Assembly (NCBI GenBank): GCA_037042185.1
Contig: JAXQJY010000025.1
Span: 496,001-560,000, forward strand
Source: Sordariomycetes sp. S80-01Y
Taxonomy: Eukaryota; Ascomycota; Sordariomycetes
DNA: 64,000 nt
Direction of reading: 5' to 3'
The notes beneath the pieces were generated by a model. That model saw nothing but the letters and a program-made list of their open reading frames with translations, was not told the origin of the DNA and did not search any database. Each line of letters starts with the position of its first letter. The stretch's first letter is position 1. Shown piece by piece: positions 1-64,000 of this stretch. A program made the translations under genes and the position numbers.

Positions 1-514
1 GCGCCCCCTGCTGGTGCCGCGCCCCAGGATCACACCTTCTGCGGTTCGAGTACCTGATGCAGTGGTATGTAGTACAATATCAGTCAGCTCGCTCTTTGCT
101 CCCCCCTGATCGAAGGACTGCTATACCCTATTGCATGTACATTACCTTGAGCCTGGGGGCAGGGCTTAGGGTTGGGTGCCTAGGCACTTACACACAGTGT
201 ACACTCCGAGATAGCGACTCTGCGGCGTCGCCCGAGCAGGGGCTTAAAACGACGCCAAGTATTCAGTTCAGACATTGATCATCCCTAATCACCGTTGCAC
301 GCTCAGGGTAAAGCAGCGACAGCTCAAGCTCCACACCAGAATCGGATTTGGACGGCACGATCTGTCGCCTGACCACTGAGGTAGGCAAATGACTCCGCGT
401 GAACGTGTCTAGAAATACATAAGATCAATATGCGTACAATAATCAAGATGCTTTCCTCCTGATTCAGTGCGCCTAGTCCCAAAAACACCCTGCTGATTCC
501 TACTCAAGTAATCT
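1..514. other. intergenic, no gene seen
   Basis: No reading frame here resembles a protein. The short open frames lack family signatures and splice structure. It lies downstream of the minus-strand gene that ends at 515. Confidence 0.5.
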
Positions 515-1370
515 TCAACCAGAGTCCCACTCCCACTCGTCGATCATAGGTTCTTCCGCCAACTTTGCGACGCTACAGTCACCCTTGCACTGGTCTTCGT
601 AGTTTTTCAATCTTCTCATCAGACTGCCTGACGAGAAACACTCGGCCAATCTCTCGCCATCTAGCACGTAGAGTGTACCATCGTCGCTCGACTCTGAGAT
701 TCCCGCTCGGCGAGCGATGCCGCAGGCTGACGCTTTGCCTTCCTCCTTTACCTCTTGCTCGCGGAACGAATGACCGAATTGATCGAGAGGTAGTTGAAGC
801 GCAGATGACGGCTTTGAACCATCTGATTCTGAAGGTGTCGACTCTGATTCATCTGCTGGATCCTCGACTGCGGCGCCAGGCGTGGGTAGCCCAGTTTCGT
901 GCGCCGTTGTGGGAAGCTTGATTTCTGCCACATCTGCAGTCTCCTGCGGGAAAATCGTGATACCACTGGCAGCCTCACTCGACTCCTCATCCCTAAAGAA
1001 TCTCAGAAATTTGGTTCCTCTCAGGCCCTTCGCCAAGAACTTACTGTTTTCCCAGGCCTTGGTCCGCCTCCATCCCATTGATCTTGCCAACAACCCCGGC
1101 GACAATGAGCGCTACCGTCGTGACAATGAAGATGCTGCTTGCGATTCTTATCCATCTAACCTTCCTTGCCTTCCTCGCCCCCTCCTCTGTATCATGTTCC
1201 CCCGCCTCCGCTTCTGTAGCCTCCTGGTATCGTGGCGGCGCTCTCTCAGCATGGTATCCCGGCGGCGACGAGGCGTTGGTGTTGACGCTGAAGTTTCGCG
1301 TGCGGAAAATCTCAATAGTTGAGTCTTGCGAGCCGGGGTAGTGATTTGGTGGACTTTGGATGAAGTTCAT
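515..1370 (-). CDS. single-pass membrane protein with two PPxY motifs, unknown function
   Basis: Two exons on the minus strand, 1370-1045 and 992-515, joined across a 52-nt intron (donor GTAAGT, acceptor TTTAG); the join restores frame and gives 267 residues. The start is the ATG at 1370. Residues 1-74 are hydrophilic and carry PPGY (36-39) and PPRY (45-48). A basic stretch (RKARK, 66-70) precedes one hydrophobic segment at about 75-95. The remaining 170 residues are acidic and Ser/Thr/Pro-rich, with no recognised domain. PPxY motifs are ligands of WW domains such as those of Rsp5-type ubiquitin ligases, so a small membrane adaptor is possible, but this is inference. The basic residues on the N-terminal side of the membrane segment favour a cytosolic N-terminus. 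No family is recognised. Confidence 0.7.
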
Positions 1371-2021
1371 TATACGACATGGTATACACGCGCAGTGAAG
1401 TCTGCAACGGTTTTGGGGTGAGCAGGCAGCAGCTTCAGAACTGCGAAGATTGGGGAATCCGGGATATGTGGCAATATTCTCAAGGGAGGATACGAGAGCT
1501 TTGCGGATGGTTGGGGAGAATTCGTGGGGGAGGCATCGTGATGCCGCCTTGCGCTGGTATGCAGTGGCGGCGAGGTAAGACATCCAGACTGGCAGTCCGA
1601 CTGAGCATCATGGTTGACAATCATGGACTTAACGACATAGGATGTAGGGTTGATTTGTTATTTGTTTTCGCTAATTGAACTGCGTTTATCTCAATTTTTC
1701 TCTCTATGCGAAGATTTTCACATGGTGATTAGGTTGCTGTTGTTGATAAGGCCACAACCGCAGCAGTACAACCCAACAACTTGATCGAATAATATGGAGT
1801 AGAACTGTCTCACATCAGGTGGGGTTACCGATAAGAATTGAAAAAGCTATGAAAAGAGAATTATCAACGACCATTTTCCACATGAGGCGCTTGCACTTAT
1901 CACAATTATGAATACGCAGGATGATGGGTATGAAAGCATTGTTCATGTTTCTGTATTCGCTCAATAAACTCATATTTCAAACTAGTGATGCCTGTCCACA
2001 GACCAAGCTTCTATGTACCAA
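1371..2021. other. intergenic, no gene seen
   Basis: This stretch separates two minus-strand genes and is the promoter side of the membrane protein gene starting at 1370. It is fairly AT-rich around 1680-2000. No supported gene or repeat was found. Confidence 0.45.
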
Positions 2022-2419
2022 TCATTTGTTGGGCATGGGGTTCTCCGTGGGGTTGACCTGATCAGCAGAGCTAGTACCATCATCAGTCGGGATACCCTCA
2101 TCGTCGCCGGGCTCGCGGTAAGCCCCAGGCTTGGCCGCACCACGCGTTCTCTCATTCAGGATGTTGCTTCTGTCGATAGCTTCATTATCATCACGCTCTG
2201 TTTTTCACAATTAGAAGCTGCTTGAGCTAGGACGCAAGGGGTGGAGGCCATACCCAGCTGTTCATCAGTATCGGCGGTGTTGGGGTCGATTGGGTCCTCA
2301 ATCTGGTCCGCATCACTCTTCACAGGCAAAGGCTCAGCCTTGTTGCCTGGGCGGGAGACGTAGGAATCTTCGCGAAATTCGCCAGAGGGCGTTTCTTGCT
2401 CGTTGAGACCGGAAGACAT
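2022..2419 (-). CDS. small hydrophilic acidic protein, conserved hypothetical
   Basis: Two exons, 2419-2254 and 2197-2022, with a 56-nt intron (donor GTATGG, acceptor AACAG) give 113 residues. Without splicing the frame runs into unrelated sequence; after splicing the second half reads smoothly (ERDDNEAIDRSNILNERTRG). There is no signal peptide, membrane segment or cysteine. The protein is rich in Asp, Glu, Asn, Pro and Gly and is probably unstructured. From memory of fungal genomes, short proteins with this SYVSR...EDPIDP...NERTRGA layout are common uncharacterised proteins in filamentous ascomycetes; no function is known to me. The start is the only ATG at the head of the frame. Confidence 0.75.
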
Positions 2420-3688
2420 GGTGTGGTAGTGGGGCTGAGAGAAGGTTTGATCTTGTATGTTGATGGTGCAGATGTGCCTCGACTTTTTGTTTGCGGATAT
2501 TAAGAATTCTTTCTAGAGAGAGAGAGAAGAAACACCGGATATCTTATACTCTTGTCTTTCGTTCTAGTCCACCATCGCAGGCGTTGCCGTCATCAACGTC
2601 GACGTCCAAGACGTCATTCATTTCCAGCCCCTTGACAAGAGGTCGATGATTCACTACCTTACTTTTTACAATCTCATCAGCGATCGTCCAAACTAAAACA
2701 TATGACACTTTGGATGAACATCAGTTGATCGCAGCTAAGGGTCTGCAGGGGAAATTCCCGATCCCGTAACTGACAATCGGAAGGGCTGATCTGGATCCTG
2801 GGGTGCGCGGCCGGAGCAGGTCCTCCGCCTCACCTCAGCCTCAGCGGCTTGCAACATCGACCAAGTGCGACTCAGGGGAATGAAGAGATAATTGGGTCTT
2901 CCTCATTGCTTTTGTATGGGGAAAACATGTGAGGCTAGAGACGCATCCAAATAACGAGGAAAGTTGTGACGTTGACACTCGACCGTTGGGGTGCCTACCC
3001 GGCGATCATGATGCGCAAGGGCAGAAACAGCACAGTCTTTGGTTTTACTCCGGTTTGGTGTAGCTTAGGAGTTTTGCTCTCTCATGCATGGTGCTTTCTG
3101 CGCTGAACGTATTTGCTCTGCTCCTGGTTTTGATTTTTCAGCGTTTCTCGGAGCCCGTCCGAAGGGGAGTCTCCCGAGGGTCTTATATCACGTCTTTGGG
3201 GGCAAACCCCACGGATTCTCCTTATCAAACCCTTCCTCTCGCCTTTCAAGTTATATTCCTGAGTTTGTGTCATAGATTAGACTGGCTGATCACAGCTTCG
3301 GTGGTTCCAGGGGCTGGAGCTATGCACGCCTATGTGCCACTCCAGGCTGCAGCACCACGCCCTGAGAGCCACCTCGACCTCCAAATTTCCCTACAGAGGC
3401 TCTAAGGCATTCATAGAGCTTTGAGTGCCCTGTAATTTGATTCCATGTACATATTGAGATAGGATGCCCCTTCGTTCGCTTGCCTCGAGCGAAAGTGGAT
3501 ACTCGTTTGCTTCACCTCTTTGGCTTGTTGCACTTGAGTGTCTTCACCTCTGTTTAGGACTTTCACCTTGACTTCTACTTCGTTTCTCTGAAGCCTCGCA
3601 ATCCTCTACATCTCCTCAAAAGTAGAAACTTTCGTTACGTTCGCAATTCGTCTCTGGTCTTGTCAACTCCAGCTCGTATTCCCCATAG
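2420..3688. other. intergenic with GA-rich tract
   Basis: It contains a short GA repeat at about 2514-2531 just upstream of the small gene. Open frames at 3084-3405 occur on both strands and look like chance ORFs. No gene is supported. Confidence 0.4.
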
Positions 3689-5997
3689 CTACGACAGCCT
3701 GCTACCGCCCTTACAACCCTATTTGCCCCCACATCCTTCTCAGTCTCAGACAACGAGGAAGACGGATCCGTACGTTTGTCTATCCCGATTCATGGTCCTT
3801 TAACACTCAAATACAGAAGCTTGTCAGACGATGGCGAGACATCACAAGTGAACCTTGTGCAATCCTCCTCAGCACAAGCATACCTCGGAAAGCTCAGCGA
3901 CGCCACTATAGACGACTTCGAGAGCTCATGTGAAGAAACCAAAGAGTTCAACGCGGCGATACACCCATTCCGAGCATGGGTCGTCGCTATTTCTAAACCT
4001 CCGGCCGATCGAGACGGACTCATACTACGAGTAGAGGTAAACCGAAACGGGCATCTTTTCCCCAACGTCGGCGATGCTGCCAAGATTGTTTAGCTTAAAG
4101 TTGGAGAGCCCCATGGATCCATAAGAACGCAGGACAAGGTCGAGTTGGGGGGTAAGTGGAGGGATATGATGGAGTTTGATGTGAGCCCTAGGTCGGGCAA
4201 CTTCTGGGACGAGGAGCGGCGACGCGAGTTCGGGCGATCATATGTGTCTTGGGACGTGAAATTGCAGCTTTATGAGCCCAACAGCAAGCCCAAAGATGAT
4301 GAACACGTCAGCTTTGGTTCCAATTGCGGATCTCCGCAACAACAATGTTGTGTGAGCTAGCAGCTTTGCAAAAGGTCGCCGGAATCCTGGTCTACCAATA
4401 TTTCCATCGCATGGAGGGCCCTGCTTCTACGGTTGACTTGAGCAAGCACTTGCCTCACCTGTGGAACACGGAAGTAATGGCCACTCCGGAGATCGAAGTG
4501 GCTGGCAAGACAATTCTGTCTTCCTTCAACCCCCATCAAGGAGCCGCGTTGGATGCGCTGAGGAACATCCCCGACGGAATCTTCTTCATGACTGGGTGTC
4601 CAGGAGCCTGGTCTAAGGAGATGCGTCAAGCAGGGAAGAATATGGAGCATAAGACACAAGACATGGAGGGAGCTATTGGGGGCCTCGGAAATCTCGATAT
4701 CGAACATCACGAGCCTCGTTCTCGTAAAGAGAAATTTGAGATGAACGCAATGGCCGAGACCACCGCTGATCCCCGACTTTTCAAGAGCTTTCAGAGAACA
4801 GTTCGAAAAAGCGTTCCAAGCTGGAGAGAAGTTACCGGACGTCGGCGGAGTCAGCGAAAACGGTACCGTCAAGGAAACTACCACTACGGGCATGGACGAT
4901 CCTGCCCTCCCTGCTATCGATACGAACAAGGTCTTGACACTCGACCAAGCCGCTTGGCAGTTGTTTACGCGCCAGCCTGAGCCGTTCTCAAAGCTCAGGA
5001 AAAAAATGCACGAACTCAAACAGCTCTACATCAACCCACAAAGGTCGCACAAGCCATGTTCCGATAGCGACTTCCAGGAGTCCTTGCTGCCGCTGTACAA
5101 AGAAGTCTTGGCCATGGCCCACTTCATCGCGACCACCCCCGTCGCAGCCGCGCACGCTTACTTCTCGCACAACTGGCAGCCTGACCTCGTCTTCTTCGAC
5201 GAGGTGGCGCATACCCGAGAGGCCTCCACCCTCATCCCGTTAGCCTTCCAGCAAAAGGCTCTGGCATACATTTATCTGGGAGATCCCAAGCAGAGCAGCC
5301 CTTCGCTGTGGAGGAAAAGATCCTCAGAGTATCGGCGCTTCCGAGAGCCTACGGCGGACTGGAGCAGCTGCCGTCAAAGATCTTTTACGAGGGCCAAATG
5401 GTGCCAGACCCCGTGCTTGGCGCGAACGGGCTTCTTGAATCGACATCGCACATTGAGGAGTGGCTCAACACCAAGAGAGGTAAGAACAGTAAGGTTCAGA
5501 GACTTTTGGGATCGCTTGAAAAAGGGTTCGCCGTGAAGGGGAAGGGATCGAAGAGCCCTCACAACCCCGTTCATCAAAGCTGGATCTCAGAGGCTGTGAA
5601 GCAACTGGTGAATTCTCCCTGGTTCAAGACCGTCGACGGCACAAACCCTTGCACCGTCTTCATCATTACACCGATGAAGGAATCTGCGCGGCGCTACGCA
5701 AGATCTATGAAGAAGGACCTGGCGGGGTTCTCCAAACGTCTAGACGTGCGAACTATCGAGACGTCGGCTGGTACCGCAGCGGACGTGGTGCTGTTCGACA
5801 CGGTCAAGTCGAGCTCTCACGTTGACGACCCGGATCGCCTTTGCGTGGCCCTAACTCGCGCCATTCAAGCTGAGATCATATTGTTAAAAAGGGAGGATAG
5901 TTTGAAGGCTTCAGGGAGAAATGGCCCGTTCAAGCCTTAGTGGCTGTCCAAAGTATTTGCTGAGTGTGAGCAAGCTGGCCAGGTGCTGGAGGGTTAG
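3689..5997 (+). pseudogene. broken SF1 helicase (UPF1/DNA2-NAM7-like)
   Basis: Successive segments in different frames read as one superfamily 1 helicase. The N-terminal part (3689-4358) has no in-frame ATG and a TAG at 4091. The frame changes before 4358, again near 4750-4820, and again near 5300. Recognisable motifs are a damaged Walker A (TGCPGAWSKE near 4590-4620, where GxPGxGKT/S is expected), a DExx box (VFFDEVA, about 5190), GDPKQ (about 5281), FIITPM (about 5660) and a motif V/VI region ending DRLCVALTRA (about 5840-5865). A TAG at 5938 precedes a continuation, WLSKVFAECE, to a second TAG at 5995. The related fragment at 25906-26296 has Glu at the position of the first stop. Helicases of this family unwind nucleic acid; this copy looks non-functional. 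Some frame changes could be unrecognised introns, but the Walker A loss and internal stops argue against activity. Confidence 0.75.
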
Positions 5998-7513
5998 CAT
6001 GTAGTTGTTTGATGCTCGGGGTACCTAGAGGGGCCCCAAGGTGTACAACATTTTATCATGGAGGTAGATGGATGTTTGATTATGAGCAGGACAGGTCAGG
6101 TACAATTAAGGTGAATATCGAGACCAGAGCTGGCTGCATTCCCAAAAGCCCCCCTCGAGAGACACTGGCAGAAAGAAGCCTGTCATTTACATGAACACCA
6201 AGGCTTCGGGTTAGTGAGAATAGGGTAAGACTTTTCTGGCCATGCATGCCCCAGTAAGCTCGATCGCTCGGTGGCGCCAGATAGTCAATGTCGGGGGTAC
6301 ATCCGCCGGGGTGCACACCCATCCAAGGATGCCGGATGGGCTCCCCGGATTCAGGGTTCAGTGCTAGTGAAACCAAGAATTGTGTGCTTGAGAGGATTGA
6401 TGGCGTCGGGTTGGGAAGCGTCTAGACGGCGACATGAATATGGCGATATTGAGAAGACCTTTCTCAGGATTTCTAAGCTCTACGTACCACCATAATTGGC
6501 CAGAGTTTACAGGCGCACTGTTGCGAACAGTGCGCTGAGAACTGCCCTTTGCGGACTCAGGTAGCTTAATAAGGGCACCATACCCGATACGGAAATAGGC
6601 CCAGTGTTAGTTTCTACGCTTCAGACTCGCCTTGGTTCTCTCCTTCTTTCGAAGAAAAGTCGCGAAGAAGAAGTCAAAGTGCGAAGGAAAAGGGAATCAA
6701 TGTCCAAATGACCATGAGCTGATGTCCTCACCGCTTCTCAACGGCAGCACGCAATGTCCGTTTGCAGCGTCGACTTGTGGCGGTGGGCGGGCGGAAGCGA
6801 TGACTAAGTCGAAAACGTGATTTGACGGTTGATGATGTGATCGGTCGTCGGCCTGTCAATTGCTGCCACGGCTTCCAGAAGATTGCGCCATTGAGGTCCG
6901 AGTCATACTGGCTCTGCTGCGCTTCCAAATATTCACGGAAAGGACAACAGTTGCGGCACGAGGAAAGATTTGGCCTCATTGCCAGAGAAATTGATGATGA
7001 AGTTGGTCAGACAAGCCAGGTATCCGTACGAGTCTTTGACGACGACGGAATGACAGGGATCACCGGGAGACCGAGTCCCGCCGCCGATGATCCGGTGCGG
7101 TCGCGGGGTCTCGGAGGGTGGGGCTCGCGAGCTCAGCGACCGAAGATGACCACCAAATTCTCCTCCGAGTGCCGCGCCGCGGGGCCGGCAACCAACGTCA
7201 ACTGGAAGAGGCGAGCACGATGTCGCAACTCTGCTTTCCTGAGCGCACATTGCCTGCTTCCCCTGATTTGCGACCTGCGCTACACCGAAAGAAGCTTTTC
7301 CTGGCCTGCAGACTCTCTGGGGAACCGCCTTGCTGACTACTCCTTATGGCTGGCCGACTCAGCAATCGCACGCCATCCCACCAGATACTTGCGTCTCGCC
7401 ATCTGGAACGCCCTCGATACTAAAGCCATCGTCTCCTCTCCGTCCTGTCCGAAGGACGCCTTCTCCTACATCATCTCCCTGTCCTCCTTCATTTCCGACC
7501 ACCCCAGTCGAAC
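5998..7513. other. intergenic, repeat plus sconB upstream region
   Basis: It holds the dispersed repeat copy at 6165-6436. The rest has overlapping open frames on both strands (6630-7500) without protein-like features. The last several hundred bases are the promoter and leader of the sconB gene. Confidence 0.45.
6165..6436 (-). repeat. dispersed repeat, copy A (inverted relative to copy B)
   Basis: The reverse complement of this stretch aligns with 17614-17872. Shared blocks include CGTCTAGAC, GACGCCATCAATCC, GGGGAGCCCATCCGGCA, GACATTGACT and a final block around GTTCATGTAAATGA against GCTCATGTGAACGA. Many differences are C/T or G/A transitions, the pattern left by repeat-induced point mutation. 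No coding capacity is preserved, and the element class cannot be named from this. Confidence 0.75.
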
Positions 7514-9565
7514 ATGGAAGGCCGCGAGATCCAGGACCGGCTGCCGCCGACACCAAACACCATGGTTTCCGCGTCGCCAGCCCAGCCTTCTCAAGATAAC
7601 TGCGAAACCGATCCAGCCCGCGTGCGAAAGATGCCCTCGACCGACCTCGTGAGGAAGCACGTCAGCCCCTTCCTCAAGGAGCACATCCCCGACACCTACG
7701 CCCCCGTGGGCAGCAAGACCTCCACCGACCCCCCGACCGATAACGCAAACCCGAATTCAAAGAGATGCTACCGCCATCAGCATGGCAACATCTGTCGGAA
7801 GCAAGCCGACGAGAAGAAGATGAGCGTCATTCAGCGGGAACTCAACAGCCTGTCGGCGGCTGATCAGGCGGCCGTCACGCACGTCTGGTCCCTTTTCAGT
7901 GCAAGCCCTGGCAAGCACAGAGAACTCATGCTGCAAGGCATCATCACCCAGTGCTGCTTCCCTCAGCTGTCCCTGGTATCTCGCGAGGTTCAAGAACAGC
8001 TCAAGATCGACTTCATCACCGCCCTCCCCAACGAACTCTCCTACAAGATCCTGTGTTACCTCGACACCTTCTCGCTCTGCAAAGCCGCCCAGGTTAGCCG
8101 CCGCTGGCGCAACCTCGCCGATGACGACTTTGTATGGCATCGCATGTGTCTGCAGCATGTCAGTCGGCGCTGCCATCGCTGTGGATGGGGCTTGCCTCGG
8201 TTGGAAAAGAAGAAGCTCGCAGCGTGGAGTCGCCACCACAACACCCACCACCGTCAGAAACCTGCCGTTGTCGAAGAGGTTGAAGATACAACCAAGGCAC
8301 CAGTCTCCCCCCCTTCACCGGGCTCGAACAAGCGCCCTGCCGAAACCGAAGATGGCCCCGCGAAACGGCCACGTCTGGATGTTCAGATGAAGACCAAGTC
8401 TCAAATTGAGGTTGAGCGCAAGTTCAGGCCATGGAAGGACGTCTACCGTGACCGATTCAAAGTAAGTTGTTTATGATTACCTACAACTGGCTCTAGCTAA
8501 CATCCTTAGGTTGGATACAACTGGAAGACCGGACGATGCAGCATCAAGAGCTTCGTAGGACACACAAACGGAATCACTTGTCTCCAGTTCTCGGATAACA
8601 TCCTGGCGACGGGCTCATACGACGCGACGATCAAGATTTGGAACATCGAAACAGGCGAGGTCATTCAGACGTTGGTCGGGCATCAGGGAGCCGTGAGGAC
8701 GCTGCAGTTCGACGATAGCAAGCTCATCAGCGGAAGTCTGGACAAGACCATCAAGATCTGGAATTGGCAGACTGGCGAGGTCCTCACCTCTCTGCAGTGC
8801 CACACCGAAGGCGTGCTCTCTGTTCACTTTGAGGGCAACCTGCTCGCTTCCGGATCGGTGGACAAGACTGTCAAGATCTTTGACTTTGACACAAAGTCCA
8901 CCTTCTGTCTCAGGGGTCACACAGACTGGGTCAACCACGTCCGCATCGACCCTGAATCGCGCGTCGTATTCTCCGCCTCGGACGATTTGACCGTCAAGAT
9001 GTGGGACATGGACACAAAGAAGTGCATCAAGACGTACTCAGGCCATGTCGGGCAGGTGCAGCAGGTGCTTCTGATGCCCTCTGACTTCGAGCCGGACGAG
9101 GTGCCCAGTCAGGACACCGACACTGCGTCTGTCCACAGCCGTCGCAGCGCTACACCTGTTTCTGAGCACGGGGGCGAGGATCGCAGCGCGTACGGCAATG
9201 AATTTGTTTCAGACGAGTCACGCCCTCTGCCACCACGCTACATGATGACTGGTGGACTTGACAACACTGTCAGGCTCTGGGACACGGCTTCTGGGAAGTG
9301 CCTGAGATCTATGTTTGGTCACGTCGAAGGCATCTGGGGTCTTGTGGGTGACACCTTGCGAGTGGTGACGGGCGCCAACGATTCAATGACCAAGATCTGG
9401 GAACCTCGCTCAGGCGTCTGCGAGAGATCCTTCGCCCACGCTGCAGGCCCAGTGACCTGCGTTGGTCTCAGCGACAGCCGCATGGCGAGCGGCTCAGAGG
9501 ATGGAGAGGTAAGGCTGTACAGCTTCCAAGGTGAGGCAATGGAAGAGAGGGGTACACCTTCATGA
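7514..9565 (+). CDS. sconB: F-box/WD40 sulfur metabolite repression protein SconB (Scon-2/Met30)
   Basis: Two exons, 7514-8461 and 8510-9565, with a 48-nt intron (GTAAGT donor, GCTAAC branch, TTAG acceptor) give 667 residues. The N-terminal third is basic and variable. An F-box begins at about residue 172 ([17 protein letters not shown]) and is followed by a Lys/Pro-rich linker. WD40 repeats run from about 325 to the end, with recurrent blades such as [22 protein letters not shown] and [12 protein letters not shown] Ser-rich insertion (about residues 510-560) interrupts the propeller. The length and order match the SCON-2/SconB/Met30 family. These are the substrate receptors of an SCF ubiquitin ligase that, when sulfur is plentiful, inactivates the bZIP activator of sulfur uptake and assimilation (CYS3/MetR/Met4). 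The start is the ATG at 7514, which opens the frame. Confidence 0.95.
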
Positions 9566-11539
9566 CTGTCATGACACTTTGCTTTTTGCGGACGGCGCTC
9601 GGTCTATTTTGGAATTTGTGATACCAAGGTGTTTTTGGCTTTGCACTTTGGCGGGACTGTCCTTTTTTGAGATTTCAGCCACCATCTCATTCTGGAAAGG
9701 AGGCGTTTGGGTACAGGCTGTTTTAGCGAAGACATAGAGTGGCGTTTGTGATAAGCCCAAAATACAATTGAATATTTCAACAACTGATCTACACTCCGAA
9801 CCCCTCGTCGCCCCTCATGGGACCTGACCCAGGCTCAACCACATCATGCACTCCCACAGCTTCAAAGAATCACACCCCAGAGACCCTAACCGCCCAAGAT
9901 ACCCACAGCACCAACCGTGCAGCGCGACCTTAGCCAGCCTGTCATATGCAGGCCGCGCATGATACCCGCATTGCATGTCCTCACAAAAAAAAAACATGTA
10001 CCGACTATCTTCGGCCTGCCCCACCTCCGACCCCTCTGATCCTTCAGGGATATATCCCCAAAGGCCGGCGACCGCAACTTTCCTTTACGTGCCGACTTCT
10101 TTCGGCTCCCTGGCCATCGCGGGCGCCCCCCGAGCTCGATGAAGCGCAGATGCGATGCAGGAAAAGAGCACTAAGCTTGATGCGCGTCTGATGCAGGGCC
10201 CGTTGCGTTGCCCGCGGACCGGTGTGCTCTAACGGCGGGAGGTTTTGCGGGCGGTGGGTGCTTGCTAGGCACGGAGGGGGAGTGGATGGATGGGTGGGAG
10301 GATGGGTTGTGTACCGCGTTCTTTCGGGATCTCTCTGTTTGCATCGCTGGCACAGCCTGGCCTCTCCCACGCACGGAGGCTGCTTGCATGAGCTGGAGAC
10401 GGGATCTCGATGCCCGTTGGAAGAGCAGCCGTTGAATGCGCGGCGAGCAATCCGGCCTCGAGGTCTCACATCTGCTTGTTGACGCCGTCTGTCGTAAACC
10501 GTTGAAACTCTAGTGTCGGTGGCGAAAGTATATCGACGATAAGCCGTGTCAGCCACGTGTGGCGGATCGACCGCTGGCGTATATATGACAGAGGCCATCG
10601 GGATATCAGCGGGAGGCGTTAGGCGCAACCGCGCCGCCGTCAAGGGTTCTCGGGTACTAGGCGACGCTCCCGGCAGACGAGGGAACTTCAACACGGACTC
10701 TGGCTCGCGGCTGAAAGGGGAATGCTTGCGATGACCTGCAACGTAGACTCCGTGAGCTGAGACGCTGGTTGGCGAGCTAGGAGGACACTCGAGCATGACG
10801 ATCCCAGCCTGAGGGTTATGCGGCATGGAAACATGCAGTGTGATCAGGCGCGTCGTTCTGACGTCTACAAGGCTAGTTTTTTGCTCTTGTTTCCTCTCCC
10901 CTCCCCGAATCTCTTCGCGGTGCAGCTCCAGCCTTGCGGCGCGCGAGCGCAAAGAGCATCACGCCCTCGGCGACGCCAGCTGAATCACGCATCACCCACT
11001 TGCGTCGCAGAGCTTCTCTTTTGGTCGAATCCGATGCACAGATTGGTATTTCCTTCAGCTGTCACAGAACGGGCGAGGGTGCAGTTAGGGGCCACCCCCG
11101 GCACCCCCCGAGCTCGATCCGGAGAAGTGGAGACGCGATCCCGAAGGTTGTCGGGAACCGGTCAAGAGAGGGTGGGTGGATAAGTGAGGGCGGCATTTCT
11201 TACTAGGTTGGATGCGGTATTGTGGTGTGATTATTTTGAGCTGCTGGGAGCTCTCTGAATAAAGATATCTTTAAGCGTGGACGACTCCAAGCTAGTCTTT
11301 ACTTCTCATCTCACAACCATCTATGCGACTTCGAGCTGTCACTCGGCGACCACTATCACCACAGAGCCTGAGAATCCTCGAAAATACAACGATACTTCAA
11401 TAAGTCCCGTTAGAGAAGCTAGGGTCGATTGGCCCACAAAAGATATTAAAGCTGTCAAGCTCGACACGCACTCCGCTTCCCTCTTTTCATCCTACTACCA
11501 TCGACTGAGCTCGTAGGAGCTCATCTCAATCTCTGAGCG
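9566..11539. other. intergenic, GC-rich, no supported gene
   Basis: Long open frames occur here (for example 302 codons on the minus strand, 10044-10952), but they are Arg/Pro/Ser-rich, overlap frames on the other strand and show no domain. A G-rich low-complexity tract (GGAT/GGGT) lies at about 10255-10305. The final part is the leader of the small gene starting at 11540. Confidence 0.4.
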
Positions 11540-11855
11540 ATGTCTTCACCATCCAGGTATTTACAGTCCCTTATCCTTCGCCGCTGTAGCTTCTAACGCA
11601 TTCTCGCTCAGCACCGCTTCATCTTTCCCCTCGCCAGTCTCATACCCCATGGGCCGGTACCTCACCCACCAGGACGACCCCGTCAACGCCATCACACAAG
11701 GCAGTCCAAGATACACTCGAGAAAGTGTGACCTCTCCCGGGGGGACCTCGGCAAGGGGTTACTTTCCCGTCATTGTCGGCGGGACGAGTGCGGATGACAA
11801 AGGCTCTGAGCAGAGCAGGACGTTGGTTGGAGTGGGAGCCAACGTGAATAGCTGA
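11540..11855 (+). CDS. small two-exon protein, unknown function
   Basis: A 17-nt first coding exon (11540-11556) and a second exon (11612-11855) flank a 55-nt intron with donor GTATTT, branch TTCTAAC and acceptor CTCAG. The spliced product has 86 residues: a Ser-rich start (MSSPSSTASS), a central GRYLTHQDDPVNAITQG block and a Gly-rich end containing GYFPVIVGG. There is no signal peptide, cysteine or membrane segment. The good branch and acceptor and the exact restoration of frame favour a real gene. It converges on the P450 gene, whose stop lies 195 bases away. No family is recognised. Confidence 0.65.
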
Positions 11856-11980
11856 TGGCGCCCTTTTGGGTTGGGGGCGGATGCTTCGCCGGCGACTATC
11901 ATTTTAGAGCCCATTTTGGATGGACAAGCGTGATGAGTGACTATTTTACCATAGCGTGGAGCATAGCGATGGACGACTTG

Positions 11981-12000
11981 GATATGATATGATATGATAC
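11981..12000. repeat. GATAT microsatellite
   Basis: Four tandem copies of a GATAT pentamer (the last ends GATAC) lie in the short gap between two convergent genes. Confidence 0.85.
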
Positions 12001-12049
12001 CATACGAATGATGAACAAAGATTTGCACTCCTTAACAAGAAGTGTCTGT

Positions 12050-13720
12050 CTACATTTTCCCATCTTGTATTAAACATCTCCCTCCAGAGGGAGACAACAG
12101 GAAGTAAATCTTGGGCACCATATCATCATCGCTCATACCCTCCAACCCCGAGACCGTGGCGTTGGGGAACGTCAAGAAGAACTTGGCAGTGGCCAGTCTG
12201 AGCTCCATCTCAGCGAGGTGCATGCCCAAACACACTGCAATGGACTAATTAGCAATCACAGGAAGCTTGTCTGCGGGAAAGAGAAGCTGAGACTCACCTC
12301 GCCCACCTCGGCCAAAGGGCATGTAAGCATCCTTCATCTCCTTGCTCACATCATGCCACCTCTCCGGCCGAAACTCTTCGGGCTCGGTCCAGACGTTTGA
12401 GTCCCTGTGCATGGTGTACGCCTGCGTGCATACGACCGTCCCAGCGGGCAGCCAGTGACCGGCGAGTTCCGCTCCCCCTTGCGGGACCACTCGGGGCAGA
12501 CCTGACGGTGCGGCTGAGTAGAGTCGTAGAGTCTCGCTGATAACGTTGCTCAGGTAGTTCAGCTCCTTTAAATCGACGTCTTGGTAATCTCTCGGCAGTT
12601 TTTGGAGCTCTTCGACCAGCTGGGATCTGATAGTGGGGCGTTTGCAGACGGACCAGATGAGGTAGGTCAGAGTGTTGGCTGTGGTGTCTGTGCCGGCGAT
12701 CATGTAAGCCATCGCCGTCCATTGGACCTCTTCGCTGGTGAGATTGTCAGCCTCCTTGGCTTTGTAGATGTTAGTGAATAGGGTGTGCTGCGCTCGGGTA
12801 GGGTCTGAGTGCAGGACGTGCTGATATCGGTCGAGGGACGTAGCCGCGTATTCGATGATGCGGTGGTTTGCCTTGCGGGCTGCGTTCAGGACACCCACAG
12901 GGAGGATGTTTGTTAGCGGTATCAAAGAGGGAAACGTCGAGCGGATCGCGGCGAGAGGGGCCACCTTGGAGATGTCCTCCGAGTACTGGCTGGCCTGTCT
13001 CATGTCAGCTGGGACAGATTGGACAGTGTTGGTTCTGGCACCTACCTTTCCCTGCTCAAGCATCCGGAATGATTCGCCGAATGTGAGCTCGCCAATAATA
13101 TCAGTCGCCATGAAAGTCCACCACTTCAGCACATCCGCAGCCCCGTTCTTGCTCATCTCACCCCCAATCTTCTGGATGACCAGGTCTACGTGGGCCGCGA
13201 TGGTGGGCTCGAAGCTCTTGAGAGAGCTCTCAGACATCGGCCCGCCCAGGAGCCTGCGCAGTCGTCTGTTGTATGTTGGGTTTGGCGTATTAAAGAGATT
13301 CTCGGCGTTGCTGGTGGTGACGTTGGTGTAAAAGTCCGACTTGTGGAACGTCTCCCGGATGTTGTAAATGGTTTTGGCGGCGGTGATGTCGCAGATGTCA
13401 ACGTCGTTGGGTGATATGCGCACGATTGGGCCTATTTTCTCAGTATATTGTACTCGAGTAGTTCTCGAGACGTACCATATGTGTCGTGAAGACGGTGGAC
13501 GTAGTACGCTCTGCGGCCCTTCAGCCAGTGCCATGTCAAGACGGCGCTCGTGTATCTGCTGTACCATGGCCCCGGAACTCGTGATATTGGTTTCCTATGA
13601 GCAATGAACGCATACTGGGATTACCGTTAGTTTACTGAATTTTCCCACTGTCATCAGTAAGCCTACCGCAACGATGAGGTAAAAGACCGCGCCACAGGCG
13701 AGTTGGGCGTAGCCTTGCAT
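12050..13720 (-). CDS. cytochrome P450 monooxygenase
   Basis: Five exons (13720-13667, 13614-13476, 13431-13046, 12994-12298, 12234-12050) give 486 residues. Introns are 52, 44, 51 and 63 nt; the first has a perfect ACTAAC branch. A short N-terminal anchor (about residues 2-22) precedes the proline-rich hinge PGPW. P450 marks follow in order: I-helix oxygen-binding AGTDTT, K-helix ETLR, FRPERW, and the heme loop FGRGGRVCLG (420-429) with the axial ligand Cys427. The heme Cys codon appears only after the last intron is removed, which confirms the model. Such fungal class II enzymes are ER-bound and take electrons from NADPH-P450 reductase; the substrate cannot be inferred. The 51-nt third intron has no in-frame stop, so its retention would add 17 residues. 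No biosynthetic cluster surrounds it. Confidence 0.93.
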
Positions 13721-15320
13721 AATGGAGATGTGCAAGGTGAAGTCTACTGAACAGAACACCTTGAGATATCTTAAGCTCGTCGTGGCTCGCCGAGACAGCT
13801 TGGTAGGTGGTGGTGGGTAGTCGGTGTTCAAGTACTGTTCATCAACGCCAGCAAAGACCGACTCATTGCCGTCACTTCACCAACGTTCGGATAGTTTGGA
13901 CGTTTTATTTTCCCGTGGATGTGGATTGATGACTGTCGCGACTATTCAAACGCCGGACGCTGTCTAAAGTCCTCCGCTTCGCAGAAACATGATGGAGTAT
14001 CGGCACGCTTCGGACAAGTAGGAAAGGCCGAGCAGCCGCGACCATCTCCACGAAGTCGGCGGTCGCCCAAATAGTGTCCGGCTAGATGGCCGACACGAGA
14101 CGCGAAAGAAGACCCTGAGCACAATGATTCCAGTCTCTGGGCTTTTTGGTCTCCGACGCGCCTAGTGAAGGCGTGGATGGACGGGAATGGAGCCGCACCG
14201 CACCATCGTCACCTAATGTTTCGAAGACGGAAGATTCAGCGCCTCGTCGTCGATTTAAATCTCAAACCCTTGAAATTAATGATACTAAGCCCTGGGTTGG
14301 GTGACACGCAACCATTGCTTTTCGCATGATTTAGTTGGTTGTTCCAAATACAAGCCCAGGCCAACGCAGACCAGTCACGAAAGTCGAAGGAGTACGAGCA
14401 GTCGTAACGAAGTAGTCAATTTTCCCTAATTCGCGCTCATCAGAAGGCATATGGAGACTGTCAACTGCGCTAGGCTTGCATTCTTTCCATGGAACCCAGT
14501 AAGAATCTTCCCCGACACAGGAGACCATCGGCCTGCATGCTAGGGACACCATTGAGTGTATGTATACATGTGTGTTCAGTAAGCATTTAACCCAATGCTG
14601 CAGGTATTTAACTACATTCTACGGGTGACACATCATGTTTAAGGCTTGTATTTAGCAAAGGTTTACCCCAACAACTAAATACTGAGTTGCAGCGTCTCGA
14701 GAACTAGCAAGGCAATTGGCTTCCATTCTGGCGCTGAAGTGACCACACGTTTAGCTTACGTTTAGAAAACTTGTATAGAGGTTCACTCTAGGAACCAAAT
14801 ACTCGGCATGCTGGTCTCAAACAATCGGCAGAAGCTCGCGCAATCCCTCTTCCGTTGTGCTGACGAAGGCCGAGGAGACGTTTGAGGAGAACCACCAGAA
14901 AACGGGACTTCGCAGAACTGAGGTCAATAGATTCCAGAAAACATAAACTGTTGTCTTTGATGCCCTCGACTTTCTTGTGCTAGTAAGGCTGCGGCTTCGG
15001 AAGAGGGTGAGAAACGCAACGCCCCAAAAGCAGAAAACAAGGCTGCAAGTCACGCCTCTTTCGGTTCATGCCGGTAAATTGAGACAAAAATAGGAAATTT
15101 GGTCAGGATTTCTAGAGATACAATGCTGGTATCACTCAGATGCAAAATGCCCCCCCTTTCCAACCCCCACTACCTTCCTTCGGCCCTCCTCACAAAGCTG
15201 CCTCCGCCCCCTTTTTGACCTGATTCGCCGCTAAAAATGCATTAGAACTACGAACAGAAGAAAATGTCCTTTCGTGAGTCCAGGTCTCTCTCGGGGCGTT
15301 ACGAGGATACTGTTCCGTCA
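13721..15320. other. intergenic, no gene seen
   Basis: Upstream region of the P450 gene and downstream region of the carrier gene. Minus-strand frames at 14331-14552 and 14817-15053 lack family features and splice context. No repeats were recognised. Confidence 0.45.
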
Positions 15321-16462
15321 CTACTCCTCGTACTTGCCTCCAAAGGTTGAAAAGTTACTCCTTTCTAACCGCTCCTTAAGGAACTCATAGACTGCAACAT
15401 GTTAGTGTTTCGCCCCTTCATCCATGGAAAATTGTTCAGGACGGCACAGGAGTCACTTACTTGTGAAAGTCACAGCCTGGCCCGGTGCGACACGCATGAT
15501 TCTCGGCGTGATGCCCTTGTAGAAGGCATGGACACCCTCCTGCTTGAACATGTCGCCCGCAATGCGCGTTATCCTCGTCCAAGCACTCGTTCCGACCTCT
15601 GCGGGCGTCTTCTGCAGTCTCGTCTTGATGGTGTCGATGGGCGCGTTGCTCATGGGTCCCATGGCTCCGCTGACGAGGCCGATGAGGGTCGTCTGCCAGC
15701 TGGGCAGGTTGGTGCCCTCGTACTGCGGCTGGAACTTCTTGAGCCACTCCTTGAAGTATGTGTATGCGGTGAAGTTGACGGCCTGGTTGCTTCCCTGTCG
15801 GAGGGCGGTGAGAGATACTCCGCGGTAGAGCGCGCCGACACCTTCTTCGCGGACAACCTGTCGCGAGGGTTAGCAACGTCCGAATTCGCTCGTTTTTGGC
15901 TCAAAACGTACGCAAAGAAGAGCGTGGCCTGCATTTCTATACTTAGGGACGTCGAGAGGATCGGCCATCGAGTGGTGTTGAGCTTGAAGACGGATCTTGA
16001 TGACCTCCATGGGCGTGACGACCGCAACAGCCTCGGTAACACCAGCGGCCAACCCAGCCAAGAAAGTCGCTTTTCCTGACACAATGCCCGTCTGCTTATC
16101 CGAAAGCATTTGCTTATAGGCTTCAAATGAAGTAAAGCGAATCGCCATCTTGGGAATAATGCCGGTCAAGACGGCGCCGAGACCCTTGTATAAGCCGAGG
16201 GGCGTCTCCTTCTTGACGATTTCGGCTCCCGTTTTGAGGAAGCCTCGTTTTGGGGCGCCAGGCTGTCGCGCGCGCCGTGAGAGCTGCATTCGGACCTTGA
16301 TCGTGTCGAGGGGGTGGCACACGAGAGCTTCCATCATTCCGGCGCCTCCTCCGGCTGGACGTGGTCAGTGAGCGGTTCTGGGCCGAGACGGGTGTAAACC
16401 GTACCGATGAGATTGGTAGCCGCCGTGGGCGGCTGCTTGTTGCCCTCGCTCGTACGAGGCAT
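15321..16462 (-). CDS. acr1: mitochondrial succinate-fumarate carrier (Sfc1/Acr1/AcuL type)
   Basis: Four exons (16462-16405, 16354-15912, 15857-15461, 15391-15321) encode 322 residues, the usual length for this carrier. Introns are 50, 54 and 67 nt. Three tandem mitochondrial carrier repeats each show the Px[DE]xx[KR] signature: PLDTIKVRMQ, PMEVIKIRLQ and PIDTIKTRLQ. The N-terminal block NLIAGGGAGMMEALVCHPLD matches the succinate-fumarate subgroup closely. The protein sits in the inner mitochondrial membrane and imports succinate from the glyoxylate cycle in exchange for fumarate. It is needed for growth on acetate, fatty acids or other C2 sources. Orthologues are usually induced on acetate; I did not identify a specific control site here. 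Confidence 0.93.
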
Positions 16463-18655
16463 CTTTCAAAGTCTTGCAATCAATTGGCTTCGAAAATCGT
16501 GTTGAGAGCGGTTGAGGTTGCGGAAAAGATTCAATGCGCGGGTGTCGTCACCAAATATGGGGGGAGGGATGGCGTGAAGCACTGGCCGGCATGTGAAGAC
16601 CGTGTGGGTGCTGGTACTAATAGCTGGTAGCCGCGCCGAACAATGACGAGGTTAGCCCCAGGAACCGATGAATGACTCCTCCCGCGTCCGAAGTAGGATC
16701 TGGACTGTACTTTAATGGAAAGAAATGCGGGTTATGTCGGGAAGATGGATGTCAGAGGGCTCAGACATACCACGGTTGGTCAGTGTGACTCGATGCGCAT
16801 CGACAGGCTGTGGCGTTTCTTGGAGATTGACATATGATCTTCCACTTACCGTTACAGCAGCGATCGGGCTGAGAGGGAGACGCCACCTGGAGGTGTGTCA
16901 TGCGGGACAGCGAAGGGGGAGCTTACGATGGCACCAAGGAGAGAAGCATCCGGTCGTGCGCGTGGGAGCAGTGTATTTGTTCTGTGGAAGCTGTACTTTT
17001 CTTTTCAACTACGGCCAGCTACCTCTTTTCCCCTTTGCTTTCTTCCCGCGGTAGACCTCACGGGGATCCAGAGTACCAGACACGGCCAGGAGTGGCTACC
17101 GGCCCCAGGACCTCAAGGCCGCGGGCTGAAGCACCTACAGCCGAACTGACAGCCACTGGACCCACTCTGCTCCGTTGGGCCGGGTTGCCCACGGCGCCGG
17201 GGAAGTGGGACTTTGACTGGCTGTGAATCCTGATTACGGTCCTGTCCAGTGTCCGGTATTGGAATGGCAGACCGGAAGCAGCAATTGATGGTCTGATGGG
17301 TGCCGCAGAAGCTTTTTCTGCTCTCTTCAAGCTGTCCTGGAGGCCACCAGCCCGTGCCGATGACGTAGCGTGGCTGATCAGACTCTGGACCCGAGGCTTG
17401 TGATTTTGCGGGGAGATTTGGGGGAGTCGCAGCGTGGGGCACCTGGGCAGCGCCTTCGGAGCCCCTCGGAGGTCGCGGCCCGGCCGCTGCGTCTAGCCGA
17501 GGTTCGCTGCCCAGAAGTCGAGGCCGTCGTCGGTCGACAGCTTACGGGGCCTTGACTCTTGAAGTGGGAGGCTTAGACGCTCTAAGTAAGGCCTTCTAAA
17601 AATGTCACCCTAATCATGCCATCGTCTAGACACTTCTTGAATCGACGCCATCAATCCCCTCGAGCACACTTTTTCACCATTAACCCCTGATTTCGGGGAG
17701 CCCATCCGGCACCCTGGACAGCTGCGCACGGGTGTCCTGACATTGACTTCCTGGCATCAGCCGGTCTGAAACCGAGGGACCAGTTGGCTGGACATGCTGC
17801 AGCGAGAAAGGGGCGCCTCCTTTTTCCCAACCTCAAGTCGTGCTCATGTGAACGAAAGGCTCCTCCCTGACCGAAATGAGACGTGCATAGATGAGATGGA
17901 GCGACAATTTCCCCATCAGGTAGGCTTTCGGAGGACTTGCTAGTCTTGTTGCCAGCGCGATCAAGATGACCGCTGTCCGCGGTACACCGTGCAATGCTGC
18001 GGTCGGCTGTGCCTCCAGATAGGCAATCAGAATGACTTGGGATGGTTCCTCACTTATTGACGATCGTCTAATGCTATGTCTGTTTCTTCCTCAATGCACA
18101 GCTCAAAGTTGTGGCTTTTTGGCAAGCGAAGGCTTCCAACCGATCCCGTGTCAGGACAGGACGCAGCAGCAAGAAATACAAAAGATGATCGGTTCCATTG
18201 AGAGATCTTTTCTCGACACCTCATCTAATTAAGGCTGAGTTTGAGCATCTTTCATTCAAATGCGTATATCCCAAGGAGCATATCAAGCCTTAGAGAGAAA
18301 CGATCCAGACATGGAAGGACCACACCTATACAACCACCAAGTGCTTAGCAGGTTGCCGTCTAGATATCTGCGAGTGCAGTGTGCTGTTTGCCCTTAGCAC
18401 CTCTATCATTAGCCTGTAACGTCCTCAGAATGAAGAGGACCCACGGCTACTAAGTGCCTCATCCGAGGTAAACACTGTTTTCACATTGTTCGGAATGCCT
18501 ATAACGAGGATGGAAAGGGAACCAAGCACACAAACGTCACCCAGTTTGATATGGAGATACTAGTCACATGGTCTGGCCACTCAGTCCCTTTGGAATGGTT
18601 CTAAGAGATCTTCCTGTCTGCTCCGAAGTCTACCAATTGATTTTCCGTTCCTAAG
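16463..18655. other. intergenic, no gene seen; contains repeat copy B
   Basis: The first part is the carrier promoter. Open frames at 16725-17555 on both strands are Gly/Arg/Pro-rich and look non-coding. Repeat copy B lies at 17614-17872. The stretch 18240-18655 is the 3' side of the Hsp70-like gene. Confidence 0.45.
17614..17872 (+). repeat. dispersed repeat, copy B
   Basis: Aligns over about 260 bases with the reverse complement of 6165-6436. It keeps more C and G at several positions where copy A has T or A, for example GCTCATGTGAACGA here against GTTCATGTAAATGA in copy A. No intact protein is encoded and no terminal repeats or target duplications were identified. Confidence 0.75.
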
Positions 18656-21224
18656 CTACTGCCCTCCAAGTTCGTAGCAAGGGAGACTGACGCTTCCTGC
18701 TTTGAAATACTCCGCATTCTCGCAATAAAATTCGTATCTGGCCAGTAGTCCATCGAATTGCATAGTAAAAGTGTATTCGATGCGAAAATACTTTCCTGCC
18801 CCGTCGTCAACCTCTTGCAGGGTCTCATTCGTCTCATCGGGAAGGATCTGGTTTGGGCCAGCTTCTGTGCCCTTGTCATTAGTGTCGCAGTCTCCGCTAG
18901 AGTCATTGAGATGCATCGAGTCTTGAGACACCAATGCAGTTTTTGCACTCAGTCGTGCACTTCGCCTCGAGGGTATAGGGGAATGGTAAGACTTCTTCGG
19001 GAGGCGTTGTCTTCGACGCTTCGCGCCCTGGGGCTTCATTCGCTCTCTGATGACTGACATGTCGATAGTGAAGGTGACTTCTTCCCAAATGTAAACGTCT
19101 ATATATACCTTGTCAGAAGAATCTATAACGGTGGAACCAAGTTTTCCAAAATACCTTGGAATCTTTCTCTGTAGTAGCTTATTGGGTAACCTTCTTCGCA
19201 CACGTGATCACTCGCATACAACAAAACGTGTATGTCGAACGTTCCAGTCGTATCGGCAGATACGCAGTCGAAAAGCTGCATAGTCTTCTCTTTCGGTTGC
19301 TCTTCGCCCTGTGTTGTGGTCAACTGACGGGTCCCCTTGGCTCTGGATTTGCAACGGCGATGACATTACCTTTGTCAGAACCCAATAGATGACACTTTTC
19401 ACGTAGAATTGTCTGTCCACCTCGTTCCAGGACTTCTGAACTCCTTCTTCGTTATGTCTTTTGAGCTTCCTGTCATATCGTTCGCTATACGGGATGCCAA
19501 TACTCGTCGAGTTGATCCGGCGAGTCCGAGTGTCTTCTCTTGATTTGAGAGAACAGCGTATCGCACCGGCGGCGACGCTATAGTCTCTATACATTCCATA
19601 TTCTTCGTTAGCTGAGCAAAAAAAGTTGAAATAGATAAATCCCCGTACACAGTATCGCCATACACCGTTTCAATCCTCTGGCTACGCCCCAGAGTTGCTG
19701 ATTCTTCTTCCAGCTTTTTCATGAGGTAGTGGCGCATGAAGGGGGATTGCGAGAGCCCCCCAGTAAATATGACGTACTGCAAACATCAATCAACGTTCTT
19801 TTCGGTACTATTTCTGGGTATCCTGGGTTTCTTTATTACCTTGGCATGATGGCCACTTTGTCTCGCCTGGCGCAGTTGAGACTTCAGCTGTGACCACACC
19901 CTCTCCGCCACCCCTTCGAATATCGGCAGCAGCGCCTTGCTAGAAAGATTCAGCACATTATTAACCGTTTAAGGAAAGAGGAGATTCGACTACCTTTTGA
20001 TACTCATCTCGTCCTCAAGAGAATCGTTCTCCTTATCTTCAGGCATACCGGGGAAGCCGATGTCGTAAGACTCACTCATAAGTTCGGAAAAACCGGGCTT
20101 GATCGCTCTTCGGAACTCCGTTGTAGCATGATAGAGTGATCTTTGTATAGAAACCTCGCTTTTCTTCTCCATGAGCGCTTGGCATTTACGGGCCCTCGAT
20201 TCGACAAGCTTGAAGAAGCCCTCATCAAGGAAAGTCGATCCACACAAAGCTCCTGAGCAAAGGCTGTTAGGAACGCTGCGGATGATTGAAGTAACATAGT
20301 GCATATCATACCAGAGCCTTCCACAACTTCTTTCAAACACAGAGGTTCCGATCTTTGTACTGAATATGTGGTCAAGTCCTGGGTAGGTTTTGTCAATCGC
20401 GTCAATCTAGATGGGAGGGGTGAGTCCCACGTACGACTGTACCGCCACCAGCATCACAAACAACAAAGACATCATTCTCCTGTATTATATTGGTGTTGAG
20501 TTACTCCGATCTCGAGATTTGGAGTAGTTCCGCATACCTTCAATTGGAGATTGGGCCTTTCGCTCAACACATGTTCCGTCGCGGCCTCGGCCTCGGGCCA
20601 CAACCTGATGCCAGCATCGAAACTCAATTGAGCCTTCTCAGCAGCCATCCTTATGGCATCGACCATTCTGCAGCGAGCTCTATGGGTCCATATGGACGGA
20701 ACAGCACAGTCAAGCTCGACCGAGTCGCCCGGGCCGAAACCAACTTGTATCAGCTGCTCCTTGAACGTTTCGAATAATTTCGCCAGGTAATCAGAGATAA
20801 TAGTAGTTACCGTTGTATCAGAGGGTAGTTGTGCAAGGTCCCTCATCAGCATCGCTCGGGCTGGGGCGGTTTCGGGGCGGTTATCCAGTCCGAGTTTGGC
20901 TCTTTCGATACAGTGTCCGCCATCTCGTGTGTTCTTTTTGGCGCTGTCGCCGATTGACAGGACTTTGTTATCTTTGTATCGGATAGCAGAGGGCACTTCG
21001 GTGTTTTGCCGCTTGGTCTCATTCATTTCTGAAGCGTATCCACAGAAAGGTTTAATCTCGCCGGATTTCAAAAACTGATTTGAAGTTGAATGTAAACAGA
21101 ATGCGCCCGCGGAGTAAGTTGTGCCATAGTCCAATCCAATTTTGAACTGTTTACTGTGTTTTTTGCTGCGATCTTGTTCATCTAGACGTAGGACCTCTAG
21201 TTTCCTGTGAAGAGTCGATGACAT
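18656..21224 (-). CDS. Hsp70-like ATPase domain protein (HSPA12-type, divergent)
   Basis: Nine exons: 21224-20538, 20479-20435, 20378-20312, 20252-19994, 19939-19840, 19776-19649, 19586-19370, 19308-19155, 19098-18656. Introns are 54-63 nt and every junction restores frame, giving 699 residues. The actin/Hsp70 ATPase fold is clear: phosphate-1 IGLDYGTTYS (about 28-37), phosphate-2 DAGGGTV (238-244), EVVEGSGALCGSTFLD, and the adenosine motif FTGGLSQSPFMRHYL (390-404). A canonical peptide-binding domain is not recognisable; the C-terminal 150 residues are basic then acidic and unique. Such proteins are abundant in fungi and are mostly uncharacterised; ATP binding is likely, chaperone activity unproven. 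It is transcribed divergently from the PHD gene about 770 bases away. The start is the first ATG after a leader free of family similarity. Confidence 0.88.
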
Positions 21225-21994
21225 GTTGTGTAGCGTGGTGCCAGTACGAACCCAGGTTGACAACTGCGGCGTGAGAAAAGGGGGAAAGAAGAGGAAAAAT
21301 GAGATTTCTGGCAAGGAAAATCTGAAGTCTTTCGCATGCACAGCCTCACCAACTATCTAGCCTTTTACATTTTACAATTTTGTGCTTAAAAAAGTCGGAT
21401 GCGAACCAATTCTGCCTTGCCAGCCATATTTGGACCAACACATGAGTGGTAGCTGGCCAACACACGGCCGCATAAGGCGGCCAATGCAATTGGGAAAAGA
21501 CTCATTGGTGGCTCTGTGGCGGTGAAGATACGATAGAACACATTATTGGCTGCGTGTTCGCCGCCTTGCATCCGTGTGAAGTAGCAGTGTATGCTTGACC
21601 TAGAAGTACTTTCACAGAAGCTAACCCAGGCAGCGCTACAATGTACCCAAGTACATGCTGGGCGAACGCAGGTGGTCACCATCATCACACAGTCATCAGA
21701 ATTGCACTTTGCGAAAGGAGAAGGAATTTTTTTCCCATCTTCGTGATGCAACGTTGCCTGCAGAAACTTACTTCCTTGGATCGACGTTCGCTCGTATCTT
21801 CAGAGCGGTAAACCAAGTCCATCAGGGCAGAGCTGTCGACCAGAACCTGCCTCAATCAAGGTATTTCATTCGATGACAAAGATACGAGCAATAAGTTTAT
21901 CTGTAGCATATCTCCCTGCTTTCACCACCCTTAATCTTCAATTCTTTGCTCAACATCTCCGCCTAGGGCTTGACGATCAGACCAAGAAATCAGG
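21225..21994. promoter_or_regulatory. shared divergent intergenic region
   Basis: 770 bases separate the start codons of the Hsp70-like gene (minus) and the PHD-finger gene (plus), so both promoters must lie here. A minus-strand frame at 21386-21751 has no ATG at its head and no recognised similarity. No specific binding sites were identified. Confidence 0.5.
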
Positions 21995-23767
21995 ATGGCT
22001 GGAGTCGCCCAACAATGGAACAACGAGGATATTCTCACTCTTCTCTGCACTCTGAACCTCAAAATAGAAGAAATTCGAGCGACGACCAAAGATAACAACA
22101 GGAAGGGTCTGAACTATGCTTCGGAGCTCATCAGCCGAGAGATTGGCGACGGCTGCACTTCTTCAAGGGTTGAAAGAAAGATCAAGCAGCTGTGGGCCAA
22201 TTACGGGCATCCAGAAGGGGGCAAAGATCCATACAATCTTTGCCTTTACGGCGTCTTTCCCAAAACACTTCCGGGAATTGGTCCGACGTTGCTCTCGGCA
22301 GTGGCATCCCGCGTAGAGGAGATACAGAGGCAAGCTTTTCGTTCTCCGCTATTGACAACTAGGGCTAATGTTTACCGAAACGAAGGCGTGCCGAGACACC
22401 AGCAGCGGAATCAAGCTCTGCCGTGATACAGCGTGCGCAGGCTCGGCGATCGAGACGAAGAGCGGCAGGCTCACGACATGAAGATCCAGTATGCTGCCGG
22501 TGTGGGTTCACACACAATATCCTGTGGGTGCACTGCGACGGCTGCGCTACTTGGCAACATGCTTATTGCTATTACGACACCGAGGATGAAGCGAAGCTTC
22601 CGGACTGCCATTTTTGTGACGATTGCAAGCCAATTGATGAGGCATCCTTAAATCAAAAGTTGGATCAGCTACACATACAGTTAAGCAAGCAGCAGCCGAA
22701 AAAGGTATTCCAGCTAGGACGCCATTCAGCAGACCAGCAAGATGGCCATGAAACACAACATTTAGGGCCGTTCGGACTGCCTATTGATGACGAAATAACA
22801 TGGGGACCTAGTCATCAGGAAATCCGTGACTACCACGACTTAGTCACTTCCCTACTCCGCAATGTCGCCAATTTCATGGAACCTGGAATGGACATCTCGA
22901 GAGACTGTGTCTTTAGCGCTAAAAGCCCAGATACTCGCTTTCTGCTACAAGAGGCAGTAGGCCTGGACGATGCATTCTGGTCATGGCCCGAGATAGTAGA
23001 CCCAGAAGGACACCGACTCAAGAGACGCCAGCTTCTCAGAGCTGTCTTGGCTGCTGCTATGAAAACTTGGATATTCTATGTCCCGGACGTCCCACCAGTC
23101 AGCGATGACTCTATCCTCCTCTTCCACTACCAAGAAGAGATCCTGAATAAACGTAGGTAGAAGAGGGGCTCGCTTGATTCCAAATGTATGCTGATTTTCT
23201 CCAGACGATATGCGACTTCTCAAAAGCCTACACCGACGCGCTTTCATTCGCATGATGGAGGATAAATCACCGCTTCATGGTTTCATCGCTGACCAAGCTG
23301 AGAAGCTTGGTGAACGATGCGTCCGCGCACTTTTACCAATCACGACTTTTGGTCGGCGCTTCCCAGATGCGAGTGCAAATGAATGGTTTGAGTCTCATCC
23401 TAATGGGAAAGCCACCCAAAGCCGCCTGATTCAGGCTCTCACCCTTGCCATGAAACTTAAGCGATGGCTTCCGCTGACCGGAAAATGCTTCGAAATCTTC
23501 ACACCTTCTCCGGGTTTCATTCCCCCGGATGGGCTTGCGGTGGCGCCAGATGGTTCAACCACAATTTCCAATCAGGCAGTCAAGCTCTGCTTAATGCCCG
23601 CTTTAGTGGAGTACCAATCAGACCTATTTCTATCTAGCAAGGACGCACCTCAGGCGCTCTATGGAGAGAAAAACCTGGTAAAGGCTTCTGATAGGGAAAG
23701 AAGTCGAGGACGAGTCATCACTGAGGCCATTGTGGTCGCTGAACATCAGCTAGTGCCGGAAAGCTGA
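21995..23767 (+). CDS. PHD-type zinc finger protein
   Basis: The reading runs from the ATG at 21995 in one frame to about 22340, continues in another frame from about 22386-22406 to 23152, and ends at 23205-23767 after a clear 52-nt intron (GTAGGT donor, TGCTGAT branch, CTCCAG acceptor). The first junction is not resolved: the open frames overlap without a strong donor, so it is either an intron with a weak donor or a frameshift. The product is about 485 residues. After an N-terminal helical region, a PHD finger reads CCRCG...WVHCDGCATWQHAYCY...CHFCDDC, with the expected Cys/His spacing. The rest is conserved-looking but of no recognised family. PHD fingers usually bind histone H3 tails, which suggests a chromatin reader. 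The partner may be the divergent Hsp70-like gene, by position only. Confidence 0.75.
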
Positions 23768-25905
23768 TCAGGGTTTGGGGTTTACGCAGGCGATCGAAAT
23801 AATTTGGCGTGATCCAAGCCGGTCTCTCATGTCGGCGTAATGCTGATTAGACCGTTCTCGGCCCTGTTGGCAAACACCACCCTGGCGCGGTCAGCTACAA
23901 CGATAACTCCCCATTAGACGACTAGCAAATTCCGAGTTCTAAATACTGCATTGGAATATCTTGGATTTCTATCGTTCTGAGCTCTGTTCACAAAGACTGT
24001 GACTTTAAATAGTCTGATCAACATGCATACTTCGCATATTCCCTCACATGCCTGAACCGGGGAAAAGAGTGCGCTCAGATTCAGGCAGACCCTAAGCCTC
24101 TTCTCGGCAACTGATCACTTCAGCATGAATGACGCCTCGGAAATCACACCCCGTCACCACAGGATTTAACCCCAACGAGAAAGTTGTGATCATCATAAAC
24201 ACAAACTATGGCATCAGTTGCCTAGATTCACCGTTTAGGAGCGCACATCTACCTCAGAGGCTTCGGGAGACAAGTTTCCCTCCCCTTGTTGCTCCATAGC
24301 CTACGTGAACTCGAATGGCGCCAATCCTTGTTGTTATCTTTTAAGCCTAAAGGTGTTATTCTCTAGCTTTAGATTGATATCGGGAGCGAGATCTGCTACG
24401 CATGGTAGGCAGCAAGGTGCAAGGGCGAGTCCGATATCGAGAAGTACGAGCTCGCCGTGAACGGCGCTGGCAGTAGCAGAACGGCAGCAACCGTAGCAAG
24501 CCAACGTACGAAGGATGTCCCGATATCACTTACGTGTTATCTCTGTGGTCTACGTTTTGCTGAGCGCCAAAGGGCAGCATGTCCGCTCGGGTCGTTCCCG
24601 CGATTGCTATTCAGTCATGTCTAACACTCTGCGGTGTCAAGAGAAGCACCAAGCTAGCGCAGCAAGCTTGAGGGAGCATTCTTTGAGATATCCGCGGATC
24701 TTTGCTACAAATTGCAGAGTACACGTCCTCAGAAGGACATCGAAAAGTGTGCACAGTTTTATCCGCTGTCCAACTTGCCTCAGCGCCGCAAATTGCGTTG
24801 TCCGGGTAGCTATCGCATAACTTATTCAAGCTCTTCTCAAGTAAGTCCACAATATAGGCCAACTTTCCTCTTATAGTTAAGCATCCGCGTCACTCGCCTG
24901 CTTTCAGAGCTTCCAGGGGTGGAGTGCTTAGTTGAACTGTTATCAGCTAATGGGATCAAATTAGAAATCAGGTTCTGCCATCATCTCCAACTTTGTCTCA
25001 TCTCTCTTTTCCCCGCACCTCCTCGTACCTCCCTCCCGCTGATCGAAACCTACACATCCGTCTTCGACTTCATTCACCTCTCAAAGCTTTACTGAGACTT
25101 TTCTATACCTTCATGGTGCTTCAATTGGCTGCAAACTATCGCAGATGTTCTCTGATGCCTGCTAGCTTCAATGCAGATTGCAATTCACCAACACAAAGTC
25201 TCAACAAACAGATACTGCGAGTTGCAGGACAAACAATTGATCGACTTCAACGGCAGAATGAGGGCTTACCAACCTTGGCTCATGGCCGACCCAGGCCCAG
25301 ACTGGAAGAGAACCAAGTCCATCAAGCGCCTACCGCATCGCCAGAAACTTGAGGCTCCCTCATCGCATTAGAGGTACTTGCGGAGTGGCTAGGCTTTGCC
25401 CTCCAGGTTCACGCCTGGTCTTAAACGCCGAGCGGGCAGACAGTACGGCCTCTAAACTAAAGTAATGCTAAAGATTTTTAGTGATGAGAAAATCTAAAAG
25501 ACAATTGACCGCATTGCATGTGAACAATCGGCTTGTGCGCTCGGGGTTTAGGTGGAGAGACACCACGAAATCCAAGCTGTCGTCGTCGCTTGGTTTCGAT
25601 GCTGCTGCTAAGGGATTCGAAACTATCTTTCAATATTAGTATGATAGGTATATTTCCAGTACAATTTAGGTTCGGAAGAGCCAGCTGATTGGTGCCGATG
25701 ACCCCAAGCCCTTTGTGGTCCTTCCGAATGTCTGACACGCATGACAGGAGACCGCGAGATTGGACTACTGAGAAATCACAATGACATGGAGACCCTAGCC
25801 CAGTAGGTCCACAATATGTAGAACGGCACCGCTGATCGCCTGCCCTATTCAATGTGTCACTAATTCTGGATCCAAAAGATGATGCTTCCACTGTGATCGT
25901 ATACG
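23768..25905. other. intergenic, no supported gene
   Basis: Frames at 24515-24862, 24993-25371 and 25478-25891 are short, overlap one another on both strands and show no domain. The stretch leads into the second helicase fragment. Confidence 0.4.
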
Positions 25906-26296
25906 TGGTTCAAGAGTGTCGACGGCCAGACATCAGGTAAGATCCTCATCATCACGAGATACTCAGCCTCAAAAAAGCGATGCAATCGCATAGTTGGCCG
26001 GCTGCAAAAAAAATCAGGCTCCGCGAGTTGATGTGCAGACATTCGCTACGGCGCAATCGTTGGAGGCGGACTTTGTCTTTGTGGAGATAGTCAAGTCATC
26101 GAGCTTCACGGACGACCCTCGGGAGTTGAATGTTGTGCTGTCGAGGGCTGTGCAGGGCGAGGTGATCCTGCTGCCGGCGGGATATACAAGGATGGCGAGC
26201 CGTCAAGGAGGGACGTTCCGCCCGGAATGGCTCTCACGGGTGTACAAGCATTGTGAGGAGGCGGCGGCGGTGTGTTCGTTCAGTGATCTTCGGTGA
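25906..26296 (+). pseudogene. C-terminal fragment of SF1 helicase, related to the 3.7-6.0 kb copy
   Basis: It begins abruptly with WFKSVDGQTSGKILIIT, which matches WFKTVDGTNPCTVFIIT of the first copy. It continues through VDVQTFATAQSLEADFVFVEIVKSSSF...LNVVLSRA (helicase motifs V and VI) to a TGA at 26294. The frame changes by one base in a run of eight A at 26006-26013. The N-terminal three quarters, including Walker A and the DExx box, are absent. The end FRPEWLSRVYKHCE shows what the first copy looked like before its TAG. This is a truncated, dead copy unless an unseen upstream exon supplies the rest. Confidence 0.75.
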
Positions 26297-27254
26297 AGGA
26301 AGAGGTAGTTGGAGCTTGGTAATTGAAGACGAGTAAGTGTACAACGGCAGCACGACGCTGAACGCCAATGTCTGTGAGGTTATGATGCGATCTGCGGCTG
26401 CTGACAAGGCTGAAACTTGATTTCTCGAGATGTTGGTGACGCGGACTCTGGCCTGACGCTTCTAAGTGGCTCTATTCCCGTGTAAGTGGGAGCGCGTGAT
26501 GTCACGATGGATCTGCAAGGGTTCAATGGAGCGATGACATACATCAGGTACCTCACCAGGTACCCTATTCTGGAGATTGCCGACGATGGCATCGCAGTGT
26601 GGGTGGGAAGAGAGTCGAGGCAGGGAGATGCTGCGCCCGCGTTGACAAATGCGCGTGGTATTTGGCAGTACCGTAACAGCATAGGCGTTTGAAGAGGAAT
26701 TGGAATTAATTAACAGACTTTCCGCGTATTCGCCCAGGTCGGGACTCTGCCACATCAATCCTCCCGCCGGGCCATCCATCTCCACCGGCGTCTCCCCCAC
26801 CACGCACTACGGCCACCTTTTGACGTCCCCGCAACTCCTCCCACCCACTTCGAGCCACGTCCGGGATGCCAACTTCCCGAGCGAACCAGCGCAGACGCCC
26901 CCCGGCGCCCACCACCAGATCGAACCGGGACGCGCACTCCCCTGCAGACGCTGGACGGTCCCGCGTCAGGTGGCATCGCACGCGCCCCAAGGCCCAAAAG
27001 TGCTGCGGAGCAAGACGCAGCAATAAAAAACAAGGGACCTGGAAGGTCACTGCTGTCGCCTGTGACGTCTCGAAGCTGGCGGCCGATCCTGGCAGGGATC
27101 AATCAGGGTCGCGTTATTTGTACGGGAGAAGGACTCGACTCGACTCGCCTCGAACCACGTTTCTCACTTCGTCCTTCTCCTCTTTTTCTCACCTCAGCTA
27201 ACACTTTCATCACACTTCGCATCTCACCAGTCCTCACCGCCCTCAGCCGCCGAG
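26297..27254. other. intergenic; leader of the membrane protein gene
   Basis: Frames on both strands at 26380-27200 overlap and lack family features. The last 150 bases are pyrimidine-rich, as expected for a fungal promoter or leader. Confidence 0.45.
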
Positions 27255-28078
27255 ATGGTCGCCACGCGCTCCTCGTCCAGCCAGCATGTCCAGCAGACCG
27301 ACCAGAATGGCAAACTCTCCCCTCCCCCCTTCGACCCCATAACCAACTCGCCCTCGGGCCGCCGCGCCCCCAAGCCGACCCAGAACGGCACCCTCTACGC
27401 CTGGGCACACGTCCCCTCGCAGGTCACCCTCGCCTGGCTCTTCATCTCGCTGCCGCTGGTGTGCTGGGACATCGGCTACACCCAGAACCGCCCCTGGAGC
27501 ATGGAGGGCGGCGCGCTGTACTGGCCGCTGTACGTGCCCTACAAGCTGTACGGCCAGATCGACTACGTCTACGGCTGGCCGAGCCTCGACGCCAAGAAGG
27601 GCTTCTGCGCCGCCCAGGGCTTCATGAACATGGTCGAGACCGCCATGTACATCTGGTACCTGTGGACCATGAAGAAGAACAACTGGCGCGCCGGCGGCAA
27701 GGAGGGCGCAAAGGCCGTCGTTGTCGGCTTCAGCGCCGCCGTCATGACCTTGAGCAAGACGGTGCTTTACTGTGAGTGTCTCTTTGGAAAACCACCTTGT
27801 TTCTTGGGAGGGGGGATCGCGGTTGCTGACTGACTGTGCGCAGGGGCCAATGAGTATTTTGAGAGCTTCGCCAACATCGGACACAACCGCGCCGTCGACC
27901 TGCTCTTCCTCTGGATAATCCCCAAGTGAGTTCATGGATAACCGCGCTCCGCTTCACGCGCGCTGACCTGGTCTGCAGCGGTGCCTGGCTGGTGGGATCG
28001 ACGTGGATGATCTTCGAGATGGGGGCGCAGATCCTGGAAGGTCTGGAGATTGCGTCCGAGCACACCAAGCACCAGTAG
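27255..28078 (+). CDS. multi-pass membrane protein, conserved fungal, unknown function
   Basis: Three exons (27255-27771, 27844-27925, 27979-28078) with introns of 72 and 53 nt give 232 residues. The first 45 residues are polar. Four to five hydrophobic segments follow: WLFISLPLVCWDIGY (about 59-74), a central pair around AAQGFMNMVETAMYIWYLW, AVVVGFSAAVMTLSKTVLYW, and DLLFLWIIPNGAWLVGSTWM near the end. Trp, Tyr and Pro are plentiful at the membrane borders (WPLYVPYKLYGQIDYVYGW). Similar proteins occur widely in filamentous ascomycetes, often under misleading names; the arrangement loosely recalls EXPERA-type sterol-isomerase folds, but I cannot establish that. Only the spliced frame keeps the last segments. 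Confidence 0.88.
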
Positions 28079-28628
28079 ACTGTCAATCCCCCGTGCGACT
28101 TACCAGAGCGGGGTTGCTTGACAGTGCAGCACGAGTAACGGCCATTACGACGAGATAGGCGGGAGAGGGAGGAGTATGAGAGGCGTAGCTTCGCCTGAGG
28201 TTTGACTTGAACGTCCCCCTGGAATTGCATAAATTACGACTGTACGAATAAGGACATAGTTTTCTTCCTCGCAGCCATGCCAGTGAAGAGCTGCGGATAT
28301 GATGATTTGACTCATTTGCGCAAGCCATACCTTACACCCCGTACCGTGGCACCTGTGAAATCAAGTCTGCCAAGAGAAAAAGGCCACGCCGGCTCCTCCA
28401 CCATTCACGTCTTCCACATCTGAGGAAACACAGTAACAGTAAAACGCGAGATCATGTTTGTCAAACGAAAGGGTATCTAGCCGGAACATGATAGGAAACG
28501 TAGGAAATGCTGATCCGTCAGGACGTGTGCCGCGCTGCTTCGCAAGCATCGGACATGAACCAAAAATAAAAATCATCGCGCGCGAGACTTGCTTCAGAGC
28601 AAGAGAGAAAAAATTGTATGAGAGGTGC
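28079..28628. other. convergent intergenic region
   Basis: Lies between two genes that end towards each other. The minus-strand frames at 28083-28660 appear non-coding. It presumably holds both 3' ends. Confidence 0.5.
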
Positions 28629-31102
28629 TTAAGCATGGCGGAAGCCTCCCAGGTCGGCATACTGCTCCCAGGCGTGGCTCTCGACAGGGCTGTCCTGCTT
28701 CTCCATGAAGGCCTGCATGGCAGCCCACTCGTCCTGGACCACGATCTGCGGCGGGAGCGAGGCGCGCTTGCTGTTGCGGCGCTGCCGAGGGCTTTCGCCC
28801 AGGAAGGCGTGACGCTGCTCCTCGACGAGAGCTGAGTAGTCGGCTGAGTAGTCGTTGTTGGGTTGCGCCGGGACGGTGGTGGGGTTGCTGCTCCGCGGAC
28901 GTTTAAGGGTGACGGAGGGTGAAGGGCTGAGGAACATGGACACGACCTCCTTTCTCTGCGACTTTTGCCTCAGGGGAGACGGCGGGTTGAGCGAGTAGAT
29001 GGAGAAGGGCGTCGTTGCGCCTGTCGGTGTGGGCACCGACGACTCGACCGTGTCGCCGCTCGTCGTGCTCTTGGGCGACTCCGCATCGGAGCTCGAGTTG
29101 GAAGCCGTCGAGTTGTTCCGCACCCACGTCGTCGCTGCCGGGTCGGGCCTGGTCTGCCCGACGTTGACCGAGTTGAGACCGTTTCCGTAGCCCTGGACCA
29201 GGATCTCGTGGTACACGGGCTTGGACGGCGAGAGCGCCTCCTGCGGCGGTGTTATCGACGCAGGCTTGAACATTCTCAGCGAGCGGCGGACGGTCGAGTT
29301 CCGGCTGAGGGCGCGGGAGACGGTGCTGGCGGAGCGGGTGAGGCTCGACGTGTTGTTCGAGGTGCCCGTCGCGGAGGCGCAGCGTTCCTCAGCGGGAGGG
29401 GTGCGGTGGTTGAGGGCGAAGTAGTCGATGTCGGGCTTGATCTCGATCCTGCCGCTGTGGCTGGCGGCACCAGCTGAATCAGCCCAGTAGATGGAGGGCG
29501 AGGTCAGGTCAGGCTCGACCGCGAGGTCGGTTTGGCGACGCAGCAGGCCTTGTACGTCAGGAGCTGTGTCGGACCAGGGGATGACATCCGGCGAGATAGC
29601 CATGTGGTAGGGCGTCTCCTCGACGTCATAGACCTCAGAAGGGATGGTCGTGACGCTGCGCAACACCTGGTATATGGCGTAGATGAGGATCCAGCGAACC
29701 TTCCGGGCATCCAGCACCGAGACCTTGTCCTGCCTATCGGCCTTGTTCGGGGAGAAGATCATCTCCTCCTCAAAGGTGCGGTAGGCCCTGACGAGCTCGT
29801 CGTAGGGGTTCTTGTCCATCCAGTTCGTCGCCTTGAGGATGGCAGCGTGCGCCAGCAGCTTCTCATCCGGCTTCAGACGCTCGGAGCGCAGCCGCCAGGG
29901 GATGCGCCGGCTGGTCTTCTGCGCAAACAAGGGCAGCAGCGGTAGAGGGTGCTCCAGCGCCTCGTAATCGTGGTTCCGGTCGAACATCTGCACCAGCTGA
30001 AAGACGCAGATGCCGCCCGAAGCGACCCAGGGCATCTGGGACGCGGTGTACGTCTCGTCCACCAGCAGTTCGTACAGGGCCTCGAACTCAAATCGCATGG
30101 CGCGCAGCATGAGGGGCGTGAATGACTGTGGGGGGTAGTATCCGAAGCGTGACGTGTAGAAGGACATGAGGAACGACCTGAATCTTTCGAGGTGCGACCG
30201 TGCGCCGAGAGGGATGCCGAGGTTCGATTCCGAGAGGTCATCGTCTAAGAAGTTCTTGAGCATGTGTGTTGCCTTGTCGAGTCGGTCGTCGAGATCGTTT
30301 CGTGACTGCCGTAGCATTCTTCGCGTGGGTTGGCTGAGGTGCTAAGGAGGTCAGACTAGGGGTTCGCCGCGGGGAATAGAAGACTTACCTCATATCCAGG
30401 ACAGTGATGGATCTCGTCGCTCATACCAACGCAGTGTGCAAAGGCTCGTATGTACAGGTCCCTCATTTGGAAGGCCTCTGCGAGGTGCACCAGCGCCACC
30501 GCGTGAGAAGGCTGCTCGATAATGTCCAGATAACCCTCCTCGTCCATGTAGTCCATCATATCGGCCACATTATCCGTCACGTCAGCCCTAAACTCGTGCA
30601 AGCTGTACAGCAAGCCAACCAGGGCATGGCCCAGGTACTCAGCCACCAGGGAGCGTCTGAAGACGAAGGCGAAGAAGTTCCTCGTGGCGACATGGTAGAC
30701 GTAGGCTTGCTCTTTGGTTGCGTTTGGTGGAGCTGGAATGTAGAGCTCGAACGTTCGCCTTGGGTCGTTGGCCCATTGTCGGAGCTGACCTGGCGTTCTC
30801 GGGGCTGGTCCCTCGGTGATGAGGAAACGCTCTATGAGAGGGAAGCACTTCTTGGCCAGGAGCTCCCTGAAGGGGATCCTAAAGGATGGCCCTCTTCGAG
30901 ACTGGCCCTTCCCGTAGAGGTGGACGAGACAGTTGCCGTTGCGGTACCAGAGCTCCGGGTCCTTGCGAAGGCCGTCCCAGGCGTATGAGGTCCTGGCAGC
31001 GCCGTCCCACCTCCGTGATTGTCCTGCCGACGTTCCTTTAGCTCCAGCTCGGTCCATGAACGAACCCAAGGCCCCCCTTGCCGGTCCGAATGAATTGGCC
31101 AT
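28629..31102 (-). CDS. large conserved fungal protein, DUF8004-like
   Basis: Two exons, 31102-30389 and 30341-28629, across a 47-nt intron (GTAAGT donor, CTGAC branch, CTTAG acceptor) encode 808 residues. The start is the ATG of MANSFGP. The first 480 residues or so look globular and mainly helical (WDGLRKDPELWYRNGNCLVHLY, RNFFAFVFRRSLVAEYLGHALVGLL, LVRAYRTFEEEMIFS, VRWILIYAIYQVLRS). The last 330 residues are Ser/Thr/Pro-rich and low complexity, probably disordered and phosphorylated. The layout fits fungal proteins grouped under DUF8004, which have no known role; the assignment is from memory. There is no signal peptide or membrane segment. Confidence 0.85.
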
Positions 31103-33107
31103 GGTCTTCGGCTCCGATAAGCTAGCACGGGTACGACGTCCCGCCGCAGTATCAGTTGGAAGAAAGAGAAGCAAGAAGCCAAGGTGGATGAAGCAATGCA
31201 GAAGGGGATATGCAGCTTCCCATCAGCCAGCCGGGGACCGGCAGCTCTGTCGTAGCAAGATTCGTCACCGAAGTCGGAACACGAACAGCTTGTATCAATC
31301 AAGGCGTCAGTCGTAGAGGCTCAGGTGTCACCGCCTGTCGGGACACACACGAGAAGGACTGAGGTCTTCCGAAAGCCAGGATGCTTAGACAGACAATCCC
31401 AGAACGTGCCACATCGTCGCGTCGAGCATTGGGTCGTGGCTCGTCGTCGTGCTCGCCCGGCGAGGTGAGGAAGAAAGGGAAGGGAAGAGAAAGGAGGTTA
31501 TCGCGGGCGTCACGAATGTCTTGAGAGCTCCAGAGATCGGGGTCGGGGTTGAGCTGCGGGTCTCAAAGATAGCCTCAAGCCATGTCTTGGCGCGATAATC
31601 CCTGCCTCTGTCTTCCTGCGACCCTCGGGGAGTCTGGCCTCTGTGGTTTTCGTGAAGGCTGAAAGCTGTGAGAGCTGGAGATGGCGTGCAGAAGGCGACG
31701 CCGACGAGTGGGTGAACAGGACCAGTCGAGCCTTTGTTGCTGAGCTTCCAGACCGGCAAACTATTGACGACGAACAGTAGCTGAGCTGCACCCCCTCCAA
31801 AGGCAAAAGCGAGGCCTCTGGGGAATGCCTTCACAATGAAATCATTCCCTTGGATTAAGATTGTACAAGCACCATAAAGCAAGGATCGCTACCGTCTCCG
31901 CTACGCTAATCGCCCGGATATCTCGCGCCCGTGGGTAGCCAAGCGCGCCGCTCCCTTGTTTTCAGGTGTCCAGCGTCCGTCCAGGCGTCGACATTTCGGC
32001 ACTTGGTGGTTCCGGCGCAATTGGGCAGCTCACCAGCGCCAGAGATCGAGGCGCGGCGACGATGCTTGCTCGAGCTCGCAGGATCGGAGCACAGCTGCAA
32101 CAATGACCTGTTGGCATGGCATGTCGTGCTGCCCTTGGGGATCTGACGACATGCCGATCCAGGAGACCCGCAGATCGCGACAAACGGCTGGATGGGGAAC
32201 CGGGAAATGATCATCAACATGGCGTTTGGAGATTGCGACTCGCGGGTGACGGTCACCGGCTCACCGCGCCAGGGAGTTGACCCCGGTTCACGATTCGCTG
32301 TCACTCATCCAGGGTCATCGTTGACGACTGGCAGACGCCTCATCACTCAAGAGTCTTTCTCGCAGCGCAGTGAGACATGAAAACGCAGACATGCGTCCAT
32401 GCCGTCTTGTCTAATGACGTGCCGCTGGCCACGATGGGTGAAGAATCCAATCCAGCCAACAATCGCCCGCCGTCGCTGAACGCTGAGTTGGCCGACAGCT
32501 TGGCTCTGAGACACCGTCTCGGCAGGCGGTGGGCTTGTCGCAGCGTATCGTGATCCGGGATGGGCGCCTCCAACAGTTTCGGTGTTGGCATGGCAGCTCG
32601 GGCGTGGAACGCAGCTATCGGCCGAATACCACCGCCTGTGCTCACATTAGCTTTTCTGATTGATAACGGTATTCCGGTCGTGGAAATTTTAGTCACGTAC
32701 GTAACCGAAAAGGCATTGATTCATTCAGACCTAATGGTTGGGCCGATGCTTGCGGTGTGGGGTGAGTGCTGGTGTAAGTAGATGGGCGGCCTGATATTGA
32801 GGGTTTTCACGATGAGCTTGAGGGCAGTACTGATGATGCGGCAGTATTTGCATCACACTACCACGTGATAGTGAGTGTGCGAAGCCATGAAAGCCAACAA
32901 AATACACGAAAAGAAGACTGGAGTAAGCTTCAGCTTATTCTTTTACTATGCGAGGCACAATGCTCGTCTTCACCATGACCCGCAGGGTAGGCCACTGCCA
33001 AGCTGACTAAAGCTCTCACCTCGGTGGCCTCACCGAAAGATCCTAGCTTTCATCGCACAAAACAGACATGCCCCAACGCCCTCCTGCTCTCAGGATGTAG
33101 CGTCAAC
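31103..33107. other. divergent intergenic region, no supported gene
   Basis: Contains the promoters of the DUF8004-like gene (minus) and the dynactin p62 gene (plus). Minus-strand frames at 31385-31882 and 31906-32304 show no family signature. Confidence 0.45.
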
Positions 33108-34831
33108 ATGTCCCTCTCGACCCCCTACACCTACATACAATGCCCCTGCTCCGATCAGGCCACGCTCGAGGACGGTGACGCGTCCCCCGACCAAGAGTCA
33201 ATCGAAGACGAAGAGCGAACCTTTGATCCGCGCGCCCCTCGCTCGAACTATAGCTTATACCCCTTGGAGTACTTGCTGTTCTGCGAGGACTGCCAGCAGA
33301 TACGGTGTCCGAGATGTGTCAACGAGGAGGTCGTCACCTACTTCTGTCCGAGCTGCTTGTTCGAGGTGCCGAGCAGTAACCTGCGAAGCGAAGGCAACCG
33401 GTGAGTTACACCAGACAAGTTTTTGGAAAGGCAGGCCAAGCTGACGAGCCTAGATGTACGCGAAGCTGCTATCAGTGCCCCGTGTGCACGGCCCCCGTGC
33501 AGGTCAGCGCCGTCGAGCCCGAGTCTTCGGGCAACCTCCTCTCTGCCGACAACGCCGCGCCGACGGCCAATGGACCCTACGCACTGTTTTGCCAATACTG
33601 CAATTGGTCCTCCAGCGAGATCGGCATCGAGTTCGAGAAGCCGAGCGGCATCCCGAACCAACTGGCCAAGCTTAACAACGGCGGCGAACCGAGGATCACC
33701 ATCAAAGATGTCAAGGAGCGGCGCAAGGAGAACCCGGAATCTCCCCCGGTGCCGGACGAGCTGGTAGACACGGAGCTGCAGTTCAACAGCCTTAAGAACT
33801 TCTACCAGAACCAGCTCGCAGATGTGAGCGGTGGCATGGGCGGATTGGGCTTGAACGACGGGTCGGGCTTTTCGTCGCCCGCGGCGTTGACGAGGATAAT
33901 GTCACTTTACACGACGGGGAGAGGATCAACAAGACAGCAAGGGCCGCCAGACGTCATGCGAGAAGCCTTGAATACGGATGATGGACTCAAGCTCGCCCAG
34001 CTGGACGAAGGCGCCCGGATCAAGAAGCTGCACAACGGAGGCTGGGGAGAGACTGTGTCGAAAGAGCAACGACTCGGTCAGCTAGAAGCGCCTCGATTCC
34101 AGGATGAGCTCCGGCCCACGCAATGTATCCTGCGCACGAAACGCTCGAAGCGTTGTGCTGCCTGCCGCCACATTATCTCCAAACCCGAGAACAAGGTGGC
34201 TTCGACACGGTTCAGGATTCGCCTGGTGGCCAAGTCCAACATCCCGAGAATCACCATCAAGCCCCTGAAACCCACGACGGCCCCTACTCCCGTGGCATTG
34301 CGGCCAGCGAAGCCGCAAGAAGCGCCAATGAAGCCGCTCCAGCCCTACCAGTACATCCTGACCTTCAACAACCCGCGGTTCGAGAAGATCAACGTCACGC
34401 TCGCGACGCCGAACAACACACCTGGGCGTTTCTCAAGCAAGGTCACCCTGCTATGCCCGCAGTTTGAAGTCGACGCCAACACGGACAGCTGGACGGACGC
34501 CCTCCGCGAGGATGGCGCAGATGTACGACCGGGAGAGGTCGAGGTGGGCAAGATCTACGAGAGAGGCCGCAACTGGGTGAGCATCATCCTCGAGGTGATA
34601 CCGCCCTTCCTGCGGCCGGACAGCCTGCCGACCAAGACAGCAACGGGAGAAGAGATGGACAGAGGGCCCCTGAAGGAGGACGAGGACGTCCTGGAGATAC
34701 CCATGTTTGTGCGGATGGAATGGGAGGCTGGAGAGGCCGAGGCTCAGGAGGCCAAGGACAAGGACGCGCCTGAGCGTCGTGAGCTGGCGTACTGGTCTGT
34801 GCTCGGCGTCGGACGCATCAGTCACGAGTAA
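33108..34831 (+). CDS. ro-2: dynactin p62 subunit (DCTN4, RO-2 homologue)
   Basis: Two exons, 33108-33400 and 33454-34831, with a 53-nt intron give 556 residues. The start MSLSTPYTYIQCPC is the first ATG in frame. Paired cysteines typical of the p62 zinc-binding region occur in order: CPC (12-14), FCEDCQQIRCPRCVNEEVVTYFCPSC (about 59-84), SCYQCPVC and FCQYCNW. A second Cys pair, RCAACRHI, sits in the middle (about 245). The C-terminal half matches the dynactin p62 family fold (YQYILTFNNPRFEKINVTL). Dynactin p62 is part of the pointed-end complex that helps dynein load membranes and position nuclei in hyphae; ropy-2 is the Neurospora gene. Confidence 0.93.
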
Positions 34832-34999
34832 TGAACTTCACAGAGATACCCAAGAGAAAATTAGAGTGATGTTGCCAGATCATGTGGCTGCTTGTGTCAT
34901 TATCAAGCTACCTTTGCAAAAAGACGCCGAGCCCCTTTTAACCCTTGATGCCAGTAAAAATCACTCCCACCTAAGCCATCATCATAACACGTCCACCGT

Positions 35000-35882
35000 T
35001 TACAGGTCGGTGACCTGGCTCTGAGGGAACTCAAAGTTGACGTTGCGGCCGGTGAGACGGCGGTAGACCTCGGAGTAGGTGTCGAGGCGGTAGTCGACGC
35101 CACCGCGCTCCTTCTCGTCGAGGATGACCTTGAGGAGCTTGGAGCCGTCCTCCTTGGTGCGGACGCGCTTGCCAACAATCTCGACGGGGTAGGTGAGGTC
35201 GGCAAGGATGGCGTCGTGGACAGCGGTGAGAGTGCGGCTGCGGGGACGCTTCTGCTTCTGGGTGTTGCGGCTGCGGGCGGAGCGCTTGGGGCGGGGGAGG
35301 ATGCGGCGCGAGGCGAGGATGAGGACGTGGCGGTCGGAGAACTTCTTCTCGAGCTCACGGGTCAAGCTGGGTCTGTTAGTGGGATGCAACCTGTCGGGAG
35401 GATCAATAGGGTTTACCGCTGCTGGACGCGGTGGAAACCGGCCAGGGAGGGGACGGGGACAAAGATGACAACAGCCTTCTTGCCGTGGCCAACCTCGATC
35501 TATTCAAGACCACAAGTCAGCATGCGAGCTCCAGGACTAGCCTTGGACCGCTTCCCGTCCTGTTCCTCAGAAGTCAATGTGTACCCTGGCGCGCGCAGCC
35601 CTAGACCAATGTTTCTCAATCGGTTCCGAGTCGGGGCGCGGCCATTGCATCGTTGCATCTCCTCGGAAACAGGACACTCGAAGTGTATCTGGCTCTCTTG
35701 ATTTGGGACAAAAATCATACCTCGCGGGCAGAGACGAACTGCAGGGGACGCAGGGCGACCTTGAGGTCGGCGGTGTTGGTCTCGAGGTCGAACAGAGCCT
35801 GGGCAATGTTCTGCTCGAGCTCGGAGGGGTTCTGCCTCGAGGGGCTGTTGGGGGCGATCTTGTTGAGGGCCTGGGCGGACAT
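35000..35882 (-). CDS. rps7: 40S ribosomal protein S7 (eS7)
   Basis: Three exons (35882-35721, 35499-35417, 35366-35000) give 203 residues, the usual eS7 length. The first intron is 221 nt, unusually long for this window, and the second 50 nt. Family blocks are intact: [61 protein letters not shown] and the end FPQSQVTDL. eS7 is a component of the small subunit head/platform side and acts in 18S processing. It converges with the dynactin p62 gene, whose stop is only 168 bases away. Confidence 0.97.
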
Positions 35883-36539
35883 GATGGGCGGTTGACCGTG
35901 GGTTGGTTTGCTGAGCGGTTAGTGAAGTCGTCGCGATGGGAAGGGCGGCGCTGCGAAGAAGTTTTGGCGGGTGGATGCTCGAGGTCGAATTTTGGGGTTT
36001 TCGTGCCCTGAGTGGGTGGGCCTGTGGGATGGTGGTTCCGACGGTCTGATTGGTGGGGGGCCTCAGTCCGATTCAGGCAAAAGATGACCCACCAGACGCT
36101 CCCCGGCCCATCATCACCCTTTCAGTTCCACTCTGTACGTGCATACACTCAGATTAACATATATGCCAAGACAATTCTTGTTCCTACTTCAAGCTGATCT
36201 CATGAACATTGGCCTATGATTGGAATGACTGGCGACCTGAAATTCTACGGCTTTGAAATTTCTAGAGGTGATGTGTCTCGTCTCTACCGGCAAAGTTCAA
36301 ATGACTCTGGAAGCAATAGGATTAACGTCTTCCTGTCTCATCAAGTAACCATTTTGCAAAGCCTCTTCCCCGGGTCGATGTCCTTCCTTGAGCTACACAG
36401 ATGCTCTGAAAGGCGCGCACGCATTAAGCTCCAACCAATCTTATTCCTCCAACAATATGCCCAGTTCCCAGGATCAGCACGGCCAGTTTGATCCCTCCGA
36501 GCGGTCTTTTCCCTGCCTCAGCTGCTTGACCCCAATCTC
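35883..36539. other. eS7 promoter region, no gene seen
   Basis: The upstream region of the ribosomal protein gene. Plus-strand frames at 36012-36491 lack family features. Confidence 0.45.
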
Positions 36540-37731
36540 TCAAATTCTTCCTCCCGCTTCCTGATCGAGCTGGGCCGAAGGCGAGTCTGAATGGCTGCTT
36601 GCGAATGAAGTCTCAAAATCATAGAATTCCTTGTCGCCCTCGTCGCCCTCGTCCCCGGAATCTTCGTCGACGTGTTGCTCCATCTCTTTGATCCATCCGT
36701 CAATGACCTTGCCCAGGTTTGGAAGACCCTGGAAGGAAGGCCACAAGAACAACACATCTTTTACGAATTGGTGTTGTTCGACCGTTCTCACGCAGAAGTC
36801 TCTCATGCCCGTACTGCCGATCATATGATCTTTGAGTGCAAACACATGAGGAACACTGAACTGCTGAAAAGCGCCCTTCTTGACACCCATTATATGCACG
36901 GCTCTCAAGAGAGACGCGACCATCTTCTTTTCGTAGCTTCTGATTACATATCGCATGAGAGTCAGTTTGTCGAGGATGTTAGGGAACGGTCGAGTTCCTG
37001 CGCTCATTCGAAACTTCGGAGCAATGTCATTGTTCAGGTGCACTGACCCTGAGATGATCCAAGCCTGCTTGGCCCGCTCACAGCCCTCTAGCCCTTCGAT
37101 CGATGGCAGGCTCGCTTTCTCCTGCCGGTGCATGCTGCAGTAGAAGGTAAGGAGGGAAAACCATCTGCCGGGATGAACGTAGTCGAAACAGTTAACTACC
37201 AGCCGCCGTTGTCGTTCTTGAGCCTCAACGAATACGAGAGCGAGTACAGTCTCGTGAAGGGGAAACGTCGAACTGATGGAAGAGAAGGGGCCTCATCTAC
37301 GGGCCAGAGGCTCTGCCACATCAATTAGAATCGAAATTGCTTGCAAATTTCCGCAAAGGGGCTACCTCGCAAGTCTGTTCGATAGAACGACATTCGTCCA
37401 CAGTGATGGGCTCGTCTCTGTGGTGAAGGAGCGTCCAAACTACAAAGCGATCACGCCCCAGGTCAGCCTCGCCCGTGTAGATTTCGATGAGGTGTTCCAT
37501 GCAGGCTGGTATGCGGTCGCGAAGGTCATAGTCTTCGGTAATCGTGGGTCCCAACAGGAGCTCCAAGTGGCTCTCCAGCGCTTCTGGCATGGAGATCGGG
37601 GCCGATCCATGTCTCTCATGAGCTGGAAAGCTGGAGATCGTTCCTTGTGCAAGGGCTTGCGCTTGAGACGGACCTGATTCGTTGAAGTCATCACAGTACT
37701 GCTTGACCCAGACCCTACACCATTCCTGCAA
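36540..37731 (-). other. unresolved minus-strand gene or pseudogene
   Basis: Two protein-like blocks lie in different frames. The first, 37731-37321, reads EWCRVWVKQYCDDFNESG through LRKFASNFDSN and is preceded by an acceptor-like TTGCAG. The second is open from about 37280 to 36540, passing ETVLALVFVEAQERQRRLV, ASLPSIEGLEGCERAKQAW and KMVASLLRAVHIMGVKKG to an acidic DEDSGDEGDEGDKEF tail. A TGA at about 37288 and a frame change separate them, and no intron of normal length joins them. Upstream, about 37895-37825 reads GARGPKLIENTKFLETRAQ and may be a further exon. There is no recognised family. It could be a real gene with unusual introns or a decaying one. Confidence 0.4.
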
Positions 37732-38677
37732 CGCACAGGCCAGATGATAAGGTACCTAGTCCAGACGAACAGTGAACGTAGTGGCCTATGGTTTTGCTCA
37801 ACTCCAAAGATACTACACACTTTCAGGGGTTGGGCCCGTGTTTCAAGAAACTTTGTGTTCTCGATGAGCTTTGGTCCCCGAGCCCCGATCCTAGAACGTT
37901 ATCAATGAGTTAAGTTTGATGGAAGGCAAAAGCGCGACATCTTCGGCTCGAATATGTGCATGTTGACCTCTGTTGTGAATCTTCAGGCTCTAAACCACCC
38001 GGTCGCTGATTTTCGACTTACCGCCCATCAGCCTCGGTTAGCCCCCTATCGCAAGATCACTAAAATTCTGGGGTATGAGAGAACACTATTGAAAGCTATT
38101 AAAGGCTGCTGCTCTGCTCGCTGTGAGAACCTGCTAGAGCTGTTTGGCGCCGATTTGGGTGTTTGCAGACAAGATGAGAAGAAACGCTCAGAGTGGCTGA
38201 GACCAGACCTCAAAGATGATTTTGAGATTTACTTTGGTCTCTCGTCTTTCGCCTGGTTAAAATACTCTGCGACCTAATGATAAAATGATCAGGTACCTTT
38301 GGTACTAAGTTTGTCCCGTTGTCCCGGAGAGGGAACTTACACCTTCGCTACTGCCTCCGTCGACATTATTACCTCTAGGACATCCAAATGGAGGAAGGAG
38401 CAGGCTGGAAGTCCCTCCTTTACCTCGAATCGCTCAGCCCCACTAAGAGCTGACAATTGGCAGGGGCAGCCTGAGGACATGGCAGCTCGTTGAACAGGCG
38501 GCTTCGTCTGGAAGGGTCTTCAAACTTGCCTCTTATCCTCATCCCACTTTCTTTTGAACTCACCTCTGCTAACTCAGAGCGCAAGTTGATATCTTATCTA
38601 TCCAAGCTTGACGCCCTTTGTCGTAAATCACACCACCCACAGGTCCATCGATCTAACAATCCAGCGACCTGGACGAC
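37732..38677. other. intergenic
   Basis: A plus-strand frame at 37954-38277 (107 codons) has no recognised similarity. Part of the stretch may carry 5' exons of the unresolved minus-strand locus. The end is the promoter of the WSC gene. Confidence 0.4.
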
Positions 38678-39607
38678 ATGAGAAGCCTCAGCATTCTTGG
38701 AGGTCTTATCCTCCAGGCAGTTGCCAGCCTTGGGCAGCAAGCCTACCAAGATACGCCCTCCCCCGATGTATCGGCAGAGCCTCAGCTGTTTCACTACCAC
38801 GGCTGTGCTAAGGTCGACTTGAGCGGCTTCGGCGATGCCATCACGTTCTCAGATGGCATGTTGACACATGATGCCTGTCAGGCCGCGTGCGAGGGGCACT
38901 TCATTGCTGCCCTCTTCTCAAAGTAAGTCTACTCTCAATTCCCTCGTGAGCTGTAGTAACAAGTCCAAGTGCCTGTCGCTGTGGCGACGATTCCGACGCC
39001 TTCACTTCTCTGGATGATAGCGCCTGCGACTATCCGTGCATGGGAGATCCTATCTTCGGAATGTGTGGCAGCCAATGTCCAACAAAGGGACCATCGATCT
39101 CGACCATCTACATCACAAGTGATGTGCTGAAAACAGAGTTCAAAGACCAAACCCCTGGCCTTCCAGTATCCGTTCCAGTGGAAGTTGGCCCGACTTCTTC
39201 CGGTAAGACTTCACAACCGGAATTTGATATTAGCTGATACCGATCCAGCAGATCCTCCTCTCGTCCCCCAAGTCACAAGCGACCCCCCGAATCTTCCTAG
39301 TGACGCGCCAGCCGAGGCCCTTTCTGTGGTCTGGGAGAGCACTACGGCCCCTGACACTACAACGCAGTCTACAACCGAAAGAAGCACATCTGGCACATAC
39401 CACGAGACTACCCTCTTCCCAACGGCAAACACCACCGCGTCTCGCATCTCCTCCAGCGCCTCTGAATCTGAAACGCCAAACGTTGAGCGGGACAACGACG
39501 ACCCTCCCACTCCTTCGCAAATTCTGCAGGCGGATGCAGGCGGTCTTATGGACCAGTCTATACCGTACATGGGTGCTGTGGCTCTCGTTGTAGCGGCCGC
39601 GGTGTGA
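38678..39607 (+). CDS. secreted WSC-domain protein, probably GPI-anchored
   Basis: Three exons (38678-38922, 38964-39202, 39249-39607) give 280 residues. Introns are 41 nt (very short, so the first acceptor is less certain) and 46 nt. An N-terminal signal peptide (about 1-19) is followed by a cysteine-rich WSC-like domain at about 35-140: FHYHGCAKVD, HDACQAACEG, ACRCGDDSD, CDYPCMGDP and MCGSQCP. The frame through these cysteines exists only after splicing. A long Ser/Thr/Pro region follows, and the end is a hydrophobic run (MGAVALVVAAAV) without basic residues after it, as in GPI-anchor signals. WSC domains bind cell-wall glucan; such proteins are wall sensors or surface proteins. Confidence 0.85.
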
Positions 39608-40159
39608 TAGATGGCCGAGTTATCTGACGCAAGTTCTTCCGGGGAATGTACGTAATTTTGGTGGTCGGAAGACCGAGAGTAATGTCAGCTATGCATCGCG
39701 GATGGATGGAAATGTTGGACGTGTAACAACGTGATAGTCACGAATTAGACTCGACGCCCTCGGCAGCAGCGTGCCCCCCTTTTCAACTCAAGCCATGCTG
39801 TTGATGACGCATAGCAGACGATCTCATCAGTGTCTTATCAAGCTCTGAAAGACAGCTTTGCAGCTTTGCAGCTTTGAAGAAACATGATATCAGGTCCCCA
39901 AGAAAGCGGATAGGAACGAGATATTGTTGTTAGGTAAGATAGTCTTTCTTGGCCCTGTTAAGTTGATGCAGGAGGCGGTGACACGCAGTTGCATGAGGTG
40001 GTTGCCAATGGCCCCGCTGTGGACGTCAGCTTGGAGGTGGCGGGGAAGCTCCATCATGACCATGCCACCTCTCCTTCACACCATCCAAGCCTCAAGCTCC
40101 AACCTCAATCCAATCGTGCGATTGACCAGTGCAGGCCAGTGGCACGAACAGGCGCCATC
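39608..40159. other. intergenic with short tandem repeat
   Basis: Between the WSC gene and twinfilin. It holds the octamer repeat at 39853-39876 and the twinfilin leader; nothing else was recognised. Confidence 0.5.
39853..39876. repeat. tandem octamer CAGCTTTG x3
   Basis: Three perfect head-to-tail copies of CAGCTTTG upstream of the twinfilin gene. Confidence 0.9.
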
Positions 40160-41247
40160 ATGCAGTCCGGAATCTCAGGCAAGAAGTAGTTCCTGGTCCA
40201 CAGCGACGGCGCTGACATTACCTAGCCTCCCAAGAGCTCCAAGCTCAATTCAATTCCATGCTCGAGAACCCCGCCATCTTCGGCGTAACCATCACCATCG
40301 AAAAGGAATCCCTCGTTCCCGTCGAGACGCTTCAGTCGAAATCCTCCTCCTTCTCCGACAACCTTGCCTCCCTTCAGCCCTTCGTTAAGTCCGACGCCGC
40401 CCTCTACGCCATCCTCCGCCGTCACGACTCCGCGCCGCAGTTCCTAGCGATCACCTACGTTCCCGATGAAGCCCCCGTCCGACAGAAGATGCTCTTCGCG
40501 GCAACGCGACTGACCCTCGTGCGTGAGCTCGGGACGGAGCACTTCCGCGAGACAATCTTCGCGACGAACAAGGAAGAGTTGACTGTTGGCGGGTTTGAGA
40601 AGCACGAGGCCCACACGAAGCTCGAAGCGCCGTTGACAGAGGAGGAGAGGACGTTGGGAGAGGTGAAGAGGGTAGAGCAGGAGGCTGGCAGCGGCACAGG
40701 ACAAAGGGAAATCCACCTTAGTAAGAACCTCAACATGCCGGTTGAGGAGGATGCGTTGGCGGCGATCAAGGAGATGGGAGAGAACGGCAGCAGGTCTGTC
40801 GTTATGCTGGTAAGTCGCGCGATCTCGTGTGGTCTAATGATGCTGACAAGTCAGAAAATCAACCCCGAGACCGAACGTGTCGAGTTGGTGCCCGAGTCGC
40901 CATCACCGAGCAGTATCACGGACCTTGTCAACGCCATTTCACCCAGCGAACCTCGCTTCACCTTTTACCGCTACAAGCACACCCATAACGGAGCCGAACA
41001 GAGCCCCGTGCTCTTCTTCTACACCTGCCCTGCCGGCAGCACCAAGTCCATCAAGCACAGAATGATGTATCCCCTCATGAAGCGTGCGGTCGTCACTGTT
41101 GCGGAGACGGAGGCTGGGTTGACTTTGGAGAAGAAGTTCGAGGTCGAGGAACCAAGCGAAATCACGGAGCAAGGTGTTACGGAGGACCTGCACCCCAAGG
41201 CTGCGGTCCGGCAAGGCTTCAGTCGCCCGAAGCGTCCTGGGAGGTGA
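40160..41247 (+). CDS. twf1: twinfilin, actin monomer-binding protein
   Basis: Three exons: 40160-40178 (19 nt), 40226-40809 and 40855-41247; 331 residues, the family length. The first intron (47 nt) begins with GC, not GT (GCAAGA...GCTGACAT...CCTAG). Removing it creates MQSGISASQELQAQF, the typical twinfilin start, whereas the next ATG in frame would cut off the first helix. Two ADF-homology domains follow, at about 5-140 (FLAITYVPDEAPVRQKMLFAATR) and about 170-300 (FYRYKHTHNGAEQSPVLFFYTCP, SIKHRMMYP). Twinfilin sequesters ADP-actin and caps or depolymerises filaments. The second intron (45 nt) has no in-frame stop, so retention would add 15 residues. The basic Arg/Pro end (FSRPKRPGR) resembles the C-terminal tail of the family. 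Confidence 0.93.
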
Positions 41248-44200
41248 GCGTTGAGTGAGCATGAACAGTAGCGAGCGTTTCAAACAGGTCACCACCAAGA
41301 ACTAGACCTATAAATCCGAGTTTTGGAATTCAATCCCTTCGACTTCAAGGCCCAACTGGCGGGTTTGAATGTCAGACGCGCTGCCATGATCTCGGGACAA
41401 TCGGTGTCCCTGCGCAGCAGGCTGCGGAGTGCAATTGATTCAACCCAATCCTTAAACTTACACCAATTCACCATTACTGTGACAAACCCTGGTCAGTACA
41501 TGCGTGTCTTCCACGCGTAGGATAGTAACACTGTCTGGCGCGGGTGTCGCCTGCAACAACAAACAGCTTTAATGCTTCGAGACTCAGCTGGGCACCCAAA
41601 CGACTTCCATCTTCGCGGGTCTGGTAAGTTCAACGTTGATCTCATGTGCTCGACTCTTGTGTCGCTGCGGACGTCACAGACCCTACGAGCGAGCAGCCTT
41701 GGCTGCATAGGCGGTCCCCTATCGATGGACACCGACCCTGCCGTTAATCAGTTGGCACGATGAGGGACCACTTCATGGGCGAGGAGCGCAGGGTTGGATT
41801 CAATTCAGTAAATGCCGTGGAATCTATAGTTAGACCATAGGGCGACGACAGCTTCGGACCTCTGAACTTCACCTGAGACGGACGCACCCCGGACAGGGAC
41901 CGCGTCGCGGGAGCCGCGGTGGGGCGCTGCCCCGAGATCCCGGCGCTGTGACGATCGTGTAACTCGGCGACCCCTGAGTGTGATGGCGGTCCTCAGCTTT
42001 TCAAACGCTAGCCCTCCTGCGCGTTTCTGGGCCGTTTCGGAAGAGTCTTCTGTTTTTATTGCGTCTGGACGCTGGACATTAGTCGTGATCTGCGATTGGA
42101 CAAGATGCGAGCTAAATCAGCCTCCAAGGTAGGCTGATCGACACGGCGGGAGACCATCTTCAGTCGGCGCTATGCAGGTCTGTCATGCGCGTGATGGGTG
42201 TAAGTCTGGCAAGCGGGTGAGCGGCTAATTAAAGCTGGCGGCCGACTCTTGCTCTCAGAACGACAGGCTGCACTGGCTTTGCGCTTGGAAGACTGCTCTG
42301 TATCCGGATGCCGCTGGTTCTTGGCCGTTGCTGAATCGTTCTCGTTCCGCAGGCGCTCGCAGAGGCTATCCAGCGAGTGGCAAAAACATGGGTCGTCGGC
42401 AACTACTGCTAGATGTCAGTACGATAGCATATTGCGACGGCTTGTTCGAGGCTGTGCTGGCTTGGCTAGAGCTGAGCTTCCGCCTATGTCGTGTAGCCGT
42501 TGACGGAAGAAGGGCCAAGGCTGACGCTGAAAACCTCATCGTTGGCACTCGAGGAGACGAGGTAGTGCCAGAAAACGCTTCGTTGTCATGATCAAACAGT
42601 GGATGGAAAGCAAGAAGGCCTAGGACTCAACTGACAAGAACTGCCGCTGCAGCCGCCTTTACTTGACCACACCTTCACCTGATCCCAAGAAGACCGACTC
42701 GGACCTACTTCCTGCAATGTCTGCATACAGGTTGGAAGCACTTCCTTTGGAAGCAAGCGCTTCCTCTCACCGCCGACCTGAACATCGCAGCCTCGCAACG
42801 CAACATCACGGCGTCTCCGGATCGAGATCACATGGCCCGCGTCACTCGGATTCTCGGCGTGCTCCTCCACGGCCAAAGGACAGCGAGCCGTCTTGAAGCG
42901 AAGCGACGCAGAGCAACGTCGTCATAGCCCAGCCTGTCGGCGTCTCCTCGGGCATCCAGCGCGGGGAATAAGCTTAAGTCCTCATGATGCAGTCCGCGAT
43001 GGGAACTCGGCAGGACTCCTTCAGGTCCCAAAGAGTTCGGCCTGCATGTTGAACGAGTTCCTCAGCGGGCCTGTCTGTCTGCCTTCGGGACTCGGGAGAG
43101 CAACGTAACCTGGATGGCGCGCGCCCAAGGAATGGGTGGGGGGCTCCTCGCCTGGAAAGTCGGAGAGTTTCTGCTAGGATTGCTCGGGCAATTCTGGGAT
43201 CCCCCGTCTAGGCTTGCCCTGGGGCCGTCATGCAAGTCATGGTCGGACGGTGCTCGCTTGGAGAGTCGACCCCTGGCGTGTCAGGACCTTAGGGAAGCCA
43301 TGGGACGCCACTACGCCAGAACAGACAGGAAAGTCGATAATTGGCCATGGGAATAAAGTCAAAGGGCGGCTTGAAGCCACCAGACGGAAGCGTGCTTTGC
43401 AAAAACTACGCGCACTCATTTACAGCATCACCGCGCCGCCTCGCCTTGGGATGGCGGCCCACTATCGCAGCCTTCGCTACGTTACAGCATTGCCATCGAT
43501 TGAATCCTGATTAAGTCGCCAGACTCGCCGACCTTCCTGTTCCTATGCGCTGCCCACCGCACCAGATCCGCCCAGAGCGTACAAGCGCCACGCTCTGCGC
43601 TCGGTAGCCCGGCCCATTGCGGCAGTTGGGTGTGTAAACCCCTGTCAAATCCTTCGACGACGCATCCTGACGAGCCAAGGTGCCGCTCCCCCTCCCCCGC
43701 CTTGGCCGACAGGTCCTTTCATCAGCGGGGTGTGTCGGCGTCGCGTTTATTGTGTCGCCCCTACGTTTCGCTTGCTGTCGGAGCAGACGCAGGCTTGGGG
43801 CCAAGATTGCGATCGTCACTTCCTTACAGCCTTGCGAGGATGCTGGAGCTTTTCTTGGGAGCCCGTGAAACGACTTGCTTCTCACGTGTGTGTTTCAAAA
43901 CATGGACGTCAGGGTCGCTGTCGTAGTCGTCGGCGGGTGGCCTTGTGTGCTTTTGCGTGGCCCGAGTTGGGCCCGAGAAGGCCATCTCGTCGAGGGACGG
44001 AAGAAGCCTTGGTTGAATGTTTTGGTGATGGCTTCGCATTAGTAGAGTCGAGCTAACCGGCGATGAGTCCCAGTCGGGACCTACACCAACAGCCATATGA
44101 TCAGCTGGTGGGCTCGGCTTGGGCCGTCTGTACCGAGTCGACCTCTTCCCGAAGCCTTCAACTCATGTCTGTCAGTTCCTGGCGATCAGATCATCGCCCA

Positions 44201-45087
44201 GAGCGGATGCGGTGGGCCGTCCAGGATCGGCCGTCTTGCGGACGGCGGCTATTCACTAGACTACAACCCACGCGCGAGTGAGAACGACCGAGAGGCTCAA
44301 GCTATGCTGTGATAGAATCTGGAAGGTGTGCCACCGATGCTTGCATCCCATTGGGCAGCCGTCTTATTACCGTTGCCCCTGCCATGGACGCCAGACAGAT
44401 ATGGGGGGCCAATGCTACGACGCCCGTGCTCGACGACGTTCAGGCACAGTTTCTCTATGCGGAATCACATGGATGCCATGCAGACCAGAGTATCAGACGA
44501 GGCCCAGAAACGCCGTTTGCCTTCGCATCTTGGCCGGCGGCGAGCTCAGACCTCCTGGGCTGTCTCTGCCGCATAGGCACCTGTAGCCGAGATCCCTCGA
44601 CTGTTACCTCCCTTTCCGGCGGGCAGTGTGAGTGCCATGGGAGCTGACGTGCGTCTCGGCAGCTAGTGGTAGTGTGGCATCTCGAAGAAATGGGCCGAAT
44701 GCGGACGATGAGGCTTTCCTGGAGATGCATGGATGGCCTGCCTAGCCGCAGTGTCTAGACGCCCCCGTTTCACGCGAAGAGAGGCAGCTACCGGCATCGT
44801 CTGTGCTTCTGCCCATGCTTCCCTGGCGTGTGGCTGCTTCAGACATGCCTCTTCGAGGTTGACGCGACGAACCAAGCTTTCTGAGCTCGGACTGCCATGG
44901 CCACATCCTCCATCCGGGGCCCTGGCGGCTTGCAACCACGGGTCGCGTATATAAACTCCTGATCTTCGCCCGTCTATCATGCCTCGAGCTCTTCATCCCC
45001 AGCAGGCTCTGGCAGCAGTACCAGTACCATTCCCTCCTTCGGTCTCACCTCACAGGTCTCGTGGTCTATTCATTCCTTTATTCCAAA
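41248..45087. other. gene-poor 3.8 kb stretch
   Basis: Many open frames occur on both strands, favoured by high GC, but none has a domain, a consistent splice structure or plausible composition. The last kilobase is the upstream region of the GH64 gene, with a TATA-like box at 44948. Confidence 0.4.
44948..44955 (+). promoter_or_regulatory. TATA-like box of the GH64 gene
   Basis: TATATAAA lies 133 bases before the start codon at 45088 and is followed by a pyrimidine-rich leader. The position is plausible for a core promoter of a highly expressed secreted enzyme. Confidence 0.5.
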
Positions 45088-46513
45088 ATGCGCTCCTTTG
45101 CCTTCATCGCCGGCCTCCTGGGCACGGCTGCCGCCGCTCCCTTTGTGCACCTGGGCAACGTCAACACCATGAACAATGTCCGCCGTGCCAAGAACGACTA
45201 CACCCGCATCGACACGAGCACCGACACCAAGGTCATCGTGACCAAGGAGAACACCCTCAACGGCACCGTCGCCGGTGACAAGACCTTCTCCATCCAGGCT
45301 GCTGAGCTCAAGGACCCTGTTGTTCAGCAGATCAACATGAACATTGTCAACAACCTCGGCGAGGGCGTCAACTCGTATTTCGTAAGTGACTTTGCTAGTC
45401 CTGGCCGGGAATCCGTGCTGACATCGGGAACAGTCTGCTGCCGATTCTGAGGGCAAGGTCTTCTTCCTGGCTGCTGATGGCTCGCTCATCTACCCCAGCT
45501 CTGGAGGCTCCGAGATCCCCGTGCCCATCACCGAGAACATTGCTATTCCCATGCCTGCTCTCGGCGAATCCCTGGACATCACCGTCCCTGTTGCCTTCTC
45601 TTCCGGTCGTCTCTACTTCGTTGAGGGCGAGCTCTCCTTCTCCATTGTCTCCATCGGCAACGGCGGCGAGGGTCTTGTTCAGCCCTCTCTCTCCCTCGAG
45701 GACCCGGCCCGCAACCTGAACTGGGGTTTCGTCGAGATGACCCTCACCGAGACGGGCGAGATCTGGTCCAACATCTCCTACGTCGACTTCATCGGCATCA
45801 TCATGTCCATGATCCTGCGCTCCGGCGACGGCAGCGAGCAGGAGGTCATCGGTCTCGGCTCCGACGGTGTCACCAAGGTCTGCGAGGGTCTTCAGGCTCA
45901 GGCTTCCGCCGACGGTCGCGAGTGGGCTGGCATGTGCATTGCCCGCGAGGACGGTACTCCCCTCCGTGTTCTGTCCCCCGAGGACTACTCCGACTTCATC
46001 CAGGACGGCGGCTTCGACGACTACTGGACCCAGTACGTCGACGACGTCTGGGCCAAGTACAGCTCCGAGCCCCTCACCATCAACACCCAGGCCGACGCCG
46101 GCGAGGTCCAGTGCCAGGTCAACGGCGACCTCCTCGAGTGCGCTGGTGACAACCGCGGCTACCCCAAGCCCGTCGCCCAGGACATCTGGGGCTGCAACAG
46201 CGGTCCCTTCGGCATCATCGAGGGCGACAACGCCGTCCACTACGCCGTCGTGCCCCGTCTCTGCGCTGCCTTCGCCCGCTCGACCCTCCTCATCGAGGGC
46301 GGCAACTACCAGCCCGGCCAGAGCGCCGACGAGTTCTACACTGTCGACCCTACCTTCCACTACGCGCGCATCGTCCACGAGAACCAGATCGACGGCAAGG
46401 GCTACGCCTTCGCCTACGACGACGTTGTTGCCGACGGCGAGGAGGACCCCGCTGGCCTCGTCACTTCCCAGGACCCCGAGCTCCTCACCTTCTTCATCGG
46501 CGGAAGCCAGTAG
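45088..46513 (+). CDS. secreted GH64 beta-1,3-glucanase
   Basis: Two exons, 45088-45381 and 45434-46513, with a 52-nt intron (GTAAGT, GTGCTGACAT, AACAG) encode 457 residues. A signal peptide (about 1-17, cleavage near AAAAP) precedes a linker to about 75. The rest matches fungal glycoside hydrolase family 64: LNWGFVEMTLTETGEIWSNISYVDFIGI, CEGLQAQASADGREWAGMCIAREDG, DNRGYPKPVAQDIWGCNSGPF and FHYARIVHENQIDGKGYAFAYDDV. GH64 enzymes release laminaripentaose-like oligomers from beta-1,3-glucan and have a thaumatin-like fold. The codons are strongly C-ending, as in highly expressed genes. Likely roles are remodelling of the fungus's own wall or attack on other fungi. The long antisense frame (386 codons) is a by-product of this codon use. 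Confidence 0.92.
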
Positions 46514-47480
46514 ATGGCTGACAACGAAGAGGGGGAATTGGAAGGCAAATTTCATGTATATACTTTACTTGATGAACATATTGCATTGGAAAATACAGGA
46601 GGGGACTGACGCCGGCATGGATATATGGTAGTCAACGATCCTCAATGATGACTCTCGTTAAAATTCTCTTAACTTATGCAGCCCTTTCGATTTCGCGGTG
46701 AAGCTGTTCTCTCGTGCTACAAGCAGCTGAGCAGCGTCGCAGAGGTGATTGTGCCGCCCACTTGCGGATCGGCGTTGGCAGCGCTAGCTAAAGCCTGCAG
46801 CAGTAGTAATCGAACGAGGGCCAAGGGCCTGAAAAGCTTCAGGTCTATGAGATGGGACCTACCAATTGAAGCTGAAAGCACTTGCGGAACAGGGCTCCCG
46901 CCATCGACTGGCGGTGGCAGTGTGAAGAGGGACTTTCATCCTTCATGCGTGGACGGTCGGCCTTGCCGAAATTCCAATTCGCAGGTCAATTGGAGAGTGT
47001 TGAGACGAGATGATGGTTTTGAGACGAGGCGGTGCGAGCAAGTAGACGTCCTTCATGGGTTATCTGGGAACTAACGACTGTCAAGCCCTTGCGGAAGGCC
47101 CATAGTCTTGATGAGATAGCAGTATGACGACTACATCCGCTCTGGGTCATAGGCATCTTGAAATAATCGCGGAAGGACAGCCGAGGATAGCAGCATTGAG
47201 GACCTTTGGTACAACTAGGTGGATCATAGAAGTAAAGGAGAAGTCGAGTAAGCTAAATACTCCTGTTTCAAATGCGCAATATTCTCCAATCGTTCATGAG
47301 AAATGATGAAAGGGGCGACGCCGCAGCCCCTGCCGCGAGGTCAACCCTCCTTGTTCGTTCCAGACATAGCATTCGCCTCTTCCAGACACCAACAGGCCAT
47401 TCTCCAGCAAGCCCGCCATATATGTTCGTGGCCTGCTTTCAGTAGCAGCAGCCGCCCCGTCAGCCCCTGCTGCAGAGGGC
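46514..47480. other. intergenic, no supported gene
   Basis: The plus-strand frame 46676-47074 (132 codons) has no family features and lies in the 3' flank of GH64. Confidence 0.4.
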
Positions 47481-48283
47481 TTGCGACATGTCAAACGCAG
47501 CGAACCGTTTTCATTCAAGAAGTGGGCTGAGGCCATCGAGAAATACCCAGAGGGTGATCACATGTCCTCTGAAGAAGCCGTCGACGCCGCTTTTAAATCG
47601 AGGTACTTGAGACGACCATCATCATCGGACCTCCGGGCTCTGGCAAGACATCATTGGCAGCTACTACTACTACTGCTTCCGGTGTCCTGGACTCTGACAT
47701 CAATGCCGACTATGTCGCCGCTCTCGAGACCTACACGTCACCCAAGCAGACGCTCAGGAACGGTCCACTGCAACCCCAGCCATCCTCGAGCGTTGAATCG
47801 ACCAAGGCACCAAATTCTCTCTTGTCTTCGTCTCTTCCCAGAACAAGGGATGATTCGAGTTCGCCAACCAGATGGATGCTCAAGGCAGGGACGTTGTTCG
47901 ATACGTCGGCCTCCAGGAAGAGCAGCAGAGCGCGCTCACCCTCGCCCCTGATGGAGATCAAGCAGTTGACGCATCTGCACATGCATCGTCAGAAGACACG
48001 ATCATCCAACAGTTTGTCGAATCTTCCAAGAAGGCTTTCAACGGCCTTCGCAATCCTGCCAACCACCGAGGCTAGGTCGCGCGTCTTGAGCTCGAATGAC
48101 TAGGGCTCTGCTCGTGCCTACTTGGCCGCTCGCCAGAACGATTCCAAGTAAGCAAAAGATCAGAAGGTGGCAGCTTCCAGACAGGCAAAAGAGGACACTC
48201 TCGCCGCTGCCAAAGAGTCTGATTTTGCTGTCGTTACTCCAGCCGCTCTGGCTGACTTGGGCAACCAGACCTCCTCATGCAGA
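47481..48283 (+). pseudogene. decayed gene with a P-loop-like stretch, family not recognised
   Basis: Protein-like blocks follow one another in different frames: LRHVKRSEPFSFKKWAEAI (from about 47481), then ETTIIIGPPGSGKTSLA with a perfect Walker A pattern (about 47609-47660), then FANQMDAQGRDVVRYVGLQ through TIIQQFVESSKKAFNGL (about 47856-48075, after a TGA), and then YLAARQNDSK, a stop and KVAASRQAKEDTLAAAK (about 48120-48220). The frame changes and stops cannot be explained by normal introns. I do not recognise the parent protein, and the Walker A match may be fortuitous. Confidence 0.45.
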
Positions 48284-48396
48284 ACAATGCTATCACCTGA
48301 CGGAAGGTATAATCCCAGGGAGCTTACGATCCCAACTCACCGGAGGAGCCGTAGCCGGGGCCGGGCGGCGGAGTGGGGGCGCATCGGCTCCGAGGT

Positions 48397-48458
48397 GGGA
48401 TGCGATGGGATGGGACAGGACGGGATGTGACGGGATGGGAAGGGATGGGATGGCTGGC
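48397..48458. repeat. imperfect GGGAT/GGGAC tandem tract
   Basis: About 60 bases of irregular GGGAT, GGGAC and GATGGGAT units on the plus strand, about 300 bases before the DUF924 gene. Simple low-complexity DNA; strongly G-rich on one strand. Confidence 0.7.
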
Positions 48459-48759
48459 GACCAACGCCGTCTCTTCTCAGCAGCTGCAGCTGCAGCCACC
48501 GTGAGCCACCCGAGGTCGCACGACATACGCGACACGAACTAGGGCAACTCCTTTCTAGCGTGCATTTACGAGCACTCCTGTTGCTCGAGTTCAAGGTCCT
48601 GCGATCTGCGCACGGCATCAACATCAACACCGCGCTCGCGACCCAGGATAAGCAAATGGGGGCGTCATCAGCTAACCCCAGGTCGGTTAGCTTTGCGCCC
48701 GCCCCAGACTCGTGCCCTTCCAGAACCGCAACTCACTTCTTGCTCGTCTCCCCTCAATC

Positions 48760-49835
48760 ATGAGACCTCAACTCCTTCGTTCCTCTGCTCGATCCCTCGG
48801 ACTCAACTCGAGACGATACCGGTGAGACACCGCCGCCAAGCCGCAGCTGGCAATGTCCGCAACGCCTGTTCCGATGCTGACCAATCTAGACAACTAGCCC
48901 AAAGACTCGGAAGCGTGAGGGTGACGAGCGCGTCAAAGTCCGCAGCGAGGGGCCTTACTACTTCATCATCCCCTCGGGTCGTCGCTCGCTCTGTCGCCTC
49001 TCACAATCCCGCCCCGAGCACCCGCAAAGCATTCGTTTCCATCGCAAAGATGGCCGAGCTCAAGTCCATCATCACGCCCGAGCTGCTGGCGAGCGTTCGC
49101 GACTTCTGGTTCGAGCACGTCAAGAACGAGGATGATCTGATCCTGCCATCCCAGGACGTCTTCATGCCGTGGTTCGCGGGCGGCGAGTTCGACAAGCGCT
49201 GCGTCCAGAAGTTCCACGCCCCCCTCGACGCCATCAAGGCCACCGGAATTGACAACGGGGACGACCTTCTGAAGGTCGTCGACCCGCAGAGCCCTCTTGA
49301 CTGGCTGAGCCTGGTAATCCTGCTGGACCAGATGCCGCGGAACTGCTACCGTGGCGACGAGTCCAAAATTGTCTTCAACTACTTCGACCCCATCTCGCTC
49401 GGCGTCGCCCAAGCAGCGGCCGCAAAGCAGATCAACGCCATTCCGGAGATCCGCTGGGTGCTCGGCCGTAGATTCTGGTTCAACCTCCCCTTCACCCACT
49501 CCGAATCAGTCGAGATGCACGAGAAGGCGATGCAAGGGTGCAAACTCCTGACCAAGGACGTGATCGATCTGCTCGAGCACCCCGAGGTTGAGGGGCAGGA
49601 CGGGCATCGGGCTCGCGCGGCGCAGCTCTACAAGGGACAGGGCGAAAAGGCCCGCAACGTTGCCGAGATGACGTCCAAGGCGGAAAAGGATCACTTCGAC
49701 ATCATCAAGCAGTTCGGGAGGTATCCGCACAGGAACAAGCCGCTGGGCAGGGAGCCGACGGCTGAAGAGCTCAAGTTTTTGGCCGAGGGCGGCGCCACGT
49801 TCGCACCACCCCCGCCGAAGGAGGAGCAGGCTTAG
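48760..49835 (+). CDS. DUF924 family protein with mitochondrial-type presequence
   Basis: Exons 48760-48821 and 48890-49835, with a 68-nt intron ending GCTGACCAATCTAG, give 335 residues. Splicing adds MRPQLLRSSARSLGLNSRRYR, an Arg/Ser/Leu-rich, acid-free N-terminus typical of mitochondrial presequences; an internal ATG at 49050 (MAELKS) would give a cytosolic form of 261 residues. The DUF924 core is clear: VRDFWFEHV, LVILLDQMPRNCYRGDESKIVFNYFD, and a helical repeat region FNLPFTHSESVEMHEKAM. Bacterial and fungal relatives have a TPR-like helical fold and no established function. The end is Pro-rich (PPPPKEEQA). Confidence 0.88.
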
Positions 49836-50831
49836 ATAAGGAACATGTGTGAATAGACGATTATAGACGACTTCGTGCGATTTGTCCGCTGTGCTTCGAT
49901 GGTCTGCGTGCCCCTGAGCGTCGCTCTCAGCCGCACCGAGCTGCTGCCTGCGGTGCCTAGCGCCGCACAGCCTTTGACTCAACCGAGGACTACCTTCCAA
50001 CCTTTATAACGTGAACGAAGCGAACTGTTCTCAGCCAGCAATGGCACATGGTCTATTTGAACAATTACAGAGAAAATCAGCATGGTCCCTGCACAAGGAT
50101 GACTATTCGACTCTCAAAGAGCTCGGGTTTTTTTGCCCGTACTCTTCTTTTTTGACGTTTGGCAGCTCCCAGTTGGCGCCATGACTATTTTAATGGTCCC
50201 AGTGACCCAGCTCAGGTTCAAATGAAGACGATTTAAAGCCATTTTCGAGAGACGTGGTTCAGTTCCCCCTTGGCCGTACTATGGTACCGTCACATATATG
50301 GTCTTGATTGCGCTGGCTCATGGGCACTGGACCTAAGAGTGACAATCACCGAGTACAAATTGAAGGTGTTAAACTCCAATGAAAAGACTCTCTAGAATAT
50401 CAGAATGTCACAGTGAGTGGATGAGGACAAGCTTCGCAAGCGTAAACTATCATAATTAACTTGAAACTGACATGTTCCTGCTCGCGTGGCAGCTTACCAC
50501 GTGCGTTGTCATGACCGACTACCAAGGGCCAAAGCAGCACGACACACGACCTTCCCACGGAGCCGGATTGTGATTGAGAAGAGACCCATAGATCTGGTGT
50601 TGATAGGGCGTCCGTATCAATGACTGCTCCTTCCCAGGGCTACGCAGTCCGACAAGCTTTCTAACTGTAATATCAAACCTTGCCACCCAGATTTCACGCA
50701 CTCTAACATGTAGAATTCAGAGTACGTGGCTTTATAGAATCAATAGCACCCAAGAACATCCAGATCGCCCTCTCCCAACTGCATCAAACACAGTGGCCAT
50801 CTCAGTCAAGAAAAAGCATCACATCGCCATC
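49836..50831. other. intergenic, no gene seen
   Basis: Mostly AT-richer DNA with no frame of note. The final part is the promoter of the pseudo-carboxypeptidase gene. Confidence 0.5.
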
Positions 50832-53800
50832 ATGATGCACCTCCTCCAGGCCCTGGTTGCTATTGGCAGCTTCTTTCCCCAGCGCACCGCCGCCATTCCC
50901 ATCAACAGAAAGGTTGTGGAGAACAATGTTGTCGTGAGTAGAAGCCACGGTCCCGTGGGCAACGGCGAGTATGTCGAGACCCATCTCGGGCAGTGGGCGT
51001 CCGATACCAAGCTCTGCGGAGAGTCTCCCGGGCAGCATGCCGGCTATATCAACGTCAACGATCTCAATGGTAGTGATTCCGGTTACCGATGACCCTGAGC
51101 TTGTGCTGACATTAACAGCAAATGACACGCTCAACATGGCCTTCTGGTTCTTCGAGGCCTTCGAGGACAACGAGGAGACTCCCCTGTATATCATAATCGG
51201 CGGGGAGGTTGGAGTTCCCGTGTCCAAGTCCGTCTTTGGACCTAACGGTCCCTGCGTCGTCACCGCGGATATAAACACAATGCCCGAAGAAGGTCAACAT
51301 TCCCACCGAGACTGGACTAACACCCTGTACATCGAAAGCCCTATCGGCCTGGGTTTCAGCTACGCCGAAGGCGCCGCTGTGGCCGACCGCACCGAGGAGG
51401 AGTACCTGTACACCTTCATCCAGCGCTTCTACGAGAGCTTCCCTCAATATGTAAAACGTCGAGTTCTGATCGAGGCTTTCGATCTCGGTGCCAAGGCCGC
51501 AACCAAGCTCACCAAATCTATCATCACCCAGAATGATGTTATCGCGAAAGGCGAGCAAGAAGGCTTCGACGTCAAGCTGGATTCCCTCATACTGATCAGC
51601 CCGTACATCGACCCGGCGGTCCAGGTCTCTTACACCCCCCAGGTGTACTGGAGCAACGCCCTGGGTGCGCCCTTCTTGAGCCAGACCAAGGCCGGCGATT
51701 TCACAGGCAGGTTCGACCTTTGGCGGCACCAGCACTTCGGTGACGAGGTAAAAGGCAGCCCCGAACGCAACGACAAGCGGCGCATGCAGCGCTTCATGGA
51801 GCTGTGGCACGGCGTTACGGAAGGCTACGACGCCCACAAGCACAGGTACCCCGACATCGATCCGTTCAACATCCGCGAGGTGAGACAGGATCGTGTGTCG
51901 GAGTTCCTCTACCACTCACCCGAGAACGATGCCGTCCAAAAATGGCTGCGGGACGGCGACAACCAGCGCAAGATTGGCTTTGTGCCCTTCGCTGATGCTG
52001 GGAAGGATCACGCTACCTTCAGCAGACAACACGTCGACGACATGCTGAACAACACCTGTAAGTCCAGGTTTTCTGTTTAGACTGGACAATGGACTGACCA
52101 TATAGTCTTCGATTCGACTCAGGACGAATTCGCTCACATTGTCGCGAGCAAGGTCCAAGTCGTCCTGGTTGGAGGAGACATGGATGCTGTCACTAGCTGG
52201 ATGAGCCTCTTCAACGTCGCCTTCCGCACTCCAGGCGTCAAGGCGTTCCTAGAAGCCGCCTACCAGCCTTTCCAAGAGGGCCTTACCGAGGGGGAGAAGT
52301 CGTCGGAAGACCCTCACCGTCTCGGCGATGCCAACTCTCAAAATCGTGCTTGGATCAAAAACGGCGGCAATCTCCAGTACATCTTGATTAAGGGCGCGGG
52401 ACACGATATCTCAAGGCAAGGTAAGTTGTGGTCCAATTCATCACAGTGACGCTTTGGCTGACGGTGCAGAACCTGATCTCTTTCATGACCTTGTCAAGCA
52501 CATCGCTTTCCCCCAATCGTTGGAGCCACAGGCAATAGACGATCTCCCCGTACCCGCTAACAATTCGACTTTGGAGATTCCAAGTGAAGCGTCGAATGAA
52601 AATCAACTTCACAAGAGACAGGACCCTGAACCCAGTAAAAGACCGGAGGAGTTGCAGCTGGGGCCACTCTATAACGACGCCTTCCCGTTTGCAAGCCCAG
52701 AGGAGCTTCAGAATACGCCGCTGACCGTTGAGGGACTTGGAAGCGAACCCTTCACTCTTCCTGTCGAAACTCAAAATTTGCCCTTGAGCAAATTCGATGG
52801 AACTGCCGAACAGGCTGTGAGCGAGGCGCAGCCAGAAACCGACGGCAGCCATGCTGAACTGTCTAGCAGTCTGCGCCGAAGGGGTCCACCGACCCCTGAT
52901 CCCTCTTTGCCTGGCGCGGTCGACCCCGTTCCAAAAGGGCTCGAATCAGTTCCCAAGCTCGCCAATGCAGTTACTATTCCCGAAGGCGCCAAGGTGTTCG
53001 ACCCTACAAAGGAGCTCGGCGAGCTCTCGCGCCTGTATCACAACCCGGTCGACGGTCATCAACCCGGCGTCGAGGAAATCATAGAATCTATAAAGTCGCA
53101 CAGCGGCAGCACAACCATCAAGGGCAAGAGGCCCGACCCGCTTCGCGGCCTGGATCTTCCGCCTGGGACTGGCGCCGAGTCTCCGATGATGGTGTACAAC
53201 CTCCGCCCGTTGCCTATCTCCCAGTGGCAAGAGCTTCGCTTGGCTGCCCACAAGGCACTCGCCGAGACGGGGTATCAGCACGTGGGTGGCTCCCTGAAGG
53301 AGGACTATCTCGACTGGCTCATGAACACGGATCTGCCGCTCAGCCGCTCAGTGAGCTGGGATCTCGAGAGGGCGCAGGGCGTGGAAAAGTGGATTATGGA
53401 TCCCGTTGAGGCTGTAGATCCCCTCCAGCTTCCGGTGGATATGCCCAAGCCCGGAGGCATGTCCGGCAAGACCGCGGCCAAGGTTGCCGGAGGTACCGCT
53501 GTCGTGGGAGGAATAGCTGGAGGCATCGCCGGTGGCGTCAGCGGAGGGGGCGGTCAGGCTGCCGCAGGCATTGCTAGTGCTGCCAGAGGTGTCGTGGACG
53601 GAGCTGGCACTGCCGCTGGAGGTGTTGCCGAGGGTGTTGGTACAGCAGCTGGAGTCGCGGAGGGAGTCGGCACAGCTGCGGGAGGTGTCGCTGAGGGCGT
53701 TGGCACAGCGGCTGGAGTCGCCGAGGGTGTCGGGTCTGCTGCGGGAGGCGTCGTTGACGGCGTTGGATCTACCGCTGGAGGTGTCATGGAGGGCGTTGGC

Positions 53801-54703
53801 GGAGCCCTCAATGGGTTGATACCAGGAGGCGACGACGACGACGATGAAGGGGGTGGCAACGGGGGCGGCGGCGGCGGCAAGAAGCATCATCATCATGACC
53901 AGGGCAAACATGATGAAAAAAAGGTTGATGGCAAGAGCAACAAGGCCGCGGGGGACAAGGACGGTGGTGATAAGAAGGCTGAGAAGGCTGAAGCCCAACG
54001 GGTGGTCGAGGGAGACGAGGACGACGACGGTGACTACGATAAGCAAGACCGCAGGATCCGCAAGCAGCAAGAGAAGGAAGCCAAGCAGGAGAAGAAGGAG
54101 TTCAACCGCAAGGCCAAGGAGATCAAGAAGACGGCCCAGCGGGAGAGCAAAGAGGCAAAGCAGGCCCTCAAGGACGCCAAACTCGAGCACAAGGGTGCCA
54201 AGAAGGAGTTCAAGATCAACAAGAAGGAGGGCAAGAAGGCTCTCAAGCCCGTCAAGCCCGCCGAGAAGAAGGCTAAGCAGGCTTACAAGAAGGCCAGCAA
54301 CAAGGCCAAGGGCGCGAAGAAACCAGCCAAGAAGGTCCTGAAGAAGATCAAGCAGGCGGCCGAGGCGGAGCAGAGAGCCCAGGAGGCGATCGAAATGGCC
54401 ATGGATGGCTCCGTCGGCCAGGCCGTCACGGCATCGCACGACTATGAGGTTGCCCACGAGCTCGAGAAGCAGCTGAAGCAGGCGGCTGGAAAGGCTGACG
54501 CGAGGACCTTTGAGGCCGAGAACCGCTTCAAGGAGGCCAAGGAGGACATGGAGAAGCTGTCTGAGGATGCCGAGGAGAAGAGCGGCTATGCCAAGGCCAT
54601 CACCAAGGGCACCATTCCCATGGAAGATGCAATCGCGGCACAGCTTGAAAAGGAGGCTGGTAATGCTGGTGTCTCTGAGCGCGAGGGCGCCGAGCAGGCC
54701 TAG
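50832..54703 (+). CDS. secreted pseudo-serine carboxypeptidase fused to Gly/Ala repeats and a Lys-rich tail
   Basis: Four exons (50832-51069, 51119-52057, 52106-52420, 52470-54703) with introns of 49, 48 and 49 nt, each with a CTGAC-type branch, give 1241 residues. A signal peptide (about 1-21) leads to a peptidase S10-like domain (about 40-520): HAGYINVND, LNMAFWFFEAFED, WTNTLYIESPIGLGFSY, VVLVGGDMDAV (Asp419) and IKGAGHDISRQEP (His492). The nucleophile motif GESYxG is replaced by IEAFDLG (197-203), with Ala199 where Ser is expected, and the oxyanion-hole NGGPGCSS is lost. So the Asp and His of the triad remain but the Ser does not: probably a non-catalytic binding protein. Residues about 520-830 are Pro/Glu-rich and unique. 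Then come Gly/Ala-rich repeats (about 835-948), an Asp run, a His run, and a Lys/Glu coiled-coil-like tail (about 985-1220). No known protein with this layout comes to mind. Confidence 0.85.
53590..53812 (+). repeat. in-frame tandem repeat coding for (G)GVAEGVGTAA units
   Basis: Six or seven 30-33 nt units inside the last exon of the pseudo-carboxypeptidase gene. They encode alternating GVAEGVGTAA and GGVAEGVGTAA; later units drift to GGVVDGVGSTA and GGVMEGVGGA. Synonymous third-base differences between units show they are not a very recent expansion. Confidence 0.9.
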
Positions 54704-55214
54704 AGGGGAGGTAATAAACTGATATTCGACTTGCGACACCACGCTTGGCGGTAGTAATAGTAGACCACATACTTAGCTGGTCATAATGAATCCATAATGC
54801 AAAACGGCATGGGCGATGAGCATGGTGTCCCAGCCTCGGCTGGACCGTGAAAGTGAAAGCCGTCCTTCCACCAGGAGGTGCGACGACCGCAGAATTGAAT
54901 TCGATCCGATTGAGACGAGTAGCGCACGGCATGTGTCATCTCCAGATGACATGCGACGCCAGATGTAGGGAAATGCCGGCCACGTTCGCGGTGCAGCCCA
55001 TCTGCGACACGCCCCGTTCCACCCTTGTCGCGGCATCGACAGGGCGCTCGACGACCATAACCAAAGACTCCTCCCACCGACTTCTTCTCTTCTTCGCCAT
55101 TCCGCTCATTCAAACTCAACGCTCTTTGATCTTTCTCTTTTCACTTCTCAGCTCGCGGGCGAGCCCTTTTTCCTCCCTCCACCCTAATAATCCCACCTCT
55201 CCCCATCCCTCACC
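54704..55214. other. intergenic; promoter of small membrane protein gene
   Basis: Minus-strand frames run through here (54600-55119) but are extensions of antisense frames of the Lys-rich exon. The last 150 bases are a pyrimidine-rich leader. Confidence 0.5.
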
Positions 55215-55481
55215 ATGGGCGCCAACTTGTCTTCCACCTTTGAGCCCGACCTCTCTGGTGTCGTCATCGCCCCCTATGATCGCGCTTCGTCTATTATGCT
55301 GGCTGCCATCTGGGGCATGACCTTCTACGCCTGCGCCATGATCTGGACAACCTGCGCGCTGATCGACCGCTGGAGGGGGCCCTTTGATAAGATACGGACG
55401 GGGAAGAGCTCGATTGCGGCGGCGGCGATCTTATCAACCATGTGGCCGGTTGTGTTGGCGTATTTGATGCTGTCAATGTAG
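55215..55481 (+). CDS. small two-pass membrane protein, unknown function
   Basis: An intronless 88-codon gene with a strong start context (CACCATGGGC). MGANLSS at the start fits an N-myristoylation signal (Gly2, Ser6). Two hydrophobic segments, about 28-48 (SIMLAAIWGMTFYACAMIW) and about 66-88 (SSIAAAAILSTMWPVVLAYL), are joined by a basic loop (DRWRGPFDKIRTGK). It ends four residues after the second segment. It converges on the CofD-like gene, whose stop is 225 bases away. The family is not recognised. Confidence 0.75.
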   Translation: MGANLSSTFEPDLSGVVIAPYDRASSIMLAAIWGMTFYACAMIWTTCALIDRWRGPFDKIRTGKSSIAAAAILSTMWPVVLAYLMLSM

Positions 55482-55706
55482 CCTCATTGCGCGTTGGGAG
55501 CTGCCGCGCGCGTCCCGGGCAGGATGGCCAAGTACACGACAGCGATGGAAGGATGTGATAGGCAACGTGGATGGATGAGGAGGAGGGTGCATGGCGGCTG
55601 TGGAGGTACCCCAAGGGCGTTTCTGGCGAGGCATGGAATTCAAGCGATCGTTTGTCGGGTCTTCTTGACCTGAGCTGGCCAGGTTTCGCTGGCGAAGCAG
55701 GCGTTC

Positions 55707-57248
55707 TCAACCAACCAACGTATTGCGACGGCTCCGGTCCGGTCGCGTATCCTTACGTCCAATGATGGTCTCGAGCGTTTGTCGAAGAGCATTGCCGTCA
55801 TAGCGCCCGCCGCGCCCTGATTCGGCTTTGGGTCCATATACCCTTGTAGCATCAATACCGAGATCTGTGAACTGCTTCTTGTCGACAACGGGCGCTGTGG
55901 CACCCTCGATGTATATGACGTGCGTGACATACTTCCAATACTGATCTTTTCCCGGCCGCGGAATGCCTCTCGACTCAGCACAGGCGTTAGCTATGGCACC
56001 AACAAAGTCCAAGCCCGTAAAGGGTGCATCCGAGGGGCCTGTCTCACGGTCCCTGGTTCCGTTGAGGATGAGGATCTTGTTGCGAATGCTGGGGTTTGCG
56101 ATAGCCTCGCCCACTCCCTTCAGCACTATGTTGGGAATGAGGGAGGTGAAAAGCGAGCCAATGCTGTAGACAATTGTATTTGCACCCCGCAAGGACTCCA
56201 GAACTCGAGGATTGGCCGGGATGCGGATCTCCTGGCCGTAGGGGTTGATGTACCAAAGGCGATCGATCCTCGAAGGCAAATCCTCCTCATCATCCTTGGA
56301 GAAGGCGATTGCTGGCCGACGCAGAGCCGGCAGAGAGCCTGGTAGGTTGGCATCCTCAACTTTGTCGTCCTCCTCGGTTTCATGGTGGGCCGGGGCGATG
56401 GGGGTCTGAGTTCCGGTAGTGATGCCTGTGCCAGGCACGGCGCGGGTAGGCTCGCTAGGATGCGAGATATCGTTCTGTCCAATGATGACTGAGCCATCTT
56501 GCAGTCCGACGGCAATGTGATGAGCAAAATTTGTGTTGATAGCCGGCAAGACTGAGATATAGTCTGGCACGCTACAGATAGAGCTCAAGAGGTAGATTGC
56601 AGCTTCAAAGCTCCCCGTGAAGAGCCTGGCCCCCGTCAGGAAGAGATTGCCGATACTGGCACCGGAAAAGTCAAAACGGCTCGACGGTCGCATACGCTTG
56701 ACTACCTCAAGATTGAAGCTATTCAGATGAGACCGGATGAGCTCCCTCTTGGGCGATGAGATGTCATTCCATAGTGGGTGAGTTCCCTCCACTATCTCAT
56801 ACCATTCAGTTCGAGCACTGGCGTGCGACTTGGGCAGCCGGTGATTGAAGAAGTGCTTGATAGCAGCCGTTTCTGGGTTGTCATTCTTGGGGATGAGTCG
56901 AACAAGACGCGACCTCACGTCACCAATACCTAAGCACGGTCAGGGTATACTTCGAGATAGTTAAAGGGGCGTCTTGCCTGGTCCGCCAAACACGCGGATG
57001 ATCTCGCTGGTGCTGCCACCGTTGTCCGAGATGGGGATGACATAGCTCAGATTACATCTGTTGACCTCGCGGACGTGTTCGAAGACCTCGACGAGACTGT
57101 TCGTCGCGCTGCCACCGGAGAAAACTACAATGCCACTCTGGATGCTAGGGGCTGGGCTGAGTGGTCGCTTTGGTGAAGTGGTGTGAGGCACTGGGTTGGC
57201 GCCAGTGACAGCCAGGAATGCATCACCTCGTGGCGCTGAGGCTGACAT
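55707..57248 (-). CDS. CofD-like (UPF0052) protein
   Basis: Exons 57248-56978 and 56929-55707 give 497 residues. The 48-nt intron starts with GC (GCAAGA...CCCTGAC...TTAG); removing it creates GGPGIGDVRSRLVRLIP, the conserved phosphate-binding region of the family, so the GC-AG splice is well supported. Other CofD-like marks are VVFSGGSATNSLVEVF (about 40-55), PISDNGGSTSEI (about 72-83), GNLFLTGARL and ANTIVYSIGSLFTSLIPN. CofD (2-phospho-L-lactate transferase) works in coenzyme F420 synthesis in archaea and bacteria; fungi do not make F420, so the reaction here is unknown. An acidic insertion (HETEEDDKVEDANLPG) separates the two halves. No targeting signal is obvious. Confidence 0.9.
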
Positions 57249-58040
57249 GGCGGCTGGAGCTACAAACCAACTTTGAGTAATCCAGGGTTCCGTGGAGCTG
57301 TGCTGGTTATCTCTTAGCAATTCACGACTACTAATTCGCAGTAGTGAGCAACGTGTTCCGGAAGCCTTCCATGTGCTAGGCGAGGTCTTGTCGTCAGTGG
57401 ATATATGCGACTACGCGGCAGAGTCGAGTCTTTAAGTGCATATGCCGCATTGAGCCCATCGCGGCTTGATGCATGCGGTGCTGACATTGGGCGACTAGTT
57501 CTCCACGGCGACTAGCTATGTCAGCCAACGTTACACAATCCTGTCGACATGTTCGCTTAGACTTCTCGCTATGTTCCGGATTCTAGACTCGAAGTCTGGT
57601 GTGAAGCCAATCCCGGGACCCCGGACCCAGGCAGGTGATCCTGAGAAAAAAAGACTCGACACCAGACCCCCAGAACCGCGCCCAAAAGCGAGTGGACCTG
57701 TTCGGTTTTATTTCTTGGCCCCCTTGTCTGGCTTAGCTTTGGCCATGCCCACCACCAAAGCTGTTCTCCGTCTCTCCGGGACGGCCCCACTGGAGACTGT
57801 CCCCTTACGTCAACATTCGGCCACAGCTCCATCTTGCTCAGGCCACGGACCAAACATCTTACAAATCCACGTCACACTGACCTCCCAACTCCCGAGGAGC
57901 CACTGGCCAACAGCCGAAACTACATATAGAAGCCAACCCCCTGCCTTGGAGGTCGATCCCGACCATAGCCAAGTCTACAACTTGACCTCTCCTTCGTGAC
58001 CCCCTCCCAAACTCCGAAACTCCGGACAACAATCATCAAC
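57249..58040. promoter_or_regulatory. divergent promoter region
   Basis: 790 bases between the starts of the CofD-like gene (minus) and the MDR dehydrogenase gene (plus). No reading frame with protein features and no named site was seen. Confidence 0.45.
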
Positions 58041-59193
58041 ATGGCCCAGAACGTTCCCAAGACCACCAAGCAGTGGCACGTCACTGGCACTGACGGCTTC
58101 GACTCTCTGAAGCTGGCCGAGGTGCCGACACAGCAGGTTGGCGATGGCCAGGTCCTCGTCAAGAGTGAGTGTCCTTGAGTCTCGAGTGAGCCTCTCACTA
58201 ACCAGTAGCAGTGCACGCCGCGTCTCTGAACGTGAGTGAACAGAATTGAGCGTGAGGTGACTCGACTAACTACGGCAGTACCGCGACTTGGCCATCCCCA
58301 AGAGCATGTACCCCTTCCCCGTCAAGCCCAATGTGGTCCCTGGATCCGACGGTGCGGGAACCGTCGTCGCCGTGGGCAAGGATGTCACCCGCTTCAAGCC
58401 TGGCGACAAGGTCGTCACCCTCTTCAACCAAGGCCATCTTGGCGGTCCCCTGGATCGTGCTTCTGTCGGTACTGGACTCGGCGGCGCGATTGACGGCGTT
58501 CTCCGCAGCGTTGCTGCTTTCGACCAGCACGGCCTCCTCCCTCTTCCCAAGGGCCTTAGCTTCAACGAGGGTGCCACTCTCCCCTGCGCCGCCCTGACCG
58601 CCTGGAACGCTCTCTACGGCCTGACGGACAAGGCCATCAAGCCTGGCCAATGGGTCCTCACCCAGGGCACTGGCGGCGTTTCCATCTTCGCCGTGCAGTT
58701 CGCCAAGGCCGCAGGCGCAAAGGTTATCGCGACCACCTCATCCTCCCAAAAGGCCAAGCTCCTCGAGAAGCTCGGCGCAGACCACATCATCAACTACAAG
58801 GAGACCCCCGAATGGGGCGGCGAGGTCCGTAAGATCACCGACGGCGTTGGTGTAGACCACGTCATCGAGGTTGCCGGCCCTAAATCCATGGCCCAAAGCT
58901 TGAAGAGCGTCAAGATGGAGGGCGTCATCACCATCATTGGCTTCGTCGGCGGTCTCAAGGCTGAGAACGAGCCGGGCTTCCTGGAGAACCTGTCGAGGCT
59001 GTGCACCACGAGGGGTATCCTTGTCGGTAACAGGGTTATGATGGAGGACATGTGCCGCGCCATCGAGGCCAACCTCGAACAGTTGAGGCCCGTCGTTGAC
59101 CAGAAGACTTTCAAGCTGGAGGAGCTCAAGGACGCTTATGAGTACATGTGGGGTGAGAACCACCAGGGCAAGGTCTGCATTGAGATTGCGTGA
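58041..59193 (+). CDS. medium-chain dehydrogenase/reductase (zinc-independent type)
   Basis: Three exons: 58041-58164, a 23-nt micro-exon 58209-58231, and 58279-59193. Introns are 44 and 47 nt; the product has 353 residues. The micro-exon supplies VHAASLN, completing the family block LVK-VHAASLNYRDL. A GroES-like N-terminal domain (NVVPGSDGAGTVVAVGKDV, FKPGDKVV) is followed by a Rossmann domain with GTGGVSIFAVQFAKAAGAKVIAT (about 212-235). The catalytic and structural zinc Cys sets of alcohol dehydrogenases are missing, which places it with quinone-reductase-like NAD(P)H oxidoreductases. The substrate is unknown. There is no targeting signal. Confidence 0.9.
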
Positions 59194-59597
59194 GGAAGCG
59201 CAGGTTCCAAACTATAATTGAAGAAAAGTTCATTTATCTACTGGCAAGATCAACTTGAGAATGTATTCGGGGAAGCATCACACTGGGTCGTTGCGCCCCG
59301 CAACTAAAATCCACTGCGTATTGTTCGTGTTCGGCAGAGTCCCAGCAGCTCGAGTCCAGTTCAATGCACTTCAGATGATATTGCTGAGGGATTTTAGTAT
59401 CTTTAGGCCACGGAAATGTCTGTGCGGTTACGCGCGCGAAAGGCATCGATTGAGATCTCTTGTAACAGTTCAATTACCCCTATTCCGTTCAAGGTGTGCG
59501 CAGTACCACGCACCATTACCACATCAACCATGTCTTCATAGCAGTCCCCAGGCCTCCACTGCGAGTAGGTCCTGGAAAGGTCTCCCGCTTTAACTTA
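59194..59597. other. convergent intergenic region
   Basis: 3' ends of the MDR gene and the cysteine-rich GPI gene. Nothing else was recognised. Confidence 0.5.
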
Positions 59598-60164
59598 TTA
59601 AATGAGCAGCATCGCAGCGCCAGCTGCAACTCCACCAACCAGGTTCCCGGCCAGGCCTTTGACGTTGGCCCCACCGGTAGGCACAGCCGTAGGCTCAGCA
59701 GTAGTAGTCTCGTTACCGCTGGGGATGGGGCTCGGCAAGTCCACCGGCGGAACACTCGACGACTCGGTCTCCGTAGCCGTCTGAGTCTCAGTTTCCGTAG
59801 TCAACGTGAGGATAGGCAGGGACGCCGAGTAGGTGGTGGTGTCCTCCACGATCGTGCTGGTCTCTTCAATGGTGCTTGGAATGTAGCTGGTGTAGGTGTT
59901 GTAATCCGTGCTCACACCGCCGTCACCGGTGCACTGGAAGCCGTTGAGGCAGCATGCTGTCTCGCCGTTGTCGCCGATGTCGCAGTAGGAGCTGGCGGGG
60001 CAGCCGCCGTCTTCCTTGGGGCAGCAGGTCCAGGTGAGGGGGATGCAGCCATCGCCGCAGGTCTTGTAGCCCGAGCCGATACAATCGGATTGGCGTTTGA
60101 GGAGGCCCGCCGGGGCGAGGTTGGCCAACGCTGGCACGGCAAGGAGAAGGACGAGGAGCTTCAT
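59598..60164 (-). CDS. small cysteine-rich secreted protein, probably GPI-anchored
   Basis: A single exon of 188 residues starting at the ATG at 60164. A signal peptide (about 1-15) is followed by KRQ (23-25), which looks like a Kex2-type site. Ten cysteines lie in residues 28-82 with two CC pairs (TCGDGCIPLTWTCCP, GCPASSYCDIG, ACCLNGFQC). A Thr/Ser/Glu-rich stalk (about 85-165) suits O-mannosylation. The end (GLAGNLVGGVAAGAAMLLI) is a hydrophobic GPI-anchor signal. Such proteins are common on fungal cell surfaces; the role of this one is unknown. The leader carries a CCACCA-type trinucleotide repeat (60166-60183). Confidence 0.85.
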   Translation of the reverse strand: MKLLVLLLAVPALANLAPAGLLKRQSDCIGSGYKTCGDGCIPLTWTCCPKEDGGCPASSYCDIGDNGETACCLNGFQCTGDGGVSTDYNTYTSYIPSTIEETSTIVEDTTTYSASLPILTLTTETETQTATETESSSVPPVDLPSPIPSGNETTTAEPTAVPTGGANVKGLAGNLVGGVAAGAAMLLI

Positions 60165-62142
60165 GGTGGTGGTGGTGGTGGTTGTTCAGGGGTAAAGGGG
60201 CTTGAAGAATCAAATGTGAGCGAGAGACTGGTTCTTCGGAGAAAGAAAAGATCGTTGAGTCAAGAACTGGTGAGCTTTTTGTCTCGCGCGGAGAGTCTCT
60301 TTTGCTTTATACCTGCGTGTTGCCAGCCTCGCTTTTGCTTACACCATTTACGAGCAATACGCGATACGAGCGCCCAACCCTTTCCAGGCACAGGCTGAAT
60401 GCGACAACCACTCATGATTTAACAAGGTTTCAACCTGCAGTTCCCCACGGTCCTGATTCATCTTGGATGTTCACATCGCCCGATATGGTGCTGGGCGTCG
60501 CACCCTTATTGGTGCTCCTGAATGTTCCCGACGGTGCGGCTGAGGGAGCTCTCGTGCAGAGTGCATGGCTAGGCTGACTTGACTGTATTCCCGAGTTCAC
60601 CTTACTCCCAAAAGAGCTATGAGCGCGATATTGGTATGGAGATATTCGCTGAGTTTGGTCTTGGAGCTTTGGTCTTGGTGTTGAGCCTCAGCCCTACAGG
60701 GCGAAGGCCACAGCCCCCGAAACAAGAGCCATGCACGACAGCACGCCACTCGATGTATGCAGACGTTCAACGACCAATGTCGGCAAACATTTAATATCAA
60801 GTCAAAGTAATAAGAACACAACATCCCCTCAGAAATACATGATGGCTTCAGCTTGTAGCAGGGCCTTGCTAAACAGTAAATCAAGAATCGTCACAGTCTC
60901 CCCCGCTCAGGCGGCTTAGGCTGACATCTCGTGCCTTTTTCGCGAACAAGGGGGCGACATAATACCAATTCAAATCCCTCGCCGACATTCGTTCGCCGTC
61001 GTTCTTGCTAAATTTCTCTGCCATGGACTCTTCGTCGGGAGTGTATTCCATGACGACACTGAGGAAGCCGTCCGCGTACTCCCTCGTCGGTCCACGATGA
61101 CAAGAAGCAGGGGTAGGTTCAAAATATGGCAGATTCTCTCAGGGCTAGCCTATTCATCTGCGGCCGGTCCCAATCGTGCGTAAAAGCTGTCATCTTAAAT
61201 GCCATGATGAGCAGTTCGAGTTGAACTCTCTTACTAGTTGTCGTCATGAGTGGTAAGCAGACTGGGTTGTTGACGGTTGTTCACCTTCAGATCGCTCCAG
61301 AAAGCACACTCTAATATACTGAATATTTTATGGATCATACTCGAGGAACATCATTCTAACCACCATTACGAGCATGGTCAAGTTCCATCTCACATCTCGC
61401 GTGTCTGGGGGCTCACCGACAGGCAGTGGTGCCGCAAGAAGCCCGCTGTACTACCTAGTGACGATGGCCCAGAACTGTCAGGTTGCTCGAGAAACCGCAA
61501 TGAAGGCATTTGAAAGCATTCGTTTATTCGCTCAATCAGTCCTCTAGTTGGATACACCAAGGGACACAACATGAGTGCATAGGTTCACGTAAGTAAGAAA
61601 GTCGTGGGGCTGCTTCACGTTGCCTATGGAACTCAGCATTGGGACGACGTGCCTTCTAACCCTAAAAATGAATGATCCTGATATCCATGCAATCATATAA
61701 CATACTGTTGGTTCAAAATTCCGATAGGCAAAGAAGTTCAAAAGTTTCCGCCTGTCTCGACTTCAACCACAGGGTAGGTTCCTCCCTTAGACCAGCCGCT
61801 ATGGTACGGCTCATAGCAACCGCTGGCCCCGCCATGCCCCATGACATAACGCAGCAGAAACATGCCCTGCCAAGTCACGGAACACCATCACGAGCCTTGG
61901 ATAACCACCCCTGCTTCGCTCTCACACCTGATCTGACAGCTGCCGCGTGTCCCCCGATTGACAAACGGCAAGCCAAGCGAAACAGCACGTTTTAGGACCG
62001 AGCATTCTGGAGGAGCGCTTGAGTCGTCAGAAGGCAGCCTCGGCTGAGGCTCTCGACACGCGAAGAGCCAGCGTCGTCAGCAGGCTGAATTGGCACAGCA
62101 TCCGCCCTGCTCTCTTTAAACAGGCGTCAGAGTCACCATTAA
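60165..62142. other. intergenic, no supported gene
   Basis: Short frames on both strands (60302-60919, 61277-61741, 61672-61995) have no family features. The 5' exon of the App1 gene may lie near its right end. Confidence 0.4.
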
Positions 62143-62508
62143 ACCATCGACAACGCAACCCTGGCTCCTCCAAGGTTCCCCTTTCGAATCTTCTCGCGTA
62201 GCCGACCCCCAACACCTCGCGCCCGTCCACACCACAAGCAGAGCCTCGTCCGCTATATCTTCCCGTACGTCGTCCGCGACCGCTACCGAGAACGCCTCCT
62301 CTCCTTCCACCTCGATACGCTCCCCTACCTCAAACACGGGCTCCAGTCGCGCATCTACCGCTTCATCCTCGGGCGCCAGCGCCGCCGCGCGCAAGGCAAC
62401 CGTTTAATCGACCACGGCCGACGCCTGCTGCTCGGCCCGCACCACCAGCGATTGAGGAAGGGAGTCAAAGATGGGCGTGCATTGAAGGGCGCGGGCAGGT
62501 CTACGAGA

Positions 62509-64000
62509 ATGCCTACGACTCAAGGTCCAGGGACCGGCTACGGGGCTGGCTACGGGGCAAACGGTGGTGCTGGTGGGGATGATGTTAATCCGGGGCAGAG
62601 AGGGTACCGCCGAATGAGGCTGGCGGCGATGGCAGGGAACTTGTATAAGACTGCACAGCAAGGCGTTACGGATATCAAGGAGCAATACGCCCAGACGAGG
62701 GGCTTAGACTCAGGACATGATGGGTACGGCCGGACGCACATCCCAGGAGCTTTTCCGGATGTGGCCATCAAGGTTCAGGGCAATGACCAGATGGTATTAT
62801 TTCCGTCATATGCAAAGCGGCACGTGAAAAGGGACTGGTCAAAAGAGCCTCAACATCAACCACAGAGCGACGAAGGTGGGACAAACGAGGAGTACTGGCG
62901 ACAGGAGTGGGAAAAGAACGAGGATGCGAAAGCCATCGTCGACGTTGATGTCCGAGGATGGCTTTACTCTCCGCAAGTTGGACCCATGAACAAGCGCAAC
63001 AGGATGTTGATCGGTCTTGCACGGCAGCTGAGCGGGCTTGCACCCCCCAAAACCCAACAGCCAGCCTACGAGGCGTCCGAAGGCGGCGGACTCAGAGCTC
63101 AACATGAAGCGCGAGAGGCGCAGAGGGAGCAGGAGAGGATCAGGCAAGAGGCGGCACAGATTGAGCGACGAGGTCAGCAGGAGAAGCAGGTTGCCTATCA
63201 AGGAGGCTACAGTGAACGGCCCCAGCCGGACAGATCAGACACAGGAAGCATGATGGATTATCGAGCCGAACCAAGTAGCGGCTTCGGGTCAGCGCCGGGA
63301 AGCCCTAAAAGATCTGCGACTCAATATTCCACAGCTACGACTGCGACGGAGATGTCGGAGGCTGAGCTCACCATGGCCAACGCAAACCTCATGGCTCGCA
63401 TTGCGCCGTTCATGACGAATCCGATGGTCGCGCTGCCGGTCACAGTCTTCTTCTATAACGAGGATCAGTCGCAATCTCGCACGATCATGACCAACGACGC
63501 TGGGCATTTTATCCTCCGCGCTGCCCTGGAATTCATCCCGACCCATGTCAGAGTTCTGGCCAACGAGAATCTCTCGGCGATTCAGGAAGTTCAGATCACT
63601 GAGCCTCACGGCGTTAGCTTGATCAGCGACGTGGATGATACCATCAAACGTTCGAACATCTCTGGGGGTGCCAAGGAGATTTTCCGCAACACCTTTGTTC
63701 GCGATTTGGGAGACATGACCGTCGATGGAGTCAAGGAGTGGTACAACGCGATGCACGAGCTGAATGTCAGCTTCCACTACTGCTCAAACAGCCCTTGGCA
63801 ACTATACCCAGTCCTCGCAACCTACTTTAAGTTGGTGGGCCTGCCACCTGGGTCGCTGCACCTCAAGCAGTACGCTGGCATGCTTCAGGGCATCTTCGAG
63901 CCTGTTGCCGAGCGGAAGAAGACAACACTCGACCGTCTTTTGAGAGACTTCCCCCAGCGCAAGTTCCTGCTCGTGGGCGACAGCGGCGAGGCCGATCTCG
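62509..64000 (+). CDS. app1: App1-like phosphatidate phosphatase (partial, runs off the window)
   Basis: Open from the first in-frame ATG (62509, MPTTQGPG) to the window edge, 497 codons with no stop. The same frame is open back to a TAA at 62140, and 62143-62508 encodes an Arg/His-rich stretch without an ATG, so an upstream first exon is possible. The N-terminal part is Gly-rich and then helical (RRMRLAAMAGNLYKTAQQG). A Glu/Gln/Arg coiled region (about 195-230) follows. The catalytic domain begins at about 285 (FMTNPMVALPVTVFF) and carries the DxDxT nucleophile motif DVDDT (374-378), then FHYCSNSPWQLYP and FLLVGDSGEADL. App1 of yeast is a Mg-dependent phosphatidate phosphatase at cortical actin patches, acting in endocytosis. 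The C-terminus lies outside the window. Confidence 0.88.
   Translation, partial: MPTTQGPGTGYGAGYGANGGAGGDDVNPGQRGYRRMRLAAMAGNLYKTAQQGVTDIKEQYAQTRGLDSGHDGYGRTHIPGAFPDVAIKVQGNDQMVLFPSYAKRHVKRDWSKEPQHQPQSDEGGTNEEYWRQEWEKNEDAKAIVDVDVRGWLYSPQVGPMNKRNRMLIGLARQLSGLAPPKTQQPAYEASEGGGLRAQHEAREAQREQERIRQEAAQIERRGQQEKQVAYQGGYSERPQPDRSDTGSMMDYRAEPSSGFGSAPGSPKRSATQYSTATTATEMSEAELTMANANLMARIAPFMTNPMVALPVTVFFYNEDQSQSRTIMTNDAGHFILRAALEFIPTHVRVLANENLSAIQEVQITEPHGVSLISDVDDTIKRSNISGGAKEIFRNTFVRDLGDMTVDGVKEWYNAMHELNVSFHYCSNSPWQLYPVLATYFKLVGLPPGSLHLKQYAGMLQGIFEPVAERKKTTLDRLLRDFPQRKFLLVGDSGEADL

Follow-up and report, generated by a model that had tools for sequence, protein, structure and literature searches.

The locus and its gene model

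On the forward strand of the window, by which we mean the whole stretch of 64,000 nucleotides of Sordariomycetes sp. S80-01Y DNA that was analysed, lies a gene of four exons (50832-51069, 51119-52057, 52106-52420 and 52470-54703) whose spliced translation yields a product of 1241 residues (Table 1). The three introns (51070-51118, 52058-52105 and 52421-52469; 49, 48 and 49 nt in length) are all bounded by GT-AG, and each carries a branch-like CTGAC, starting 13, 12 and 12 nt upstream of the intron end, with an AATAAA from position 54713, just 3' of the stop codon. The original prediction of four exons encoding 1241 residues between these limits is borne out by the spliced translation and the GT-AG introns. 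The protein opens with a putative signal peptide, judged by eye, with a hydropathy of 1.18 across the 19 residues from residue 4; a second Met at 50835 offers an alternative start.

Table 1. Features of the gene and its product, with positions in the window
Feature	Residues	Positions	Strand	Evidence
Whole gene, coding part	1-1241	50832..54703	+	spliced translation, splice and branch sites, S10 match
Likely signal peptide	1-21	50832..50894	+	by eye; hydropathy
S10-like domain, interrupted by introns 1-3	67-508	51030..52501	+	
Oxyanion loop YIIIGGEVGV, replacing ..LWLNGGPGC	103-112	51187..51216	+	alignment with five paralogues, HMM
Nucleophile elbow A199-F200-D201-L202-G203, replacing G-E-S-Y-G/A	199-203	51475..51489	+	alignments, HMMs, predicted model
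Asp419, opposite the catalytic Asp	419	52183..52185	+	paralogue alignment, HMM
His492, opposite the catalytic His; AGHDIS replacing AGHMVP	492	52402..52404	+	paralogue alignment, HMM
Acidic, Pro-rich linker	516-640	52523..52897	+	motif scan, shuffles
Kex2-type site LHKR↓Q	motif at 544	52607-52618	+	motif scan
Kex2-type site LRRR↓G	motif at 632	52871-52882	+	motif scan
Middle region	641-830	52898..53467	+	single place in genome; no Pfam family; no PDB relative
Gly/Ala/Val repeat stretch	836-950	53483..53827	+	helical periodicity; third-position differences
Asp5, Gly-rich, His4, mixed-charge stretch	951-1020	53828..54037	+	translation
Lys-rich helix-like stretch	1021-1135	54038..54382	+	periodicity; face counts
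Acidic helix-like C-terminus, with stop codon	1136-1241	54383..54703	+	periodicity; charge

Exon 4 holds, in a single frame, both the last residues of the match to the S10 family (498-508) and the entire tail, so that head and tail form one protein unless transcripts differ. At the stop-codon frequency of the window (3.1%), a run of 744 open codons has a chance probability of about 6e-11. The earlier proposal of one secreted-type protein uniting a Ser-less S10 domain, repeats and a Lys-rich tail is upheld by this shared frame.

An S10-like head with an altered active site

Peptidase_S10 (PF00450) was the sole Pfam family found in the product, with an E-value of 3.6e-31 and 109.4 bits against a cut-off of 21.9 across residues 67-508, and this match, together with the alignments and HMM, agrees with the earlier description of an S10-like domain in which Asp419 and His492 are kept. 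At the nucleophile elbow, Asp201 (codon 51481-51483) occupies the Ser position in all three MAFFT modes applied with five paralogues, in an alignment with 15 bacterial proteins, and in both of the HMMs made without the query (PP '*' at the elbow), while Ala199 falls opposite the Gly of G-E-S-Y-G. The catalytic Ser itself is retained by 5/5 paralogues and 15/15 aligned bacterial relatives. It had originally been proposed that Ala199 stands where Ser is expected; the loss of Ser holds, but the residue in its place, on the evidence of alignments, HMMs and the turn of a predicted model, is Asp201, two positions further on. Ala199 is ruled out as the nucleophile position by every alignment and both HMMs, and the tblastn pieces extending as far as the elbow (from paralogues C5, C8b and C9) also pair Asp201 with Ser, those from C13 and C16 ending before it.

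Substitution extends well beyond the nucleophile. In carboxypeptidase numbering, Asn51, Gly53 and Cys56 of the oxyanion loop are replaced by Gly107, Glu109 and Val112, with Gly52 kept as Gly108, and in the nucleophile zone Glu145, Ser146 and Tyr147 give way to Phe200, Asp201 and Leu202. The contact list for the oxyanion and nucleophile zones of wheat carboxypeptidase 1WHT comprises N51, G52, G53, C56, E145, S146 and Y147 (PMC7034887), of which, with numbering matched by motif, six of seven are altered in the query and G52 alone is kept. The S10 fold is present in a predicted model of the head, where Asp201 (model residue 122) sits in the elbow turn between strand 115-121 and a helix from 124; mean pLDDT is 60.7, with 168 of 434 residues below 50, and Asp419 and His492 lie in low-confidence blocks (mean pLDDT 53 and 62). 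Because Asp201 replaces Ser and most pocket contacts are altered, loss of carboxypeptidase function is the favoured reading.

Linker, middle region and tail

Between residues 515 and 840 there are two matches to the short Kex2-type motif against 0.19 expected, a count of at least two arising in 1.4% of 20000 shuffles; the whole protein holds three matches (191, 544 and 632), the VKRR at 191 falling inside the head. One P-domain (kexin-type) match was found in the genome. The middle region beyond the linker belongs to no Pfam family and has a single location in its own genome, and its best match among PDB sequences (9i25, E 0.71) was taken as chance.

The Gly/Ala/Val stretch that follows has a helical period of 3.58 over its 115 residues (z 8.5; 0/1000 shuffles) and includes, at residues 877-940, six units in succession of 10 or 11 residues each. 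Among these units, differences at codon positions 1, 2 and 3 number 18, 8 and 86 of 156 comparisons, with pS at 0.56 and pN at 0.10, the latter lowered by the choice of units by protein pattern. Helical periodicity is absent from residues 951-1020 (774/1000 shuffles) and returns in the Lys-rich stretch, also of 115 residues, with a period of 3.56 (0/1000 shuffles), its Lys and Ala falling on opposite faces. At the C-terminus the period is again 3.56 (3/1000 shuffles), and residues 1141-1241 carry a net charge of -10. The translation does contain the Gly/Ala repeats originally described, along with the stretch of Asp, Gly and His and the Lys-rich tail; the 'coiled tail' is better described as two to three amphipathic-helix-periodic stretches, and the polyanion binding raised as a possibility for the protein fits the one-sided periodicity of Lys. 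Pfam returned only HAM1_C for the Lys tail (E 0.04, 14.4 bits against a cut-off of 27) and DUF5610 for the repeats (E 2.9), both taken as chance, and no relative of the tail was found among PDB sequences up to E 1; neither the middle region nor the tail had a relative in its own genome, Pfam or PDB sequences.

Relatives and known systems

Nearest by identity is the C9 paralogue (22% over 379 columns), which we take to be carboxypeptidase S1-like. By tblastn, Cys125 lies opposite a Cys in each of the proteins C9 and C13, and Cys62 lies opposite one in C13. In a tree of 14 rows, made up of the query, five paralogues and 8 of the bacterial proteins (15 in all), where grouping with S1-type proteins was the question, no starred set includes the query, whose end branch is very long at 7.46 changes per column, the median for end branches being 0.59. 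In viral contigs the middle region had no pattern match, and none of 587 pattern matches to the S10 family was confirmed; plasmid DNA gave no match. Titles and abstract openings of open PMC papers named no fungal fusion of this kind among the matches listed, which does not prove its absence.

Fold and motif order are alike in the query and in fungal S10 serine carboxypeptidases, from which it differs by Asp201 in place of Ser, by the six altered contacts and by some 730 extra residues. Surveys describe fungal serine protease families as mostly single-domain with conserved active sites, in a set from which likely inactive homologues had been removed (PMC5567314), and the S10 proteins of Arabidopsis and rice as nearly all single-domain (PMC1560137). 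Among Kex1-type carboxypeptidases (PDB 1ac5; the C16 paralogue), C16 retains GESYAG and shows a single clear hydrophobic segment; the query has Gly/Ala/Val repeats and a Lys stretch instead. Tandem short units with the period of an amphipathic helix are shared with the repeat helices of perilipin 4 and alpha-synuclein, whose repeats are of 11 residues (PMC5889406), whereas those of the query partly alternate between 10 and 11, are Gly-rich and belong to a secreted-type protein.

What the protein may do

We tentatively favour, with a probability of roughly 0.42, a secretory-pathway pseudo-S10 head that would be the folded escort and binding head of a long non-globular tail, with no role as a carboxypeptidase; this is a reading of one gene in one genome, made from its DNA sequence. 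The head would fold in the ER and conduct the tail on its way through the Golgi; cleavage there by Kex2 may occur at LHKR↓Q and LRRR↓G. The 606-residue piece beyond the second site, released or still attached, would assemble via its Gly/Val stripe, and at the cell wall or some other surface its Lys stripe would bind polyanions, whether acidic glycans, phosphomannan, nucleic acid or acidic lipid surfaces. The escort role is proposed by analogy with thyroglobulin, whose cholinesterase-like domain lacks the catalytic Ser; like that domain, the head would act as a chaperone of its own protein. PMC9657758 describes the thyroglobulin domain as a hydrolase-like intramolecular chaperone in a secretory protein; it is of another hydrolase family and C-terminal, whereas the head of the query is N-terminal and its chaperone role putative.

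An unlikely alternative is a membrane protein of Kex1-type layout: the head would be luminal, residues 836-854 would span the membrane and the Lys-rich tail would face the cytosol. The highest 19-residue hydropathy of the entire protein does fall at 836-854, and the C16 paralogue shows, by eye, an S10 domain and a charged tail together with an acidic stretch and a single hydrophobic segment; yet the value reached, 1.53, is below the usual transmembrane cut-off of 1.6, which makes a weak case for an anchor, and the Gly/Ala stretch runs for about 95 residues and contains Glu and Asp. Nor does it seem probable that a Kex2-released product is the point of the gene, the S10 part being a mere carrier for an active secreted species made up of the middle region with the tail, or of the 88 residues that separate the two sites. 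Such a product would suit the kexin-type P-domain match and the position in the linker of both motif matches outside the folded head, but cleavage is a prediction, and the repeats lack the separating Kex2-type sites of Kex2-processed repeat proteins. A Kex2-processed repeat protein proper is ruled out, 0 of the 3 motif matches lying among the repeats.

We regard as improbable a conversion of the S10 fold into an Asp-nucleophile hydrolase, in which Asp201 would attack, Asp419 and His492 would activate water, and the Gly/Val and Lys helical tail would tether the enzyme to a surface. Haloalkane dehalogenases and epoxide hydrolases, with their Asp-Asp-His triad, have an Asp at the nucleophile elbow in common with the query, where alignment and HMM give a small-x-Nuc-x-Gly elbow with Asp at the Ser position and the catalytic Asp and His retained. 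For haloalkane dehalogenase 1BE0, the listed contacts include Glu56 in the oxyanion zone and Asp124 as nucleophile (PMC7034887); Glu109, in the place of Gly53, may be the counterpart of Glu56, an equivalence drawn from motifs. The query is S10 by sequence family, and its nucleophile position is followed by Leu202, not by the Trp of 1BE0. Were this combination of Asp201, Asp419, His492 and Glu109 active, dehalogenase- or epoxide-hydrolase-like chemistry, otherwise that of another family, could arise anew. The original prediction of a non-catalytic receptor or scaffold is sustained as to the missing Ser, but Asp-Asp-His in an alpha/beta-hydrolase fold is by itself no proof of a dead enzyme.

It is very unlikely that a duplicated carboxypeptidase is simply decaying: the long end branch and the alteration of most active-site positions would fit loss of function, but 1241 codons remain open, the three introns are sound and the repeats differ mainly at third positions. 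An annotation artefact, whether two genes or a mis-spliced model, would suit a model built on DNA and third-position GC that varies between segments (repeats 0.49, linker 0.53, head 0.72, Lys stretch 0.87), but is highly improbable given the exon 4 frame common to the last S10 segment and the tail and the like distance of CTGAC in all three introns.

The reading of the head as escort and binding head of its protein makes a narrow prediction, bearing on one residue (Asp201) and one tail. If it is true, a secreted carboxypeptidase fold would be reusable in fungi as a carrier or binder.

Gene structure and neighbourhood

The window is G000:C8:496001-560000 of a source genome (G000) of 30.9 Mb in 16 contigs, and the four exons, three introns and 1241 residues of the original prediction hold in a spliced frame (see table). 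The brevity of the introns and the genes present point to a filamentous fungus as the source. The introns are 49, 48 and 49 nt long, open with GTAGTG, GTAAGT and GTAAGT, and all end in AG; each carries CTGAC, starting 13, 12 and 12 nt before the intron end, a motif that the window's plus strand contains 67 times (an expectation of about 0.02 per 25-nt stretch). Exon 4 is open for 744 codons; given how often stop codons occur in the window, chance would yield this with a probability of about 6e-11. Because the sole Pfam match of the protein, Peptidase_S10 (residues 67-508, 3.6e-31), ends about 10 residues into exon 4, the last part of the S10 domain is read in one uninterrupted frame with the entire tail. 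This shared frame is the main argument, drawn from sequence, that the gene encodes one protein, and it is against this that the rival reading of an annotation artefact is to be weighed. The Leu-rich frame facing exon 4 is most likely a mirror of Lys and Gly codons and not a gene. The CofD-like frame belongs to a family named from 2-phospho-L-lactate transferase, here in an apparently fungal genome.

Features of the gene, its surroundings and one paralogue (window coordinates unless a contig is named)
Feature	Position	Strand	Remarks
Glyco_hydro_64 beta-1,3-glucanase frame	45422-46513	+	2.6e-116; ~4 kb upstream of gene
DUF924 frame	49044-49832	+	5e-43; shortly upstream of gene
U6 spliceosomal RNA gene	50034-50133	+	59.1 bits, gathering 44; ~700 bases upstream of gene
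Exon 1	50832-51069	+
Exon 2	51119-52057	+
Exon 3	52106-52420	+
Exon 4	52470-54703	+
Kex2-type sites	in linker		LHKR-Q and LRRR-G; motif scan
Leu-rich open frame	53348-54772	-	474 codons
CofD-like frame	55707-56939	-	2.1e-28
S10 paralogue (L006)	G000:C13:2197424-2199025	-

An S10 head with Asp in place of Ser

The source genome gave 11 S10 matches, which we grouped as the gene under study and five others, on contigs C5, C8 (at 1.56 Mb), C9, C13 and C16; the head as query returned seven matches, two in its own gene and five weak (22-37% identity). Spliced by hand, all five paralogues keep Ser, as GESYAG (C5, C16), GESYGG (C8), AESYGG (C9) and SSSYGG (C13), the last interrupted by an intron, so that the sequence read there varies with the choice of splice site. 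The C13 paralogue is another unusual S10 protein, with SSSYGG at its elbow and the His motif SGHGVGG; by eye, its Ser/Gly-rich and then hydrophobic C-terminus may represent a GPI signal. Bacterial and archaeal genomes, when scanned, gave at least 589 matching stretches, and 17 relatives were confirmed among the matches listed; the 15 that could be aligned (the other two do not read in one frame) all have Ser opposite Asp201.

In all three MAFFT modes with the paralogues, AFDLG aligned on GESYG with Asp201 on Ser. Two HMMs built without the query, one from the 15 prokaryotic relatives plus the five paralogues (117.5 bits) and one from the paralogues only (95.6 bits), gave the same placement with the highest posterior mark. 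The catalytic Ser is thus matched not by Ala199, as originally predicted, which falls on the Gly preceding Glu, but by Asp201; Asp419 and His492 do occupy the catalytic Asp and His positions. In the surrounding pocket, alignment with the paralogues and the HMMs show LWLNGGPGC changed to IIIGGEVGV (Asn51 to Gly107, Gly53 to Glu109, Cys56 to Val112, with Gly52 retained as Gly108), GESY to AFDL, CNW to TSW and AGHMVP to AGHDIS. For wheat carboxypeptidase 1WHT, the ligand contacts given in PMC7034887 include N51, G52, G53, C56, E145, S146 and Y147; with numbering matched by motif, six of these seven are altered here. A head acting as an Asp-nucleophile enzyme is a rival reading. The end branch of the head, at 7.46 changes per column, fits a decaying gene and a new function equally.

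Linker, middle and tail

The linker (residues 516-640) is acidic and Pro-rich, and contains two Kex2-type motifs (hydrophobic-x-Lys/Arg-Arg, no Pro next); a third match, VKRR at 191, lies within the head. Shuffles of residues 515-840 averaged 0.19 such sites and reached two in 1.4%, and the source genome has one match to a kexin-type P-domain; a Kex2-released product is accordingly among the rivals. Linker and middle together (residues 514-841) had no Pfam match, no relative among PDB sequences and one matching place in the source genome, their own.

As originally predicted, repeats and a Lys-rich tail follow. Residues 836-950 are rich in Gly, Ala and Val in 10- and 11-residue units (autocorrelation peaks at 21, 11 and 10). 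Six consecutive units (877-940, contiguous and without gap, the less regular stretches on either side left out) differ at codon positions 1, 2 and 3 in 18, 8 and 86 of 156 pairwise comparisons, with 3, 1 and 10 of 11 columns variable (Fisher p = 1e-4). With an optional second Gly omitted, pN is 0.10, pS 0.56 and dN/dS 0.11, pN being biased downward as the units were chosen by protein pattern. The simplest reading is that selection maintains the repeat protein sequence, a point to set beside decay.

Hydropathy has a period of 3.58 residues over 836-950 (z 8.5; 0/1000 shuffles), 3.56 over 1021-1135 (z 6.7; 0/1000) and 3.56 over 1136-1241 (z 2.9; 3/1000); it is borderline in the middle, 641-830 (54/1000), and not above shuffles in the head (519/1000), linker (225/1000) or 951-1020 (774/1000). 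Over 1021-1135 Lys clusters on one side (16 + 11, adjacent sixths) with Ala opposite (10 + 6). Net charge is +19 over 1009-1140 and -10 over 1141-1241, and third-position GC is 0.49 in the repeats, 0.53 in the linker, 0.72 in the head and 0.87 over 1009-1140. The Lys-rich tail matches one place in the source genome and no PDB sequence.

A possible carrier of a polycationic tail

In outline, serine protease homologues without activity, and S10 proteins carrying additional parts, are already known. Plants have apparently inactive serine protease homologues, and in rice a few S10 proteins bear extra domains (PMC1560137). Fungal serine protease families are described as mostly single-domain with conserved active sites, although the set surveyed had been cleared of likely inactive homologues (PMC5567314). 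For Aspergillus niger, 12 S10 peptidases are listed as putatively active, their motifs being GESYA, TESTG and AESYG (PMC7804941). None of the listed literature titles and abstract openings described an S10 protein that combines Asp at the Ser position with a tail of this kind.

The protein comprises an S10-like head, linker, middle and tail; from this anatomy we infer possible secretion, Kex2 cutting, assembly, polyanion binding and an escort role, and a Kex1-like membrane protein is a further rival. The nearest functional precedent, by analogy, is thyroglobulin, whose cholinesterase-like domain rescues transport of the remaining protein even if expressed separately (PMC9657758). On the evidence of one gene in one genome, we think that the Ser-less S10 head is a carrier or binder of a helical polycationic tail: once folded, it would carry this sticky tail through the secretory pathway, and would then bind or display it either extracellularly or in the vacuole.
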